Part shown: positions 1-64,000 of the stretch, piece after piece
Layout: the number at the start of each line of letters is the position of its first letter
How positions within the stretch are numbered: the first letter of the stretch is position 1
Assembly: GCF_008329965.1 (NCBI RefSeq)
Contig: NZ_CP036150.1
Coordinates: forward strand, 2,604,001-2,668,000
Direction: 5' to 3'
DNA: 64,000 nt
Origin: Oceanispirochaeta crateris
GTDB taxonomy: Bacteria > Spirochaetota > Spirochaetia > DSM-2461
Translations under genes and position numbers: made by a program
The notes under the pieces: generated by a model
Seen by the model: the letters and a program-made list of their open reading frames with translations, nothing else
Told to the model about the DNA's origin: nothing
Databases searched by the model: none

Positions 1-394
1 CTTTCTCTTTGCAGAAAAGATCATCAAGGGCAAGACCATACAGGTTTTCAACCAGGGAGATATGAAGCGGGATTTTACCTATGTGGATGATATAACCGAA
101 AGCATCACCAGACTCATCGAAAAACCGATGGCCGGCAAAGATGAAGATCCGGCGCGGATTCTCAATATCGGCCACGGATCACCGGTGGACCTCTCTGAGT
201 TTATCCGCATCATAGAAGAGAATCTGGGCATGAAAGCCCAAAAAGAATACCTGCCCATGCAGGATGGGGATGTGCCCATGACATGGGCCGATACAAGCCG
301 GCTGGAAGAGCTGACCGGATACTCTCCCAAGGTGACCCTAAGGGAAGGCATTGAACAATTTGCCCTCTGGTATAAAGAGTATAGAAATTTATAA
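1..394 (+). CDS. NAD-dependent sugar epimerase/dehydratase, C-terminal part (5' end outside window)
   Basis: The reading frame is already open at base 2 and continues to a TAA at 392-394, so only about the last 130 residues are present. The visible part has the sugar-nucleotide epimerase C-terminal pattern: a VFNQGDMKRDFTYVDDI stretch, then a DLSEFIRIIEENLG helix and the conserved DGDVPMTWADTSRL segment in which Asp-Thr-Ser-Arg contacts the nucleotide sugar. This matches UDP-glucuronate 4-epimerase and related short-chain dehydrogenases making surface sugars. It converges on a polysaccharide operon, so a role in supplying activated sugar is likely. The exact substrate cannot be read from this fragment. 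Confidence 0.85.
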   Translation, partial: FLFAEKIIKGKTIQVFNQGDMKRDFTYVDDITESITRLIEKPMAGKDEDPARILNIGHGSPVDLSEFIRIIEENLGMKAQKEYLPMQDGDVPMTWADTSRLEELTGYSPKVTLREGIEQFALWYKEYRNL

Positions 395-437
395 ATAAAA
401 AAGCTGACCCCTATTGGCCCGAAGGGCGGGGGTCAGC
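391..437 (-). terminator. Intrinsic terminator of the polysaccharide operon (possibly bidirectional)
   Basis: A 9-bp perfect stem pairs 403-411 (GCTGACCCC) with 429-437 (GGGGTCAGC), with a further GCCC/GGGC pairing inside the loop. On the minus strand the stem is followed by a T-rich run (complement of 391-402), as expected for the end of the minus-strand operon. It lies between two convergent genes and may also stop readthrough from the epimerase. Confidence 0.75.
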
Positions 438-455
438 CAGATTTAAAAAGAGTCC

Positions 456-2315
456 TTAGGGGAAGATCTTCATATACAGAGACAGAAGGTGCCGGCTTTC
501 GTTCAGCAAGTCCCCTGTGTTCACCGCCTGAAAGTTTCCAGTGCTCTGATAATCCGTATAAAACTTAAACACATAGGTATAGTCCACGCCGAAGCTGATG
601 GGGGTGCCCATGCTGCTCAAATCCCAACTAGCCCCCATGGACAGGATATGATACCACTCGTAGATGGCGTCTTTGAGGAAGCTTTTACTTCCCGTCTGCC
701 CGTAGGCTCCGTCGGGGTCATTATCGGGGGTAAGAGCCACATAATCATCACTATTACTCTCATCGGGTTCATCTGTAGTGGTTCCTCCATCTTCTAACAC
801 GTATTCTCCATCTTCATTCTGCAGATAACCGCTCCCCCAGGAGCTGAAATAGCTGCCCGCACCGGTTCCATGGCGAATCAGGCGGTACCCGAAATGGGCG
901 GTAACTCCCCGCATCGGTTGGGTATTGAATTTCAGTTTCAGCTCATCCGAGTTGGGCTCCAGACCAGAACCCAGAGATTCTCCCCCGTTGAGGTAATCCG
1001 TTTCCATATCAAGACCGTAATACCAGGGAGACTCACTCACCGTATAGTGAGTGTAGGTAAAGGGTTCCACCTTGGTGTACTGCAGGAGGACCTTGGACCA
1101 AGAGAGACCGGGCACGGGAGCTTCGATCCCTGCCTGATAACTGTACATATTGCTGTAACTGCTAAAGAAATCGGGTTGATTGAACCGGGCTTCATCCAGA
1201 AAGAGGGAAAAGTAAGCCTTTCCCAGTCCGGCCTTTTTCACTGCCACAGTGCCACCAAAGGCCATATTATCAAAGTCGCCCGTATTATTCTGATAAAAGA
1301 ATTGGCTCATCAGCGGATGCACATACCCCAGCTCGGTCCGCTTCATGTACACCCCGCTGTCCAAGAGTGAAAGATAGAGCCAGTCGGTGGGCATGAGTTC
1401 TACCTGGAGGATGGAAAACATGTTCTGCTGGGTCCGGGACGTATCCTTGATATTATACTCATCGATGTTCCTGAAGCTTTCGCCATATTCCAACTCTCCC
1501 GTAAGGAAGGAAACACTAACCCAGTCCCAGGGATTGATGACTCCCTCAACGCCCATAAACGGCCGGGCACTGTCGGTCAAAAAGAGGGTGCCGTCGCCCA
1601 CACCCCAGTTCCGCCTGAGCCGGCCGAAACGGAGGTCCAGGCTGTTGTCCAGAAAAGAAGCGGCGATTTCCGTATTGTAGGTATAGCCGAAAGAAAGCGA
1701 AGAGGGCATGGCATTGTAATTGTTCAGAGAACTGAGATAATGGATGCCTCCGTCCCATTCTTTGGTGTAGGTATAAGGCTCCCAGGCGGTGGGGCCGTAG
1801 CTCGTATCCACATCATAATCATCTGTCAAAAAGAACCCGCCTGTTAGATGGAGTCCCCAGGACAGATTGTCCGCCACATCCCCCTGGGCACTGATCTTAC
1901 CAATCATGTCACCCCCGGAGTCCTTCAGTTCATTGAGCTGGGCGTTCATGTTGGCTTCGGCCCCGACGTCCACCTTCAGGGTGGAAACATAACCCTGAAT
2001 CCGGATATCTCCATCATCGACGAAGTCTTCATCCTCGTCCTCTACAAAATCCTCATAGAAGTCCTGAAAGACCTCCCTTTCCATGGGGGTCATCTGATTG
2101 CGGTATTTGGAAATGTCTTTCAACAAAGAGACCACCAGAGACCGGGGATAGGGCTGTACAGCCCGCAACGTTCCCACATATCCCTTCAGCTCGGCCTGAT
2201 CCAGAAAATCATAGAGGGCCGTTTCATCCAGTAGTACGGCATTATGGGTCTGAGCCGGCAAAGAGGCAGTAAAACCTATCAGCAAGGCGACGAGTAAGCC
2301 GAATATTTTTTTCAT
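456..2315 (-). CDS. Outer-membrane beta-barrel protein, Wzi-like
   Basis: A 619-residue exported protein with a clear signal peptide (residues 1-22, ending LPAQ). An acidic patch follows (VEDEDEDFVDD, about 91-101), and most of the rest is alternating aromatic/polar beta-strand sequence typical of a large barrel. The segment around 231-258 (GRLRRNWGVGDGTLFLTDSA) follows the capsule-assembly Wzi family pattern of an R-W-G turn followed by a SDNA-like loop. AAAGGAG lies 7 nt before the ATG. It is the last gene of a minus-strand operon behind three glycosyltransferases, which fits anchoring or export of a surface polysaccharide. The Wzi assignment is by pattern; barrel location is the firmer part. 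Confidence 0.6.
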   Translation of the reverse strand: MKKIFGLLVALLIGFTASLPAQTHNAVLLDETALYDFLDQAELKGYVGTLRAVQPYPRSLVVSLLKDISKYRNQMTPMEREVFQDFYEDFVEDEDEDFVDDGDIRIQGYVSTLKVDVGAEANMNAQLNELKDSGGDMIGKISAQGDVADNLSWGLHLTGGFFLTDDYDVDTSYGPTAWEPYTYTKEWDGGIHYLSSLNNYNAMPSSLSFGYTYNTEIAASFLDNSLDLRFGRLRRNWGVGDGTLFLTDSARPFMGVEGVINPWDWVSVSFLTGELEYGESFRNIDEYNIKDTSRTQQNMFSILQVELMPTDWLYLSLLDSGVYMKRTELGYVHPLMSQFFYQNNTGDFDNMAFGGTVAVKKAGLGKAYFSLFLDEARFNQPDFFSSYSNMYSYQAGIEAPVPGLSWSKVLLQYTKVEPFTYTHYTVSESPWYYGLDMETDYLNGGESLGSGLEPNSDELKLKFNTQPMRGVTAHFGYRLIRHGTGAGSYFSSWGSGYLQNEDGEYVLEDGGTTTDEPDESNSDDYVALTPDNDPDGAYGQTGSKSFLKDAIYEWYHILSMGASWDLSSMGTPISFGVDYTYVFKFYTDYQSTGNFQAVNTGDLLNESRHLLSLYMKIFP

Positions 2316-2351
2316 TGTTTCGCTCCTTTAAAAATAGAAACACAGATAATT

Positions 2352-3488
2352 CTAAATAAGATTCAGTGACATTAAATACATCTCTTTCAGTTTCCGGGCG
2401 TTATTCTCCAGGGAGAATTCCCGACACATTTTCTCAGCCTCCTCCAGGAAGGGAAGCTTCTTATCACTGTGACTCATTTCAAGGGCTTGAATGAGGGCCT
2501 CTCCATTTCCCTGGACATCCTTGGGCTTTGTCAGAAAGCCTGTCACTCCCGGAAGGATCAGATCCTTATTCCCCACACAGTCGGTGCCGACAATCAAAAC
2601 CCGGCAGAGGGCGGCTTCCACCACAGCGGTAGGTAAGCCTTCAAACAGGGCCGTGGTCCAGTACACATCAAAATGACGGATCAGGCTGCCCGCATCCTTC
2701 ACAGATCCCCAGAGGAAGATCCGTTCCTTAAAACCCGAACGTTCCAAACGGGTCCTGACAGTATCGGCATAGGATTTATCCTGGGGTGTCTCTCCCCCCA
2801 TGATATGGAGTGCAACTCCCGGTTTTTTCGCAGCGACCAGATCAAAGGCATCAATCATGGTCACCAGGTCCTTCTGATGAGACAAACGGGAAAGGGTCAG
2901 GACATTCTCGTCAAACTGGGCCAAAACCCGGCTCATATCCTGAGGCAGAGGCAGCTCCTGCACTTCGATTCCGTTGGGAATGAGAAACTGACGGCTCTCA
3001 TCCAGTCCGGGAATGGACTGATTCAGAAACTCTCTCTCCGAAGGGGAAACCAGCACAGTCCCGTCCATCCGGCGTGCCACAGCCTTTTCAAATTGAAGGT
3101 AGGCCTTGAGCTTCCAGCCGCTGTACTTGATGTGAAAACCACGCATGGTATGAAACATTTCATACCTCTTTCCTGTCAAGAAAGAGCTGACATAACCGTA
3201 AAAAGCGGCTCCCTTACCATTCACATGAACAATCTGAGGCTTGAGTTTCCGGATCAATCTAGCCAGGGCCAGAATGCTCCCCAACCGGACAGAGGTCATA
3301 TCAAGGGGGTAAATCTCCTGAACAAAACCTTCATACTCCTCCTGCAGTCCCTTATCAAAGAGAGCAGCCGCCACAAAGTGTTCATATCCGGGACCACTGG
3401 ACTTAATGAACCGAAGCACATTGATCTGGGCTCCCCCCCGTTTAAACTCGGGAAACAGGTGCAGGATTCGAATGGGTGCATCAGCCAT
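2352..3488 (-). CDS. GT4-family glycosyltransferase
   Basis: A GT-B fold, retaining glycosyltransferase of family 4. The N-terminal KRGGAQINVLRF motif is the acceptor-side glycine loop. The C-terminal half carries the donor-binding EX7E element (FEGLPTAVVEAALC), which holds the sugar nucleotide. It probably adds one sugar to a lipid-linked oligosaccharide at the inner face of the cytoplasmic membrane. I chose the ATG at 3488 because it sits 8 nt after a GGAG and overlaps the upstream stop as ATGGCTGA; an in-frame ATG 30 bases earlier gives a tail unlike the family. It is translationally coupled to the next glycosyltransferase upstream. Sugar specificity is unknown. Confidence 0.85.
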   Translation of the reverse strand: MADAPIRILHLFPEFKRGGAQINVLRFIKSSGPGYEHFVAAALFDKGLQEEYEGFVQEIYPLDMTSVRLGSILALARLIRKLKPQIVHVNGKGAAFYGYVSSFLTGKRYEMFHTMRGFHIKYSGWKLKAYLQFEKAVARRMDGTVLVSPSEREFLNQSIPGLDESRQFLIPNGIEVQELPLPQDMSRVLAQFDENVLTLSRLSHQKDLVTMIDAFDLVAAKKPGVALHIMGGETPQDKSYADTVRTRLERSGFKERIFLWGSVKDAGSLIRHFDVYWTTALFEGLPTAVVEAALCRVLIVGTDCVGNKDLILPGVTGFLTKPKDVQGNGEALIQALEMSHSDKKLPFLEEAEKMCREFSLENNARKLKEMYLMSLNLI

Positions 3489-4533
3489 GCCGGGGCTCCA
3501 GAAAATCGGCCACTTCACGGCCCATCCGGCTCAGAGAAAAGAACTCTTTCACACGGCTCTGCCCCGTTTTTCCGACCTCCTGAAGGCTGTCTCTCCTGGT
3601 AAGGAGTTCCTCCAGCCTGCGTCTGATGACAAAAGCATCCCGATCTACCAAAAAGCCATGAACATTGTCTTCCATAAACTCAGCAGTACCTCCCGACAGG
3701 GTTGTCAAAACGGGCAGTCCCAGCATCATTGCCTCCAGGAGGGCGTTAGAGATGCCTTCATTTTCGGAAACCAGAGCAAAAAGATCGGCATCCACTAAAA
3801 AGGGAACCGGATCGCTCTGGAATCCTGCGAGGCTGACCCGATCCTCCATATGCAGATCAATGATCTGTTTCTGCAGTTCTTTTTTCATCAATCCCGCACC
3901 GACGATGGTCAGGTGAATCTGACGGGAAAGTTCCTCGGGCAGAGATGCTATGGCTTCTATGAGTAGGTGGAATCCTTTGCGGGGAGTCAGAGTTCCTACG
4001 GTCACGATCCTGAACCTGTCATCAGTCCTGGGCACGGCCTTGGGTGCGGTTATTTCAGGAATTCCATTGTAAATCAGTTTAATTTTGGATTGATCTACAA
4101 AATCGTACTGTTCAAAATTCTCTTTTGTACGGCTGGCATTGACAATAATCCCTTCGTTTAGCCTGGTATAGACAAAGCGCTTCCAGGGAGTATCCAGATC
4201 ACGGACGATTCCCAGCCTCAGGATGTGACGAATACGAAAGATCCTGCTTAAAATTCCCAGCACAAAGTACTCTGCCTTTTTGGTGCTCACAATAACATTA
4301 GGCCTCTTCACCAATAGCAAAAAAAAGGCGATGAGAAAGCTTAAGGGATCAAAAGGAGTGATAAAGGGAGCAAAGGTCCAGGGGAGAGTCCTGCCAAAGC
4401 GTTTGGCCAGGAAGGGATTCCTTAGGAGCATGGACACAGTATGCCCCTGTTTCTGCAGCTCCGACATGGTCATGGAGGACCATTTTTCATTTCCGCCCCA
4501 CTCCCGGGCAGAACAGACAAAGAGTATTTTCAA
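3481..4533 (-). CDS. GT4-family glycosyltransferase
   Basis: A second GT-B glycosyltransferase. The N-terminus KILFVCSAREWGGNEKW carries the glycine loop. A hydrophobic segment near residues 65-80 (FLIAFFLLLV) may give peripheral membrane contact. The donor site has VTVGTLTPRKGFHLLIEA and the EX7E motif in SENEGISNALLEAMMLG. I chose the TTG at 4533 because it overlaps the upstream gene's stop (TTGA), has AAGGA 7 nt before it and starts directly at the first beta strand. An ATG at 4560 in the same frame would add nine residues. It is the middle gene of the three-glycosyltransferase run and presumably acts on the same glycan. Confidence 0.83.
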   Translation of the reverse strand: MKILFVCSAREWGGNEKWSSMTMSELQKQGHTVSMLLRNPFLAKRFGRTLPWTFAPFITPFDPLSFLIAFFLLLVKRPNVIVSTKKAEYFVLGILSRIFRIRHILRLGIVRDLDTPWKRFVYTRLNEGIIVNASRTKENFEQYDFVDQSKIKLIYNGIPEITAPKAVPRTDDRFRIVTVGTLTPRKGFHLLIEAIASLPEELSRQIHLTIVGAGLMKKELQKQIIDLHMEDRVSLAGFQSDPVPFLVDADLFALVSENEGISNALLEAMMLGLPVLTTLSGGTAEFMEDNVHGFLVDRDAFVIRRRLEELLTRRDSLQEVGKTGQSRVKEFFSLSRMGREVADFLEPRHG

Positions 4534-5633
4534 TTGATTTCCTTCAACCTGGCATTCCATTTCTGTTGGATATATTCCTGTATTTCCCGATCAAAACGCT
4601 CATTGGAAAACCCTTCGGCATGACGACGGATAAAAGAGGAATCCCATTCTTGGGATTCCAGTTCTGTCATGGCCGTCACCAGACTTTCCACATCCTGCCG
4701 GGGGAAAAACACTCCAGTCTTTCCTTCAATAACCGTATCCAGAGCGCCTCCTTTTCTCAGGGCAATGACCGGTCTGCCGCAGGCTTGTGCCTCCACAGGA
4801 GTGATCCCAAAGTCTTCCAGGGCCGGGAACAGGAAGGCCCTGCAGCACCTGTAATACTCACGGACATCCTCATCTTCCAGAGCGCCCTTAAACTCAATGG
4901 TTGGTCCCGCAAGATCCCGCAGCCTGGATTCATCCGGACCGCCTCCAATTATGACAAGCCTTCTCTTTAGAGTATTACAGGCCTGAATGGCAAGATCAAT
5001 TTTTTTATAGGGCACAAAGCGGGAGATGATCAGATAATAATCCCCGGCCTCATCACTTCCTGGTGTATAGAATTCGGTATTTACAGGAGGAAAAATAACA
5101 TCAGCATCACGGCGGTAATACTTCTTGATTCTCCGTGCCACAAAATTTGAATTCGCTATAAAATGATCCACCCTCATGCTGGATATGACATCCCACTGCC
5201 TAATGCCAGGCATAGTTCTCCTCATGACAAACCGGGCCAGGGCTCCGGCGGATCCATAATACTCATGATATAAATCCCAGGCGTAGCGCATGGGGCTGTG
5301 AACATAGGCAATATGCAGGGCATCGGGAGTTGTGATGACACCCTTCGAGCAGGAAGAGGAAGAAGAGAGAACCACATCATAGGCGGACAGGTCAAATTCC
5401 TCAAAGGCCCGGGGCATCAGATTCAACATCTTGGTATAGTATTTCTTCGAGAAGGGAACCTTTTGCATAAAGGATGGAACAACTCTTTTCTTTTCAAAGA
5501 TATGCCCTATTTTAGACTCGTCAAAAACAGATGTATATACGGAGGATTCAGGGTATAAATCATACCAGCGTTTGACAACTTTCTCGGCTCCGCCGGGGAC
5601 AGTCAACCAATCATGGGTTATTGCTAATTTCAT
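4530..5633 (-). CDS. GT4-family glycosyltransferase, first gene of the operon
   Basis: This GT-B enzyme has the subgroup N-terminus KLAITHDWLTVPGGAEKV, a histidine-serine loop (YVHSPMRYAWD), the donor strand YYLIISRFVPYKKIDLAI and the EX7E motif in ALEDFGITPVEAQACG. This subgroup often transfers the first mannose-like or related residue in O-antigen or capsule units. Start choice is ambiguous: the ATG at 5633 fits the family, but an AAGGG lies at proper distance before an in-frame ATG at 5663, so ten more residues are possible. The gene is transcribed divergently from the histidine phosphatase and opens the minus-strand operon that ends at about 390. Confidence 0.84.
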   Translation of the reverse strand: MKLAITHDWLTVPGGAEKVVKRWYDLYPESSVYTSVFDESKIGHIFEKKRVVPSFMQKVPFSKKYYTKMLNLMPRAFEEFDLSAYDVVLSSSSSCSKGVITTPDALHIAYVHSPMRYAWDLYHEYYGSAGALARFVMRRTMPGIRQWDVISSMRVDHFIANSNFVARRIKKYYRRDADVIFPPVNTEFYTPGSDEAGDYYLIISRFVPYKKIDLAIQACNTLKRRLVIIGGGPDESRLRDLAGPTIEFKGALEDEDVREYYRCCRAFLFPALEDFGITPVEAQACGRPVIALRKGGALDTVIEGKTGVFFPRQDVESLVTAMTELESQEWDSSFIRRHAEGFSNERFDREIQEYIQQKWNARLKEIN

Positions 5634-5716
5634 TGGTTTTAAGACTAAATAGTCCGACCCCATACGTCAAGCCCTTTTGCCCAGGAGAATTCCTGTGTGA
5701 AATGACCCGAATTCCC

Positions 5717-5745
5717 TTGTCCGCAGGGATTAAAATTCATAGTAT
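5717..5745 (+). promoter_or_regulatory. Possible promoter of the histidine phosphatase gene
   Basis: TTGTCC (5717-5722) and TAGTAT (5740-5745) are separated by 17 bases in the divergent intergenic region. Both hexamers match consensus at four of six positions. The -10 ends only six bases before the ATG at 5752, which has no Shine-Dalgarno, so the message would be leaderless if this promoter is real. Confidence 0.35.
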
Positions 5746-5751
5746 ATCACC

Positions 5752-6372
5752 ATGACATATAAAACAGACAAGGATTCCCCACAGCCTCTGGAGACGCTCC
5801 AAAATAGTTACTTTTTGATGAGACACGGCAAGAGTGTTGCCAACGAAGAAGGCATTATCATCAGCCTCATTGAAAATGGAAGAAGTCAATACGGCTTATG
5901 CGACGCAGGAAAAGAGCAAATCAGCAAGAGCCTTCAAAATCAGTCATTCCTGGACAGTGACACCATCATAGTGTCCTCAGATTTCCTCAGAACCAAAGAA
6001 TCGGCACAACTGGCGGCAAAAATCCTCAAGACGGATGCTCCAAAGAGCTCTCCTTTGTTGAGGGAAAGGTTCTTCGGCGATTATGAAAAAATGGGAGACA
6101 GCCGGTATAAACTGGTTTGGGAAAAAGACAAGGACAATGATGAGAATACATGCATGAACGTTGAGAGCCCCAAGAGTGTCTTGGGACGGTTCCAGAATTT
6201 TATTCAGGAAATGGAATCACTGTATACTCACAAAAAGATCCTCATCCTGTCCCACGGGGATATCCTGCAGATAGGCTTGACATGGCCGGCAGGAATCGCA
6301 GCAAGCCAGCACCGCAGCCTGAACCATCTGGAAACCGCAGAAATCCGGCCTTTTATATTGCCCGGGAAGTAA
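5752..6372 (+). CDS. Histidine phosphatase (phosphoglycerate mutase-like) family protein
   Basis: A 206-residue member of the histidine phosphatase clan. The catalytic MRHGKS motif is at residues 23-28 with His25 as phospho-acceptor. The second arginine lies in VSSDFLRTKESA, the acidic general base in LLRERFFGDYE, and the second catalytic histidine in LILSHGDILQ near residue 165. The domain is complete and soluble. Substrates in this family range from phosphoglycerate to small phosphoesters or phosphoproteins and cannot be assigned here. The gene stands alone, divergent from the glycosyltransferase operon and convergent with the NrpR-like gene 11 bases downstream. Confidence 0.82.
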   Translation: MTYKTDKDSPQPLETLQNSYFLMRHGKSVANEEGIIISLIENGRSQYGLCDAGKEQISKSLQNQSFLDSDTIIVSSDFLRTKESAQLAAKILKTDAPKSSPLLRERFFGDYEKMGDSRYKLVWEKDKDNDENTCMNVESPKSVLGRFQNFIQEMESLYTHKKILILSHGDILQIGLTWPAGIAASQHRSLNHLETAEIRPFILPGK

Positions 6373-6383
6373 AAGAGAGAAAT

Positions 6384-7391
6384 TCAGGCATGAATATGCC
6401 TCAAGACTTCATACAGATCGGTATAGGGTATGAGCTTTTTATACTCGATCAACCCCGACAGGGCTCTGGAGCGGACCGAAATTCCCGATTCTGCCAGGGC
6501 CGCCACAGAGTTGAGTCCTCCTGCCGTTATAAACCCTATCCGGCCGTCGGCCACGGGGATTTCCAGGAGGGAGTGCCCGGAGTAACCCATTTTCAAGATA
6601 CCTCCCAGCCCCATTTCTATCAGCTGCTGATGGATATCCGAGACCTGATCCAGGCTGGATGCCGGAATCTCTCTAAAACTGGCACCGATAAAACCATGCC
6701 CCGCTTCGGCGGCTTTCCGGCAGTCCGTCATGCCGCTGCTGATGAAGATTTCAAGAGGATCCAGGCTGGTTCCGTTATAATTGATGATGGCAGAGAATCG
6801 ATCGGGACGGCTTCCCGAAACTTCCAGAAGACCACCAAAGACAGATGTGACGGGGATGCCACAACGAAGATACACTCCATTTAGGGTGATAGAACAGACG
6901 GTCCCCATGCCGAAATAACCCTCGGGAATCTCAACATCACCCACTTTCTCTCCGGGTCTGAACACGGCCACTTTCTGGCCCATGGTCAGTCCCGATTCAA
7001 ATATGGGCGCCATTAGATGGTATACAACCGAACTGTTTTCCAAGGGGACGAGACTGACATTGACCAGGACCGTACCGGATCTTTTCTTCCAGTTAAAATT
7101 CATCTGGTAGGAGAGTTCATCAATGCGGGAAGATAAAAACCCTACCCGGTCATAGACCTGGTTTCGGGCAACTTCCTTGTAGCCATCGGCCGTCAGATAA
7201 CGGCCCTTCTTCTCCTTATATTCAGTCAAACCAGCCTTATCAAGGGCCAGCATATGAAACCGGACCGTCCTTTCGCTCAGACTGGTTCCCCGTTCCTGCA
7301 ACCGTTCCTTTATAACCTGGCTGGAAAGGGGCTGATCTTCTTCACTGAGGATTTTAAGAATGAGCAGCCTCTTGGCATCGGATGTTTCCAT
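6384..7391 (-). CDS. NrpR-like transcriptional regulator (winged helix + NrpR/DUF128 domain)
   Basis: The first 60 or so residues form a winged helix of the RNase R N-terminal type (LLILKILSEEDQPLSSQVIKE, then TSLSERTVRFHMLALDKAGL). The rest is one NrpR (DUF128) effector domain with the conserved segments ESGLTMGQKVAVFRPGE and GFIGASFREIPA and a repeated MGLGGILKMGY element. In methanogenic archaea NrpR represses nitrogen-assimilation genes and responds to 2-oxoglutarate; the bacterial effector is not known from this sequence. The ATG at 7391 shares its A with the stop of the IlvY-type gene (TAATG) and follows AGGAAGGA, so the two regulators are coupled. Confidence 0.75.
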   Translation of the reverse strand: METSDAKRLLILKILSEEDQPLSSQVIKERLQERGTSLSERTVRFHMLALDKAGLTEYKEKKGRYLTADGYKEVARNQVYDRVGFLSSRIDELSYQMNFNWKKRSGTVLVNVSLVPLENSSVVYHLMAPIFESGLTMGQKVAVFRPGEKVGDVEIPEGYFGMGTVCSITLNGVYLRCGIPVTSVFGGLLEVSGSRPDRFSAIINYNGTSLDPLEIFISSGMTDCRKAAEAGHGFIGASFREIPASSLDQVSDIHQQLIEMGLGGILKMGYSGHSLLEIPVADGRIGFITAGGLNSVAALAESGISVRSRALSGLIEYKKLIPYTDLYEVLRHIHA

Positions 7392-8314
7392 TATGATCCT
7401 TCCTGAGTTCCGGCGAGGTAGGCAGTCTCTCCGTCTAATTTTGGAATAAGAGATGTAAAAGCCTGCAGAACAGGAGTCTGGCTCTTCCGCCGGTTGACGC
7501 AAATACCCACATTGTAGGGATCCAAATCCGGGACATCCGGCAGGACCTTGATTTTTTCCTGGATCAGGCTGTTCTCACGGACGAGGGAAGGTACGATCCC
7601 CAAACCGAATCCCAGACTGACTAAGGCAATAATGGCTTCATTCCCGTCCACCTCTGCATATACATCAGGCTGTATGTGGCGGGCTCTGAAAAATCGATCT
7701 AACCTCTTGCGAGCCAGACCCTTTTCGGGGAGGATGAGGGGCATTTCATACCAGGCCATTCCTCCCGTATTCATCCGGTCTGTGAGATGACACTCCATGG
7801 CCGGAGCAATGAGTTGCAAGGGGGTGCTTGTCACATTCAGGAACACCAGATTTTCGGGCAGAGAGTCGGGTTCGGCCGCCACGGATAAATCGGCCATCCC
7901 ACTGAGAACAACAGCCACCGCATCCGCAGCAGAACCAGTTTTCAAATTGATGTGGATTCCCGGAAACAACTGGCGGCATTTTTCCAGAAGTTCCGGCAGA
8001 ATTGTATAACAGCCGGTGACGGAACTGTACACAACAAGATCTCCCTTGATATCCCGGCTCTCTTCGGTCAGATCATCCTGCAATACCTGCCAATTTTCAA
8101 GCACCGTAAGGGCATACTCCCGAAACCGGCTTCCTGCAGGAGTCAAAACAACTCCCCGATTATCCCGAAAAAACAGCTTTTGACCCACATGATCTTCTAT
8201 CCGCTGGATCGTTCTACTGAGAGCGGAGGGGCTTATGGCCATCAAATGGCTTGTTTTGGTATAATGAAGAGTTTCAGAAAGTTTCAAAAAAAGCTGAAGT
8301 TCACGTATATCCAT
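7391..8314 (-). CDS. ilvY: LysR-type regulator closely resembling IlvY
   Basis: A full-length (307-residue) LysR-type regulator. It has an N-terminal helix-turn-helix (MDIRELQLFLKLSETLHY to about residue 60) and a periplasmic-binding-like effector domain. The similarity to enteric IlvY is unusually strong: SPSALSRTIQRIEDHVGQ, LFFRDNRGVVLT, TGSAADAV and LIAPAMECHLTDR all have direct counterparts. IlvY activates ilvC in response to acetolactate or acetohydroxybutyrate. No ilvC is adjacent here; the divergent gene encodes a lipoprotein, and the downstream coupled gene is the NrpR-like regulator. Control of branched-chain or nitrogen metabolism at another locus is therefore likely. Confidence 0.8.
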   Translation of the reverse strand: MDIRELQLFLKLSETLHYTKTSHLMAISPSALSRTIQRIEDHVGQKLFFRDNRGVVLTPAGSRFREYALTVLENWQVLQDDLTEESRDIKGDLVVYSSVTGCYTILPELLEKCRQLFPGIHINLKTGSAADAVAVVLSGMADLSVAAEPDSLPENLVFLNVTSTPLQLIAPAMECHLTDRMNTGGMAWYEMPLILPEKGLARKRLDRFFRARHIQPDVYAEVDGNEAIIALVSLGFGLGIVPSLVRENSLIQEKIKVLPDVPDLDPYNVGICVNRRKSQTPVLQAFTSLIPKLDGETAYLAGTQEGS

Positions 8315-8499
8315 GGGAGGTTTTCCTTTTCAGATTTCCCTCAGTATAGAGGAAAATTGTTCCAGAACAAATACCCATTTGTTTTGATCTCCCCGACTGT
8401 CCTGAGAAAAATATGACAACAGACTCGACATCTTTAATATCCATCCTCTATAGTGTATCCTGCAAAAGGATTCCAAGAACTATTTTCGGAGGCAAGATC

Positions 8500-9267
8500 T
8501 TGAGGAATTTGTATTTTATGGGCATCCTGCTCTCTTTTTTCCTTTATTCCTGCTCTGTCAATCAGCAGATTTATCTGAATCCTGACGGATCGGGACGTGT
8601 AGAGTCCTCTGTTTTTCTGGAGAACTTTTTCTTAACAACTCTCAACGACCTAACTGACCTGGAAAACTCCGGCCCGGACAAACAAAACAGACTGGCTCCG
8701 GAAACCATTGAAGCGGAATTGAAATTGAATCCCTATTTGACCGATATCAATGTAGAATCTCCCCAAAAAGGTGAATATACAGGAAGCCTTGGATTCAATC
8801 ACATAGAAGAGCTTTTTCTTTCCGCCTCATCCATGACAACAGGAGTTCAAACCGGAGCAAGACAGGGAGGGGAAAACATCCTGGACTACCAGGAACTGAG
8901 CCCGGGGATTCATAAGCTGAGCATCAGTATCAATGATAAAAACTTTCAGCAGCTGTTTCAGCTTTTCCCCATGCTTCAAGACCCGGGATTTCAATATTTC
9001 CTTCCCGATCAGAGCATCAGTGAGCCCGAATATCAGGAAATGCTCTTCTTTATCTTTGAAGATGTGCAGGGCATTGAAGAAAGGACTCTCCGCTCACTGC
9101 TCAAGTCGGCCTCCCTGGATTTACTCATCACAGTAGAAGGTCAGATACTGAAGCAGGAAGGCGGACAAATGCTGAATAATTCAACCATGAGGATCTCTCT
9201 ACCCCTTGTAAAACTGCTTTTACATAAAGAAGACATCCTTTATTCTCTAACATATAAATCGAGGTAA
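8500..9267 (+). CDS. Predicted lipoprotein of unknown function
   Basis: A 255-residue exported protein. I chose the TTG at 8500 because GGAGG lies 7 nt upstream and it gives a compact signal peptide (MRNLYFMGILLSFFLYSC) ending in a lipobox cysteine. The open frame extends upstream to 8413 but that would bury the signal. After the cysteine the sequence VNQQIYLNPDGSGRVE resembles the start of simple exported beta-rich lipoproteins, and the C-terminal third has an amphipathic helix region. I recognise no named family. It ends four bases before gpsA and is probably cotranscribed with it. Confidence 0.7.
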   Translation: MRNLYFMGILLSFFLYSCSVNQQIYLNPDGSGRVESSVFLENFFLTTLNDLTDLENSGPDKQNRLAPETIEAELKLNPYLTDINVESPQKGEYTGSLGFNHIEELFLSASSMTTGVQTGARQGGENILDYQELSPGIHKLSISINDKNFQQLFQLFPMLQDPGFQYFLPDQSISEPEYQEMLFFIFEDVQGIEERTLRSLLKSASLDLLITVEGQILKQEGGQMLNNSTMRISLPLVKLLLHKEDILYSLTYKSR

Positions 9268-9271
9268 AATA

Positions 9272-10318
9272 ATGAGTGAAAAAAAAATCGGCATCATCGG
9301 GGCAGGCGCCTTCGGAACAGCCATAGCTAAAATCATGGGACAGAAAAATCTGGATACCACTATCTGGAGTTTCACCGAAAAAGGCGCCCAGGACATCAAT
9401 GAAAGAAGAGAAAACTGTGAGTTCCTACCAGGAGTCACAATTCCTCCGTCCATAAGAGCAACCACAGATATCATTGAAGCGGCCACAGGAAAGGACTATT
9501 TATTTCTGGCAACCCCCTCTCTCTTCCTCGTAGATACGATCAAAAAGATACTGACCGTACCCAACATTCTGGAAGGAGAGACCATGATTGCCACCATAAC
9601 CAAGGGTTTTGTTCACGGCAAGAATGGGCCCCAGTTTATCCTGGAAACACTTGAAAATTATCTCCCTGGTTTTTACAAGGGGAACCTGGTCTATATCTCC
9701 GGGCCCAGCCATGCCGAAGAGATTGGTGCTGGTAAAATCACCGGATTGATCAGTGCCTCCTCCAACCCCCGGAATTCCATTGAATTTAGAGAGTTGATGA
9801 GCTCTGCCAATACCCGCCTGTTCTCATCACTGGATGTAGTGGGAGTCCAGACATGTGCCGCCGTAAAGAATGTGGTGGCCATTGCCTTTGGTATTCTAGA
9901 TGCCTTGAAAGAAACAACCGCCATTGTGGGAGACAATACGGAATCCTTTCTGTTTGCCGCCGGACTGAATGAGATTCAGCTTTTGGGAAAGAGTCTGGGA
10001 TCCACTCATCCCGAAACATTCACATCCATTGCCGGAGTAGGAGACCTGGACGTAACCTGCCGATCTCCCTTTGGCAGAAACAGACGGTTCGGAAGAGATA
10101 TCATCCTAAAGAGGATTCATGAACAATATGAGGGAATTGATGATCTCATTGATCATATCGCTGATATTGGCTATCTCCCCGAGGGAGCTGTTGCGGCCCG
10201 TTATGCCGTACTTCTGGGCGAAAAACACAACCTGAAGCTACCGATCATCCAACTCGTCTATGACATACTGAACCGGAAGATTAAACCTGAAAATGCTATA
10301 GACCTCTTTTTAAACTAA
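9272..10318 (+). CDS. gpsA: Glycerol-3-phosphate dehydrogenase [NAD(P)+]
   Basis: Reduces dihydroxyacetone phosphate to sn-glycerol 3-phosphate for phospholipid synthesis. The Rossmann motif GIIGAGAFGTAIA (residues 7-19) binds NAD(P)H. CAAVKNVVAIAFGILDAL holds the catalytic lysine, VYISGPSHAEE is the phosphate-binding region, and SPFGRNRRFGR matches the conserved substrate loop. Length (348) is normal for the family. GAGG precedes the ATG. It follows the lipoprotein gene by four bases and is followed by a strong hairpin at 10326-10360. The plsC-type acyltransferase gene 2 kb downstream would use its product. Confidence 0.95.
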   Translation: MSEKKIGIIGAGAFGTAIAKIMGQKNLDTTIWSFTEKGAQDINERRENCEFLPGVTIPPSIRATTDIIEAATGKDYLFLATPSLFLVDTIKKILTVPNILEGETMIATITKGFVHGKNGPQFILETLENYLPGFYKGNLVYISGPSHAEEIGAGKITGLISASSNPRNSIEFRELMSSANTRLFSSLDVVGVQTCAAVKNVVAIAFGILDALKETTAIVGDNTESFLFAAGLNEIQLLGKSLGSTHPETFTSIAGVGDLDVTCRSPFGRNRRFGRDIILKRIHEQYEGIDDLIDHIADIGYLPEGAVAARYAVLLGEKHNLKLPIIQLVYDILNRKIKPENAIDLFLN

Positions 10319-10325
10319 AGCCTCT

Positions 10326-10360
10326 CCCCTGGCAAGAAAAGAAAATCACCTTGTCAGGGG
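10326..10360 (+). terminator. Strong hairpin after gpsA, no T-tract
   Basis: An 11-bp stem pairs 10326-10336 (CCCCTGGCAAG) with 10350-10360 (CTTGTCAGGGG), with one G-U pair and a 13-nt A-rich loop. It is followed by AACAGAGAAAGG rather than Ts. It may protect the gpsA 3' end or act as a partial terminator in front of the next gene. Confidence 0.4.
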
Positions 10361-10379
10361 AACAGAGAAAGGATACAAT

Positions 10380-11639
10380 TTGGCTGAAATGAAAAAGTTT
10401 CACATCCTCATGGTTATCCTTCTCTTCATTGTCTCACCTCTTCTGTTCTCATTGGATATTTATCTCAACGATATCCTCTGGCACAGCTACAGTTCCTCTG
10501 ATTTGCATGATCTGAAGGTAGAACTATCTCTGGGAATCGAAGAAAAACAGGGTATTCCCCTAGCCGAAATCCTTCCACTCATGAACAGCCTTGAGGGCAT
10601 GAGGATCAGTATCCCCGACGGAGACATCCTTCTAAGTGAGACCCTTTCGACCCTCAGAACCGCAAAGCTCCTCAGCACCGGAGAGGGGGTCTCCGATTCC
10701 TGGCAGTTGTCCATGAACAACAGCCTTTATTTCAATCCCTATAGAATTGAACTCTACGGCACTGCGTTTCCCCGGAAAAACCTCCTCTTGTGGGCAGAAC
10801 CGGGACTGGCGGGCATGAAGGAGCAGAGTGAAGTCTGGAGCAGCCTTCATAAGGTAAACATTGAATACAGGGAAGTTCAGAATATAAGAACTGAATTGAT
10901 CCACCGTGAAATGACAGGCGATTTGCTTCCTGATTTCATTCTGGTGTTCCTGGATTCCCGGGAGGCCTTGGAAGAAGACAGGACTTGTGCCTATGTGCTT
11001 CAAAGTGCTCTTGTTCCCCAGGGGACGGACAAAGCGGATTCTCTGGTACTCCCCTCGGGGAATCGTGTGCATCCCGATCTTTTTATGAGCATTCTAGCTG
11101 CACAGACAGACAGGGAGTCCCCCTTCGACCCCCTATTTAAAACCGACACGGAAAGCCTGAATAGGGCTAGCCGTGCTTATCTGGACCAGATACTGAACCG
11201 CAACCTGATGGAACAGGATGATTTTTCCCTCAGCGAAACATACAGAATTAGAGAGTTGTCCTTCTTCCCGGCAAGAGCCTTTCCCCAGCAAAAGGGCCAC
11301 CTATCCTCTCTGCCCGTCCTGTCTGGAATGGAAAACCCACCCGCCGCTAGGGTATTTCCCCTGAAGCTCGAGGTGACAGGCAGAGGAATCCCCGAGGGAG
11401 CCCTGCTGGATTTTCTGAAACTTCCAGGTGTGCAGTACCACCTGTTTTCCCTCGAAAAAAGGCAGCTGCCCTCGGATATGCAAGCGCTCGAAACCAGGAC
11501 CCTGAATGATGCCGAAGACGATCTTTACAGAGACTGGCAAAGAGGTTTCATCCTAAACGCTCTGAATTCTCCCTTTTCGGAAGCCGTCCTGAAGCGGCTG
11601 CCCGATATTATCCGTCACGAGGAGGATCTTATTCCATGA
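10380..11639 (+). CDS. Exported protein with a degenerate solute-binding-like region
   Basis: A 419-residue protein starting with TTG at 10380 (AAAGGA 6 nt upstream) and a signal peptide at about residues 5-24 (FHILMVILLFIVSPLLFS). The stretch LLLWAEPGLAGMKEQSEVW and the following VNIEYREVQNIRTELIHREMTGDLLPDFILV are arranged like the start of a family 1 extracellular solute-binding protein (strand, helix, strand and a P-D-hydrophobic turn), but the later parts do not fit well and no transporter genes are adjacent. I treat the resemblance as a hint only. It overlaps the next small gene by four bases (ATGA), so the two form a unit. Confidence 0.6.
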   Translation: MAEMKKFHILMVILLFIVSPLLFSLDIYLNDILWHSYSSSDLHDLKVELSLGIEEKQGIPLAEILPLMNSLEGMRISIPDGDILLSETLSTLRTAKLLSTGEGVSDSWQLSMNNSLYFNPYRIELYGTAFPRKNLLLWAEPGLAGMKEQSEVWSSLHKVNIEYREVQNIRTELIHREMTGDLLPDFILVFLDSREALEEDRTCAYVLQSALVPQGTDKADSLVLPSGNRVHPDLFMSILAAQTDRESPFDPLFKTDTESLNRASRAYLDQILNRNLMEQDDFSLSETYRIRELSFFPARAFPQQKGHLSSLPVLSGMENPPAARVFPLKLEVTGRGIPEGALLDFLKLPGVQYHLFSLEKRQLPSDMQALETRTLNDAEDDLYRDWQRGFILNALNSPFSEAVLKRLPDIIRHEEDLIP

Positions 11640-12040
11640 ATGACTTCCCCTTTTTCCCCCTGGATGACGAACCCTGTGTGGGGATTTTCTGGAGTTATCA
11701 GAATGCAATCTTTCATGCAGAATATTCACCAGTAACCCAGGGGATGATCACAACCATCAGTGTGGATTACAAAGTAGGACACTATGCGGCGTGGTTCCTC
11801 ATGCAGAAGAAAGGCATACTCGACAGACTTCCCCCCAGTTATAGGTCAGAATATGATTCAATTCCGAGAGGCCGTGTTGTTTACCTCTTTAGAAAAAAGA
11901 AATTTGTAATCTACCATGGGGATGATTTCACCATTGATGAACGGTCGGAAATTCTATCCAGATTCTCTCTCCCCCCAGAGTGGACCATTGATGATGTGGA
12001 CATGCATTACAACCCCCTTCCTGAAGATTTTAAATTTTGA
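11636..12040 (+). CDS. Conserved-looking small protein of unknown function
   Basis: A 134-residue soluble protein, translationally coupled to the preceding exported protein through an ATGA overlap. It begins with an acidic-aromatic stretch (FPFFPLDDEPCVGIFWSY) and has no signal peptide or membrane segment. RGRVVYLFRKKKFVIYHGDD in the middle looks like a beta hairpin with a basic turn. I do not recognise a family. The coupling and consistent coding character support a real gene; the partner upstream is exported, so the pair may link an envelope function to the cytoplasm. Confidence 0.6.
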   Translation: MNDFPFFPLDDEPCVGIFWSYQNAIFHAEYSPVTQGMITTISVDYKVGHYAAWFLMQKKGILDRLPPSYRSEYDSIPRGRVVYLFRKKKFVIYHGDDFTIDERSEILSRFSLPPEWTIDDVDMHYNPLPEDFKF

Positions 12041-12086
12041 GAAAATCGGCAATCTAGGCCCAATGTATTTCTCTTTGTTTTTTTAA

Positions 12087-12092
12087 TATAAT
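12087..12092 (+). promoter_or_regulatory. Possible -10 element upstream of the acyltransferase gene
   Basis: A perfect TATAAT lies at 12087-12092, 37 bases before the GTG start, in an A+T-rich gap. The hexamer 17 bases upstream (TGTATT, 12064-12069) is a poor -35, so this is only a candidate. Confidence 0.3.
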
Positions 12093-12128
12093 TCTACTAT
12101 GATTATTTCGTAAACGAAGGGGATACTT

Positions 12129-13373
12129 GTGACTCGAATTAACATGTTCAATAGATCTCTCTATGCTTTTCTAAAAGTGACTGTGGGCCCCTGGTTCCGT
12201 ATATTTTATCCTGTAAAAGTGATAAATCCAGAGATTCTAAAAACCATGAAAGGGCCGTTTCTGATCCTTCCCAACCATATTATGAAATGGGACGCCGTAC
12301 TCCTGAGCCTCCTGTTCCCGGAACCTCTGAGCAGCATGGCCTCTGAATCCCATTTTAGAAATCCCTTCGTAGGATACTTCTTCTCCTTGATTGGGGTTTT
12401 CCCTAAAGCCAAGGCCAAAAGCGACTTGGGAGCCATCCGACACATGATGGATCTCAAATCCAGAAACAGGGTGATCTGTGTATTTCCGGAAGGCCAATTG
12501 AGCTGGGATGGAGGGGGTATGCCCCTATTCTACTCCACGGCCAAACTCATCAAACTCCTGAAAATTCCCGTGTATGTCCCCATTTTCACAGGAGGAAGCG
12601 CTGTCTTTCCCCGATGGGGAAAGTCCAAACGCAAGGGAACGATGGAGCTGACAATACACACCCTGTTTGCCGACGGCAGAGAAATCCGGAGTTTAAGCAG
12701 TGATGAGATTTTTGAAAAGATGAGCCAGATCATCAACTATAAAGACATGGACAATTCGATTATAGAAAAAAACTGGCACTATGAATCCTCCGATCGAGCA
12801 GAATACCTTGAAGCCATCCTCTACATTTGCCCCCAATGCCGGAGCATTGCCTCCCTCCGCTCCCATGGCAACAGCATTTCCTGTCAACACTGCGGCTTAA
12901 AAGTATCACTGGATGACCAATACCGATTTCAAAGTGAATCCGAAAAAGAATTTCCTCTGAAGACTCCTCTGGAATGGAATCTGTGGCAGGAAAAAACCCT
13001 CCCGGAGATGCTTACAGACTACAGCCAGAAAGAAAGGGAAACCCCTTTTATGGAGGACCGGGACATACTGATCAAAACAGGGCATAGAATGAGCCCTTTA
13101 AGAGTCTGGTCCCGCAAGGGAAAACTATCCTTGTTTAAGGATTATGTGAAACTCCAAGCGGAAAAGGGAGAAGTCCGACTCATTCCCTTCGATGAGATGA
13201 ACGGTGTCCATGTAATGACCAGACAAAAGCTTGAGTTTTATCATGACAAACAACTGTTTGTCTTTTTCTTCCCAGATCCGAGGACTTCCGGATACAAATG
13301 GTTGTGTTCATTGAGAAAGCTGGGCATCCCGTCAACCTATGCTTGGCACGGTGAAGAGGTGGAGAAGATTTAA
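12129..13373 (+). CDS. 1-acyl-glycerol-3-phosphate acyltransferase-like protein with C-terminal zinc ribbon
   Basis: An N-terminal PlsC-type acyltransferase domain carries the catalytic HX4D motif (NHIMKWDAV, about 51-57) and the FPEGQLSWDGG block that binds the glycerol-phosphate acceptor. After residue 235 comes a CPQC-x18-CQHC zinc ribbon, followed by a 140-residue tail with no recognised family. Length (414) is well over the usual 240 for PlsC. It starts at GTG 12129, 7 nt after AAGGGG. The acyltransferase probably works at the inner membrane on phospholipid precursors; the zinc-ribbon tail is unusual and its job is unknown. It is convergent with the next gene and their stop codons overlap. 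Confidence 0.8.
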   Translation: MTRINMFNRSLYAFLKVTVGPWFRIFYPVKVINPEILKTMKGPFLILPNHIMKWDAVLLSLLFPEPLSSMASESHFRNPFVGYFFSLIGVFPKAKAKSDLGAIRHMMDLKSRNRVICVFPEGQLSWDGGGMPLFYSTAKLIKLLKIPVYVPIFTGGSAVFPRWGKSKRKGTMELTIHTLFADGREIRSLSSDEIFEKMSQIINYKDMDNSIIEKNWHYESSDRAEYLEAILYICPQCRSIASLRSHGNSISCQHCGLKVSLDDQYRFQSESEKEFPLKTPLEWNLWQEKTLPEMLTDYSQKERETPFMEDRDILIKTGHRMSPLRVWSRKGKLSLFKDYVKLQAEKGEVRLIPFDEMNGVHVMTRQKLEFYHDKQLFVFFFPDPRTSGYKWLCSLRKLGIPSTYAWHGEEVEKI

Positions 13374-13933
13374 GGGTTCTGAGCTGTCAAAACAGTGTTG
13401 TCAAAGGGACATTCCGTCAGATTCTGGTCATAGAACAGGGCACCGCAGAATGGACATCGAGAATAGCTGCCGTCATGGATCAACTCGATGGATTTGACTC
13501 CGTTATACTGAAGATAGATTTTACCGTAAACACCAAAGTCTTCATCAATCCCCCCCAGATATCCTGTAGTATCCAGATATCCGTCAAATACCGAACCCGA
13601 AGAGAGCTCGACCCGGCAGGGGGTATATCCATCGGGATACACTTCGTAATTTCCTGTCAATTCAAATTTGAGAACCTTATAGAGATCCAGAGGATACTCG
13701 GCAAGCCCTTTATCTGTTCCCCGCCTAAACCAGACAAAGTATTTAACCTCACCTTCAGGACTGATATAGGAAGCATTATGAAGGATGTAGCGGTTGCCGT
13801 CGCTATCGGTGATCCGCATGGCATAAAATGGATCATACTCAAGATCCCCTGGGAAAGAGATTTGTTCCTGAGCTGAAAGGGATATTGTCAAAATTAAGAA
13901 TAAAACAGAAAGTACTGCTTTCATTAGTTTCAT
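13370..13933 (-). CDS. Exported protein with C-terminal double-cysteine motif, unknown function
   Basis: About 187 residues from the ATG at 13933, which follows AAAGGG. A signal peptide (MKLMKAVLSVLFLILTISLSAQ) is followed by a beta-rich middle (EVKYFVWFRRGT, GYLDTTGYLGGID). The C-terminus has CPFCGALFYDQNLTECPFDN, which reads as a small zinc-binding knuckle although one of the four expected cysteines is an Asp. A longer frame from a TTG at 13960 is possible but would displace the signal peptide. It is the last gene of the minus-strand unit that includes the RNase II-type gene. I do not recognise a family. Confidence 0.65.
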   Translation of the reverse strand: MKLMKAVLSVLFLILTISLSAQEQISFPGDLEYDPFYAMRITDSDGNRYILHNASYISPEGEVKYFVWFRRGTDKGLAEYPLDLYKVLKFELTGNYEVYPDGYTPCRVELSSGSVFDGYLDTTGYLGGIDEDFGVYGKIYLQYNGVKSIELIHDGSYSRCPFCGALFYDQNLTECPFDNTVLTAQNP

Positions 13934-13956
13934 ATTACCCTTTCCCCACCGGCAAA

Positions 13957-15783
13957 TCAATCCCTGACCCGGAACTGCACCTGCTGTTCGGGAACATCCA
14001 CTCTCTCAAGAGCGACGGTCAAACGACTGTTAAGAGGCAGTTTTTCTTTTAGGGCGATACGGGTTTCCAGGGCCAGAGAGGGAATTTGCAGGACCATCTG
14101 TTTGTCAGAACGCCCCACCAAAATGCCTTCACCTTCCCAGTCAGGATGCTCCGCCAGATAAACAAGTTTCCAGTGGAGATTGGAAGAACGTTCACTTCCT
14201 GTGACCCGGCCGGTCACCGATTCACAAGACGCGGTTCCCTCCAGAATATCCTCTTCACTCAAGAGGGGCAAACCTGCCATATGCAGACGCAGCTGCTGCT
14301 GAACCATAAGATCGGAATACCGCCTCAGTGGGCTTGTCGCTCTTGTATAGACGGGCAAACCCATCCCGCTGTGAGGGCCACCTGAAGTTGTCGTTTGGCT
14401 CCTTTTCATGAATCGCCTCAACTGCACCATGGAAGCAGGGTCATCAGGAGATGTTTCGGGGAGATCCCCCTCAGGTGCGGGCTGAATAACATAGGGAATG
14501 GGGATTCCCTTATCCCGGGCATACCTAGCCGTATGAAAGCCCGTCAGCATCATCATCTCTGCCACCATGTCCCGGCTCTGATACTCTTCTAAAGCGGAAA
14601 TCATAATCTCACCAGAACCTTCTTCTCCTACCCTGATTTTCACTTCAGGCAGCTGGAGAAACAGGGCACCGTTCTCTTTGCGCCAGCTGTTGAACCTTTT
14701 TGCCACCTTCATAATACTGGAAAAGGGTTCTTCCTCCAATTTTTCTTCTGCTTCACCGTAGCTCATACGAGTAACTCGGACTCTTGAAAAGCTGATACGG
14801 CAATCGGTGACGTTGTATTCCTTATCCAGGGTGTAACCGAAGCTGAGAGCCGGAGAGATTTCCTGTAATCCCAGCCCCAGCCTCGCCGTTGCCTCAGGAG
14901 GCAGCATGGGAATAGTCGTTTCAGGAAGGTACAGATTAGCAGCCCTCCCACGGGCTTCTCTATCCGCCTCGGTCCCGGCAGGAATCAGGGAGGAAGAATC
15001 CGCAATATGGACCCAGAGCATGCCATCATGAAAACTCAAGGCATCGTCAGGGTCCTGATTCCCAACATCATCTATGGCAAAGGCATCCATGTGGGTCAAG
15101 TCAAGACGCTCCACCTCTGGTCCTTCCTCCAGAGCAAAGGAAGGAGTTGTCAGGGGGATCTGGTTGCGTTCCGGCCAGGGATTTCTCCGCAGATTCCAAA
15201 TATTCAACTGAAGAAGAAGCCTATGGGCATTCTCAGGAGACTGCTGCTTTCCAAGATTCTGTAGAATCCTGGATTTTTTGCTTTTTTGAAGACAGTACTG
15301 TTCCAAATCGGTAAGGAATCCTCTGTCATCATCGGCAATAATTCCTTTTTTAAGGGATTCAATGAAGGAAGCCCAGCGAAGATCGGCCGCTTTTTTTTCG
15401 CTTTCCTCTTTTTGGATGGCTTCCACTTCCTCGGGAGTTCTGACAATAATCTCCTCCATACTTCCCCGGAACCAGGGTGTTCTGTTCAAGAGAAGAAAAG
15501 CACTCCAGGCCGTTTGCGGACTGTACTCACCAAAGGCAAGCTCTGCCAGTTCCTGGAGACTGGGAGATTCTCCCTGCAACAATTCCCAGGCCTCTTCGAT
15601 CTGCCCGTCAGGAGCGGCTCCATCAGGAAGGGATGAGATGGGACCGGGATGAAGGAGTTGAATATCTTTGCTACGGACTTTTTTTTCTTTCCCGTCAGGA
15701 AGGAGGATGATTATTTTATCAGACAGGAGCTCACGAACACGGGCAGGAACCTGCTTGTAAAGGACTAGAGAATCTTTTTTCAT
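13957..15783 (-). CDS. RNase II/RNB-family exoribonuclease
   Basis: A 608-residue hydrolytic 3'-to-5' exoribonuclease. The RNB signature AIDDVGNQDPDDALSF (about 236-251) has the four metal-binding aspartates. The C-terminal block YTRATSPLRRYSDLM includes the conserved arginine that activates the phosphate. The N-terminal 230 residues diverge from E. coli RNase II and look more like the shorter RNB proteins of cyanobacteria and chloroplasts. The last 60 residues could form an S1-like beta barrel. It acts on single-stranded RNA in the cytoplasm. The gene lies 9 bases after the hybrid kinase gene, so cotranscription is likely. Confidence 0.88.
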   Translation of the reverse strand: MKKDSLVLYKQVPARVRELLSDKIIILLPDGKEKKVRSKDIQLLHPGPISSLPDGAAPDGQIEEAWELLQGESPSLQELAELAFGEYSPQTAWSAFLLLNRTPWFRGSMEEIIVRTPEEVEAIQKEESEKKAADLRWASFIESLKKGIIADDDRGFLTDLEQYCLQKSKKSRILQNLGKQQSPENAHRLLLQLNIWNLRRNPWPERNQIPLTTPSFALEEGPEVERLDLTHMDAFAIDDVGNQDPDDALSFHDGMLWVHIADSSSLIPAGTEADREARGRAANLYLPETTIPMLPPEATARLGLGLQEISPALSFGYTLDKEYNVTDCRISFSRVRVTRMSYGEAEEKLEEEPFSSIMKVAKRFNSWRKENGALFLQLPEVKIRVGEEGSGEIMISALEEYQSRDMVAEMMMLTGFHTARYARDKGIPIPYVIQPAPEGDLPETSPDDPASMVQLRRFMKRSQTTTSGGPHSGMGLPVYTRATSPLRRYSDLMVQQQLRLHMAGLPLLSEEDILEGTASCESVTGRVTGSERSSNLHWKLVYLAEHPDWEGEGILVGRSDKQMVLQIPSLALETRIALKEKLPLNSRLTVALERVDVPEQQVQFRVRD

Positions 15784-15792
15784 AAATTCATC

Positions 15793-17817
15793 TTAACCGA
15801 TGAGGCTGATTCTGTCACGACAAGCAAGGATATCACCAACACTGACCTGGAGGTTCTGGTAGAGATGGGGAATGATTTCCAAATACTCCTCTGCAGCGGC
15901 CTGTTCCAGGGCGTAAGCCCTGGAGACAAGATCCTCCGCTCCCAGATTCAAGGCTCCCCCCTTAATGGAATGAGCTTCTCTGTGAACAAGGACCAGATCC
16001 TTACGTTCAATTCCCCTGAGAATAAGATCCATCTGGACAGAGAGGCTGTCCATAAACCCCAGAATGATATCTCGAACCGCCGTTTTATTCCCGTCCATTT
16101 CCTCCAGAAATCCTGAATAATCCAGCGGCAGATCATCAAAATCATCGGGAGAAGCGGAAATAGACCGATCCCCCACCGTGGACTGTGCCTTTGTCCCGCC
16201 ATGGGTATACCAAAACTCCAGGGTCTCCAGCATCTCTTTTTTCCTCAGCGGTTTAACCAGAATATCGTTCATGCCAGATTTCTTACAATTTTCCAGATTG
16301 GAAGACAGAACATTGGCGGTCATGCCAATGATGGGAATGTCTCTGTATTTTGAAAAACTTCTGATCTTACGGGTGGCTTCCATCCCGTCCATCTCGGGCA
16401 TATGAACATCCATCAGGATCATATCAAAATCCACATTCCGTACTTTCCTCAAGGCGTTGATTCCGTTCGAAGCCAGAGTTACTTCGCATCCGACACTATG
16501 AAGGTGATGTTGTGCGATCTCCCGGTTGGTTGGATAGTCTTCGACAATGAGAATACGGAGGCCCGAGAGAGAGGTCCTCACAAAGGGAGGAATATTTTCT
16601 TTCAGAGATTCAACGGGATCATTGGAATCTGCTCTGCGGCAGCGGATCGTAAAGAGAAAAACAGACCCTGTTCCCGGTGTGCTCTCAAACCAGATCTTAC
16701 CATCCATAATATTCACCAGTTCCTGTGAAATGGAAATACCCAGCCCGGTTCCGCCGTATTTTCTGGAGATAGAGCTATCTGCCTGAACAAAACTTTCAAA
16801 TATTTTACTGTGCATATCGCTGGAAATACCAATTCCCGTATCATGAACCTCAAAGCGCAGCACCTGTTCATCTCCCGAAACTTCCTGAAGAAAGACCTTG
16901 AGCTTGATCCCCCCCCGGGAGGTAAACTTCACCGCATTGGAAAGGAGATTCAAAAGGACCTGCCTCAACCTGTATGAATCGCTGTGGATACATTCAGGAA
17001 TGGCTTCATCGAATTCGACGGAGAGAGAGAGCCCTTTGTTGCGGACCCTCAACTGGATAAAACTGATGGTCTCTTCCAGAAGGATTCTCAAATTAAAAAC
17101 ACTATTGTTCAATTCCAATTGATGGGCTTCAATTTTTGAAATATCGAGGAGTTGATTGATCAATGTCATGAGGTTCTCAGACTCATCCAGTATTTTTCTG
17201 GCATACAGCTGCCCCTCGGGGGAATTAATGGAAGCCATGATGATTTCAGTAAAACCTATGATTCCATTCAAAGGAGTCCTTATTTCATGCGAAATGTTGG
17301 CCAGAAACCGGCTTTTGGCCTTATTGGCCTCTTCCGCTTCCTTCCGAGCCTGTTCGGCCTGGACGATGGCCTTCCGTAACTCCACATCGGCATTCACCTG
17401 ATCTGAAATATCCGTTATGACCCCTTCCAGGATTTCCTTGTTTTCTATGGCCTGAAGAATAACCCTTGCCCAGAAGGATTCTCCATTCTTCCTGATTGAA
17501 TGAAGAGAAAAAGAAACCGCTTCTCCTTCCACCAGGTCGGCAAAGTGCCGGGGATCGATAAAATGGATGTCTCTTTCCGATTGGGGAGTCAGGTGGCGGA
17601 TCAGATCTTCAAGGTCATCGCACAAAAAGATGCGGACCATCTCGGAATTGGCATCTCTTAGGCTACAGTCTCCTACATATAGGGAAAACAAACCGACCCG
17701 AGCCTGCTGCAGCAGGTATTTATACCGGGCTTCAACGGCTTCTTTCTCATCTTCCAATGCAAACATCTGTCTCTGAAGACGTCTGCGCTCAAGCTCATTC
17801 AGGGGTTCTTGTTGCAT
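15793..17817 (-). CDS. Hybrid sensor histidine kinase (PAS-HisKA-HATPase-REC-Hpt)
   Basis: A 674-residue cytoplasmic multidomain phosphorelay protein with no membrane segment. A coiled N-terminus leads into a PAS domain (about 35-140). Then come a coiled linker, the HisKA dimer helix with NISHEIRTPLNG (His177), an HATPase domain with DTGIGI and GGTGLGISI, a receiver (LRILIVEDYPTN, phospho-Asp in ILMDVHMP), and a C-terminal Hpt domain with the relay histidine in AHSIKGGALNLGA. Phosphate should pass His to Asp to His and then to a separate regulator. The REC-only protein encoded immediately upstream is the obvious partner. AGGA is about 9 nt before the ATG. Confidence 0.93.
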   Translation of the reverse strand: MQQEPLNELERRRLQRQMFALEDEKEAVEARYKYLLQQARVGLFSLYVGDCSLRDANSEMVRIFLCDDLEDLIRHLTPQSERDIHFIDPRHFADLVEGEAVSFSLHSIRKNGESFWARVILQAIENKEILEGVITDISDQVNADVELRKAIVQAEQARKEAEEANKAKSRFLANISHEIRTPLNGIIGFTEIIMASINSPEGQLYARKILDESENLMTLINQLLDISKIEAHQLELNNSVFNLRILLEETISFIQLRVRNKGLSLSVEFDEAIPECIHSDSYRLRQVLLNLLSNAVKFTSRGGIKLKVFLQEVSGDEQVLRFEVHDTGIGISSDMHSKIFESFVQADSSISRKYGGTGLGISISQELVNIMDGKIWFESTPGTGSVFLFTIRCRRADSNDPVESLKENIPPFVRTSLSGLRILIVEDYPTNREIAQHHLHSVGCEVTLASNGINALRKVRNVDFDMILMDVHMPEMDGMEATRKIRSFSKYRDIPIIGMTANVLSSNLENCKKSGMNDILVKPLRKKEMLETLEFWYTHGGTKAQSTVGDRSISASPDDFDDLPLDYSGFLEEMDGNKTAVRDIILGFMDSLSVQMDLILRGIERKDLVLVHREAHSIKGGALNLGAEDLVSRAYALEQAAAEEYLEIIPHLYQNLQVSVGDILACRDRISLIG

Positions 17818-17872
17818 ACTGAATATTCCTTGGAGACATTATACACCATGATGATTCAAGGAGGGGATGGGA

Positions 17873-18271
17873 TCAAGGAATTTTGACAGAGCATAATTTT
17901 CTGGATATAGATTCCAGAATAACTGCAAAGGTCACCGGTTTACACAAGAATTCATCGGCTCCGACACTAAAACCGTATTCAATATCCTCATCACCGGAAA
18001 GGGCACTCAGAAGGATCACCGGAATATCAGGGCTGTTCAAACCGGATCGGATCTGTTTCGTGGCTTCATAGCCGTCGATTTCGGGCATTCTCACATCCAT
18101 AAGAATCAAATCCGGAGCTGAAGCCAGTAATTCAAGAACCTGTCGTCCCGTTGAAGCCTCAAGAACCCTAAACCCCATACTGGAGAAACGCTTCGTCAGA
18201 TGATGCCGGACAAATTCCTCATCGTCGGCGATAATCAGTGTTTTTCCTGCCCATGATCCATACTCTGACAA
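17873..18271 (-). CDS. Single-domain response regulator (REC only)
   Basis: A 132-residue receiver domain without an output domain. The acidic pair is in LIIADDEEF (about 16-17), the phospho-acceptor is Asp59 in LILMDVRMPEIDGYEA, and the conserved Thr/Ser and Lys positions are LLSALS and EFLCKPV. The start is TTG at 18271, six bases after AGGAG. It lies 55 bases upstream of the hybrid kinase on the same strand and is the likely phospho-acceptor or donor for its Hpt domain. Lacking DNA-binding output, it may act by protein contact. Confidence 0.9.
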   Translation of the reverse strand: MSEYGSWAGKTLIIADDEEFVRHHLTKRFSSMGFRVLEASTGRQVLELLASAPDLILMDVRMPEIDGYEATKQIRSGLNSPDIPVILLSALSGDEDIEYGFSVGADEFLCKPVTFAVILESISRKLCSVKIP

Positions 18272-18350
18272 AACAGTCTCCTGTGAAGAATCTTGTTAAA
18301 TCTAAGTATCAGACTTTTCGGCGTTCTTTTCCAGAAATAATCATAAGATC

Positions 18351-19661
18351 TCAGTTTGTCAGGGCTGCGATGGCTGCCCCCAAAAGGGGTGCATCCTCAA
18401 CACGGACAATTTCATAAAATCTTTGGGTCTCACCCTGTAGGATTTCTCGCAGGTATTGCTCAACTCTTGTCTTAAACTCAAAGGAGAAATAAAAGGTTGT
18501 ACCGTCTACTGTCAGGCACAAAGGTTCCAGAGGAGACGTCCCCTTCCCGGACTTTAGGACCGTCCCTGCCAAGGCACAGGATGCCAGTTTTGCAGCCCTA
18601 TCCAGAAGATCATTGATAAGAAAGAACAAGACCTCCTTGTCTGCTATATCCTGGTCTTTTAAAGCCTTTACGAGCACATTGCTTTCATCATGAGGATTAT
18701 GAAGGTAATCATCCGCGTCTTTGGTGCTCAATCGTCCCAAGTCTTCCAGAGCGGATCTGGCTTCCGCTGAAAAAAGATCTTCCCTTAAGGCCTTCTCAAG
18801 AGTTCTTGTGACGACCTGCCCGAAGTATCCTCCAGACACCATTTTCTCCAGGCGGTAATGCCCGGGATCACTTGTATGGGAATCCAGTTCCTTATCGATC
18901 AAACCCTGAGGAGGATTACCAAAGGACCCGCACTCTGTATTGATGATTTGATAATGGGCGTCATCCAGCCCCTTGAGTTTATGAATATTTCTATTGGATT
19001 CACTGTAACAACTGTTGATGCCGGTTCCGAAAATATAACCGATGAAACCGCCAAAGACCTGATCCGGAAATGAGATCATCCCCGTCAAGAGTGTCGCCAC
19101 GGTATCGTTGAGTATGACCACATCCCGTTTTTCAGAAAATCCCTTTTTTTTCAAAGAGGCCAGCAGGTTTTCTCCAATCATTTCTCCATGGACCTCGGGG
19201 CAGTCCACTTCCTTGCTGAATTTTATCAGGCGGCCATCTTTATTAGGATACATTTCCGTGGGATAGGAAAAACAAAATCCGATTTTTTCACCTTGAGGAA
19301 CCAAATCAATGATGTAGTCCGCCAGAGTGGCGAAGAACTCGTCTTTTCCTACAACACCCCGGGTTCCCGGCATGGGATACTTCCTGAAATTTTCAATGAC
19401 AGGTTTATAATTCTTATCAAATGAGACCAAGGCAGTACGAAGGTTCGTCCCTCCGGCATCGATGACAACGACTTTCTTTCCGGGAGGAATAGGATTCTCG
19501 GTTTCAATATAGGTAGGGATCATGGCAATGGAACTCTCTCCGGACAATCCCTTATCCATTTCTTCCATGAAAAGTCTGACGCAGTCTTTCAAATCGACAT
19601 CGGCGGAGAGCATCTCCTGTTTTTTTAGAAATGCTTCAACTCTGGTTTTACTCTTCAACAC
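18351..19661 (-). CDS. Hexokinase (eukaryote-type family)
   Basis: Phosphorylates glucose and related hexoses with ATP in the cytoplasm as the entry step of glycolysis. The ATP phosphate-1 motif is VVVIDAGGTNLRTALV (64-79). The catalytic aspartate is Asp186 in VVILNDTVATLLTG, the sugar loop is FSYPTEM (131-137), and GYIFGTGINSCY is the phosphate-2 region. This is the Pfam hexokinase 1/2 family of eukaryotes, also found in treponemes, and not the bacterial ROK or Glk type. Length 436 is normal for one domain. The start is GTG at 19661 with AAGG shortly upstream; the TTG codon that follows is an alternative. Confidence 0.9.
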   Translation of the reverse strand: MLKSKTRVEAFLKKQEMLSADVDLKDCVRLFMEEMDKGLSGESSIAMIPTYIETENPIPPGKKVVVIDAGGTNLRTALVSFDKNYKPVIENFRKYPMPGTRGVVGKDEFFATLADYIIDLVPQGEKIGFCFSYPTEMYPNKDGRLIKFSKEVDCPEVHGEMIGENLLASLKKKGFSEKRDVVILNDTVATLLTGMISFPDQVFGGFIGYIFGTGINSCYSESNRNIHKLKGLDDAHYQIINTECGSFGNPPQGLIDKELDSHTSDPGHYRLEKMVSGGYFGQVVTRTLEKALREDLFSAEARSALEDLGRLSTKDADDYLHNPHDESNVLVKALKDQDIADKEVLFFLINDLLDRAAKLASCALAGTVLKSGKGTSPLEPLCLTVDGTTFYFSFEFKTRVEQYLREILQGETQRFYEIVRVEDAPLLGAAIAALTN

Positions 19662-19825
19662 TCTGCCTTCCCCCTGAATAAATGGCCTTGAGACCTTGGA
19701 TTAACACAAATAAGAGCTGTTGCCCTCAACGGCGGCCCTGTCTAGTCCATTGTTTTCCTATTATCAAATCATGAATGAACAGGGAATGTCCAGATATGAG
19801 TTGTTCGCTTAAACGGGAAAGGAGA

Positions 19826-20419
19826 TCAGGCGCCCACAGCCCAGGAAGTAAAGGGTATATATTCGACAGAGAGGATTTGATCCATCATTGGACAGGGAAC
19901 TTCCCGAACGCAAAGCCCCAGGGTATCCATGACATCTTCATAATTCCATTGTCCCGAGTTCAGGGGATTATAACGGTTCTCGTCCAGGTCTCTCTCCTGC
20001 TTTTTCCTATAGTCCACAAGGAGGACCATGGCGATGAGATGCATCCCCCGGGTCAGGATTTTGTCGTCCCCACCGGAAAAATGACAGTAGGGAATTAGAG
20101 GCAGCATGATATCCTCGTTATTCTTTGTCCCATCGCAGAAGACATCACCCACCGGGTTAAATTTGCTCATAAGGAACAGGGAAAGATTAGTGTAACCATC
20201 TCTGAAGGGATTGTCTGTTCCGGCTATAAAAGGGAGCATTCCGATAAGACGGCTGAGTCTATGTTTCAGAATAAAATTCCTATCCTTCTCAAGTCCGGGC
20301 ATACCTTTTAGAACCTCGTCAACAAGGTCCCGCCATGTAGATTCTGAAATTGCTTGATGATTATTCCTAAAGTTCACAGCGCACACCCCCCAGTACATGA
20401 CGACAGATAGAATAAACAT
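19826..20419 (-). CDS. Protein of unknown function
   Basis: About 180-197 residues with good coding character but no family I recognise. The N-terminus is uncertain: the ATG at 20419 has no clear Shine-Dalgarno, and GTG at 20377 (after GGGGGGTG) would give a start at NFRNNHQAISES. The body is mostly helical with a cysteine-histidine bearing middle (LPLIPYCHFSGGDDKILTRGMHLI), in which GMHLIAMVLLVDY could be a buried helix. It has no signal peptide. It stands alone between hexokinase and rlmH. Confidence 0.5.
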   Translation of the reverse strand: MFILSVVMYWGVCAVNFRNNHQAISESTWRDLVDEVLKGMPGLEKDRNFILKHRLSRLIGMLPFIAGTDNPFRDGYTNLSLFLMSKFNPVGDVFCDGTKNNEDIMLPLIPYCHFSGGDDKILTRGMHLIAMVLLVDYRKKQERDLDENRYNPLNSGQWNYEDVMDTLGLCVREVPCPMMDQILSVEYIPFTSWAVGA

Positions 20420-20537
20420 CCCGCTAATTCGTCAGAATTCAAAACATCCATTTAAAACATCAAGAGGCATGAGATACACCCCATGAATGAGTTATAGTCT
20501 ATCATTTATATTATCGCAAAACATAAAAAAACACAAT

Positions 20538-20567
20538 TTAACAGGACTTTTTTCCAAGTTCTGTTAA
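20538..20567 (+). promoter_or_regulatory. Leader hairpin upstream of rlmH
   Basis: TTAACAGGACTT (20538-20549) pairs with AAGTTCTGTTAA (20556-20567): 12 base pairs with one G-U wobble and a 6-nt loop. It lies 26 bases before the TTG start of rlmH. There is no T-tract after it on the plus strand, so it is more likely a leader structure or protein operator than a terminator. Confidence 0.45.
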
Positions 20568-20592
20568 GATAAACCATGATGAAGGCAAAGTT

Positions 20593-21072
20593 TTGAAAAT
20601 AACAATCATATCTGTTGGAAAGCTGAAAGAGAAATATTGGAGAGCCGCCATCGAGGAATATCAAAAGAGGCTGAGCCGATATTGCAGCCTCACTCTCCTT
20701 GAAGTCGCTGATGAAAAATGCCCGGACAATGCGGGAGAAGAAGATAAAAATATAATCCGTCGTAAAGAAGGGGAAAGGATCAAGGCAAAAATTCCCGGCG
20801 ATGCTCATATCGTCACAATGGAGATTCAGGGAAAGGAACATGACTCACTGGGCTTTGCTCAGTGGCTGGACAGGCTACCCCATGAAGGTCATTCTCATCT
20901 GGTGTTCATCATCGGAGGTTCGCTGGGATTGACCGAAGAGCTCTGTAGGCGAAGCAGCCTCTCTCTCTCTTTCTCAAGGCTCACATTCCCCCATCAAATG
21001 ATGAGGGTCATTCTACTGGAACAGATTTACCGAGCCTACCGCATCAATAGAAACGAACCATATCATAAATAG
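20593..21072 (+). CDS. rlmH: 23S rRNA (pseudouridine1915-N3)-methyltransferase
   Basis: A SPOUT-class methyltransferase that modifies pseudouridine 1915 in helix 69 of 23S rRNA on assembled 70S ribosomes. The trefoil-knot SAM site is seen in LVFIIGGSLGLTEEL and the C-terminal FPHQMMRVILLEQIYRAYRI, which are nearly invariant in RlmH. The length (159) and the KITIISVGKLKEKYW start are typical. It begins at TTG 20593, which overlaps the stop of a six-codon frame starting at ATG 20579 (preceded by another ATG). AAGG lies about 9 nt upstream. Confidence 0.95.
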   Translation: MKITIISVGKLKEKYWRAAIEEYQKRLSRYCSLTLLEVADEKCPDNAGEEDKNIIRRKEGERIKAKIPGDAHIVTMEIQGKEHDSLGFAQWLDRLPHEGHSHLVFIIGGSLGLTEELCRRSSLSLSFSRLTFPHQMMRVILLEQIYRAYRINRNEPYHK

Positions 21073-21073
21073 T

Positions 21074-22144
21074 TTACGGAAAGGCGGCCATGACAGAGGG
21101 ATTCCCCATTAATCCAGCCATGATCCTGGGACTCTGCCCTTCAAAATCCTTTAGATCAGGGTCTGCACCTCTATTCAGTAGAGCCGAAACCAGCTGAGAA
21201 TTCCCAGACTCGACGGCATAATGGAGTGCCGTACGTCCACGGTCATCCCGGGATGAAACGCTAGCTCCCGATTCCAATAAAAGAGACAGGATAGACCAAT
21301 GACCAAGCCTGGCAGCCAGAAGAATGGCTGAATAACCTCTGGAATCCACAGAATCTGGGTCGGCACCCTCCGAGAGGAGTAGACGGCTGACATAGTAATG
21401 ACCATTCAAAACGGCTTCAGCCAGATGGCTCCCCCCAAGTTGAACCCTAGAAAAACCGATTGTTAAATGTGCACCGATGACCCTGTATACCCATTGCGGG
21501 GGCCCCTCCGGATTCGCAATTTTTTCCAAGGCAACCAAGGCTGTTCTTTTTTCATAAGGACTGAGAACATATCCTTTGAGGATGAGATCTTCAACCTTGT
21601 TTTCAGCGCTACCCGGTTTGTAGGTGTAAACTGTCTTCGCCGTATCCTGATTACGGTATAGATCAATACGAATATCTTTTGTCATACCCTCAGGATAGGT
21701 TCCTGATTCAGAACGATCCAGAGTATAAGCCATCCTGTAGGAATCGGCTCCCTGGACAAATGTTTGCCCTCCGGACTCATACTCAGAGAGGGGAGTTATG
21801 TGGAACCGTACCAGCTGGGAATACCATTCTGGATGAAGATCCCAGAGTTCTCCGGGAGTCTGCCCCTCGATCATGGTCCATCGGGGACTGCTATAGAGGA
21901 ACTCATCCTCTATCAGATCCAGTATATACCATTGCCAGGTAGAACTTCCTTTTTCACCTGGAGTCAGAACCCCATAGGAGAAGGCACCCTTTTCAGACCA
22001 TCCGATGGCATAGATTTCCATCCTGTCAAATATAAACTCATCTAGAAACACCGGCCCGGCCCAGCGCTCCTGGGACAGGAGGGGAGAAAGGAGAGTGGTA
22101 AATAAAAAAAGACTACTGATAAAGCGTCTTGAAATTCTGTACAT
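21074..22144 (-). CDS. Exported ankyrin-repeat protein
   Basis: A 356-residue protein with a signal peptide (RRFISSLFLFTTLLSPLLSQ, 5-25), an unclassified beta-rich region to about residue 235, and then three to four ankyrin repeats. Repeat units are visible at AEAVLNGHYYVSRLLLSEGADP, with the helix pairs and the GYSAILLAARLGH and GRTALHYAVESGN turns following. Ankyrin repeats bind other proteins; here binding would take place in the periplasm or at the surface. The gene is convergent with rlmH, only one base separating the stops. No partner is obvious in the neighbourhood. Confidence 0.78.
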   Translation of the reverse strand: MYRISRRFISSLFLFTTLLSPLLSQERWAGPVFLDEFIFDRMEIYAIGWSEKGAFSYGVLTPGEKGSSTWQWYILDLIEDEFLYSSPRWTMIEGQTPGELWDLHPEWYSQLVRFHITPLSEYESGGQTFVQGADSYRMAYTLDRSESGTYPEGMTKDIRIDLYRNQDTAKTVYTYKPGSAENKVEDLILKGYVLSPYEKRTALVALEKIANPEGPPQWVYRVIGAHLTIGFSRVQLGGSHLAEAVLNGHYYVSRLLLSEGADPDSVDSRGYSAILLAARLGHWSILSLLLESGASVSSRDDRGRTALHYAVESGNSQLVSALLNRGADPDLKDFEGQSPRIMAGLMGNPSVMAAFP

Positions 22145-22233
22145 GTCTTTCTAATATACCAGAAGAAATCTCAAAAATCATAGGAAAATAAAATCTGGCA
22201 AGCAGATATTTTCCCAAAGGACGTATTAATTTT

Positions 22234-22959
22234 ATGAACATGAACAGTATGACCACCCTGGTAACTCTGATCATTATAGGAGTGGGATATGTCAGCCCCT
22301 TGTTTCAGGATCAAATAAGATCTGTGGGGTATTTTGCACTCTCGGGGGCTATCACAAACTGGTTGGCAATCCATATGCTTTTTGAACGCGTACCAGGCCT
22401 TTACGGCTCGGGAGTGATCCCCCTGCATTTTGAAGAATTTAAAAAGGGTATCAGAAACCTCATAATGGACCAGTTTTTCACTACTGAAAACGTATCCCGT
22501 TTGATGGAAACAGAAACGGGTGTGTTAACCGCTCAAGTAGATTTTTCAGCCGCAGCAGATGCCGTAAACTATGACAGGATCTTTGACGGCTTGAGCGAGA
22601 CAATCCTGAGTTCGTCCATGGGATCCATGCTGGGAATGTTTGGAGGATCTGCAGTCATAGAAGGCTTCAGAGAGCCTTTCAAGGTGAAAATAAAAGAGAT
22701 TATTATTACAGAAACAGCCAATCCTGAATTTCACAGTCTGCTCTCGGGTGCCATGGATACCCAAAAAGCGGCGACGGATATTATTGAAAAAGTATCTGCC
22801 ATCGTTCAAAAACGACTGGATGAACTGACACCGCAAATGGTGAAAGAAATCATCCAGGAAATGATCCGTAAGCATCTAGGCTGGCTGGTTCTCTGGGGAG
22901 GAGTATTTGGTGGCCTCATTGGATTGATCATGAGCCTTCTCTCCCGCTTCACTTTATAG
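22234..22959 (+). CDS. DUF445-family membrane protein
   Basis: A 241-residue DUF445 (YheB/YtxP-like) protein. An N-terminal membrane segment (about 6-25) is followed by the family signature GAITNWLAIHMLFERVPG and GSGVIPLHFEEFKKGI. A long helical region follows, and a C-terminal membrane segment (LGWLVLWGGVFGGLIGLIMSLL) brings the chain back. The family is widespread but its role is unknown; involvement in membrane or sporulation-related functions has been suggested elsewhere and cannot be judged here. It is a single-gene unit followed by a hairpin. Confidence 0.82.
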   Translation: MNMNSMTTLVTLIIIGVGYVSPLFQDQIRSVGYFALSGAITNWLAIHMLFERVPGLYGSGVIPLHFEEFKKGIRNLIMDQFFTTENVSRLMETETGVLTAQVDFSAAADAVNYDRIFDGLSETILSSSMGSMLGMFGGSAVIEGFREPFKVKIKEIIITETANPEFHSLLSGAMDTQKAATDIIEKVSAIVQKRLDELTPQMVKEIIQEMIRKHLGWLVLWGGVFGGLIGLIMSLLSRFTL

Positions 22960-22967
22960 CTCCTATG

Positions 22968-22992
22968 GCCCGGGGATTAAGAGTCCTTGGGC
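22968..22992 (+). terminator. Possible terminator of the DUF445 gene
   Basis: GCCCGGGGA (22968-22976) pairs with TCCTTGGGC (22984-22992) with two G-U pairs, nine bases after the stop codon. The T-run after it is short (GTTT), so termination may be weak. Confidence 0.4.
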
Positions 22993-23100
22993 GTTTACAG
23001 GCCTATTTCACCTCAGAATTTACATTTTGGTAAAATATTAAGGTTGTGTTGCATTTTTTTCTTTACAAATAGAAATTGTGATGCGAGAATGACTAAAGTG

Positions 23101-23139
23101 AAAAAAAGCCCCTGAAGAAAAGGAGGAAACTTCAGGGGC
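23101..23139 (-). terminator. Intrinsic terminator of the small RNA / efflux operon
   Basis: A perfect 10-bp stem pairs 23108-23117 (GCCCCTGAAG) with 23130-23139 (CTTCAGGGGC). On the minus strand it is followed by seven Ts (complement of 23101-23107). The loop on that strand reads TTTCCTCCTTTT. It could also end readthrough from the efflux operon upstream. Confidence 0.85.
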
Positions 23140-23273
23140 CAAAAAGCAAAAAGGAAAAAAAGGTAATCAATCTCTTCTTCCAGAGAACCCGGTTAACAAC
23201 CGAACTCCCATAAGAACTCTTCAGTGAAGAAAAGGAGGAAAACTCCAGCTGAAGATCGTTACTTATTAATTCA
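23101..23273 (-). ncRNA. Candidate small regulatory RNA with two anti-Shine-Dalgarno (CCUCC) loops
   Basis: A 486-base gap (22960-23445) without a credible gene holds a full small-RNA transcription unit on the minus strand. A promoter (23280-23308) predicts a start near 23273, and an intrinsic terminator ends it at 23101-23139, giving about 170 nt. The transcript contains the 17-nt string TTTCCTCCTTTTCTTCA twice (complements of 23113-23129 and 23225-23241). One copy is the terminator loop and the other lies in a hairpin closed by CTTCAG/CTGAAG (23219-23224 and 23249-23254). A third small hairpin is at 23190-23202. The C-rich loops are complementary to AAGGAGG ribosome sites and resemble the 16S 3' tail. 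No frame longer than 14 codons with a usable start was seen. Confidence 0.6.
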
Positions 23274-23279
23274 CTTGTA

Positions 23280-23308
23280 AATATAATAATCTCGTCTTTT
23301 AAAGTCAA
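23280..23308 (-). promoter_or_regulatory. Sigma-70-type promoter of the candidate small RNA
   Basis: Read on the minus strand: TTGACT (complement of 23303-23308), 17 bases, TATATT (complement of 23280-23285). These match consensus at five and four of six positions with ideal spacing. It points away from the kinase gene end into the small-RNA region. Confidence 0.7.
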
Positions 23309-23445
23309 GACAACGTCTGAACTTTGTTTCTATAAAGCATTACATCACTGTGAATATACTGATATAGTAAAATTCAATTGTCAGGATTATGTGTGTTTTA
23401 TATCAGGATTCTATTGGGATACTTCTGAGATAGAGTGAAGGTCCT

Positions 23446-24918
23446 TTAAGAGGACTCTTTTAAGATCTTAGGAAAGCGGATTTGAAACAAGGCTCCGCCA
23501 GTCTTTCCCTCAACAACTCGAATCTGTCCACCCTGATTCTCAACTAAAATTTTACTGATAGATAATCCAAGTCCGCTGCCTCCACTACTGCGAGAGGCAT
23601 CCATCTTGAAAAAACGGTCAAAAACTCTCTCTCTCAGGTCTGGCGGAATCCCCGCTCCCGTGTCTTCCACTTCTAAAAGGACCTGAGTTCCCTCCCCCTT
23701 ACAGCGCAATGTAATACCGCCTCCTTCCGGAGTATGCCTGATGGCATTCACGAGCAGATTTTTCAATATTTGTCCCGTTCTATTCCTGTCGCCCATAAAA
23801 GAACAGTCCTCCTCCAAATCTTCCAGGAGAGTGATTTTCTCTTTCTCTGCGAGGGCACGGAAATCTTCTAGGCTTTGATGCAGGATTTTGGGAAGAGAGA
23901 GGATTTCCCGATCCATTCGATTCTGACCGGACTCCTCACTCGACAGGGTTTGAAGGTTTTTGATCAAACCAGCGAGGTTAACACTTTCCCTGTAGAGAGA
24001 TTCCAGGCGCGAACGATCTGCTTGATAGACTCCGTCCAGGATCATTTCCAAATTGCCCATGATCAAACTGACAGGAGTTCTCAACTCATGAGCCGTATCG
24101 GTTATGATCTGCTTTTTCCATTCCTGAGAGGCTTCCAGTGTTGAGGCCATCTCATTGAATCCTTCTGAAAGGCGTGTCAAGTCATCATCTGAGTTCAAAA
24201 ATGTTTTTCGAGGCAATTGAACCCGGTAGGCGTAATCTCCCTTCCCGATGGTTACCACACCCTTGTAAAGACTCTTCAAGGGTTTTAAGGCCTTCCCCAG
24301 CATCAGGGCTCCCAGCAAGGAAGCCATCAGTGCGGCAAAAGTGGGATAGATGAGAATGCCTCTGAAAATTGAATGATAATAGGAGAATTCTCCCCTCTCA
24401 ACATCGACTCCGACCTGTCGTCCCGTCAAAACATATCCCGCCAGGACTCCCTGTAAATAAAAAGGTGCTCCTTGAGTAAAACTGTCGGGATGCAAGGTCG
24501 TTCCCAAGACTCCAAAATAATCATGGCTCTGCCCCTGAATGACCTTTCCATTCCTATCAACGATGAGAAGAGGAATGACTTCATCTCCTGTGGAGATCAT
24601 AAGGGAGGGCATTCTTTTCAGAGCTGTTGCGGGGGATTTTTCGGAAGGACGGCTCCCCATCATGGGACCCATCATCTGCCGTCCCGTCCGTGTTTTCGGA
24701 CTTCCCAGGGAATGAAGGACCATTTCAAGTTGCTCTTCGCTCTCCACACTGCTCAGGGCTTCTGCCAGAGTCAAGGCAATATCCCTGTCTCTCTGATGGG
24801 AATATCCCATGAAGGTCTTCATGGTGAAGGAACTCACAAGAAGGATGGAGATGAAGGCACTGAGGAGGATTGAGAAAACCATGATGCTGATCAATCGGGT
24901 GCTGAGGGATATTTTCAC
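23446..24918 (-). CDS. Membrane sensor histidine kinase (HAMP-HisKA-HATPase)
   Basis: A 490-residue sensor of the BaeS/CpxA layout. A transmembrane helix lies at about 9-33. A periplasmic sensor region to about 180 is unusually rich in Met, Gly and Pro around residue 80 (TGRQMMGPMMGSRP). A second helix (FAALMASLLGALMLGKAL) and HAMP follow, then HisKA with ITDTAHELRTPVSLIMGN and an HATPase with NAIRHTPEGG, DTGAGIP and GGSGLGLSI. The Met-rich stretch could contact metal, which is an inference. Its start overlaps the stop of the response regulator (ATGA), so they form a pair that probably controls the RND efflux genes upstream in the same run. Confidence 0.92.
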   Translation of the reverse strand: MKISLSTRLISIMVFSILLSAFISILLVSSFTMKTFMGYSHQRDRDIALTLAEALSSVESEEQLEMVLHSLGSPKTRTGRQMMGPMMGSRPSEKSPATALKRMPSLMISTGDEVIPLLIVDRNGKVIQGQSHDYFGVLGTTLHPDSFTQGAPFYLQGVLAGYVLTGRQVGVDVERGEFSYYHSIFRGILIYPTFAALMASLLGALMLGKALKPLKSLYKGVVTIGKGDYAYRVQLPRKTFLNSDDDLTRLSEGFNEMASTLEASQEWKKQIITDTAHELRTPVSLIMGNLEMILDGVYQADRSRLESLYRESVNLAGLIKNLQTLSSEESGQNRMDREILSLPKILHQSLEDFRALAEKEKITLLEDLEEDCSFMGDRNRTGQILKNLLVNAIRHTPEGGGITLRCKGEGTQVLLEVEDTGAGIPPDLRERVFDRFFKMDASRSSGGSGLGLSISKILVENQGGQIRVVEGKTGGALFQIRFPKILKESS

Positions 24919-25616
24919 TTTGAATCCTGCATTTTATACCCGACACCCCAAACTGTGAGGATGTATTCCGGATGAGCCGGGTCCTCTTCTATAAGCTTCC
25001 GGATATTCTTAATATGCACATCAATGGACCGTTCATATCCCTCATAGGGATCTTCCTGAAAGGCCTGTAGCAGATCCATTCTTGTAAAGACGCGCCCCGG
25101 GGAGCTCACCATTTTTTCCAGAATATCAAATTGAGCGGCCGTCAGATCCACGGCTTTCCCACGGATAGACACGGACCTTTTAATCCTGTCCATGACGAGA
25201 TCGGCCTGTACCAATATTTGATTATCGGCCTCCTTGGCCTCAGGTCCTGCCTGAGGATGACTTCGGCGGAGAACCGTACGAATCCGGGCAGCCAGCTCTT
25301 TCATGCTGAAGGGTTTAGCAATGTAGTCATCCGCTCCCAATTCCAGCCCCAGAACCGTATCCCCTTCATCCGTACGGGCTGTGACCATCAAGATGGGTAG
25401 ATTGGAATCTTTCCTGATCTCTCTGAGAACTTCTGTTCCATCCAAGCGGGGCATCATGATGTCCAAAAGGACAAGATCCAGCTCTCTAGTCCTATATATT
25501 TTAAGAGCCTCAATGCCGTCAAAGGCGGATATGGCCTCAAACCCAAGAGCCCTTAGATAATCGCAGATCATTTCATTGATGCCTGCTTCGTCTTCTGCTA
25601 CGAGTATTGTTTTCAT
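24915..25616 (-). CDS. OmpR-family response regulator
   Basis: The N-terminal receiver has KTILVAEDEAGINE, phospho-Asp in LVLLDIMMPRLDG, and K in YIAKPFSM. A C-terminal winged helix has the OmpR/PhoB features LTAAQFDILEKMVSSPGRVFTR and the recognition region YERSIDVHIKNIRKLIEEDP. It binds DNA as a phosphorylated dimer to regulate promoters. I chose the ATG at 25616, which starts directly at the receiver; an upstream in-frame ATG at 25649 adds eleven unrelated residues. It lies 58 bases after the RND pump gene and is coupled to the kinase gene, so the system likely controls its own efflux operon. Confidence 0.93.
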   Translation of the reverse strand: MKTILVAEDEAGINEMICDYLRALGFEAISAFDGIEALKIYRTRELDLVLLDIMMPRLDGTEVLREIRKDSNLPILMVTARTDEGDTVLGLELGADDYIAKPFSMKELAARIRTVLRRSHPQAGPEAKEADNQILVQADLVMDRIKRSVSIRGKAVDLTAAQFDILEKMVSSPGRVFTRMDLLQAFQEDPYEGYERSIDVHIKNIRKLIEEDPAHPEYILTVWGVGYKMQDSK

Positions 25617-25674
25617 ATTGTCATTAGTATACAACCAAGCTGTGAACAAAGTATGAAGGATCTATAAATCTTAA

Positions 25675-28600
25675 TTAGCCTGGTAGTTCCTCCTTGAGAC
25701 CCCAGTTTTTATTTTTTGAAGACAGCCCCTTACCTCTATCGAAGAGGACCCCGTAAAAACAGGGAATTAAAATGAGAGCCGTGAGGGTGGAGAAGATCAA
25801 ACCGAATATGATTGTACTCGCCATGGGTCCCCAGACCACCGACTCTCCCCCCAGCCCTAAAGCGGTGGGCAGCAAGCCCGCGATGGTGGTCAAACTGGTA
25901 AGTAGTATGGGTCTGAGCCTAGTTTCGGCGGCCAGAATGACCGCATCGGCCAGGATGGCGCCCTCCTTCCTCAAATCATTGATAAAGCTGATGAGGACAA
26001 TTGAATCATTGACGGCGATTCCAGCCAGAGCCACTCCGGAATAGAGAACTGTAGTCGAAAAGGGCGTTCCAGAGAGGAACAGATAAAGAACAACACCCAC
26101 AAAGGCAAAGGGAATGGTCATAAGGATAAGGAGCGGTTGGGTGTAGGAGTTGAACTGCGCGCCCAGGATGAGATAGATGAGAAAGATTCCCAGAAGAAAA
26201 ATTTGGGCAATTTGGAGAAGCAGGTCATCCAGATCTGAGAATTCTCCTCCCACATCAAGCCGCATGTCGGGATACCGCTGCTGAAACTGTTCTTCATAAA
26301 GGGATTTCACCTGGGCATTAATATCGCGGAGGTTCCCCTTGTCATAGGCGTCAGCAGTGAGAGTGATTTCCCGTTTTCCATCCAGCCGCCGGATAGATGC
26401 CAGGGCGTTCCCCGGCTCCAGCCTTGTTAACGAGGATAATGGAATCTGCTGACCCGAAGGAGATATGATTTTCAGTTGGGAAAGCTCTTCTGCTGAGAGC
26501 ATTCCAGAAGAAGAGAAGCCGATGAGGATATCCACTTCTTCATTATTCTGAAAAAAAGTGCTGGCCTTTACACCGTCGAGAGAGGCCCGTAGAAATTGAC
26601 CGATATACACAGCATTCAGGCCGTAACGGGCCGCTCTGGCACCGTCAACGACAATCCTCAGCTCGGGAGTACCAGCCTCATAGTTGTCTTTGATATTGTA
26701 CAATTCTGGGTATTCCGCCATCTTTTCAAGCAACACCGAACTCACTCTTGTCAAGTCTTCATATGAATTCCCAAAGAGTCTATACGAGACAGGAGAACTT
26801 GTGGGAGGACCATTGGTGGCCCGTCTAAAGAGAACCTGATCCGCACCGGGAATGTCCGAAGTCAAACTTTTAGCTTCATTCATGATGGCGATGATGCTCC
26901 TTTGACGGCCCTCACCCTTCTCAGTGAGATCTACCACAATTTGCCCCAGATTTCCCTGGACCGTATTGCCCCCACTTTCCCCTCGGAATCCAACAAAACT
27001 GTTAATTCCGGCAAGCTCTCCGTTGCCCACCAGCGGAACAAGGCGCTCTTCAAAACGGCGGATCAGCTCTTCTGTACTGTCCAAAGTAGAACCGGGAGGC
27101 AGATCCAGATCGATGTAAAAAAGGGTAAAATCTTCGGCGCTGAATAGATCCTGTTTCAGTCTTGTCACCAGAGAAAAGGAGCCAATCATAAAGACAATGA
27201 TCACAAGAACGACCCGCTTTCTACGATTGTAGAGCCACCTGAGGATTTGGGAGAACCTGACTTTTATATGCTTGAAATACCGTTCTTCATTTCTGCTTTT
27301 TTTCTTGCCTCCCCGCCAGTCTGCGTAATGAGAAGGAAGAAAAAAGACCGCTTCCAGGGTTGAGACAACCAGGGCAATAGAAACGGTCAGGGGTATGATC
27401 CTGAGGAATTTTCCGATGGTCCCCGGAAGAAGCATGAGGGGAACAAAGGCCGCCACCGTCGTTGCCGTGGCGGCAGCCACAGGATAAACAACCTGATTGG
27501 TTCCCTGAATAGCCGCCTGATGTCGTTCCAACCCGCTCTGTTCTAAGCGGAAACTATTCTCAATGATGACGATGGCATGGTCTACAATCAGCCCCAGAAC
27601 AAGCACAAGAGCAAAGAGAGTATTGCTGTTAAATGTCTCTCCGGTCAAATCCAGAATCAAGAAGGTAACGGCAAAGGTGACGGGAATTCCCAGGGCGGTC
27701 ATCAGGGCATTCCTAAGCCCGACAAAGGCAAAGAGCAAAACAACCAGAAGTAACAGACCAAAAAGAGCGTTGTTAACCAGGACGTCTATGCTGTTTCTAA
27801 TTTGTATGGTGGAATCATTTTGAACATTTAAAGAGATGCCTTCGGGGAGGGAGTCTTTCCACCGGTCCACGATTTCCCGGGTATTTTCTACGATCCTGAT
27901 GGAGTTCCCACCGGGTATCTTGGAGATTCTCAGAGTCACCGCGGTTTGACCATTGAATCTGGATCTAACACCCCGGGGATCATACCCATCCTGAACTGTC
28001 GCAACATCTCCAATTCTGAGAAATCCTTCTGCTCCTGGAATTTGACGAATGATGACAGAGTCCAATTCTTTAACCGACTGAACTTCGCCGATGGTCCTAA
28101 CCAGATACTGGCGTTTTCCCGTATTCAGCGTACCGGCTGGAATGTTGAGATTACGGCCCTGAAGGGATTGAACCACTTCATTCACAGACAGCCCCAGGGC
28201 TTCGAGGCGGGTCTTGTCGACTTCGATAAAGATCTCTCTGTCCCGGACCCCTATGAGATCCACTGAGGAGACATCGGAAATACGAACCAGTTGTTCATAC
28301 AAACGGTCGGCCTCATCAATCATGGAGGCATAATCTCCATCTCCAGAGAGAACGACCTCTACAACGGGTAGAAAATCATTGGATGAAAAATCATCAACAA
28401 GGCTGTCTAAAGTCCCCTCCGGAAGAGAGACCTTACTAAATCGGGTTCGAACGTCCTGGAAGAGTTTGTCGAACTCATCAGATGAGATCCCGCTATCAAA
28501 GGCGACCCGTACAGAAGAGACTCCTTCGCTTGTTACAGACTGGATCTGGTCCAGATTATCAAGCCCCTGCATCTCATTTTCAATGGGGATGGTGATGAGT

Positions 28601-28782
28601 TTTTCCACATCTTCTGCAGCGGCCCCTGGATAGGGAACCAGGATTGTGACCCAGTAAAAGGGAACTTCCGCAAACTGTTCCCGGGGCATCCTGGACAGGC
28701 TGATCCCGCCCAATACCAGGAGAGTCACCATGAGGATATTGATCAAAACCGGATTCTTTACCGAAAACTGGCCGATATTCAT
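25675..28782 (-). CDS. RND-family efflux permease (HAE1/AcrB-like)
   Basis: A 1035-residue inner-membrane proton-driven pump with the RND layout. TM1 is near the N-terminus (ILMVTLLVLGG), two large periplasmic porter regions follow TM1 and TM7, and twelve membrane helices are expected. TM4 reads GLIVDHAIVIIEN; AcrB has two aspartates here and this protein has Asp-His. TM10 reads GIAVNDSIVLIS where AcrB has the relay lysine, so the proton path differs. The start ATG overlaps the adaptor gene's stop (ATGA). It should work with the adaptor encoded upstream and an outer-membrane TolC-type channel that is not in this window. Substrate unknown. Confidence 0.94.
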   Translation of the reverse strand: MNIGQFSVKNPVLINILMVTLLVLGGISLSRMPREQFAEVPFYWVTILVPYPGAAAEDVEKLITIPIENEMQGLDNLDQIQSVTSEGVSSVRVAFDSGISSDEFDKLFQDVRTRFSKVSLPEGTLDSLVDDFSSNDFLPVVEVVLSGDGDYASMIDEADRLYEQLVRISDVSSVDLIGVRDREIFIEVDKTRLEALGLSVNEVVQSLQGRNLNIPAGTLNTGKRQYLVRTIGEVQSVKELDSVIIRQIPGAEGFLRIGDVATVQDGYDPRGVRSRFNGQTAVTLRISKIPGGNSIRIVENTREIVDRWKDSLPEGISLNVQNDSTIQIRNSIDVLVNNALFGLLLLVVLLFAFVGLRNALMTALGIPVTFAVTFLILDLTGETFNSNTLFALVLVLGLIVDHAIVIIENSFRLEQSGLERHQAAIQGTNQVVYPVAAATATTVAAFVPLMLLPGTIGKFLRIIPLTVSIALVVSTLEAVFFLPSHYADWRGGKKKSRNEERYFKHIKVRFSQILRWLYNRRKRVVLVIIVFMIGSFSLVTRLKQDLFSAEDFTLFYIDLDLPPGSTLDSTEELIRRFEERLVPLVGNGELAGINSFVGFRGESGGNTVQGNLGQIVVDLTEKGEGRQRSIIAIMNEAKSLTSDIPGADQVLFRRATNGPPTSSPVSYRLFGNSYEDLTRVSSVLLEKMAEYPELYNIKDNYEAGTPELRIVVDGARAARYGLNAVYIGQFLRASLDGVKASTFFQNNEEVDILIGFSSSGMLSAEELSQLKIISPSGQQIPLSSLTRLEPGNALASIRRLDGKREITLTADAYDKGNLRDINAQVKSLYEEQFQQRYPDMRLDVGGEFSDLDDLLLQIAQIFLLGIFLIYLILGAQFNSYTQPLLILMTIPFAFVGVVLYLFLSGTPFSTTVLYSGVALAGIAVNDSIVLISFINDLRKEGAILADAVILAAETRLRPILLTSLTTIAGLLPTALGLGGESVVWGPMASTIIFGLIFSTLTALILIPCFYGVLFDRGKGLSSKNKNWGLKEELPG

Positions 28783-29861
28783 TCAGGGGTCTCCAATGAC
28801 AGGGGGGTGGGAACAACAGGATCACCGGGAATGAGGGCATTCAATCCGCTGACAATAAGAGCTTCTCCCGGAATCAATCCATCTTTGACGGCAACTCGGT
28901 CTCCCAGTGACTGCAAAATAGAAATTTCCACTGCCTCAGCGGCTCCTTCCCGAATGCGAAACACAAAGGGGAGGCCGTTTCTGTAGACAATGGCCGAAGC
29001 AGGAATGATCAGCTCTTTCATCTCCAGCTGTCTGGGACTGATCCTAACCCGGGCTGTCATGCCGGACTTGAGGGTCACACCGAGGCTGTTGGGCCAGGTC
29101 ACGATGACCGGAAATCCGCCCCCCGCCCGCCTGCTTCCGGGAGAGACTGCTTTCACCAGAGCCTGAATATCATACTCTGGAAGCGGGTTGACCGTGACCT
29201 TGGCCACAGATCCAGTCTGAATGAGGGCGATTTCATCCTCTCCTACACTCAGATTGACCCGAAAAGAGGAATTGTCAACGATACGAGTCACAGCAATTCC
29301 CGATTGAATATAGCTCCCCACCCCAATGCTGCTATCACGGCTACTTATATAGCCGCTCAAGGGAGCCTTGATGACAGTATTGTCCAGAAGATCCCGGGCC
29401 TGTTCCAGACGCAAACGGGCAGATTCCACCTTGGTCAATCCCTGATTGAAGACCACCAGAGAGGTTCCCCCCGTATCATAAGACTTGCGCAAGGCTTCAA
29501 ATTCAAGTTCTGCGGTCTTCGAATCCTGAAGAGCGAATGTATAATTGATTTTGGGCAAGCGGTCCTCCACTGTCAGCAAGGTATCCCCCTGATTGACAAA
29601 GTCGCCGATCTCAAAATTGACAGAATGGATCAAACCGGAAGTCTCACTGATGACATCCGCTTCACGGATTCCTTCCAAAACACCTGAGGCTTCGATGGCC
29701 TGGATAAATGGTTCTTCCCGGACGGTCTCTGTGAACACAGCCAGGGCCTCTTTGTCGTTGACTTCCCAGCTCGAAGCAGCGCTTAGGTCATCTTCTTTAC
29801 GGGATCCGCAGGAAAATATGAAAAGACTCATCAGTACGACAAGGATGCCCCTATTCTTCAT
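28779..29861 (-). CDS. RND efflux periplasmic adaptor lipoprotein (MFP)
   Basis: A membrane-fusion protein of about 360 residues. I chose the ATG at 29861 because AGGAG lies 8 nt upstream and it yields a lipoprotein signal (MKNRGILVVLMSLFIFSC) with the lipid-carrying cysteine at 18. The frame upstream of it is not signal-like. The lipoyl half-motifs (SGLIHSVNFEIGDFVNQGD and IKAPLSGYISSRDSSIGV) flank a helical hairpin, followed by beta-barrel and membrane-proximal domains. It bridges the RND pump to an outer-membrane channel. It is the first gene of the adaptor-pump-regulator-kinase operon and has a good promoter just upstream. Confidence 0.92.
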   Translation of the reverse strand: MKNRGILVVLMSLFIFSCGSRKEDDLSAASSWEVNDKEALAVFTETVREEPFIQAIEASGVLEGIREADVISETSGLIHSVNFEIGDFVNQGDTLLTVEDRLPKINYTFALQDSKTAELEFEALRKSYDTGGTSLVVFNQGLTKVESARLRLEQARDLLDNTVIKAPLSGYISSRDSSIGVGSYIQSGIAVTRIVDNSSFRVNLSVGEDEIALIQTGSVAKVTVNPLPEYDIQALVKAVSPGSRRAGGGFPVIVTWPNSLGVTLKSGMTARVRISPRQLEMKELIIPASAIVYRNGLPFVFRIREGAAEAVEISILQSLGDRVAVKDGLIPGEALIVSGLNALIPGDPVVPTPLSLETPE

Positions 29862-29885
29862 GTTTATGCTCCTAATGAAACCTAA

Positions 29886-29914
29886 ACTATAAAAAGAATT
29901 TACTGCAGAATCAA
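29886..29914 (-). promoter_or_regulatory. Promoter of the RND efflux operon
   Basis: On the minus strand TTGATT (complement of 29909-29914), 17 bases, TATAGT (complement of 29886-29891). The -10 ends 24 bases before the ATG and just before the Shine-Dalgarno. A second TATAAT-like element lies further upstream and may serve the divergent gene or be a shadow. Confidence 0.65.
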
Positions 29915-30031
29915 ACAGTTGTTTTATTATATCGGTTTTTTTCAGTTCCCACCTGTCCTGCATCCGTCTATACTGACACAATCAACAAAAGCGATTAAAA
30001 AATATGAAAAGATCACTGTGAAGGAATAGTC

Positions 30032-30832
30032 ATGAAAAAGATTCTGCACGTAGACAACAGCTCATTTGTCCGAAAAATCATCAAAAACATAGCCATAGAG
30101 AAAGGGCTTCAGTTTGATGAAACGAACAGCCAAAACGAGGCAATGGAAATTCTGAAACTTGGAGATGTTGACCTGATCATCACGGGTTTGGAACTGGCAG
30201 ATTCCTCGGGAGAGGATTTTATTACCAATCTCAAAAAATCGGTGAATTCACGGATACCAGTGATTGCTGTCACCTCCAATGACTCCCTGGAAGCCAGAGA
30301 AGCGTTATTTGACCTGGGAGTGGTAGACTACATCCTCAAGTCAGAACTGTCACAGAATCGTCTGGACAAATACTTTGATATATTCCTCAATGAAGATGGT
30401 TTCACCCTGGACCTGCAGGCCCGCAAGATTGCCGTTCTGGATGACAGCAAGGTAGCCTTGATGACCATCAGAAGCATCTTCGAACTGAACAACATAAGAA
30501 ATGTACAGTATTTCCAGAATCCTGCGGAACTCCTGGCCAGCAAGGATGATTTTTCAATCTATCTTGTGGATCTCATACTACCTGAAATATCCGGGGAGGA
30601 GGTGGTGATGAACCTGAGAAAAAGAGAGGGCGACAAGGTGATCATTGCCATTTCAGGCATCAGGAGTTACAAGTCAATGAGCCAGATTCTTCTCTTTGGC
30701 GCCGATGATTATATTATGAAGCCCTTTGATGTGAATCTCTTCCTGGCCCGGATGAAAAACTGTGTAAGAATGCTTTCTCTTATGAAGGAGCTCAGAGAAA
30801 CCAAGGAAGAACTCAAAAAGCTCAAGGGCTGA
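30032..30832 (+). CDS. Tandem-receiver response regulator (first receiver degenerate)
   Basis: Two receiver domains in 266 residues with a short coiled C-terminus (LMKELRETKEELKKLKG) and no DNA-binding output. The second receiver (about 128-250) is complete: KIAVLDDSKVALM, phospho-Asp in IYLVDLILPEISGEE and Lys in YIMKPFD. The first (1-118) has KILHVDNSSFV, but where the phospho-Asp should be it reads DLIITGLELADSSGED, with Gly in place of Asp, so it cannot be phosphorylated in the normal way. The first domain may be a docking or dimer partner. It is divergent from the efflux operon. Confidence 0.88.
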   Translation: MKKILHVDNSSFVRKIIKNIAIEKGLQFDETNSQNEAMEILKLGDVDLIITGLELADSSGEDFITNLKKSVNSRIPVIAVTSNDSLEAREALFDLGVVDYILKSELSQNRLDKYFDIFLNEDGFTLDLQARKIAVLDDSKVALMTIRSIFELNNIRNVQYFQNPAELLASKDDFSIYLVDLILPEISGEEVVMNLRKREGDKVIIAISGIRSYKSMSQILLFGADDYIMKPFDVNLFLARMKNCVRMLSLMKELRETKEELKKLKG

Positions 30833-30840
30833 TAATCCAA

Positions 30841-32304
30841 TCAGGAAGGGGCATATTTTAAGACCTGATCCTTCAGAATCTCTTCATATTTCTCCAACTC
30901 TTTCACCACCAGTTTCTGTGCAGGTGTGACATCCGTTGAATACTTCAGGTTTTCAAGGACTTTTAGAAATCCGCCGTGATCCAAGGCTCCACGGGCTTTT
31001 GGAAAGAGAATACGCCCCGCACAGGCACTTTTCCAGGCAGCCATTTCCTCCGCATCCAGTGTAGCTGGAAAATTCCTGCCGATGAACCGCCTGAGCATCT
31101 CCGGTATCCGGGGATCAAAAAAGTTCAGGGTCAGAGTCTTCAGTTCTTCCGGAGCCGTTTCATGAATGATCTTCATTCTGATCCTGTCATCATCCCGGAA
31201 GAAGCCCCCGGAATAGATTTGAAGATCAGGATCATCTTCTACGCTGTAATATTTAGACTTATCCTGATTAAAGACTTCCCGGATTTTTTGCAGTAGTCCT
31301 GGATCTGACTGAAGTAGACGGCTGTGTTCTAGACAGGTTTCCTTATCGATGCCCAAACGTAATGCCGCTTCATCATCCAGGGTATTCATGGGAGCGACAA
31401 TGGGACATTTCCCGATATTGATGTCTTTTAGGGGGATACGCTCCAGCCCTTCATCGGCCAACTCCTTTCTGGGAGTAAACACCCTGTGTCGGATTTCCCC
31501 CACAGTAAGTTCCAGTAAAGGAGTAGGATCAAAACGGAGATCAAAACAGTGGATTGAGTTTCGCATCAAGGGATCGACAACAAGGGGAGCCATCAGGGTA
31601 GTACAGCCCGTCTGGCTTGTCAGCATACCCGATGTATGTACCAGGGGTTCCCGGCTTTCCAAATTGATGATCTTTTTTATATCATCCTTCTGTCTGTGTT
31701 CAAAGAAGTAGTTGTAGATGCGAGGCTGTTTTTCGGCGATGAGGCGGGCCATTCCGATGGTGGCATACACATCGGAAAGCGCATCATGGGCATGCTCATG
31801 GCTGATTCCATTGGCTTCGGATAGCTTTTCAAGCTTAAACAGAGGTCTCCCATCCTCGTGTTGAGGCCAGGTAATGCCCTCCGGCCTCAAATCATGGGTC
31901 GCCCGGACCAGATCGAGGATATCCCAGCGGCTGTTGCCGTCAGCCCACTCCCGCCGATAGGGGTCCAGAAAGTTCCTATAATACAAGTTGCGGATAAACT
32001 CATCATCAAAGCGAATACTGTTGTAACCGGCGACACAGGTTCCAGGCCGGGAAAATTCTTTGTCTATGGCCTTGATGAAGTCATACTCCCTGAGGCCTTT
32101 TTCGAGAGATTCCTGGGGGGTGATTCCTGTCACGAGACAGGCATAGGGGTCGGGAATATAATCGGGAGTAATACGGCAATACAGAACAACCGGATCTTCC
32201 ATTATCTCAAATTGTTCATTTGTGCGGACGGCGGCAAACTGGGCCACCCGGTCCCATCGCGGATTCTTACCGAAGGTTTCCAGATCATACCATAAAAATG
32301 TCAT
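30841..32304 (-). CDS. sbcB: Exodeoxyribonuclease I
   Basis: A 3'-to-5' single-strand DNA exonuclease of the DEDDh type, acting in recombination and mismatch repair. The ExoI motif FLWYDLETFGKNPRWDR has the metal-binding Asp7 and Glu9. GYNSIRFDDEFIRNLYYRNF matches ExoII, and HEHAHDALSDVYATIGMA is ExoIII with the catalytic His and Asp. The C-terminal half keeps the SH3-like and helical SbcB regions (PLVVDPLMRNS, RFDPTPLLEL). Length 487 is close to the E. coli protein. SbcB is best known in gammaproteobacteria, so its presence here with a Pol II gene 8 kb away is notable. Confidence 0.9.
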   Translation of the reverse strand: MTFLWYDLETFGKNPRWDRVAQFAAVRTNEQFEIMEDPVVLYCRITPDYIPDPYACLVTGITPQESLEKGLREYDFIKAIDKEFSRPGTCVAGYNSIRFDDEFIRNLYYRNFLDPYRREWADGNSRWDILDLVRATHDLRPEGITWPQHEDGRPLFKLEKLSEANGISHEHAHDALSDVYATIGMARLIAEKQPRIYNYFFEHRQKDDIKKIINLESREPLVHTSGMLTSQTGCTTLMAPLVVDPLMRNSIHCFDLRFDPTPLLELTVGEIRHRVFTPRKELADEGLERIPLKDINIGKCPIVAPMNTLDDEAALRLGIDKETCLEHSRLLQSDPGLLQKIREVFNQDKSKYYSVEDDPDLQIYSGGFFRDDDRIRMKIIHETAPEELKTLTLNFFDPRIPEMLRRFIGRNFPATLDAEEMAAWKSACAGRILFPKARGALDHGGFLKVLENLKYSTDVTPAQKLVVKELEKYEEILKDQVLKYAPS

Positions 32305-32411
32305 TTCATAATGATAAAGGATTCCTGTAATTGGTCAAGTTCATTCGGCAAAGTACTTCTGCTCCCAGACCTGAGGACAGCCCCATGCAGTGTACAGCTT
32401 TTTATCTCCTT

Positions 32412-32672
32412 TTAACCCCTCGGTTTTTTCTCACTCACAAGAGCTCCAAGCCCCATGATAATCAGCAGGAGAGCCAGGATTCCCCCGGAAAACAGAAACC
32501 CGAGAATCGCAGCACAGAACGGAAACAGGAGGACCGCAAAAAGGAGAGTTAAAACCAGTTTCAATATGAAGCCAACTCCTGTAAAGATAAGTGTTAAAAT
32601 AAAGAACAAAAACTTCAGAAAAAATACTCCTGAAAATACAATCAGGAGGGCTATGCCCATTAATTGCAACAT
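32412..32672 (-). CDS. Small hydrophobic membrane protein
   Basis: An 86-residue protein that is almost wholly hydrophobic, with two or three membrane helices (FSGVFFLKFLFFILTLIFTG, FILKLVLTLLFAVLLFPF, GGILALLLIIMGLGAL) and a short basic C-terminal tail (SEKKPRG). GAGGT sits 7 nt before the ATG, which supports translation. I do not recognise a family. It is upstream of sbcB on the same strand with a 107-base gap, and divergent from the TSUP transporter gene. Confidence 0.6.
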   Translation of the reverse strand: MLQLMGIALLIVFSGVFFLKFLFFILTLIFTGVGFILKLVLTLLFAVLLFPFCAAILGFLFSGGILALLLIIMGLGALVSEKKPRG

Positions 32673-32865
32673 AGAATTACCTCACTTCGCAAAATCATCA
32701 ATAATATCGTATCAAACTTAATACAAAGACCATGCCAATGTCTAAAGATCTGTCTTCAGACCTCTCCTATGAGCACCATTTCTTCTCCAAAGGGGGGAAT
32801 CCGCCGATTTCCGGCCTGATTTACCAGATCTGTACAACATTCAAACACTGGGATATTCTTGCACC

Positions 32866-33633
32866 ATGGTATTTGAACCGACCCTCACAGAATTGATCAT
32901 ACTGCTTTCAGCGGCCTTAACTGCCGGATTTGTCGACTCCATCGCAGGAGGAGGCGGATTGATCACCCTCCCCGCGCTCCTGGCGGTTGGAATTCCTCCT
33001 CACCTGGCACTGGGGACGAACAAACTTCAGGCAAGCTTCGGCTCCTGCACCGCGGCGATCCGCTATACCGGATCGGGCCTGGTGATCAGGGATCAACTCG
33101 TTAAAGCGGTCATATTCACATTCATAGGAGCTCTCACAGGAACGGTTCTCATACAGATAATTCCCGCAGACTCTCTCAAACGAGTCATCCCCTTTATTCT
33201 TCTGGCCGTGTTTATCTACACACTCCTATCCCCGGATCTGGGCAGCATTGACCGCCGTGCCCGCATGAAGATTTCAATGTTTTACACCCTTGCCGGCTTG
33301 ACCCTGGGGTTCTACGATGGTTTTTTCGGTCCTGGAACCGGCTCTTTCTGGACCATTGCCCTGGTCATCCTTATGGGGTATAACCTGAAATCGGCCACAG
33401 CCAATACAAAGATTGTGAATTTCACCAGTAATATCGTGTCTCTCATCCTCTTCATCATCGGTGGAAATGTTCTCTTTATACCAGGACTGATCATGGCCAC
33501 CGGTCAGATTGCAGGAGCCTGGATGGGGAGCCATCTTGTAATCCGGCAAGGAACAAAATTCATAAGAATCTTCTTTCTTGCGGTTGTAGCCCTCACGATT
33601 ATAAAACTCTTTTATCAGGAATTCCTGGGCTGA
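32866..33633 (+). CDS. TauE/SafE (TSUP)-family anion permease
   Basis: A 255-residue inner-membrane protein with eight or so helices. It has the family repeats: GFVDSIAGGGGLITLPALLAVGIPP with LGTNKLQASFGSC in the first half, and GFYDGFFGPGTGSF with NFTSNIVSLILFIIGG in the second. TSUP proteins move sulfite, sulfonates or other organosulfur or small carboxylate anions; the substrate here is not known. It is the first gene of a plus-strand run with a TatD-like hydrolase two bases downstream. Confidence 0.9.
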   Translation: MVFEPTLTELIILLSAALTAGFVDSIAGGGGLITLPALLAVGIPPHLALGTNKLQASFGSCTAAIRYTGSGLVIRDQLVKAVIFTFIGALTGTVLIQIIPADSLKRVIPFILLAVFIYTLLSPDLGSIDRRARMKISMFYTLAGLTLGFYDGFFGPGTGSFWTIALVILMGYNLKSATANTKIVNFTSNIVSLILFIIGGNVLFIPGLIMATGQIAGAWMGSHLVIRQGTKFIRIFFLAVVALTIIKLFYQEFLG

Positions 33634-33635
33634 CA

Positions 33636-34343
33636 ATGGTATGTGATGCTCATCTTCACAGCAGCCATCTCCCTCTGGCGGACATATCCAGCGGAGGCCT
33701 CTTTCTATCCTGTTCCTCATCGAGTGCCGACTGGGCCCCCCTCCTGAATGATCCCAGGATTATCCCTTTTCTGGGTATTCATCCAGAATGTTTAAAGGAT
33801 GACTGGGAATTGGAACTGGAGGAGCTGGATCGTATCCTGAAAGAGAATCCGGCAGCGGGATTAGGGGAATGCGGACTGGACAGACGATTTTATAAGTTAA
33901 TTTCAAGGGAAGAACAGGAACGAGCCTTGAAGGCTCATTTCGATCTGGCGAAGAAATATAGCAGAAGTATTGTCCTACATCAGGTTCAGGCATCGGGTGC
34001 CTTGGCAGACTTTATCAGTGGAGAAAAACCGGAAATACCAGTCCTTATCCATGGTTTTTCAGGGTCTAGGGAAATACTCAAACGGTACATCCAGTTAGAT
34101 CTTTTTATTTCCCTGGGACCCGGAGTGCATTCTGGGGGAGTGGAATTAGCTGAGACTCTGAAACTAATTCCAGACAATAGACTGCTCCTTGAAACGGATT
34201 GGCCATACACAGCCGGCAGGGGTAGCACATCATATAAGGAAATCTTAAATCAGCATTACGAGGAGATATCCAGAGCCATGGGAGTGGATTTTAAGACCCT
34301 GGCCTGGAGAATAAGAGAAAATGGAGCGGTTTTTACGAATTGA
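33636..34343 (+). CDS. TatD-family metal-dependent hydrolase
   Basis: An amidohydrolase-fold protein of 235 residues. The metal ligands of the TatD family are present: HxH in DAHLH (4-8), the glutamate in GECGLDRRF, a histidine in IVLHQVQ, another in VLIHGFSGS, and the aspartate in LLLETDWPY. TatD proteins are 3'-5' exonucleases on damaged DNA or D-aminoacyl deacylase-like enzymes; activity here is not certain. The sequence between the ligands is shorter and more divergent than E. coli TatD. Its 3' end overlaps the tcdA start by 23 bases. Confidence 0.85.
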   Translation: MVCDAHLHSSHLPLADISSGGLFLSCSSSSADWAPLLNDPRIIPFLGIHPECLKDDWELELEELDRILKENPAAGLGECGLDRRFYKLISREEQERALKAHFDLAKKYSRSIVLHQVQASGALADFISGEKPEIPVLIHGFSGSREILKRYIQLDLFISLGPGVHSGGVELAETLKLIPDNRLLLETDWPYTAGRGSTSYKEILNQHYEEISRAMGVDFKTLAWRIRENGAVFTN

Positions 34344-35076
34344 TCGTCTCATCGGTCAAGAAAAAAGAGAGACCTTGTCAGAAAAGAGAGTCTGCATTGT
34401 GGGCCTGGGAGCCGTGGGAGGCTATGCCCTGGAAGCCCTGGCCAGGAGCGGAATCGGCTCGTTCACCCTGGTAGATTTTGATGTCATTAATTTGACAAAC
34501 ATCAACCGTCAAATTCTGGCTATGGACTCCACTATAGGGACTAGCAAGGTAGATTTGGCCCGACAAAGAATACTGGATATCAATCCAGACTGCCGGGTAG
34601 AGGCGCTTAAAATCTTTGCCCATGATGAAACCATGGATGAAATTTTCTCATCCGTTCCGGATGTGCTGGTTGATGCCATTGATTCCATGGCCCCCAAGCT
34701 GGCCCTCCTTGAGTATGCCTGGAAGAGAGGGATACCCACGGTCTCATCCATGGGAGCGGCCCTTCACTGTGATCCATTTTCTATCAAACGCAGCGATCTT
34801 ATGAAATCGAATACCTGCCCATTGGCCAGACAGATCAGACAAAAGCTCCGCCGGAGGGGCGTGGGAAAGGGAATTGTCTGCATCTATTCCACAGAGCTCA
34901 TCGATTATGAATACAAAGACCCCGAAGAAGAAGAAAATACCCAGAGGAATGAACAGGACTTGGACCGGGGCAGAACCAGGAAAGTTCTGGGGAGCCTACC
35001 GACTGTCACAGGGATTTTCGGCCTGCAAATTGCCCATACGGTGCTGCATATTCTGTTGGGTAATCCTCTCAAGTAA
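34321..35076 (+). CDS. tcdA: tRNA threonylcarbamoyladenosine dehydratase (TcdA/CsdL)
   Basis: An E1-like (ThiF/MoeB) adenylating enzyme that cyclises t6A37 to ct6A in tRNAs reading ANN codons. The ATP site is VCIVGLGAVGGYALEALARS. The catalytic and binding set follows in LVDFDVINLTNINRQI and VDAIDSMAPK. The C-terminal block NTCPLARQIRQKLRRRG and SLPTVTGIFG are TcdA-specific. Length 251 is normal. It overlaps the TatD gene, which suggests translational coupling, and is followed by a DEAD-box helicase, making this an RNA-processing neighbourhood. Confidence 0.93.
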   Translation: MERFLRIDRLIGQEKRETLSEKRVCIVGLGAVGGYALEALARSGIGSFTLVDFDVINLTNINRQILAMDSTIGTSKVDLARQRILDINPDCRVEALKIFAHDETMDEIFSSVPDVLVDAIDSMAPKLALLEYAWKRGIPTVSSMGAALHCDPFSIKRSDLMKSNTCPLARQIRQKLRRRGVGKGIVCIYSTELIDYEYKDPEEEENTQRNEQDLDRGRTRKVLGSLPTVTGIFGLQIAHTVLHILLGNPLK

Positions 35077-35194
35077 TGAACCCTAGCTTTATGATACAAT
35101 CCATTTGCTCAGGAAGTGTAAAATACCTCTATACAAAGGCTTTGAAATTTCATAGAAAGAACCACCCCTGTTCGAGGAGAGAGAACATCAGATT

Positions 35195-36445
35195 ATGAGT
35201 GACAAGATATCAGAAAAATTCACAGATTTTGGTTTATCCCCTGCCCTATTGAGGGCGATCAAGGTTCAAAAGTATGAAGACCCCTCTCCTGTACAGATTC
35301 AGACCATCCCGGCGGTCATGTCCGGTCAGGATGTGCTGGCAGCCGCTCAAACCGGAACGGGTAAAACCGCGGCCTACACCCTCCCTATCCTAGATCGCCT
35401 GACAAGGGGTAATGAGGTCAGGTCAAATCATGTTCGCGCCCTCATCCTTACTCCCACCAGGGAGCTGGCGGCACAGGTATATGACAGCGTGGTGAACTAC
35501 TCACGCTTTCTACCCCTGAGATCCACCGTTGTCTATGGTGGTGTCAAAATCAACCCTCAAATGATACGGTTGACCAGAGGTGTGGATATCCTGGTAGCCA
35601 CTCCGGGTCGTCTTTTGGACCTGTACCGTCAGAACGCCATTAATTTTCAGCAGCTTGAGATTCTGATCCTGGATGAGGCCGACAGGATGCTCAACCTGGG
35701 CTTTCTATCCGAGGTGAGGGAGATTAAAGCTCTCATACCCCAAAAACGACAAACCTTGATGTTCACAGCAACCTTTTCGGAGGATGTGAGGGCTCTGGCT
35801 GAAGAATTTGTCTCTCAGGCGGTTGAAATAACCATTGATCCTGAAGTGATAACCCTGGATGCCGTAAAGCAATGGATCTACCCGGTGGATAAGATGAGGA
35901 AAACGGCTCTTTTCATCCACCTTATACAGGAAAATCACTGGGAAAAGATCCTGGTGTTCACAAAGACCAAAAACGGAGCCGACCATCTGGCCCGAAAACT
36001 GATGAAAGCCGGTATTTCCACTGCGACAATTCACGGCAATAAGAGTCAGGGAGCCCGAACCAGAGCCCTGGATGAATTCAAAAGCGATAAGGTGTCCATA
36101 CTGGTAGCAACCGATCTGGCCGCCAGAGGCTTGGATATTGACCAGCTACCCTTGGTGGTAAACTTTGATTTGCCTCACCTTAAGGAAGACTATATTCACA
36201 GGATAGGACGCACAGGACGAGCCGGTGCTACAGGAGAAGCCCTGTCCTTTGTCTGTTTTGATGATTTTGAAAAACTCGCCGACATAGAACGGCTCACAAA
36301 ACAAGTGCTGGACAGGCGGACAGTAGAAGGCTTTGAACCCGAGAAGGAACTGCCGCCGTCCCGTTTGGATCTCCGCCCATTTAAACCCAAAAAGCCGAAG
36401 AAGCCCAAAAAAAAGAAACAGATTGAGAGTCTTACCGGGAATTGA
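35195..36445 (+). CDS. rhlE: DEAD-box RNA helicase, RhlE type
   Basis: A 416-residue ATP-dependent RNA helicase. The Q motif (YEDPSPVQIQTIP) leads into motif I AAQTGTGKTAA, Ia TPTRELAAQ, II LDEADRM, III as TATFS (SAT variant), V LVATDLAARGLDI and VI HRIGRTGRAG. A short basic tail rich in Lys-Pro (PKKPKKPKKKK) probably binds RNA. RhlE is taken from the domain order and tail; related CsdA/SrmB roles in ribosome assembly or mRNA decay are possible. GGAG lies unusually far (16 nt) before the ATG. The gene is 118 bases after tcdA and could be part of the same run. Confidence 0.88.
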   Translation: MSDKISEKFTDFGLSPALLRAIKVQKYEDPSPVQIQTIPAVMSGQDVLAAAQTGTGKTAAYTLPILDRLTRGNEVRSNHVRALILTPTRELAAQVYDSVVNYSRFLPLRSTVVYGGVKINPQMIRLTRGVDILVATPGRLLDLYRQNAINFQQLEILILDEADRMLNLGFLSEVREIKALIPQKRQTLMFTATFSEDVRALAEEFVSQAVEITIDPEVITLDAVKQWIYPVDKMRKTALFIHLIQENHWEKILVFTKTKNGADHLARKLMKAGISTATIHGNKSQGARTRALDEFKSDKVSILVATDLAARGLDIDQLPLVVNFDLPHLKEDYIHRIGRTGRAGATGEALSFVCFDDFEKLADIERLTKQVLDRRTVEGFEPEKELPPSRLDLRPFKPKKPKKPKKKKQIESLTGN

Positions 36446-36456
36446 TTCTTCTTAGA

Positions 36457-36493
36457 TTCCCCCTCTTGCGATTCTATCGGCAAGGCGGGGGAA
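36457..36493. terminator. Hairpin between convergent rhlE and pepD genes
   Basis: TTCCCCC (36457-36463) pairs with GGGGGAA (36487-36493), with an inner TTGC/GCAA and outer AGATTC/GAATCT pairing. It sits in the 65-base gap between two convergent stops and probably ends both transcripts. No long T-run is present on either side. Confidence 0.5.
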
Positions 36494-36510
36494 GTGTCCA
36501 AAGAATCTAT

Positions 36511-37944
36511 CTACTTAAAAGATTTCAGCAATTCAACCATAAAGAACCGAAAAGGCTCCAGAGAAGGCACATACAGGCGTTCCTCCGGTGTATGGGGATG
36601 CTTGATGGTCGGTCCGATTGAGATCATATCCATCCCGGAAAATGCATCACCGATCAATCCGCATTCCAGACCCGCATGAATTGCCTCAACGACAGGTTCT
36701 TTTCCAGTAACTTTCTTATATACATCCACACTCTTTTTCAACAGTTCAGACTCGGGATTTGGTTTCCAGGAGGGGTACTTATTGAGGGTATCACAAGTTC
36801 CTCCAGCCAGCTCAGACAGGGCAACCATTTTTTCATTCATATCCTTGAGTTCAGACATGACTGCGCTCCTCTGGCTCGTCAGAAAGTCTGCCTGTTCCGA
36901 GCTGATAGAAGCCCATGCCAGGTTACTCGAGGTTTCCACAAGACCTTCTATGACAGAAGAAACCTTTTCCACCCCATGGGGGATCAAGCGAATGATCCGC
37001 AGAATCATTTGGCCCGCTTCTTTCGTTAGAACGCGGATGACATCAGGCCCATCTTCCAGTTTTAGAGAAAGTCCCTCCTCTACCGTTCCCGATTCGTTCA
37101 TGAAAATCTGTTCCCATTCAGAAACAATGGACTGTATATCCACGTCGGATGAGAGGGTAAAATGAGCGACCGCATCCCGGCAGATGGCATTGGAAGCACC
37201 GCTCCCCCCCTTCAACTCTGCTAAGCGGAAAGACTCAAATGGAACAAGACTGGTCAAGACACGCTCGGCCATCTTCAGGGCATTCCCCAAGTTCAGGTTG
37301 ATGTCCATCCCCGAATGACCGCCCTTCAGACCTCCAACAGAGAGGGTGTAAGCCTTGAGACCTGAACCTGCTTCTTCAGAATTCAGGGGAATCTTCATCC
37401 GGCTGTCTGCACCACCGGCACAGCCGATGGTAAAAATTCCCTCATCCTCAGAATCCAGATTGATCAGGATTTTACCCTCGACAAATCCCTCTTCCAGATG
37501 ATTGGCACCAACCAGGCCGATCTCTTCATCACTTGTGATGAGAATCTCGAGAGGGGGATGCACGGCTTCTTCATCGCTGACCAGATCCATCACCAGAGCC
37601 AAAGCGATACCGTTATCCGCTCCCAGAGTGGTCTTATCCCCGCGAATCCAATCGCCTTCACGGACCAGAACAATGGGATCTGTCTCAAAATTATGATCCG
37701 ATTCCGGCAGTTTTTCGCAGACCATATCTGAATGCCCCTGAAGGACAACAAGAGGAGAGTCCTCATATCCCTTAGTTCCCGGAACCCTGATGACTAAATT
37801 ATTATATCCGTCCCGTTTAACCTTATACCCCTGGGCTTCACCCCAGGACTGAAGCCAATCTGTGATGGGTCCGCTATTCTGTGATTTCCGGGGAGTCTTA
37901 TTAATTTCACTTAAATAGAAAAGTATTTGGTCAGTATGATTCAT
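36511..37944 (-). CDS. pepD: Cytosolic non-specific dipeptidase
   Basis: An M20-family metallopeptidase of 477 residues that hydrolyses Xaa-His and other dipeptides in the cytoplasm. The zinc ligands are seen in LQGHSDMVCE, the bridging Asp in TLGADNGIALAL and the Glu pair in TSDEEIGLVGA. GLKGGHSGMDINLNLGNAL is the dimer-lid region and GLECGLIGDAFSGMD the C-terminal ligand region. GAGG is 6 nt before the ATG. It overlaps the stop of lnt by four bases (ATGA), so the two are cotranscribed. Confidence 0.94.
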   Translation of the reverse strand: MNHTDQILFYLSEINKTPRKSQNSGPITDWLQSWGEAQGYKVKRDGYNNLVIRVPGTKGYEDSPLVVLQGHSDMVCEKLPESDHNFETDPIVLVREGDWIRGDKTTLGADNGIALALVMDLVSDEEAVHPPLEILITSDEEIGLVGANHLEEGFVEGKILINLDSEDEGIFTIGCAGGADSRMKIPLNSEEAGSGLKAYTLSVGGLKGGHSGMDINLNLGNALKMAERVLTSLVPFESFRLAELKGGSGASNAICRDAVAHFTLSSDVDIQSIVSEWEQIFMNESGTVEEGLSLKLEDGPDVIRVLTKEAGQMILRIIRLIPHGVEKVSSVIEGLVETSSNLAWASISSEQADFLTSQRSAVMSELKDMNEKMVALSELAGGTCDTLNKYPSWKPNPESELLKKSVDVYKKVTGKEPVVEAIHAGLECGLIGDAFSGMDMISIGPTIKHPHTPEERLYVPSLEPFRFFMVELLKSFK

Positions 37945-39530
37945 TTTTCGCCTCTTTTTTTAAGTATAGTAAACAGAGTGAGACCTATCCCGAAGATTAT
38001 GGATAAAATCATGATTAATCTGTCAAATAGAAAATTAGTTCGTGTATAGACCGTGGATACACCATCATATACCGGAACATCCACTGTCAGGATATCCGCC
38101 GTGAATGGTTCCAGGTATTCTACAATTTTACCATTGGGATCAATCAGACAGGTAAAACCACCGTTGGTTGCCCGGATCATGGACCGTCTGTTTTCAACAG
38201 AACGGAAGACAGCCATACCCACATGCTGGATAGAGCAGGCCTGGGCTGGAGACCAGGAATCATTGGTCACGTTGACGAGGACTTGAGCCCCTTCTCTGAC
38301 AAAGTTCCGGCTGAGATAGCCGAAGGTATCTTCAAAACAGATAAGGGGGGATGCTTTTACTCCGGCCACATCGAAGACAGAGTATTCGGCTCCTTTTTCA
38401 TAAAAGGTCGCTCCATTATCCAGGATGTATTCATAAAACCTGGGGAACAGCTTCGTATATGGAAAATGCTCTCCAAATGGAACCAGATGAATTTTTCTAT
38501 AATTGTCGACAATATCCTTTCCCTGAAACTGGAGAACCGAGTTATATGTAATCATCTTTCCCGCAGACAATTCGGAATCGTTATTCCCAATCAAAAAGGG
38601 AGTGTCTTTGTCTTCCAGAAAGTCTAAAAGTCTCTGAACAAGAGCCAGGCGTTCCCGATCCTCGCGGCGTTTATTGTGCCATTGGATAGAGGGAACAAAA
38701 GAGGTTTCGGACCAGACGACTGCATCCGGTTCATCTGCCATGGCTTCCTCGGAAAGCTCCAACAATTTATCCAGAGCTTTGGCATACACCTCGGTACCGC
38801 TGAGCCATGCATTGATATCATGCTGGATTAGAGAGGTTTTCCACACTGGGCTATCATCATAATCCACCCTATTCACATGGGAGTAAACAAGACTTCCTGT
38901 TAGTATGAGCAGATAGAGACATCCGGGAATAGCAAGGAATTTTGCCTTTTTTAGGAGAGAGAAAGCTCCCCCCACCTCTTTTCTGAAAATGAGATACCTG
39001 GCAATCCAGAGAGAAGGAAAGACAAGGAGCCCGGACACCCCCAAAACTCCTGTGAGATCGGAGATTCCAATGACAGATAGATTCCGATACTGTGAGTAGC
39101 CGAGTATTCCATATGAATATCCCAGAAAACCTTTGGTTCTGAAGATCTCAAAAGCCAGCCAGAAAACAAGCTGCATAAGATAACCCCAACGAGGAAAAGT
39201 CTTATCTGCCCATTTAAAGACAGGGAACCAAAACATGAAATAAACCGCATAAATCAGAGGAACCACGACAAAAGAGGTAGGATTAAACTTTGCAAGCCAG
39301 AAATTAAAGAGGCTATAGGCAAAATAACCGTAAAGAGCCCCGTAAAGAATGCTTTTAAGAAACCCGGCCCGATGGATCAGGAGAAAGACTGGAATCAGGG
39401 CAAACCACGCAAGAAAGCCGAAACCCCAGCGATAGAGAAAATTGGGAAAGGATAGTGCAAACAGCAGGGATCCACTGAGAAGGAGAAACAAATCCGCCAG
39501 CCATGGGTATTTTTCAAGGATTTTCATCAT
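37941..39530 (-). CDS. lnt: Apolipoprotein N-acyltransferase
   Basis: Transfers the third acyl chain to the N-terminal cysteine of lipoproteins at the outer face of the inner membrane. The first 210 residues are six or so membrane helices, followed by the nitrilase-fold domain. The catalytic triad lies in VVWSETSFVP (Glu), YRKIHLVPFGEHFPY (Lys) and PLICFEDTF (Cys). The essential loop VNVTNDSWSPAQA and a C-terminal membrane helix are present. Length 529 is normal. GGAG is 8 nt before the ATG. The protein fits a genome with many predicted lipoproteins such as those in this window. Confidence 0.95.
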   Translation of the reverse strand: MMKILEKYPWLADLFLLLSGSLLFALSFPNFLYRWGFGFLAWFALIPVFLLIHRAGFLKSILYGALYGYFAYSLFNFWLAKFNPTSFVVVPLIYAVYFMFWFPVFKWADKTFPRWGYLMQLVFWLAFEIFRTKGFLGYSYGILGYSQYRNLSVIGISDLTGVLGVSGLLVFPSLWIARYLIFRKEVGGAFSLLKKAKFLAIPGCLYLLILTGSLVYSHVNRVDYDDSPVWKTSLIQHDINAWLSGTEVYAKALDKLLELSEEAMADEPDAVVWSETSFVPSIQWHNKRREDRERLALVQRLLDFLEDKDTPFLIGNNDSELSAGKMITYNSVLQFQGKDIVDNYRKIHLVPFGEHFPYTKLFPRFYEYILDNGATFYEKGAEYSVFDVAGVKASPLICFEDTFGYLSRNFVREGAQVLVNVTNDSWSPAQACSIQHVGMAVFRSVENRRSMIRATNGGFTCLIDPNGKIVEYLEPFTADILTVDVPVYDGVSTVYTRTNFLFDRLIMILSIIFGIGLTLFTILKKRGEK

Positions 39531-39711
39531 GATAAGAACTCCGTGATTTTCAAATATAAAGGACCAGGAAAGGCCGCAGCAAATAAGAAAAGATTGTATC
39601 CCAATTCAAAGAATTGGAAAAGGATAAAGATCAATGGCTCTGGCGAAATGGGAATACTGATTTTGCAAAAGCAGCCCTTTGGAGTCTATAATCGGAGGAC
39701 AGGAGAGAAGA

Positions 39712-42036
39712 ATGCATCAGGGATACATACTCACATCAGAAAGTCTGGATATCCAGGACCGGCATGAGATTCATCTAAGCGGGACAGGTCCGGAAGGCCC
39801 TTTCTTTATAAAAATAACGGACAATAAACCTGTTTTCTTTGTCCCCGGGAGCCTAGAACTTCCGCCCTTTGATTTTTCTTTGCGTAAACCAGTTCAACTG
39901 ACAAGCTACTCCGGTGAATCCGTAGATGCCCTCTACTTTGATTCACTGCATCAGTTCTTTGGAGCCAAGGAAAAACTGACAAGCCAGGGCTGCCGGGTCT
40001 ACGAGAGCGATGTATATCCTTCGGAGCGGTTTTTAATGGAACGGTTTATTACAGGAGCCATCTGCTGGGATGGCCCGGGCAGGATAGTAGATGGGGGAAC
40101 TCTTTATGTGAATCCCAGGATATCCGCCCCCGAAGAAGGGACCAGCTCAAAACCGGAACTGAGAGTCCTCTCTCTGGATATAGAAACAGGACAACAGGGA
40201 GAGGTCTATTCAATTGCCATGCATGGGACGGGGTATAACTGCGTCTTGAAGGATTTTAAAAAGGTCCTGATCCACAGCGACCACAAGAGTATCGAAGGTG
40301 ATTTTCAATACTGTCAGGGAGAGAAAGAAACCCTGAAGGCCTTTCAAGCCTGGATTCGTAAATGGGACCCCGACATCATCATAGGATGGTATGTGATCGG
40401 CTTTGACCTGACCTTTCTTGAAAACCGCTTCCGTCACTTTGGAGAAGCATTTTTACCGGGCAGGGAGAACCAGCCTCTCAAGATCAAGGAAAACAGAGCT
40501 GGATTCTTTTCGGCAGAATGCAGGGGCCGCCAGATCATCGACGGACTGCAGACTATGAGGCAGAATTTTTATAAATTTGAGAATTTCAAGCTGGAGACCG
40601 TGGCTCAGGAACTACTGGGACGAGGCAAAGACATTGAAGAAGAGGGGGTGAGCAAGGTAGAAGAAATTGAACGCCGATATAAAGAAGATCCCGCAGCTCT
40701 GGCAAGATACAACCTCGAAGACTGCATCCTTGTGAGCGACATATTTAAAAAGACTGACCTATTGGGACTTATCCTGGCGAGGAGAGAGATGACAGGACTC
40801 CCCCTGGACCAGGTGAATAGAACGGTGGCGGCCTTTGATTTTTTCTACCTTCCACGGCTGCACCGCCATGGACTGGTGGCCCCGGATTCCGGAGATGTAC
40901 AAGCGGGAGAGTCGGCAAGTGGAGGCTATGTTTTTGCCGGAGAACCAGGCCTTTATGAACAGGTCATAGTGCTGGATTTCAAGAGTCTGTACCCCTCGCT
41001 TATCAGAACCTTCCACATTGATCCCCTGGCTTTGATCCAAAATGGAAATCAGAGCATCACCACCCCTACGGGACACAGTTTCTCCAAGACCGAAACCATA
41101 CTCCCCGACTTTCTGGCAGAAGCGATGAACAAACGAAAAAAAGCCAAGGAAGAACACAATGAACCCCTCTCTCAAGCCGTGAAAATTTTGATGAATTCCT
41201 TTTACGGCGCCATGGGAACGACAGCCTGCCGCTTTTACAATCCCGACCTGCCTAAAGCCATCACCGGTACGGGGCAATGGATACTCAAAGAGACAGTACA
41301 ATGGCTTAGAGGAGAGGAGTATAAAGTCATTTATGGCGATACAGACTCGGTTTTTATCTGCCTGAAAAAGGCCGAAACTCATAGACCCGAGGAATCAGGA
41401 CTCCGCCTGGCAGAGAGGGTCAATCATTTTATTGGGAACAGAGTAATGGAGATCTCTGGCGTATTTTCCCACCTTGAAATTGAATACGAAAAGCTTTATA
41501 GAAAATTCTTTCTTCCCCCTCTGAGGGGGAGCGAAACAGGCGCCCGCAAAAGATACGCGGGGCTCCTCGTGAAAGGAGGAATTGAAAACCTTGAATTTAC
41601 AGGAATGGAATTTGTCCGTTCTGACTGGACAGAAATGGCCCGGAACTTCCAGTATGAGCTATACAGGCAGTTTTTTCACAATGAAGATGCCCAGGGATGG
41701 ATCAAACAATACATGGAAGACCTCCGAAGTGGAAAAATGGATGACGAACTGGTCTACAAGAAGGGCTTAAGCAAGGATCCCGAAGAGTATACAAAAAACA
41801 TTCCTCCCCATGTGAAGGCGGCTCTCCTCCTCCCCGCGGAAGAACGAAAAAAGCTTAGATCCATCGAATATATGATCACTCCATCCGGACCGATGCCCCT
41901 GAGTTTGGCACCATTAGAGCCCGATTACGACCATTACCTCGAAAAACAGATACGGCCCATAGCCGAAACCATACTGCCTTATATGGGCCTGACCTTTGAT
42001 GAGATTTGCTATGGAAAACAGCTGGATTTATTCTGA
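39712..42036 (+). CDS. polB: DNA polymerase II (family B)
   Basis: A 774-residue family B polymerase. An N-terminal exonuclease domain has SLDIETGQQG (motif ExoI), GWYVIGFDLTFLE (ExoII) and YNLEDCILVSDIF (ExoIII). The polymerase has motif A VLDFKSLYPSLIRTF, motif B KILMNSFYGAMG and motif C YGDTDSVF. The last five residues are QLDLF, an almost ideal beta-clamp-binding motif as in E. coli Pol II. I chose the ATG at 39712 after GGAGAG; a TTG at 39679 in the same frame is less likely. Pol II acts in replication restart and translesion synthesis, and in E. coli is damage-induced. Confidence 0.93.
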   Translation: MHQGYILTSESLDIQDRHEIHLSGTGPEGPFFIKITDNKPVFFVPGSLELPPFDFSLRKPVQLTSYSGESVDALYFDSLHQFFGAKEKLTSQGCRVYESDVYPSERFLMERFITGAICWDGPGRIVDGGTLYVNPRISAPEEGTSSKPELRVLSLDIETGQQGEVYSIAMHGTGYNCVLKDFKKVLIHSDHKSIEGDFQYCQGEKETLKAFQAWIRKWDPDIIIGWYVIGFDLTFLENRFRHFGEAFLPGRENQPLKIKENRAGFFSAECRGRQIIDGLQTMRQNFYKFENFKLETVAQELLGRGKDIEEEGVSKVEEIERRYKEDPAALARYNLEDCILVSDIFKKTDLLGLILARREMTGLPLDQVNRTVAAFDFFYLPRLHRHGLVAPDSGDVQAGESASGGYVFAGEPGLYEQVIVLDFKSLYPSLIRTFHIDPLALIQNGNQSITTPTGHSFSKTETILPDFLAEAMNKRKKAKEEHNEPLSQAVKILMNSFYGAMGTTACRFYNPDLPKAITGTGQWILKETVQWLRGEEYKVIYGDTDSVFICLKKAETHRPEESGLRLAERVNHFIGNRVMEISGVFSHLEIEYEKLYRKFFLPPLRGSETGARKRYAGLLVKGGIENLEFTGMEFVRSDWTEMARNFQYELYRQFFHNEDAQGWIKQYMEDLRSGKMDDELVYKKGLSKDPEEYTKNIPPHVKAALLLPAEERKKLRSIEYMITPSGPMPLSLAPLEPDYDHYLEKQIRPIAETILPYMGLTFDEICYGKQLDLF

Positions 42037-42137
42037 TAGCCTCCCGGATAGGCAGGGGGGAGCGTCCAGAATCTTTCACATTTTTCAAGAAAACGGGTTT
42101 ATACTATAGAAAAATGTGAACAGGAGCTCCGATATCA

Positions 42138-42533
42138 ATGTCTTCCGGCCTCCAAGAAAATATAGTAGAAGTTCTTCAGGAAGAGAATACCATAGTCTTT
42201 GTCATGAGCCATACAGGGAAATACCTCAGCCTCCTGGGTGGGTCCAACAGAGGACTCTATGCGGACGGTTCAGTACTTATTGGCAAGAGTTATCCTGATG
42301 TTCTTAAAAAAGAAAAAGCAGAGTACTTCCAATCTCTCCTGGATAAGGTGATTGAAACCAAGGAGCCTCTGGAAGTGGAATATGAACTGAGTTCTGCTGA
42401 TTTTATTGAAAAACTGAGCAACGGCCCCTCGACCTGTCAGAAATACAGGGTGAATATTTTTCCTCTGGAGATAGACCCTCAGGAAAAACTCCATAAAGTA
42501 GTATGGGCAGTGCATAACATCACCGATCAATAA
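42138..42533 (+). CDS. Small stand-alone PAS-domain protein
   Basis: A 131-residue protein that is one PAS fold: IVFVMSHTGKYLSLLGGSN at the first strands, IGKSYPDVL as the helix turn, and KYRVNIFPLEIDPQEKLHKVVWAVHNITDQ as the closing strands ending in the D-I-T hallmark. There is no output domain or membrane segment. It may have lost a kinase or act as a partner of another sensor. GGAG lies 11 bases before the ATG. It follows polB by 101 bases. Confidence 0.75.
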   Translation: MSSGLQENIVEVLQEENTIVFVMSHTGKYLSLLGGSNRGLYADGSVLIGKSYPDVLKKEKAEYFQSLLDKVIETKEPLEVEYELSSADFIEKLSNGPSTCQKYRVNIFPLEIDPQEKLHKVVWAVHNITDQ

Positions 42534-42566
42534 CCACACTTACCCGGCATCACCTGCATCAGGGCG

Positions 42567-42597
42567 CAAAAAAACCCCGCTTCATTGTCCCGGGGTT
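42567..42597 (-). terminator. Minus-strand intrinsic terminator
   Basis: AACCCCG (42573-42579) pairs with CGGGGTT (42591-42597). On the minus strand the hairpin runs into seven Ts (complement of 42568-42574). It is 150 bases beyond the DUF362 gene's stop, so it may end that message or a short RNA starting near 42656. Confidence 0.75.
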
Positions 42598-42746
42598 AGG
42601 TATATCACTCGGCTTTATCTTGGGTCTTAATGACCTCTCTGACCGATTGAACTTTGCTTTGTTATATAGGTATTATCATCGGCTAATGTCATGATTTTGT
42701 TAATAAATAATATGATTTCCATGAATCCCAAGCCTGAAAAAACCAA

Positions 42747-43820
42747 TCAACTTAAAAAGTTCACTATATCTGCTGCACTGGGCGGACATCCGGGTACAGA
42801 GGAAGAACAACCCTTCAAGCATTGCCCTATTCCTATTCCTTCCACAGAAGATCCTTTAAATCCCTGCCCGATCTTGACGGTTTCAGGAATGGGCAGGCCT
42901 TTCTCACTCATGATTTTCAAGGCTTGCATCAACGAGGCATAACAGGCACTACAGGCACCTTTCTCATGAATGTGATGGGATAAAGATCTTGCCATGGAAG
43001 AACGCTGGAGACTTCCAAGTCCTTCTCCTTTATTCAAGGGAATAAGAGTGTCTGATTTTAGCTGTGTAGAACCGGCCCCCAAAACCGCAGCCTTGCCAAT
43101 ATAGGGAACATCATCGATATTCAACCCCAGGAGAGAGCAGCCATAACTGTCCAACAGAACAGGATCAAAAGCCGCCATAAAGAGGTTCAGAGTTTGAGGA
43201 TTGCCGCCCTCCTCAAAATCGGGATCCCCTTCAAGGGCATCCACTAAAATAAGATCGGCCTTTAGAATCTCGTTCAAATCGGCAATGGGCTGAAATAACC
43301 CTTCCCGGTGGTAGCGCTGTTTCTCACTGTCAGGAATGCAGCCTTTTAGATTTTTAAGGGCGCAGGTCATAGCTGTCTGGCAGTGGCCTTTCAAAACGGG
43401 AATATTGATGAGCCTGTCCAGCTCCAGAATAGATCGGCAGATTCGGTAGTCTCCATTGCTGGCTTCCAGAGTGACCGAGTCATCCTTTTGCAGGTCAACA
43501 AGAGGTACTGAGTATTTTTTGGATAGCTCGCTGTACCCGCAGATGCGGAAAGCCCGCTCCGTTCTGTCTCCCACCCAGGACCCTTCGAGAATACTGAGAT
43601 TTTCAAATCCCTGTTCCTGGAGAAAAGAGATGATGCCCCCGCAGAATTCAGGATGTGTTGTGGCGCCGGAAGATGCTTTTTTTGAAACGACCAGATTGGG
43701 TTTTAATCCGATAGATTCAGTTTTTGACCAGGTTTTCCAGGCTCCTGAGGCTTCCATTAGTGTTCTTCCTGCTTCAAATGGATCGGTTCCATACCAGCAG
43801 AGTATATTGTCTTCGGTCAT
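42747..43820 (-). CDS. DUF362-family protein
   Basis: A 357-residue DUF362 protein. The family pattern is clear: GLKPNLVVSKKASSGATTHPEF near the start, LINIPVLKGHCQTAMTCALKNLKGC in the middle and DADL-like DLILVDALEGDPDFE. Cysteines cluster in the C-terminal quarter (GACSACYASLMQAL, GQCLKGCSSSVPGC), which suggests an iron-sulfur site although not the classical CxxCxxC pair of ferredoxins. AAGGAG lies shortly before the ATG. Function is not established for the family; a redox role is inferred. It is divergent from the U32 gene. Confidence 0.78.
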   Translation of the reverse strand: MTEDNILCWYGTDPFEAGRTLMEASGAWKTWSKTESIGLKPNLVVSKKASSGATTHPEFCGGIISFLQEQGFENLSILEGSWVGDRTERAFRICGYSELSKKYSVPLVDLQKDDSVTLEASNGDYRICRSILELDRLINIPVLKGHCQTAMTCALKNLKGCIPDSEKQRYHREGLFQPIADLNEILKADLILVDALEGDPDFEEGGNPQTLNLFMAAFDPVLLDSYGCSLLGLNIDDVPYIGKAAVLGAGSTQLKSDTLIPLNKGEGLGSLQRSSMARSLSHHIHEKGACSACYASLMQALKIMSEKGLPIPETVKIGQGFKGSSVEGIGIGQCLKGCSSSVPGCPPSAADIVNFLS

Positions 43821-43946
43821 AGGATGCTCCTTATCATATTTTTATATACTGAATCGCAATTATTCTATCATAAGTCATATTAAAAGGGATATATCTCCTA
43901 GAGGGTATCTATCCTCCTTGACCTGTCGTCATTTTCTCCCATAATT

Positions 43947-45188
43947 ATGCCCATGGAATTACTCTCACCCGCAGGAAATGTGGAAAAATTAAAATACGCT
44001 TATCAATATGGTGCTGATGCGGCCTACATCGGTCTGCACAGCTTTTCACTCAGAGCCAAGGCCGACAATTTTGGCCAGGATGAGGCTGAAGAGATTGCTC
44101 GAATCAAGGGTGACAAAAAACTCTTTTGCGCCTTAAATATATTCTTTCATAACCAGGATTTGTATCGTCTGGAAGAGTCTCTAGATCAATTTGAAGCCTA
44201 CCCTTTTGATGCTTTTATCATCAGTGATATGGGAATTGTCCGCACACTTCAGAAACGATTTCCAGGAAGAAGCCTTCATCTGAGCACCCAGGCCAATGCT
44301 CTAAACAGCGATGCGGTCAAACTCTACAGGGATCTTGGCTTCAAGAGGGTCATTCTGGGGCGGGAGTGCTCTTTACAGGATATCGCCAGAATCAGGGCAG
44401 ATGTACCCGATATTGAATTGGAAGCCTTTGCCCATGGTGCCATGTGCCTGGCCTATTCAGGCCGCTGCTTCCTAAGCAAGTGGATGATAGACCGCTCGGC
44501 AAACGACGGCAGCTGCGCCCACTCCTGCCGCTGGGATTACCGGCCCCTGGAAGGACCGGCCAACACGGAGATGGTCCTGGAGGAAGGAGAGAGACCCGGT
44601 GAATATTATCCTATTTACGAAGGGGACGGCTTTACCTCCATCCTATCCAGTAAAGACATTTGTATGATCGACTATATGAAGGAATTGAAGGATACGGGTA
44701 TCGACTCCCTTAAAATTAAGGGACGGATGAAGTCCATCTACTACACCGCAATTGTAACCAGGGCTTACAGAAAGATGATTGACTCATTAGAAGGTAAAAA
44801 AGATCCTCAGCTTGAAGGCTATAGGGAGGAACTCATGAAGGTCAGCCATAGGGAGTTCTCCACTGGATTTTACTTTGGCAAGGATGACATAGAACAACCA
44901 ACCGGTAAGATGGAAGCATCCCCCTATAAATTTCTTGGTTCCATAGGCAAAGAAATATCCCCGGGAGAATATGAACTGGATGTGAAAAACCAGATTCTCA
45001 CCAGCCGGGAAATTGAATATATAGGACCCGACCTGCTCTTCCAGGCAGATAACAGTTTCTCCTTAAAAGATCCGGAAGGTGTTCTCATCGAAAAGATAGA
45101 TCACGGGAAACCCTGTACGATCATCCCCGGTTGTCCGGTGAAGGAAGGTTATATTCTAAGGCAGAATATCCAGAACCAAGCTAATTAA
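43947..45188 (+). CDS. U32-family protein, probable tRNA 5-hydroxyuridine modification protein (TrhP type)
   Basis: A 413-residue member of the U32 family. The opening MELLSPAGNVEKLKYAYQYGADAAYIG and the signature EAFAHGAMCLAYSGRCFLS are diagnostic, with further cysteines in CAHSCRWDYRPL that could bind an iron-sulfur cluster. The LKIKGRMKSIYYTA block matches the YegQ/TrhP branch, which is needed for 5-hydroxylation of U34 in tRNA using prephenate-derived chemistry. The older collagenase name is misleading. No strong Shine-Dalgarno precedes ATG 43947; the ATG at 43953 would also serve. Confidence 0.85.
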   Translation: MPMELLSPAGNVEKLKYAYQYGADAAYIGLHSFSLRAKADNFGQDEAEEIARIKGDKKLFCALNIFFHNQDLYRLEESLDQFEAYPFDAFIISDMGIVRTLQKRFPGRSLHLSTQANALNSDAVKLYRDLGFKRVILGRECSLQDIARIRADVPDIELEAFAHGAMCLAYSGRCFLSKWMIDRSANDGSCAHSCRWDYRPLEGPANTEMVLEEGERPGEYYPIYEGDGFTSILSSKDICMIDYMKELKDTGIDSLKIKGRMKSIYYTAIVTRAYRKMIDSLEGKKDPQLEGYREELMKVSHREFSTGFYFGKDDIEQPTGKMEASPYKFLGSIGKEISPGEYELDVKNQILTSREIEYIGPDLLFQADNSFSLKDPEGVLIEKIDHGKPCTIIPGCPVKEGYILRQNIQNQAN

Positions 45189-45290
45189 AAGAATATCAAC
45201 ACTCCGGCTGATCCCTTCAGTACAGCCCCAAAAAAAATTGTTGCCTCTTATGGGTCATTGAATTAGGATACATCAGGTGATGGTCAATAA

Positions 45291-47042
45291 ATGAAGGCTA
45301 AAAAAAAGATTCCCTACTATCTCTGGATCATAAAAGCACGGAATTTGATGATAAAGAAAGAGGAGCAGGGAAAGACTGACAGCCTTCTTTTCTGGCAACA
45401 GTATATCTTCGTGAGTCTGATGGTGACCATGAACACCATGGGGCTGGTTGTCCTTGTTCCCGGGATGAAGCAATTTATCGAAGAAGGCATGAAATTTGCG
45501 GCTATTGGATTGGCTGCATTCTACGTCTTCTTTGTTATCCTTTCCTTTTCTATCTTTATAAGTTTCAAATTGCGACAAAAGATGATTGCCTGGGGATTTT
45601 ATGCTCTCAGTATCTTCATTTTAATCTTTACCGGTCCCTGGGGGGCCGGACAACTGTATTTATGCACAGCCTTTGTTCTCATCCTCTTGCAAACTGAAAA
45701 AGATAATAGCAAGGAAATTATTCTAATCAATATTCTTGTCTTCGCCCTGCTGAGCCTCCTTTATATTTTTGGCGAAAGTCCAATGTTAACTTTTAAGGAC
45801 TATGGAGCTTACTGGTGGCTCATCGTTTTTAATTCCATTACTGTTAGTCTATTCATTGTTCTGATGATTGATCTGATAATGAAAGGTCTGAACCGCCGGT
45901 TTAAAAAATCTAAACTGACCAATGCCAAGCTGGAACGGACTCAAAATGGGATTCTCAGGCAAATACATTTGCTCAACAGCCTACGCCAATCCGGAATGGT
46001 AATCATGGATTCGAGGCTTAAATACGAAGAGCGGATGCAATCGGCTTTGCTGTCCATCAAGGAAGAGCTACCCTGTTCCGCCCTCAGTGTATCTTTAGCG
46101 AAACAGGGTTCAAATGAGGCTCAGTGCATTGCTTCAATACCGGATTCTCTAATAGAGGAACACAATGAAATTCCGAAAATTAACGGTCCCTTTCTGCTCC
46201 TGAAACAGGATGAATTGGATCATGCCCTACAGCAATCCAATGTTATGAAATTTATCAAACCGGGTGAACTCTATTTTGCAAGTCATTTTTTTACTCCCGA
46301 CTCTATAGGATTTCTGGAGTTACTCCTGGGACAGGCTCCTGTGGAAAGTGACCTGAACTTTCTCCAAATGAGTCTTTTTCAGCTCAGTGCCGCCATCACC
46401 AATGATCAACTGATTCAGGATATCAGGCAGAGTCATGATATTCTTGAAAGCTCCTATGATGAAATCCTTCAAGCCTGGGCCAAGATCCTGGAATTAAGAG
46501 ATTTAGAGACAAGGGGCCATAGCAGCCGTGTTGTCAGCATTTGTCTGAATATTGCAAAAATGATCAACCTTCCTCTGGAGGACCAGGTTCAGTTGAAACG
46601 GGGAGCCTTCCTCCATGACATAGGCAAGTTGGGGATTCCCGATAGAATACTTAAGAAAAAAGGTCCCCTTACAGAGGAAGAATGGGAACTGATGCGGCAA
46701 CATCCCGAAATAGGACGAAATTCTGTTATGAATATTCCTTTTCTAAAGCCGGCTATCTGTGTTATTTACCATCACCATGAGCGCTGGAATGGTAAAGGTT
46801 ATCCAGAAGGACTCAAGGGAGAAGAGATCCCCTACCCGGCCAGGATTTTTATGATCGCCGATGTATATGATGCTCTGATATCAGACAGGCCCTACAGGAA
46901 AGCGATGAAGCAGGATGAAATTATTGAGTATATGCTTTCCGAGAGAGGGACTTTTTTTGATCCCGATCTTCTTGATCTCTTCTTGAAAGATATTGAGAAT
47001 TTGACAGACCAGAAGGTTTTCGACACCTTTCCCCTTCAGTAA
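45291..47042 (+). CDS. Membrane HD-GYP domain protein (cyclic-di-GMP phosphodiesterase)
   Basis: A 583-residue protein with six or so N-terminal membrane helices (about 35-210), a GAF-like or unclassified middle region (about 240-385), a coiled linker and a C-terminal HD-GYP domain. The active site is intact: FLHDIGKLGIPD, RQHPEIG, HHHERWNGKGYPEGLKG (the extended GYP motif), and MIADVYDALISDRPYR. It should hydrolyse cyclic di-GMP in response to a membrane or cytoplasmic cue. It stands alone between the U32 gene and tRNA-Pro; its opposite number, a GGDEF-EAL protein, lies 3 kb downstream. Confidence 0.92.
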   Translation: MKAKKKIPYYLWIIKARNLMIKKEEQGKTDSLLFWQQYIFVSLMVTMNTMGLVVLVPGMKQFIEEGMKFAAIGLAAFYVFFVILSFSIFISFKLRQKMIAWGFYALSIFILIFTGPWGAGQLYLCTAFVLILLQTEKDNSKEIILINILVFALLSLLYIFGESPMLTFKDYGAYWWLIVFNSITVSLFIVLMIDLIMKGLNRRFKKSKLTNAKLERTQNGILRQIHLLNSLRQSGMVIMDSRLKYEERMQSALLSIKEELPCSALSVSLAKQGSNEAQCIASIPDSLIEEHNEIPKINGPFLLLKQDELDHALQQSNVMKFIKPGELYFASHFFTPDSIGFLELLLGQAPVESDLNFLQMSLFQLSAAITNDQLIQDIRQSHDILESSYDEILQAWAKILELRDLETRGHSSRVVSICLNIAKMINLPLEDQVQLKRGAFLHDIGKLGIPDRILKKKGPLTEEEWELMRQHPEIGRNSVMNIPFLKPAICVIYHHHERWNGKGYPEGLKGEEIPYPARIFMIADVYDALISDRPYRKAMKQDEIIEYMLSERGTFFDPDLLDLFLKDIENLTDQKVFDTFPLQ

Positions 47043-47061
47043 AAATCGGTCCCTAGGGGAA

Positions 47062-47090
47062 TTGACATTTTAGTACCTCCATGATAGCTT
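47062..47090 (+). promoter_or_regulatory. Promoter of tRNA-Pro
   Basis: A perfect TTGACA at 47062-47067 is followed after 17 bases by TAGCTT (47085-47090). The weak -10 with a strong -35 is common for stable RNA genes. The predicted start is about 10 bases before the tRNA. Confidence 0.6.
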
Positions 47091-47106
47091 GATCAGGCAT
47101 TAAAAA

Positions 47107-47180
47107 CGGGCTGTAGCGCAGGGGTTTAGCGTACGTGTCTGGGGGACACGGGGTCGGTGGTTCAAATCCACTCAGCCCGA
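47107..47180 (+). tRNA. tRNA-Pro (anticodon GGG)
   Basis: A 74-nt cloverleaf without encoded CCA. The acceptor stem is CGGGCTG/CAGCCCG with the C1-G72 pair and A73 that mark bacterial proline tRNA. The D arm is GCGC/GCGT. The anticodon arm CGTGT-CTGGGGG-ACACG places GGG at positions 34-36 with G37. The T arm is GGTGG-TTCAAAT-CCACT. It reads CCC and CCU codons. A promoter lies just upstream and a terminator just downstream, so it is transcribed alone. Confidence 0.95.
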
Positions 47181-47195
47181 CTAGTTTTTAATTAA

Positions 47196-47226
47196 CCTGA
47201 CCGGATATCCGGTCAGGTTTTTTTTT
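47196..47226 (+). terminator. Intrinsic terminator of tRNA-Pro
   Basis: A perfect 9-bp stem pairs 47196-47204 (CCTGACCGG) with 47209-47217 (CCGGTCAGG), with an ATAT loop and nine Ts at 47218-47226, 16 bases after the tRNA. Confidence 0.93.
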
Positions 47227-47319
47227 GTCCTGAGAATGAAAATGCCCATAGGAGCAGCAAGCCTTAAGGGAATCTGTCATTCACAACAATTCCACGACTC
47301 AATTTCTTGTACTATCTAT

Positions 47320-47340
47320 ATATTACTATTAAAGTAATAT
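47320..47340 (+). promoter_or_regulatory. Inverted repeat abutting the start codon of the FGE gene
   Basis: ATATTACT (47320-47327) and AGTAATAT (47333-47340) form a perfect 8-bp inverted repeat with a 5-base spacer, ending two bases before the ATG at 47342. It occupies the place where a Shine-Dalgarno would be. It could be a repressor operator or an RNA hairpin that blocks translation. Confidence 0.5.
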
Positions 47341-47341
47341 T

Positions 47342-48319
47342 ATGAATCAGAAGAAAAGCTGCTGTACCCCTTCAAAGAGCTCTACCCAATTCAAAGTACA
47401 AGAGTCACTCCACCTCAACCCATCGATCCCTGCAAAAGCATCTAAAGGAAGATTAGATCTCATGGTTGAGCTTCCCGGGGGAACATTTCTGATGGGAACA
47501 GACTCAAGTGAAGGATTCCCTGCCGATGGAGAGGGACCCATACGGGAGATTGTGCTAGACCCATTTTTGATAGATACCACCCCGGTGACAAATAAACAGT
47601 TTGAACGCTTTGTGAAAGAGACCGGATATATTACAGAATCGGAGCGTTTTGGATGGTCTTTTGTATTTCAAAATCATATCACAAAAGAATCCAGAGAGAA
47701 AAAGCAAATCCATAAAGTCCCAGGACTGCAGTGGTGGTATGGGGTGGATCAGGCCTCTTGGAAGAGACCGGAAGGAGCGGGAAGTACAATCAAAGGACGG
47801 GAGCAATATCCCGTTGTTCAAGTCAGCTGGAACGACGCGGCAACCTATGCTCACTGGGCTGGGAAGCGTCTGCCAAGAGAAGCGGAATGGGAATACGCGG
47901 CCAGAGGCGGTCTTGTCCAAAAGACCTATGTTTGGGGGAACGAACTGACACCTGGCGGGCAGCACATGTGCAATATATGGCAAGGGGATTTTCCAGACAT
48001 GGATACAGCTGAAGATGGATATTCGGGAACCTGCCCGGTAGATGCCTTTCCTCCCAATGGATATGGACTGTACTCCATGGCTGGTAATGTGTGGGAATGG
48101 TGTGCCGACTGGTTCAGTCCTCATTGGCATGTTCCATCCACACGGGATACAAGAATCAATCCCCAAGGTCCTTCTCAGGGAAAAACAAGATCCATGAGAG
48201 GCGGTTCTTTTCTATGCCACAAATCCTATTGCAACCGGTACCGCGTTGCAGCAAGAACAAGCAACACTGCGGATAGTGCTGCCGGAAACCTGGGTTTTCG
48301 ATGTGTCAAAGATTTATAA
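47342..48319 (+). CDS. Formylglycine-generating enzyme (sulfatase-activating)
   Basis: A 325-residue SUMF1/FGE protein that converts the active-site cysteine of sulfatases to formylglycine. It is a true FGE and not just an EgtB-like relative. The C-terminal block MRGGSFLCHKSYCNRYRVAAR has both copper-binding and catalytic cysteines in human FGE spacing, followed by NTADSAAGNLGFRC. The core has GGTFLMGTDSSEG, PVTNKQFERFV, GKRLPREAEWEYAARGG and GNVWEWCADW. It has no signal peptide, so it acts in the cytoplasm before export of substrate. No sulfatase gene is in the window. The N-terminus KSCCTPSKSS resembles the CxPxR sequence that FGE recognises. Confidence 0.9.
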   Translation: MNQKKSCCTPSKSSTQFKVQESLHLNPSIPAKASKGRLDLMVELPGGTFLMGTDSSEGFPADGEGPIREIVLDPFLIDTTPVTNKQFERFVKETGYITESERFGWSFVFQNHITKESREKKQIHKVPGLQWWYGVDQASWKRPEGAGSTIKGREQYPVVQVSWNDAATYAHWAGKRLPREAEWEYAARGGLVQKTYVWGNELTPGGQHMCNIWQGDFPDMDTAEDGYSGTCPVDAFPPNGYGLYSMAGNVWEWCADWFSPHWHVPSTRDTRINPQGPSQGKTRSMRGGSFLCHKSYCNRYRVAARTSNTADSAAGNLGFRCVKDL

Positions 48320-48437
48320 ACATTAAGAATTATTAGATACTAGCTCCACATGGGATGAAAACCTTCAGAGGAATAAAAAAGAACTTGAGATTTTAAACTT
48401 TGTCCCTTACAGTCGTATTCATGATAGGAGGAAAGAA

Positions 48438-49343
48438 ATGTTTGAAAGACTTGTAGGCATCGAACCCCTCAGCCTGATCCCTTCTGCAGAAAAAGAATTG
48501 AACACATATGCCAGGGAAGTCAAGCTGTACCAGGATATACCGGCCAACACCGATGAAATTGTAAAAAGGATAGGTGATGCCGACGCTGTACTCCTAAGCT
48601 ATACCTCAACTCTGACTCGTGAAATTATAGAAAGATGCCCAAAGCTTCAATACATTGGAATGTGCTGCTCACTCTATTCTCCTGAGAGTGCCAACGTAGA
48701 TATCCTTTATGCGGCAGAACGGGGCATCCGTGTCACTGGGATTCGGGATTACGGAGATGAAGGGGTCGTTGAGTATGTAATCAGCGAGTTGGTACGCTGC
48801 TTTCATGGTTTTGGAAACAATCCAGATGGAAGCCCGGTCCTGCCCTGGGAGGGGATTCCCCGGGAAATTACCGGACTGAAAGCAGGAATTATCGGTTTGG
48901 GAAAACTGGGAGGAATGATAGCCGATGGTCTCAGCCATTTCGGAGCAGACATTGCCTATTTCTCCCGTAGTGAGAAAAATGATGCCAGAGAGAAAGGTTA
49001 TAACTTCCTGCCTCTGGGAGAATTGCTTGCACAAAGTGAGGTCGTGATATCCTGTTTAAATAAAAACACAGTACTGCTCCATGAGGCAGAGTTTGAACAG
49101 CTTGGTGATCGGAAGATTCTGTTCAATGTAGGCCTCTCACCCGCATGGGATGAGAAGCCATTTACACATTGGATAGAAGGCAATAATCTGTGCTACTGCG
49201 ACTCCCTGGGTGCCCTGGGCTCTGAAAAATATAAGAATCACAAACATGTACGCTGCATGAATGTCTCTTCTGGGCGCACACGGCAGGCATTCGACCGCTT
49301 GAGTGAAAAAGTTCTGGCAAATCTTTCAGAATACAATGGGTGA
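48438..49343 (+). CDS. D-isomer-specific 2-hydroxyacid dehydrogenase family protein, atypical active site
   Basis: A 301-residue NAD-binding protein of the D-2-hydroxyacid dehydrogenase family. The Rossmann motif is AGIIGLGKLGGMIADGL, and the N-terminal half has ADAVLLSYTSTLTREIIERCPKLQYIGMC. The usual catalytic Arg in the N-x-R-G loop is missing (LFNVGLSPAWDE) and the usual His near the C-terminus is not seen (CDSLGALGSE), so catalysis may differ from lactate or phosphoglycerate dehydrogenases. AGGAGGAAAG gives it a strong ribosome site. It is convergent with the aspartate dehydrogenase-like gene, overlapping it by 18 bases. Confidence 0.8.
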   Translation: MFERLVGIEPLSLIPSAEKELNTYAREVKLYQDIPANTDEIVKRIGDADAVLLSYTSTLTREIIERCPKLQYIGMCCSLYSPESANVDILYAAERGIRVTGIRDYGDEGVVEYVISELVRCFHGFGNNPDGSPVLPWEGIPREITGLKAGIIGLGKLGGMIADGLSHFGADIAYFSRSEKNDAREKGYNFLPLGELLAQSEVVISCLNKNTVLLHEAEFEQLGDRKILFNVGLSPAWDEKPFTHWIEGNNLCYCDSLGALGSEKYKNHKHVRCMNVSSGRTRQAFDRLSEKVLANLSEYNG

Positions 49344-50120
49344 AACAATGTTTCGAAGGGTGTTTACCACACTCCAGCCTGCAATTTGAGGTGTTTTACT
49401 GTAAACGTCTATGACCGCCTGGACCTGGTCGTTGTTGACTTCAATGCGGTGCTTATCTCCTACATAATCAGCTGTTGATGTGACCGACACCTTTATCTTC
49501 TCTGTTCCGACCGATGCCAGTGCTGCAGCAACGGAAACATTGACTTTTGTAGGAAAAAGATTAATAGCCTCTTTGGCATTTCCCTCGAAGACCTTCCGTC
49601 CCTGTTCTTGCAGAGATTCATCATAAACTGGAGTTCCTTTGAGCGAGTTCGGACTTTTTTCTGTATCAAAGGTGACTGTGCACGGACCCATTAGGGAGGC
49701 CGTACGCATGACATCAAAGCCTCCGATGGCTCCAGAGGCAAGATAGACACGGCTGTGATTTTCTCTGGCGACCTTGCAGACTTCATCATAAAAAGAGGCG
49801 TCAGCGAATGCTCCGATCGATAATGTAACGATAGAGCTGCCATTTTTTAAGGCTGGAAGTGCCAATTCTCTCATCCCCTCCGGAGAAGAAGATTCAACGA
49901 CATAGTCCGGCTGGAGAGCCAGTAATTCATCAACTGAGTGGCAGGAAGAGCAGGTATAACTCAATTGAGAGTCATTTATCTTTTGGGCAAGGTATTCTGC
50001 CTTGTGTATAGACCGTGACATGGTTCCGATCAACTGATACTCTGGTAGAAGACCATCTAGCAGGGCATCTACAACAATCTCAGCAAGGTCACCGCATCCG
50101 GCAATCGCCAGTTTTTTCAT
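49326..50120 (-). CDS. L-aspartate dehydrogenase-like protein (DUF108)
   Basis: A 264-residue protein matching the NadX/aspartate dehydrogenase family: KKLAIAGCGDLAEIVVDAL at the nucleotide site, DYVVESSSPEGMRELALP, LASGAIGGFDVMRTASL as the substrate region, NLFPTKVNVSVAAALAS and the C-terminal DKHRIEVNN with the catalytic-type His. Such enzymes oxidise L-aspartate to iminoaspartate or oxaloacetate and can feed NAD synthesis or nitrogen release. I chose the ATG at 50120 after AAGGATGG; a TTG at 50138 in the same frame is an alternative. Substrate is not proven by the sequence. Confidence 0.8.
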   Translation of the reverse strand: MKKLAIAGCGDLAEIVVDALLDGLLPEYQLIGTMSRSIHKAEYLAQKINDSQLSYTCSSCHSVDELLALQPDYVVESSSPEGMRELALPALKNGSSIVTLSIGAFADASFYDEVCKVARENHSRVYLASGAIGGFDVMRTASLMGPCTVTFDTEKSPNSLKGTPVYDESLQEQGRKVFEGNAKEAINLFPTKVNVSVAAALASVGTEKIKVSVTSTADYVGDKHRIEVNNDQVQAVIDVYSKTPQIAGWSVVNTLRNIVSPIVF

Positions 50121-50277
50121 TCTAATTCCATCCTTCAAGCTTTGAATTGGAAAGACATACTTTGCATCAGCTTAAGCCCTGCATGATAGGAAATGAAATG
50201 GGAAAGTGCAAGTCTGAAATTCCGCTTCAAATGATCCTTTTCAGAAGAAGAATGACTACTATAAGCATCGGAATACT

Positions 50278-50305
50278 TTGAATAACTTTAAGAGTACTAT
50301 ATAAT
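50278..50305 (+). promoter_or_regulatory. Promoter of the GGDEF-EAL gene
   Basis: TTGAAT (50278-50283) and a perfect TATAAT (50300-50305) are separated by 16 bases. The -10 ends nine bases before the ATG at 50315, so the transcript would have a leader of a few bases at most. Confidence 0.55.
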
Positions 50306-50314
50306 CACCAAAAA

Positions 50315-53300
50315 ATGAAAATCAAATTTAAAAATAACAGAGCCTATAGAAAAATATTCTCGGCCTACTTGATCCTCTTTATCAGTATGTCTCTCATTAT
50401 TTACCTGGGAATTAATATTGTTCTCAAGATTGAGCTGGAAAAGCACATTTATCAGGAAATGGAGAATTTGACTACCATAACTGCTGAATTGGTGAACTCC
50501 TCCTCAAAGCTGACAATCGTCAACTACCTTGAATCGGATGCTCATGGGACAGAAAGAGTTATTTCAAACATCTACACTGAGGGTCTATCCAGAGGACTCT
50601 CAGAAGAAGAGATGAAACAAAAGGCTTCGGATTATATACTGAGCCTCTCCACAAGGGAGTCAGGCTACACATATGTTCTTGACAGTCAGGGAATACTACA
50701 GGTTCATCCCTTTGCAGAGCTGGTAAACACATCTATCGCTGAATACGATTTTGTACAAACCCAGATGCAGGAAAAGTCAGGATATCTGGAATACGAATGG
50801 CAGAACCCGGGAGAAAGTCAAAGTCGGCAAAAGGTTCTGTATATGATAAACTTTGCCCCCTGGGACTGGATTATTTCGGCCTCTGCCTATAAATCAGAAT
50901 TCAAATCACTCATCCAGATTGAAGATGTCAGGAAGATCCTAAAAGAGGTTGAGCTCGCTGGGAATGGAGACCTTTTCATATTGGACGAAGAAGGAACTTT
51001 TCTTTTACATCCCGAGTTCTACGGAAAAAAAATCCAAGACCTCAGCCCTGAAGATAGAGCCGGATTTTCTTTTTTTGACTCTATCCCAATAACCCTGAAA
51101 GGATCTATTACTTATGAAGCAATAGACCCTGACGATGGAAATAGAACGGAAGGGATTCTTCTCTACCACAGACTTCCCGAGCTGAACTGGATTGTCTTAT
51201 CCAGTGTATTATTGGATGATTTTCATAGACTGAGAAACCACACTATCTGGTTCATTTTCTCAATATTTTTAACAGTGCTTTGTTTTTTCTGGATCATCAG
51301 CATCAAAATATCGAATAAGCTCTCCAGACCTTTGGATAATCTCATCAATTTTGTCGACCATGCGACTCATACAGAAAGTCCAAGCAGAATTTCTATCTCT
51401 GGAAATGATGAATACTCTCAGCTCTCACTTCATATCAACAGATTCCTGGATACCATTGAGGAAGAAAAGCAAAACCGATTTCAAACAGAAGAAGACAACA
51501 GGCTATTGGCACATTTTATTAACAACAACCCCTTTCCTGTCATCAGAGTCGCCAGGCAGGGGACAATCCTGTATAAAAACAATGCCGCGGTAGATCTATT
51601 ATTATTCTGGGATATTCAGGGTAAGGATCAATTACCACAGAACATAATGGACAGCATTACAAGCGTAGAATCTGGCTTTGGTGTCGTTGAAATTAAACAG
51701 AAGGATGATTTCTACAATATCTTGATTTCCTATTCAAAGATTCAGGATGCATTCTTTATTTTCATAAACAAGACAACAGACCGTAAAAAAGAGGAATACC
51801 ACCTCATCATGTCTGAAAGTGTTTTCTTTCATACCATGGAAGGGATCTCCATCACCGACAAACATGGGAACATCGTCAGAGTCAATCCTGCCTTTTCCAA
51901 GATAACCGGATATTCCGAAAATGAAGTCTTGGGAAAAAATCCCCGTATCCTCAGATCAGAACACCATGGACAGGACTTTTATAATGACATGTGGGCTAGT
52001 CTGGCCTCCAAGGGAGAATGGAAAGGAGAAATCTGGAATAGAAAGAAAAGCGGAGAAGTTTATCCGGAGCTCCTCACAATAAACTCCATAAAAGACAACT
52101 CAGGCACAACAAGCCATTATGTTGCCGTGTTTAAGGATATTTCGGAGATTAAGGATAGTGAAGAGAAACTGAGACTTCTGGCCTTCCATGATGCCTTAAC
52201 GTCATTGCCCAACCGGACACTCTTTCTGGATCGGTTGAAGAATGCCATTGTCCGCGCCGAGCGTGTTTCTGGAAAGCTGGCCATCCTATTTCTCGACATG
52301 GATAACTTCAAAAATATCAATGATATTCTAGGACATTTTACAGGAGATAAATACCTCCAGATCATTGCCGAGCGTCTTTCCACTATTTGTAGAGATGAAG
52401 ATAGCGTCGCACGTTTAGGAGGAGATGAATTCGTTATTCTCATACCAGAAATTGAAAATCAACATGGAATTGCTCAATTAACCAACAGAATACTTAAGGA
52501 AATTGAAAAACCTCTGATATTAAATGAGCATAAATTCAAACCCAGTGCCAGCATAGGTGTCGCTTTTTTCCCAGAAGATGGAAAAGATGCTTCAACACTC
52601 ATGAAAAATGCAGACTTGGCTATGTACAAATCTAAGGAAAATGGAAAAGGGATTTCTACTCTATTCAATGATGAGATGAATAAGCAGCTCAAAACGAAGA
52701 TTCGCTTGGAAGAATTGCTGCGGTCATCACTGAAGAATAATGAAATGAATCTTGTATATCAACCCAAAGTATCTATCTCAAATCGTGCAATGAACGGGGC
52801 AGAAGCACTACTGAGATGGAACAGCAGGGAGCTGGGCAGTATTTCCCCTTCAGACTTCATCCCCATCGCCGAAGAGACTGGATTTATCCTGGAACTGGGA
52901 GATTGGGTGTTACAGCAAGCCCTCAGAGATTTATCAGACTTTCAGAAAGTTTTATCCTCTGATTTTGAAATGGCAGTCAATCTATCGGCAAGCCAATTTC
53001 ATGATAAAAAATTGGTCACCAGGATCGAACAGATCATCCAGACATCCCAGATAAACCCGTCAACGGTCAATCTGGAAATTACTGAGAATATGGCAATGGA
53101 AGAATCAAATAAAGCCATAGATATCATCAATCACCTAAAAGAGCTGGGACTCTCCCTCTCCATTGATGACTTCGGAACGGGTTATTCTTCCTATAACTAC
53201 TTAAAACAATACAAGGCAAAATATCTAAAAATAGATAAATCCTTTGTAGACGAAATCCCAGAAGACAAAAGTTCGGGATTGATTCTGAAAAACATTATAA

Positions 53301-53461
53301 ACCTGGGTCATATCCTCAATATGGAAGTCATTGCCGAAGGCGTGGAAACAGAGGATCAGTTTCATTTTCTAAAATCCAGCAATTGCGATATCATTCAAGG
53401 ATATTATTTTTCAAAACCTCTCAGCAAAGAGGAATTGATAGCCTATGGTCGAACGGACTGA
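50315..53461 (+). CDS. Membrane Cache-PAS-GGDEF-EAL cyclic-di-GMP signalling protein
   Basis: A 1048-residue sensor. TM1 is at about 14-36, followed by a dCache-like periplasmic sensor with two half domains (ESGYTYVLDSQGILQVHP and GDLFILDEEGTFLLHPEF), TM2 (HTIWFIFSIFLTVLCFFW) and a HAMP-like linker. Two PAS regions follow (about 400-490 and 505-625). The GGDEF domain is intact (VARLGGDEFVIL) with DALTSLPNRTLF, and the EAL domain has NGAEALLRWN, NLEITENMAM and IDDFGTGYSSYNYL, so both synthesis and hydrolysis of cyclic di-GMP are possible. It starts just after a promoter and without a Shine-Dalgarno. Confidence 0.93.
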   Translation: MKIKFKNNRAYRKIFSAYLILFISMSLIIYLGINIVLKIELEKHIYQEMENLTTITAELVNSSSKLTIVNYLESDAHGTERVISNIYTEGLSRGLSEEEMKQKASDYILSLSTRESGYTYVLDSQGILQVHPFAELVNTSIAEYDFVQTQMQEKSGYLEYEWQNPGESQSRQKVLYMINFAPWDWIISASAYKSEFKSLIQIEDVRKILKEVELAGNGDLFILDEEGTFLLHPEFYGKKIQDLSPEDRAGFSFFDSIPITLKGSITYEAIDPDDGNRTEGILLYHRLPELNWIVLSSVLLDDFHRLRNHTIWFIFSIFLTVLCFFWIISIKISNKLSRPLDNLINFVDHATHTESPSRISISGNDEYSQLSLHINRFLDTIEEEKQNRFQTEEDNRLLAHFINNNPFPVIRVARQGTILYKNNAAVDLLLFWDIQGKDQLPQNIMDSITSVESGFGVVEIKQKDDFYNILISYSKIQDAFFIFINKTTDRKKEEYHLIMSESVFFHTMEGISITDKHGNIVRVNPAFSKITGYSENEVLGKNPRILRSEHHGQDFYNDMWASLASKGEWKGEIWNRKKSGEVYPELLTINSIKDNSGTTSHYVAVFKDISEIKDSEEKLRLLAFHDALTSLPNRTLFLDRLKNAIVRAERVSGKLAILFLDMDNFKNINDILGHFTGDKYLQIIAERLSTICRDEDSVARLGGDEFVILIPEIENQHGIAQLTNRILKEIEKPLILNEHKFKPSASIGVAFFPEDGKDASTLMKNADLAMYKSKENGKGISTLFNDEMNKQLKTKIRLEELLRSSLKNNEMNLVYQPKVSISNRAMNGAEALLRWNSRELGSISPSDFIPIAEETGFILELGDWVLQQALRDLSDFQKVLSSDFEMAVNLSASQFHDKKLVTRIEQIIQTSQINPSTVNLEITENMAMEESNKAIDIINHLKELGLSLSIDDFGTGYSSYNYLKQYKAKYLKIDKSFVDEIPEDKSSGLILKNIINLGHILNMEVIAEGVETEDQFHFLKSSNCDIIQGYYFSKPLSKEELIAYGRTD

Positions 53462-53638
53462 TTGATAGATACTTTATATCAGCAGAAATGTCTGTTATAC
53501 AGTGTTTTTGTTTAAGATGATCTTTTGAAAATATGTGACTGTCCAGTCGATTGAACCAAACAATTCACAGTATCAAATTATTGGTAAACTTCTGTAAACT
53601 TCTTTGAGGACATGATATATTTTCAAAACGGAGTATAT

Positions 53639-56476
53639 ATGACGTTCACACTGCTAATTGAAGTTACAACAAATATCTCACTTCTATTGACCCTGTTGTT
53701 TATTCAAAATTTAATTTTGAACAAGAACAGCAAAAAACAGAGGTTGAACAATATTCTTCAGGGAATCCTCATCGGATTTATAAGTATTATCATTATGAAC
53801 AATAGTATTTATGCCCATCCTGAAATGATATTTGATTCAAGAACAATACTCCTTTGTATCACAGGCTTATACCTTGGCCTGATACCTACCTCAATAGCTG
53901 CATTTATAGCAGGACTCTACCGTTTTGCACTAGGTGGATCCGGAATGTATGTGGGAATCATGAGCATTGTCATTTCTGCAGGGATTGGGCTACTCGTTGG
54001 ATTAGCAACAAAAAAGAAACAGTTGGAACCAGGATGGATCTTTAATTTTGTATTTGGATTTGCTGTTCATGCCATCGTCCTCTTGCTGTTTTATCTGTTC
54101 CTCCCCAAACCGGACAACCTGATAATCTCAACAGATCTGGCACTCACCTACCTGCTGATACTACCTTTGGCAACTGGGCTGATTGGCCGGATGCTTTCTT
54201 TCCAATCAGAATTTAGTAAGTCACGCCAAAAGCTCCAGGAGAATAGTAATCTATTTCACACTCTCTTCCGCAAAAATCATACAATAATGTTCCTTATAGA
54301 TCCCCAAACTGAGCAGATTAAAGATGCAAATGAGTCTGCAGTAGAGTTTTATGGATGGTCCTATAATGAACTATTAACCATGACACTCAGTCAGATCAAT
54401 TCTGCATCACAAGCCGAAATTGATACAAGAATCAGAACCTTACAGAATGAAGATCAGCTTGTCTTTAAAACACAGCACAACAGAGCTGATGGTTCTAGAC
54501 GGGAAGTGGAAGTCTATTCCAATTTAATCCAGATTGAAGGAAAAGAACTTCTGTACTCCTTAGTTCATGATATTACAGACCGGGTCAGTACAGAAAAAAA
54601 ACTTCAGAAGAGCGAATACCAGCTCTCCCGTGCCGAATTGATGGCCCAGCTGGGTCATTGGGAATTGGATCTGAATGCCAAAAGTTTTAGTGCTTCCCTG
54701 GGAGCTCATGAAATATACGGCGTTCCAGATGGTGATCTGGACATGTCTGTAATTCAGGATATACCGCTGAAAGAGTACCGTCCTGCCATGAATAAGGCCC
54801 TGGCTGAGCTCATTTCCAAAGATGCTCCATATGATCTTGAATTTGACATTATTAGACCTTCTGATCAAAAGAGGTCAACTATTCATTCTACTGCCCAATA
54901 TGATAAGGATACAAACACCGTTTTTGGTGTTATTCATGATATCACCCGGTTTAAACAGGCGGAAGAAGAAATCAGAGTAGAAAGAGAGCGTCTGAGGGTC
55001 ACTCTCCAGAGCATTGGTGACGGAGTCATCACAACCGATAACAATGGAAGGATTCAGATGATGAATCAGGTGGCGGAAAGGTTGACTGGCTGGTCTAATT
55101 CCGAATCTTTTATGAAACCCCTGCCTGAGGTTTTTAATATCGTGAATGAATATTCACGACAGCCCTGTCCAAATCCTGTTGAACTTGTTTTAAATACTAA
55201 AGGCATAATCGAATTGGCAAATTATACGATGCTGATTAGCAAAGATGGAAGAGAACTAATCATCGCAGATAGCGGTGCCCCTATAAAAGACAACAAGGGA
55301 GAGATTATTGGAACAATTCTTGTTTTTCGGGATACTACTGAAAAACAGAGGACCCAGGACCGGATCATCAGAGCGGAGAAGCTGGAGTCACTGGGAGTTC
55401 TTGCAGGGGGAATTGCCCATGATTTTAACAACCTACTGGCCGGAATATTTGGGTATATGGAGCTGGCTCAACTTGAAAATACAAATGAGAAGGTGCGGGA
55501 ATATCTGGACCAATCTGTAAAAGTATATAAACGCACAGTCGATTTAACGAAACAGCTTCTTACATTTTCCAAAGGAAATATTCTCAATCGGAAAATTGGA
55601 AATCTCAGTACTGTGATCCAGGATGCAGCCAATTTTGCCCTGAGTGGTTCCATCGTGACCTGTGACATCCGGATTGAAGACAACCTATATCTCTGTAGTT
55701 ACGACGAAAATCAAATTGGTCAAGTTTTGGATAACCTGCTCATCAATGCCAAACAGGCAATGCCCGATGGCGGAACCATAAAAATCAAGGCCAAAAACCT
55801 CACCCTCGATTTACCAAAAAATTTGAATCTGCCCAAGGGACATTACGTAGGAATCTCAATCAGTGATACGGGTCCGGGCATCCCTTCTGATCTCATCCCC
55901 AGAATCTTTGACCCCTTCTTTTCGACAAAACAAATGGGTTCCGGACTAGGTTTGGCGACATGCTTTTCCATACTTGAGAAACATGATGGAGCTATCGATG
56001 TTTATAGCAACAAAAATGGCACTACATTTACGTTTTACATCCCGGCAGCCCAGGGATTCCTTGAAGAGGATGACCCCTCCCTTCAAAATGATATAGTTGC
56101 AGGGGGAAAAATTCTGATCATGGATGATGAACCTTCCATCAGGGTGATTCTGGGAGAATACCTCAAGACAATCGGCTTTGAAGTTACAGAAGCAAGCGAT
56201 GGTCAGGAGCTATTGGATATTCTCAAAACTGCACACATGCAGGGGATTCAGTATAAAGCAGCCATACTGGATTTAACCATACCGGGAGGAATGGGCGGTG
56301 TTGCGGCAGTAAAAGAAATCAGGAACAGGGGCTACACATTTCCGGTATTTGCGACAAGCGGATACTCTGAAGATTCGGTTATTTCTGATCCGGAACAGTA
56401 CGGATTTACCGGCAGCCTTTCAAAACCATTTAAGATGAAAGATCTTTCTTCCCTGTTAAGCCGATACCTTAAATGA
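53639..56476 (+). CDS. Membrane hybrid histidine kinase (5TM-PAS-HisKA-HATPase-REC)
   Basis: About 945 residues. The N-terminal 200 residues are a 5TMR-LYT-type membrane sensor (GIGLLVGLATKKKQ and several hydrophobic helices). Three PAS/PAC domains follow, two ending in VHDITDR and IHDITRFK. The kinase core has the variant H-box LGVLAGGIAHDFNNLLAGIF, an N-box LLINAKQAMPDGG, and DTGPGIP with GSGLGLATC. A C-terminal receiver has KILIMDDEPSIRV and phospho-Asp in AAILDLTIPGGMGG. I chose the ATG at 53639 with GGAG 5 nt before it; the ATG at 53612 has its GAGG too close. It is convergent with the epimerase gene with no gap. Confidence 0.9.
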   Translation: MTFTLLIEVTTNISLLLTLLFIQNLILNKNSKKQRLNNILQGILIGFISIIIMNNSIYAHPEMIFDSRTILLCITGLYLGLIPTSIAAFIAGLYRFALGGSGMYVGIMSIVISAGIGLLVGLATKKKQLEPGWIFNFVFGFAVHAIVLLLFYLFLPKPDNLIISTDLALTYLLILPLATGLIGRMLSFQSEFSKSRQKLQENSNLFHTLFRKNHTIMFLIDPQTEQIKDANESAVEFYGWSYNELLTMTLSQINSASQAEIDTRIRTLQNEDQLVFKTQHNRADGSRREVEVYSNLIQIEGKELLYSLVHDITDRVSTEKKLQKSEYQLSRAELMAQLGHWELDLNAKSFSASLGAHEIYGVPDGDLDMSVIQDIPLKEYRPAMNKALAELISKDAPYDLEFDIIRPSDQKRSTIHSTAQYDKDTNTVFGVIHDITRFKQAEEEIRVERERLRVTLQSIGDGVITTDNNGRIQMMNQVAERLTGWSNSESFMKPLPEVFNIVNEYSRQPCPNPVELVLNTKGIIELANYTMLISKDGRELIIADSGAPIKDNKGEIIGTILVFRDTTEKQRTQDRIIRAEKLESLGVLAGGIAHDFNNLLAGIFGYMELAQLENTNEKVREYLDQSVKVYKRTVDLTKQLLTFSKGNILNRKIGNLSTVIQDAANFALSGSIVTCDIRIEDNLYLCSYDENQIGQVLDNLLINAKQAMPDGGTIKIKAKNLTLDLPKNLNLPKGHYVGISISDTGPGIPSDLIPRIFDPFFSTKQMGSGLGLATCFSILEKHDGAIDVYSNKNGTTFTFYIPAAQGFLEEDDPSLQNDIVAGGKILIMDDEPSIRVILGEYLKTIGFEVTEASDGQELLDILKTAHMQGIQYKAAILDLTIPGGMGGVAAVKEIRNRGYTFPVFATSGYSEDSVISDPEQYGFTGSLSKPFKMKDLSSLLSRYLK

Positions 56477-57535
56477 TCACAACCCTTTCCAGCCGAAACC
56501 AGGTAGTGATGAGGGATACAACCAGCCTTTGTCTAGAATAACACAGTCTTTGGCCGGATCTGATATCAGTCCAATATGGCCATCCAGGTCTGCATAGCGA
56601 ATATTTTTACGACTCAGGGCAAAGTGAAGTCCGGCGGCAATACCAATGGCAGATTCATCCATGCAGCCTACCATAACCTCGACTCCTGCCGCCCGGGCCA
56701 CGGCATCGATCTGAATGGCTTCAGAAAGTCCACCCACCTTCATGATTTTGATATTCATCAAATCGATGAGTCCTCTCTTCACCAGATGAAAAGCATCCAG
56801 AAGAGAGACAAGACTTTCGTCTGCCATGATTGGCATGGATGAATTCTTGGAAACAACTCCTAAGTCTTCGGGTCTAGCCTTATTTGTGGGTTGCTCTAAG
56901 AGTTCAATATCCAAAGGAGCGGATTTCTCCATGAATTCTTTTGTTTCCTCAATGGAATAGCCCTGATTTGCATCAAAACGGATCTGAATCCTGGAATCAA
57001 ATTTCCGGCGGATAAAAGAAATCCTTTCAATGTCCAACTGAACATCCTGACCGCCCTTAATTTTCAGAATGGAGAATCCGGAATCTATAAATTCCTGAGC
57101 TTTTTCCATAGTCTCTTCAATTCCGCAAATCCCGACTGTGATGCTAGTTTTAATTCTCTTCCGGTATCCCCCCAGAATTTTCCAGACCGGCAGATCGGCT
57201 TTTTTTCCGATGAGATCCCAAAGAGCCATATCCAGGGCAGCCCATAGACTGAAAAGACCGGGAGTCCTTTTTTTGAGATCATTAACAAGAACAGCCCGAC
57301 GAAAGGGATCTTTATTCATCAAAAAAGGGATTTCCTCCTGGGCTTTTTTAAAGATAACATCCGCATACTCTCCTGTAACATGAGGATCGGGAGCGGCACA
57401 GCCCCAGCCATCCAGGATTCCGGAACTCACTCGAATAAGGATATTTTCTGCCTTTTCAAACCGGCTGTAGGCGACCTCGTAAGGCTCAACCAGATCCATA
57501 TCTAATTTGTAGACCTCAACAGAATCAATCTTCAC
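56477..57535 (-). CDS. Enolase-superfamily epimerase, DgcA/dipeptide-epimerase type
   Basis: A 352-residue muconate-lactonising subgroup protein. It carries the full active-site set: a KxK base in ILKIKGG, metal ligands in IRFDANQGY (Asp), LLEQP (Glu) and PIMADES (Asp), and the second lysine base in NIKIMKVGG. This places it among the dipeptide epimerases (L-Ala-D/L-Glu) and the N-acetyl-glutamate racemases called DgcA. Because the gene directly upstream is a DUF1611 (DgcN-like) gene, racemisation of an N-acetylated D-amino acid, most likely glutamate, is the better guess. It is the last gene of the three-gene minus-strand operon. Confidence 0.82.
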   Translation of the reverse strand: MKIDSVEVYKLDMDLVEPYEVAYSRFEKAENILIRVSSGILDGWGCAAPDPHVTGEYADVIFKKAQEEIPFLMNKDPFRRAVLVNDLKKRTPGLFSLWAALDMALWDLIGKKADLPVWKILGGYRKRIKTSITVGICGIEETMEKAQEFIDSGFSILKIKGGQDVQLDIERISFIRRKFDSRIQIRFDANQGYSIEETKEFMEKSAPLDIELLEQPTNKARPEDLGVVSKNSSMPIMADESLVSLLDAFHLVKRGLIDLMNIKIMKVGGLSEAIQIDAVARAAGVEVMVGCMDESAIGIAAGLHFALSRKNIRYADLDGHIGLISDPAKDCVILDKGWLYPSSLPGFGWKGL

Positions 57536-57536
57536 A

Positions 57537-58601
57537 TCAGAGTTCCTTGAGAAGAGGAATCAGTTTACCCACCCCATGAACAAGAGGGTCGACGACTGTT
57601 CGCTTACACTCTCTCTCCAAATCACGGCAGACCTGGTCAATGTCTTCGGGAGGAATCCCTTCATGGTTCACCGTGACTGCTATGACAGGTTTTTTGGAAA
57701 GGAATTCCACTGCATGGATTTGATCATTCAGAGAATCCAAAGCATACCCGGGGAAGCCGTCATATTCCATCCGAAAGGGGGCATGCTGCATGATGATGCC
57801 ATGAGGTCTTCCTGCTGCCATGATCTCAAAACCTCCGGGATATCCGGGATTCATGAGGCTGCCCTGCCCTTCAATCACGGCATAGTCCATTTTAAGCTCT
57901 TTCCAGGCGGACCATATGGCGTGCTCCAGTTCACCACTGACAAAATCATTGAGAAGAGAATCCAGAATAATCCCGTACTTGGCGCCTTGCATCCAGGCGG
58001 TCTGGCCTGTACCGATAAGCTCTGCACTCATCCCGGCCTTTCGGATAGCTTGTACCAGAAGCCAGGAGGTGGTCCTCTTACCGATGGCAGAGTCTGTACC
58101 TAAAATAGCAATCCGTTTGGATAACACCTCTTCAATTTTTCCGGTAAATGGATGCTTTTTCTTCATATCCACTTTTCTTATATCCCGTAAGACCAATCCT
58201 TTATCCTCTGCCAGTTCAAAAATTTCCGGGATATCACAAAGAAAATCATGCAGACCTGAATCGATATTCAAACCCTTCCCCAGGGCTTCAAGGACTGCTT
58301 CGGCAACGTGAGAATCCATAACACCGCCATCGGTAGCAATGCCGATAACAAAATGGGTCAATTTCCTGGAACTCTTTTCAGCTAGATTCAAGGCCTCTCC
58401 CAAGTTGGCAACAATAGGGATTCCCGATGCCTTACGATCTAACACCTGGCCTGCATCCTGACCCGCGAGAGTACTGTCGATAAGGGCAACAACATCATAT
58501 CGATCCGTAAAACGTATAAGTCCGTGAGCCGTTTTTCCATAGGTTGAGGCAAAAGCTCCTTCGCAATAAACAACGGCATTTCCATCTAATGACATATTCA
58601 C
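57537..58601 (-). CDS. DUF1611 protein, probable D-glutamate N-acetyltransferase (DgcN-like)
   Basis: A 354-residue DUF1611 protein. The N-terminal half is Rossmann-like (AVVYCEGAFASTYGKTAHGLIR, with HFVIGIATDGGVM). The C-terminal half has a P-loop-like motif ILGTDSAIGKRTTSWLL, then AELIGTGQTAWMQG and DYAVIEGQGSLMNPGY, all strongly conserved in the family. DUF1611 proteins have been described as DgcN, which acetylates D-glutamate so that DgcA can racemise it. It overlaps the PLP gene by four bases (ATGA) and ends one base before the epimerase gene, so stoichiometric expression is likely. Substrate in this organism is an inference. Confidence 0.78.
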   Translation of the reverse strand: MNMSLDGNAVVYCEGAFASTYGKTAHGLIRFTDRYDVVALIDSTLAGQDAGQVLDRKASGIPIVANLGEALNLAEKSSRKLTHFVIGIATDGGVMDSHVAEAVLEALGKGLNIDSGLHDFLCDIPEIFELAEDKGLVLRDIRKVDMKKKHPFTGKIEEVLSKRIAILGTDSAIGKRTTSWLLVQAIRKAGMSAELIGTGQTAWMQGAKYGIILDSLLNDFVSGELEHAIWSAWKELKMDYAVIEGQGSLMNPGYPGGFEIMAAGRPHGIIMQHAPFRMEYDGFPGYALDSLNDQIHAVEFLSKKPVIAVTVNHEGIPPEDIDQVCRDLERECKRTVVDPLVHGVGKLIPLLKEL

Positions 58602-59683
58602 CTCCGTCCTGTTATAACAGCCACAAAACGATCCCCGGACAAGGGGAACTTGTTATGATATTTAATAAGCGCAATCAGTCCCGCCGTTGATGCAGGCAAC
58701 ACAGAAAGGCCTTCATTCATCTTTATAAAATTGGCATAGTAAGACATCTTTCTATCACTGCCATCTCCAGCCCATCCACCGGAGCGATACACCGCATCCA
58801 GAGCCATGGTTCCATCAATGGAATGCCAGTTGATGAGGGGTTCATTCACAAGAGATTCCTTGATGCGGGAGGGTTCAAGATCCTCACAACTCTTAAGTCC
58901 TTTCTTAAAGGACGCAGTAATTGGATTCTTATAAGAACTCGATCCAGCAATGATCTTGGGAATCCGGGATGTTTTACCCCGCCTGTAAAGCTGCTGGAAT
59001 CCACGGTAAATCCCCGTAATGGTCGTTCCATTGGAAACAGGAACAGCAACAATAGCCGGAGCATCCCGCAGTTCATCATAGATTTCACTGGCAATTTCAC
59101 TATAGGCTTTCAATTGAAGGTTCGTGTTAATTCCCCCCGGATTGGCATCATAGAGCTCTTTTTCCAAGGCATAACTGCTGGAAATTTTTATGGCCTCCTC
59201 ATAATCCGCCCCATCCCGGATGATCGTGGCTCCCCACTTGAGAATCTCAGCTTCCCTGGGGATATGATAGGTTTTGGGGACAAAAATGCAGGTATTCAAT
59301 CCAGCCAGGCTGGCAGCAAAAGCAACGGCGACACCGTAGTTTCCACAGGTCGCGAAACAAAGGGTATCATACCTGCGTCTCAGGGCATCTTGAACCTGGG
59401 CAAAGGCAATCCGGTCTTTTTGTGTTCCCGATGGATTTCCCCCCTCAAATTTCAGATATATTTGTCTTAAGCCAACTTCTCTCTCGATATTTCGAGCCCT
59501 GAGGAGAACCGTATCACCTACTTCAGAGGCGATAATATCTTCAAAGGCATCCAGCCTCTGTTCCAGATCCATATCATGATTGGAACTGGCACTGATCAGC
59601 TCACTGATCTCTCCTGAGACCTGTAAGAGGTTTCCCTGGGCATCATCGGTCATGGGATTTATATTGTTTTTGTCATCTTCCAT
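58598..59683 (-). CDS. PLP-dependent fold-type II enzyme, threonine-synthase-like
   Basis: A 361-residue tryptophan-synthase-beta-fold enzyme. The Schiff-base lysine is Lys89 in KFEGGNPSGTQKDRIA, the motif of threonine synthases and related dehydratases. The cofactor phosphate or ring contacts are CFATCGNYGVAVAFAA and PVSNGTTITGIYRGF. It is shorter than catabolic serine/threonine dehydratases and lacks an ACT domain. It heads the operon with the DgcN-like and DgcA-like genes. A beta- or gamma-elimination or replacement step acting on an amino acid made by those enzymes is possible, but the reaction is unknown. No clear Shine-Dalgarno precedes ATG 59683. Confidence 0.8.
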   Translation of the reverse strand: MEDDKNNINPMTDDAQGNLLQVSGEISELISASSNHDMDLEQRLDAFEDIIASEVGDTVLLRARNIEREVGLRQIYLKFEGGNPSGTQKDRIAFAQVQDALRRRYDTLCFATCGNYGVAVAFAASLAGLNTCIFVPKTYHIPREAEILKWGATIIRDGADYEEAIKISSSYALEKELYDANPGGINTNLQLKAYSEIASEIYDELRDAPAIVAVPVSNGTTITGIYRGFQQLYRRGKTSRIPKIIAGSSSYKNPITASFKKGLKSCEDLEPSRIKESLVNEPLINWHSIDGTMALDAVYRSGGWAGDGSDRKMSYYANFIKMNEGLSVLPASTAGLIALIKYHNKFPLSGDRFVAVITGRR

Positions 59684-59806
59684 TGCTGTGAAGTATAAGA
59701 GGAATCTCTTAAAAAACTACTCTAATCCTGATCTATTTATGCAATACTTCTGAATAATTATAGCAGTAAATGCAATAGACTGAACAAATGGAGCTGTGAG
59801 TAAATC

Positions 59807-59836
59807 TTTACAATAGAATCACAATATTTTTATAGA
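59807..59836 (+). promoter_or_regulatory. Promoter upstream of the cobalamin riboswitch
   Basis: TTTACA (59807-59812) and TATAGA (59831-59836) are 18 bases apart, giving a start near 59843, about 25 bases before the riboswitch P1 stem. This is the only good promoter in the 441-base gap 59684-60124. Confidence 0.5.
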
Positions 59837-59868
59837 TGGGACATGTAATCCCGTATTCAATGAATACA

Positions 59869-60009
59869 TCAATATTTCAGAGGAAGTAAGGTTAAAAGCC
59901 TTCACGGACCCGCCACTGTAAGGGAGCGAGACCGACTGCGAAACCACTGGTGTGAATACACCGGGAAGGGCAGTTCGGCAGGCCCCGAGTCAGGAAACTC
60001 TGGTATTGA
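59869..60009 (+). promoter_or_regulatory. Adenosylcobalamin riboswitch
   Basis: The conserved cobalamin-riboswitch elements appear in order. A P1-like pairing joins 59869-59874 and 59878-59882 with 59998-60002 and 60004-60009. The purine-rich GGAAGTAAGG comes first, then the B12-box core CGCCACTGTAAGGGAG (59911-59926), a GTGTGAATACAC hairpin, the GGCAGGCCCCGAGTCAGGA junction, and the closing AACTCTGGT. The sequence downstream can form hairpins before the Shine-Dalgarno. When the ligand is plentiful it should repress the plus-strand genes from 60125 on, which fits a vitamin B12 uptake operon. Confidence 0.92.
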
Positions 60010-60059
60010 AAATTAGTATTTCAGGCTTCGTGGAATAGGCCGGGAAATATGCCCTAAAA

Positions 60060-60120
60060 GTAATAGAATCCTTATTACCTTAGCGCTAATCCTGTCTTTC
60101 TTCCAGCCGCAACAGGAAGG
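60060..60120 (+). promoter_or_regulatory. Likely expression platform of the riboswitch
   Basis: Between the aptamer and the ATG at 60125 there are two hairpin options. GTAATA (60060-60065) pairs with TATTAC (60073-60078). CTTCC (60100-60104) or CCTGT (60091-60095) can pair with GGAAG (60115-60119) or ACAGG (60112-60116), which covers the Shine-Dalgarno AGGAAGG. No T-run follows, so control of translation initiation is more likely than termination. Confidence 0.5.
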
Positions 60121-60124
60121 AAAA

Positions 60125-60601
60125 ATGAAAAATCTTAAGCATCTGTCTCTCTTTTTAATGGTTCTCCTTGTGATGACCGGGTTTATGTCCTGCGAATTGA
60201 TTGGTAAAGATGATATCGCGATTATTGGGGAATGGGATACAACTTCTGACTCTGGAAGTGGAAGAATCATCTTCACAGATTCCTCGTATGAAAACTACTA
60301 TAATGGTGAGCTTTCATATACAGCAAAGATTGTCCACTCTGATAATTATAACTGGAATGGAGAAGAAAGCGGAGAAGGTTACTATGGTTACCTGGTCATC
60401 CAATTCGACAATCCCCCCTCATGGAATACTACAATTGAAAATAAATTCGTAGTCCTCCGATGGAAAAATTTCATTGAGGGAACTTCCATGGACTATAGTG
60501 AAGGATACTTAGAATATTTTGATACCGCCGATGAGGCGATTGAAGGTGCCACTGCAGCTAATGGATTTTTTGGTACATACACAACGGTATCCAAGCTCTA
60601 A
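60125..60601 (+). CDS. Small lipoprotein, first gene of the cobalamin operon
   Basis: A 158-residue predicted lipoprotein with signal MKNLKHLSLFLMVLLVMTG and a lipobox FMSC (Cys22). The mature part is acidic, rich in Tyr, Asn and Gly, and looks all-beta (GYYGYLVIQFDNPP, FVVLRWKNF). I recognise no family; an immunoglobulin-like or lipocalin-like small binding domain is possible. AGGAAGG is 5 nt before the ATG and can be masked by leader RNA. Position behind an AdoCbl riboswitch and ahead of a TonB receptor suggests a surface or periplasmic role in corrinoid uptake. Confidence 0.75.
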   Translation: MKNLKHLSLFLMVLLVMTGFMSCELIGKDDIAIIGEWDTTSDSGSGRIIFTDSSYENYYNGELSYTAKIVHSDNYNWNGEESGEGYYGYLVIQFDNPPSWNTTIENKFVVLRWKNFIEGTSMDYSEGYLEYFDTADEAIEGATAANGFFGTYTTVSKL

Positions 60602-61528
60602 ATGTTTCTTCGAACCTGTAAAGCAGCCCTTTTTGGAGGGCTGATTCTTCTATTATTCAGCTGTGATAACTCCACGTCTCTTTCACCATATGCACCGGAT
60701 GATACAGAAGAAAGGAGCTGGCAAGAAGTAATAGCATCAGACCCCTCCTACCCGGACAATGTCTACCTGACCAATTTTGTTGAATGGACACCTGGTATCG
60801 TGGGAACATCACGGCAGGGTGGCAACTATACCGACAGCGAAGGTCGTCCTCTGGAAGAGTTTACCCTGAATGCCCTGGGTCCTCCCGAAGGATCGGGCTC
60901 AGGCACCAGCGGAGACGGCCTCACCTGCCCCCTGGGAATCAACGGCTGGGGAGTCTGGGAGTTTGACTCCCGATATGTCATCGTAAATGGAGAGGGAGAT
61001 GACTTTATCACCTTTACCAAGACCTTTGCCTGGGGCAGTTCTGCCAACGGACTATGCAGTGAGCTGGCCCATGTGGAGGTTTCCGAGGATGGAGTAACCT
61101 GGTATGCCCACAACGATGAAATCTATGACACAAACGATGACCCCACAACAAATAACTCAAATTACATCTACGACAATGTGAACAATCTCCATGGCAATGC
61201 ACCGACCTGGGCCAACTTCCGCACCGATATCCAGGCCGAGAGCCTTGAAACTCTGGACGACGTGAAACAATGGGTGGAGGTACCCGGTGTCACTGTGAGC
61301 CGCTACTTTACGGCGACAGATGATTATCTGGGCGGGATTGCTTTTGATTTAGAGGACTTTTACAATGGTGAGGATCAATGGCCTTCAGATGGTAAAATGA
61401 AATATCTGAAAATCATTGACGACGACACCATACTGGATGGACAGGACTACAACAAGGACTGGTGCCTTGGTGCCAACCTTATGTCGGCCATGGGGATCAA
61501 CACTGAATTAGCGGAAGAAGATAGTTGA
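60602..61528 (+). CDS. Surface lipoprotein of the cobalamin operon
   Basis: A 308-residue lipoprotein with signal MFLRTCKAALFGGLILLLFSC, the cysteine following LLLFS. The mature chain has the pattern NALGPPEGSGSGTSGDG, then LGINGWGVWEF, VIVNGEGDDFITFTKTFAW and ELAHVEVSEDGVTW. This resembles beta-sandwich cell-surface proteins that carry an F-x-N-x-G-D-F loop and sit near TonB receptors in other bacteria. It begins at the base after the previous stop and ends in a TTGA overlap with the receptor gene, so its dose is tied to the receptor. A capture role for corrinoid is inferred. Confidence 0.75.
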   Translation: MFLRTCKAALFGGLILLLFSCDNSTSLSPYAPDDTEERSWQEVIASDPSYPDNVYLTNFVEWTPGIVGTSRQGGNYTDSEGRPLEEFTLNALGPPEGSGSGTSGDGLTCPLGINGWGVWEFDSRYVIVNGEGDDFITFTKTFAWGSSANGLCSELAHVEVSEDGVTWYAHNDEIYDTNDDPTTNNSNYIYDNVNNLHGNAPTWANFRTDIQAESLETLDDVKQWVEVPGVTVSRYFTATDDYLGGIAFDLEDFYNGEDQWPSDGKMKYLKIIDDDTILDGQDYNKDWCLGANLMSAMGINTELAEEDS

Positions 61529-63486
61529 AACCTTGTGCCCTGCTGATGATAGGAATGCTCCTCACTCACCCTCTTTGGGCACAGGAATCAGCAGAATCTC
61601 CCCAATCTGAAAAAATTATCATCACAGGAGAACGGTCTCAAACGGATACAGCCTCGGGACAAAAGACTGTGATTGATAAAGAAAGCTGGGAGAGGATGGG
61701 AGCCAGAACCGTGACAGAAGCCCTTCAGGTATCCCCTGGAGTCACTGTCAACCGATCGGGAACCACCCTGGAACCCAGCACGGTCAGCATCCGCGGCAGC
61801 AGCGGCCAGCAGGTCCTCATCCTCGTTAACGGCGTCCCCCAAAACAGCGGCAAAGGAAATGCGGTCAATCTGAACTCCTTCTCCCTCAATGATATAGAGC
61901 AGATAGAAGTAATCCGCGGCGGCAATAGCGCCGTCTATGGAGAGGGAGCCTTCGGGGGAGTCATCAATATCATCACCCGGCAGGAAACTTCCTATATTCC
62001 AGAAGGAGGAGTCTACTTCTCCGCAGGGTCTTTTGAAACTTATGGCGCCGGCGGATGGATAAAGGGACCCCTCTCACCCGGCGGGACCCTCACCGGGGAT
62101 CTATCCCTGGACGGCCGTTATACCGGGGGAGAATACGATTATCCCCAGGCAGAAGGAAGCCAGATCAGAACCAACAGCCAGGGCGAAGCCTTCAACGGAA
62201 AGGCTGGATTGTCCTGGAACCGGGGAGGGATGGATAGTTCTATCCTGACCCTGGAAGCAAGCCTCTACCGCAGCAGCCGGGGTGTCCCGGGAATCATGGA
62301 ATTTCTAACCCCCGAGGCACAAATGGAGGAATCCCGGGAAAGCGGATCTCTGGGATGGGTCTTAAAATCCCCCTCCTACAAAAAACTGACTCTGGATACG
62401 GAAATTTCTGTACTCCACCAAAGCAGCAGCTACGAAAACCCGGCAGCCTCCATTGAAGACAATAACGACAACCTCTCTCTCAGGGGCAGGGTTGACGGGT
62501 CCGCCATATTTGAGATGGACTCCTGGGTCCTGACTCCTTTTTTAGGAACGGTTCTTGATCTGGAGAGCCTGGAATCCACCAGCCTGAGAAGCAGTAATGG
62601 GACCTCTCTTCCCGGAAAGGCGGAGCAGTTCAGCAGCGCCTTGTATGCCCGGGTAGAAGCTTCAAATGCTCTCATTTCACTCACTCCTGCCCTCCGTTGG
62701 GATCAGAACAAGACGGAATACAAGGGATGGGAAGTGAGGGAAGACAGCAAGGGGTCCTGGTCTCTCACGGCAACTCTGACTCCCTTCCCGGAAGAGAAGA
62801 TCAGCCTGAAAGGAAATGTGGGGACCGCCTACCATAACCCCGGTTTTGATGACCTTTTCTGGAGCAGCGGCTCCTTTGCCTCGGGGAATCCCGATCTCCT
62901 CCCCGAGGAGAGTTTCAATTGGGACAGCGGCCTCTACTACAGCCCCTGGGGAGGAGTGGAGCTCTCAATCATATACTTCCAAAGTCACACGGAGAATCTG
63001 ATTCAGTGGTCTCCCACTGCCGGAGGAACCTGGCGGCCCGGCAACATTGGCATGGTGCTCTCACAGGGACTGGAGAATACACTATCCTGGCTGATTCCCC
63101 TCCAGCAGAAAAGCTTGAGCTTTATAGAACTCAAGGGAAACTATACCTGGATGACCGTCCGGGACCAAACTGCAGACTCTATCAATAAGGGAAACCAGCT
63201 GCCCTACCGTCCCCTTCATGCCGCCGATGGGTCCATCTCTTTTCTTCGTAAAAATAGTAGTCTCACTGGAAGCATACACACCATGGGGTACCGTTTTACA
63301 AATGCTGCCAATACCAAATACCTCGATTCACTGCTCACCTTCGACGCCGTATTCAAGACCAGTCTTGAGAAGGGATTCACTTTCACAGCAGGTGTTCTCA
63401 ATCTGGGAAACCTTCAGTATGTGGATAAGCTGGGGTATCCCGTTCCCGGAAGAGAATGGACTATCACTGGAGGATATAACTTTTGA
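61525..63486 (+). CDS. btuB: TonB-dependent cobalamin receptor, BtuB-like
   Basis: A 653-residue outer-membrane receptor. The signal peptide ends at PLWAQ. A TonB-box-like EKIIITGER follows, and the plug domain has MGARTVTEALQVSPGVTV, VSIRGSSGQQVLILVNGVPQ, IEQIEVIRGGNSAVYGEGAFGGVINIIT. A 22-strand barrel follows, with the family closing strand ending GYNF. It starts at TTG 61525, overlapping the upstream stop as TTGA with GGAAG before it. The riboswitch argues strongly that the ligand is a corrinoid rather than iron-siderophore. TonB, ExbB/D and the inner-membrane BtuCDF genes are not in this window. Confidence 0.9.
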   Translation: MKPCALLMIGMLLTHPLWAQESAESPQSEKIIITGERSQTDTASGQKTVIDKESWERMGARTVTEALQVSPGVTVNRSGTTLEPSTVSIRGSSGQQVLILVNGVPQNSGKGNAVNLNSFSLNDIEQIEVIRGGNSAVYGEGAFGGVINIITRQETSYIPEGGVYFSAGSFETYGAGGWIKGPLSPGGTLTGDLSLDGRYTGGEYDYPQAEGSQIRTNSQGEAFNGKAGLSWNRGGMDSSILTLEASLYRSSRGVPGIMEFLTPEAQMEESRESGSLGWVLKSPSYKKLTLDTEISVLHQSSSYENPAASIEDNNDNLSLRGRVDGSAIFEMDSWVLTPFLGTVLDLESLESTSLRSSNGTSLPGKAEQFSSALYARVEASNALISLTPALRWDQNKTEYKGWEVREDSKGSWSLTATLTPFPEEKISLKGNVGTAYHNPGFDDLFWSSGSFASGNPDLLPEESFNWDSGLYYSPWGGVELSIIYFQSHTENLIQWSPTAGGTWRPGNIGMVLSQGLENTLSWLIPLQQKSLSFIELKGNYTWMTVRDQTADSINKGNQLPYRPLHAADGSISFLRKNSSLTGSIHTMGYRFTNAANTKYLDSLLTFDAVFKTSLEKGFTFTAGVLNLGNLQYVDKLGYPVPGREWTITGGYNF

Positions 63487-64000
63487 AATTTTTCTGCCTG
63501 AAAACACTCAAGACCGATTGGACTCTCATTTTATCAATGGGGACCATCTTTTTTCTCAGCCTTCTGTCCTGCTCCCCTGAAATAGAGACAGACTATCAGG
63601 AATTCTACAACAAGAATTATGATGAGATCCTATTTATTCTCAATGGAGACGCCGAGACCCTCAGTGCCTACAGCCCGGAAGACCTGAAAGTATACAAGGA
63701 CCTTCAGACCGTCGGTCACAACGGCAGCAGCGAAGCCTGGCCGAATGATCTGCTGTCCCTGGACGATGGTTTATATGCGGTCAGTTCCGGTCAAAATGTA
63801 ATTGAAAAATATGACAGCAGGACCTTGGATTATGAAGGAAAAATCTACCTTAAAAATGGATTTAATCCTCTGACCCTCTGCCTCCTGGGAACAGAAGGGC
63901 AGGCTGCCATCGCAGGATTTGAAACTGATGAAGTCGTCCTGGTGAATCTGAATGATCTCTCCATGACATCCGGTTTTCTAGACGTTTATGAAAGCTCTGA
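63483..64000 (+). CDS. Lipoprotein with beta-propeller-like start (BtuG/YncE-like), 3' end outside window
   Basis: The frame starts at TTG 63483, overlapping the btuB-like stop (TTGA), and stays open to the window end, giving 172 residues. The signal ends in FLSLLSC (lipobox, Cys30). The mature part has repeated four-strand blade-like segments: LFILNGDAETLSAYSP, WPNDLLSLDDGLYAVSSGQNVIEKYDSRTL, and AAIAGFETDEVVLVNLNDLSM. This is the layout of YncE-like seven-blade propellers. In Bacteroides such a lipoprotein (BtuG) sits on BtuB and binds B12 very tightly. Same operon and order suggest a similar role; the assignment rests on layout, and only part of the protein is visible. Confidence 0.7.
   Translation, partial: MKFFCLKTLKTDWTLILSMGTIFFLSLLSCSPEIETDYQEFYNKNYDEILFILNGDAETLSAYSPEDLKVYKDLQTVGHNGSSEAWPNDLLSLDDGLYAVSSGQNVIEKYDSRTLDYEGKIYLKNGFNPLTLCLLGTEGQAAIAGFETDEVVLVNLNDLSMTSGFLDVYESS

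Follow-up and report, generated by a model that had tools for sequence, protein, structure and literature searches.

A conserved candidate small RNA with two 16S-tail-like loops in Oceanispirochaeta crateris and its relation to CCUCC-loop terminators of Spirochaetia

The locus and its neighbouring genes

The window, namely the whole stretch of 64,000 nucleotides analysed here, carries on its minus strand a predicted small RNA gene that follows a two-component pair (Table 1). The sequence-only reading had described a promoter TTGACT-17-TATATT, which is present as described (23308-23280), and a perfect 10-bp terminator hairpin with Ts; hairpin and Ts are found as GGCCCCTGAAG-TTTCCTCCTTTT-CTTCAGGGGCT followed by the T run ending at 23101, and only the stem length is slightly different, as folding gives 10-11 pairs. 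The 17-mer TTTCCTCCTTTTCTTCA, reported to occur both in the terminator loop and in a second hairpin, has exact copies at 23129-23113 and 23241-23225, which are its only occurrences in the 4.0-Mb genome; in 1000 rounds of dinucleotide shuffling, the region never yielded an exact direct repeat of more than 13 nt, versus the 17 nt observed. The RNA is predicted to form four hairpins (fold z = -4.4), two of which display the same loop UUUCCUCCUUUUCUUC. Thus, of the two-hairpin picture proposed earlier both loops stand, while the first hairpin is longer and imperfect (23254-23219) and two more conserved hairpins lie between the loops. The 16S tail of the host genome reads GGATCACCTCCTTTCTACG, so that the loops have CCUCCUUU in common with it, in agreement with the resemblance to the 16S end already suggested for this motif.

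Table 1. Features of the small RNA locus and of the adjoining two-component genes
Feature	Position	Strand	Remarks
OmpR-type response regulator	24915..25649	-	Pfam Response_reg, Trans_reg_C; likely start ATG near 25616
Direct repeat TTCAYACTTTGTTCACAG / TTCATACTTTGTTCACAG upstream of response-regulator gene	25657-25640	-	similar form in six genomes
Histidine kinase, directly upstream of small RNA	23446..24918	-	Pfam HATPase_c, HisKA; same place in six genomes
Conserved region upstream of promoter	23309..23428	-	genus alignment; repeats like CACACATAATCCTGACA (23395-23379)
Sigma-70-type promoter TTGACT-17-TATATT	23280..23308	-	kept in six genus members
-35 box TTGACT	23308-23303	-	spacer 17 nt
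-10 box TATATT	23285-23280	-	spacer 17 nt
Predicted small RNA, ~173 nt	23101..23273	-	5' end inferred from -10 box; 3' end = terminator
Hairpin 1, loop UUUUCCUCCUUUU	23219..23254	-	consensus fold; compensatory changes in G005, loop retained
Hairpin 2, apex GUUGUUAAC	23183..23209	-	consensus fold; holds most pairs changed on both sides
Hairpin 3, stem GGAAGAAGAGA/UUUUUUUCC, conserved loop UUGAUUACC	23153..23181	-	sequence nearly invariant
Intrinsic terminator + U tract	23101..23140	-	loop UUUCCUCCUUUU 23129-23118, identical in 6/6 genomes

Two other ways of reading these hairpins were considered. On the plus strand the hairpin loops become AAAAGGAGGAAA and could bind CsrA, whose signature is indeed GGA in hairpin loops, or serve as Shine-Dalgarno sites; however, U tract and promoter are found on the minus strand only and no frame follows on the plus strand, so that this alternative is very improbable. 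Conversely, on the minus strand a 58-codon frame starting with TTG (23308-23132) is open in the host genome and might be translated to a small protein, but it begins on the -35 box, and in the relatives it runs into a stop, within the first 11 codons in four and at codon 37 in the other one. The frame, interrupted in the alignment in all five relatives, was rejected, and its translation has almost no probability left; the same alignment revealed no reading frame surviving across all six genus genomes. Own promoter, own terminator and lack of a conserved frame, the features by which a base-pairing small RNA is judged, are all found in the window RNA.

The order response regulator, histidine kinase, small RNA and converging DUF445 gene is kept in six of six genomes of the genus. 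RND efflux genes, to which the sequence-only reading had tied the RNA, adjoin the locus in five of them and are missing from one, where the two-component pair and the RNA stay; the adjacency therefore stands for most genomes and the link to the pump is weak, the constant partner of the small RNA being the two-component pair and not the pump. The direct repeat that precedes the response-regulator gene is a probable autoregulation box. A regulator site might also be represented, with less confidence, by the CTTCACAnAATCTTGACA-like repeats upstream of the RNA promoter, and a binding site common to these repeats and to that of the response regulator is a faint possibility.

Conservation, paralogues and the wider group in Spirochaetia

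When 60 related genomes were searched at the DNA level, the small RNA stretch was recovered in all five other genus members (73-84% identity); as a whole, the full-length stretch is absent outside the genus among these genomes. Relatives of the host are named Spirochaeta sp. UBA5339 and Spirochaetaceae bacterium 4572_59. The same distribution was obtained with a covariance model of the window RNA (R1), which matches the genus only (E 1e-40 to 1e-52), the next matches being paralogues; the earlier suggestion to look for the RNA in related spirochaetes by covariance thus gave a positive result. The promoter is present in six of six genomes as TTGACTT and ATTAYTATATT with a spacer of 17 nt. The loop of hairpin 1 is identical in five genomes and reads CCCUCC in the sixth, and in all six orthologues the CCUCC of both loops has an unpaired probability of 0.61-1.00. 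Double changes affect 11 of the 43 consensus pairs in the six-genome alignment; in G005, the most distant genome, hand alignment shows four pairs of hairpin 1 exchanged for different standard pairs, with the loop retained. Covariation is modest with six sequences, yet consistent with the wider terminator set described below. The six genomes show the reverse of a retained frame with lost CCTCC loops, a pattern that would have spoken against an RNA gene. The conserved sequence, the covariation, the lack of a coding frame and the existence of paralogues all agree with the claim of a small RNA gene with accessible anti-Shine-Dalgarno loops, and strongly support the assignment of the locus, from its sequence, as the gene of a conserved and previously undescribed small RNA. 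Indeed, no report of such RNAs in spirochaetes was found in a literature search that was thin on subscription journals, and Rfam gave nothing at gathering level for the scanned paralogues and relatives, with all weak window matches below the cut-off.

The host genome contains a second CCUCC-loop RNA, named paralogue B (G000:C1, 143.5 kb), whose terminator is GCCCCCGGG-UUUCCUCCUUUU-CCCGGGGGC and which is found in every genus member. Its promoter reads GTAACY-N16-GTTT in all eight copies read and is present in all six genus genomes. A similar element, TGTAAC-N17-GTTT, precedes an ECF sigma gene of the host genome (G000:C1 1853546-1854058, minus; locus L086, 1853546-1854105); the next gene codes for a zf-HC2 protein, a usual anti-sigma type. 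Promoters of this form immediately precede the orthologous sigma gene in five of the six genus members, the sixth being cut by a contig end, and the sigma gene of most other family genomes. Since paralogue B and the ECF sigma gene have the same promoter type, paralogue B very probably belongs to that ECF regulon. Conversely, the window RNA lies behind a sigma-70-type promoter instead of GTAACN-N16-GTT, thus it is not in the ECF regulon; the envelope-stress role initially imagined for it can be approached only indirectly, through the paralogues with the ECF-type promoter. A third CCUCC-loop RNA of the genus (in the host genome at 2883.7 kb; G000:C1:2883709-2883746, minus; loci L177, L180) lies beside a bcp-type peroxiredoxin gene and may be linked to oxidative stress.

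A covariance model of the terminator (R2) was run on 297 genomes of the class and gave matches in 177, a number that counts neither CCUCC loops nor their prevalence, since a control model with the loop changed to TTCCTTTCCTTT matched 129 of the 297 genomes, mostly at the same places. Scores of the control were clearly lower, in line with real loops carrying CCUCC. Single reading yielded 78 distinct CCUCC-loop terminators, 77 from 57 spirochaete genomes of 28 families and one from Lentisphaeria; they were picked by that loop, so their number says nothing on the share of CCUCC among all terminators. The loop reads ACCUCC in 39 of the 78, in several families as ACCUCCUUUU, and a second CCUCC lies within 70 nt upstream in 36. 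A stricter pattern with two ACCTCCTT copies before the terminator was dropped as a count, its fixed spacing being too narrow: it matched 8 genomes, in two of which the match is not a terminator. The motif GTAACN-N15..17-GTT is found within 180 nt upstream of 38 of the 78 terminators, compared with 0.74 expected from base-composition shuffles; the places had been selected for the loop and not for the promoter, and the 38 loci come from 35 genomes and 19 families, related loci not being independent. The spacer is 16 in 35 of these 38 promoters, which mostly lie 75-95 nt before the stem. Gene anatomy, conservation, constant loops on changing stems, non-coding character and the wider group with its promoter association are features of the sequences themselves.

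The largest set of CCUCC-loop terminators is located between pfk and a converging pgi gene, both names being assigned from sequence and not by family search. In eleven loci of many Spirochaetia families (L138, L140, L143, L145, L149, L155, L163, L166, L168, L170 and L194) an RNA with two ACCUCCUUUU-type motifs lies downstream of pfk, mostly facing the converging pgi and mostly behind a GTAACN-N16-GTT promoter, at a glycolysis-linked locus. Four other terminators (L176, L187, L190 and L199) are found just upstream of a leuS-like gene, three of them preceded by a second CCUCC hairpin; these elements are candidates for a small RNA or an attenuator-like leader. In L188 and L189, ACCUCCAGUCCCCCC and then a CCUCC-loop terminator stand upstream of a gene for an RRM-like RNA-binding protein. 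The same architecture occurs in another phylum, in Lentisphaeria UBA2565 (L070), with tandem hairpins bearing loops UUUUCCUCCUCCUUUUU and UUUCCUCCUUUU. In rumen proteobacteria MAGs (L068 and L075), the CCUCC-loop terminator directly follows an apparent coding gene, possibly as part of a 3'-UTR-derived RNA.

The abundance of such loops among the terminators of the class, some right behind or before genes, could mean that the window element is an ordinary terminator or spacer after the histidine-kinase gene, its CCUCC loop being a habit of terminators with no regulatory role. However, a conserved promoter separates the kinase gene from the terminator, a second, non-terminator hairpin with the same loop is also conserved, and an upstream promoter of their own is found in half of the cases across the class; a purely terminating function is thus quite unlikely.

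Targets and proposed mechanism

Since the loops copy the 16S tail, the RNA probably blocks ribosome binding sites of mRNAs. The reading that we favour, and consider likely, is that of a stand-alone, Hfq-independent RNA of about 173 nt in which both 16S-tail-like loops would pair with strong Shine-Dalgarno sites. Two hairpins would hold CCUCCUUUU in open loops; these would pair, in a set of mRNAs, with strong Shine-Dalgarno sequences (AAAAGGAGG), so that ribosome binding would be blocked and translation repressed. The promoter is of housekeeping type, and the adjoining two-component pair may control the RNA, which would be part of the wider spirochaete group with CCUCC terminator loops, about half of them behind an ECF-sigma-type promoter. 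Transcription, target pairing, repression and two-component control are all inferred here from the sequence; repression by pairing with ribosome binding sites, already proposed in the sequence-only reading, appears plausible and is the best explanation of the loops.

In a simple duplex model, pairing of the loop with GAAAAGGAGGAAAA is worth about -20 kcal/mol. A crude count gives GGAGG-like sites at only ~6-9 of the 47 window genes, thus the pairing could be selective; Shine-Dalgarno sequences are weak at the genes adjoining the small RNA. The scan of start regions for extended complementarity, also suggested previously, did not deliver a target: the perfect arrangement AAAGGAGGAAA-N0..9-ATG has four occurrences in the host genome, and in the perfect-complement scan of the genus no site with AAAGGAGGAAA before ATG is common to the genomes. 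Hfq was not found in the six genus genomes, with positive controls, so that strong pairing of loop and target without that chaperone is expected.

The same features could be explained by titration of a protein: the paired CCUCC/UC-rich loops would act as a sponge for an RNA-binding protein, such as an RRM or cold-shock protein, instead of pairing with mRNA. A pair of identical loops is a typical trait of RNAs that titrate proteins, Hfq is not found in the genus and CCUCC-loop terminators precede an RRM-protein gene in two genomes. Conversely, what is conserved is the 16S-tail sequence itself, present as ACCUCCUUUU in several families and with ACCUCC in 39 of 78 loops, which a protein site would not predict; we therefore regard the sponge as improbable. 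A broader form of the antisense reading may be advanced tentatively, with the odds rather against it: class-wide 16S-tail-mimic RNAs under ECF sigma control, in this genus also beside a two-component system, might compete with the tail of the ribosome and damp all mRNAs with a strong Shine-Dalgarno sequence, without Hfq.

Comparison with known RNAs

The closest design is that of the alphaproteobacterial alpha-r14 or 'cuckoo' RNAs (SmelA075/SmelA099, NfeR1 and Rhodobacter CcsR1-4), which consist of several hairpins, each with the anti-Shine-Dalgarno loop CCUCCUCCC (PMC3927594, PMC10746234, PMC10253847). Their loops are constant and their stems variable, several copies are found per genome, and in Rhodobacter a stress sigma promoter is used (PMC3927594, PMC10746234, PMC10253847). 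Similarly, the spirochaete RNA repeats hairpin modules with constant anti-Shine-Dalgarno loops on variable stems. However, the window loops are UUUCCUCCUUUU/CCUCCUUUU and not CCUCCUCCC, the terminator itself bears a loop copy, no DUF1127 partner gene adjoins the window RNA, phylum and loci are different, no Hfq was found in the host genus and no Rfam covariance match reached the gathering score. Thus, the spirochaete RNAs are analogous in design to the cuckoo RNAs but do not belong to their family.

The best weak Rfam similarity of the window region is Listeria LhrC (RF00616), which also has two C-rich loops, including that of the terminator. LhrC loops are of UCCC type, and the score of 24.4 bits (E 0.23) falls far short of the 110-bit gathering score, which rules out membership. 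In Staphylococcus aureus, RNAIII and similar C-rich-loop RNAs block ribosome binding sites by partial anti-Shine-Dalgarno loops (RNAIII is cited in PMC3927594); the window RNA has no relation to these RNAs in sequence or locus.

Fusobacterium FoxI and FoxJ are sigmaE-dependent RNAs with a cytosine-stretch seed, placed in a loop in FoxJ, in a host without Hfq or ProQ (PMC11005410). The spirochaete paralogues are likewise ECF-linked and the genus has no Hfq that could be found, while paired CCUCC loops are not described for the Fox RNAs in the text consulted (PMC11005410). Unlike these RNAs, the window RNA is preceded by a sigma-70-type promoter, the ECF-type being found only at its paralogues.

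To our knowledge, small-RNA regulation in spirochaetes is little charted except in Borrelia. Found on unrelated stems in 28 families, and in half of the cases behind one type of ECF promoter, the 16S-tail loop would provide Spirochaetia with a shared noncoding branch of the stress response, similar to MicA/RybB, CcsR or FoxI/J though apparently of separate origin.
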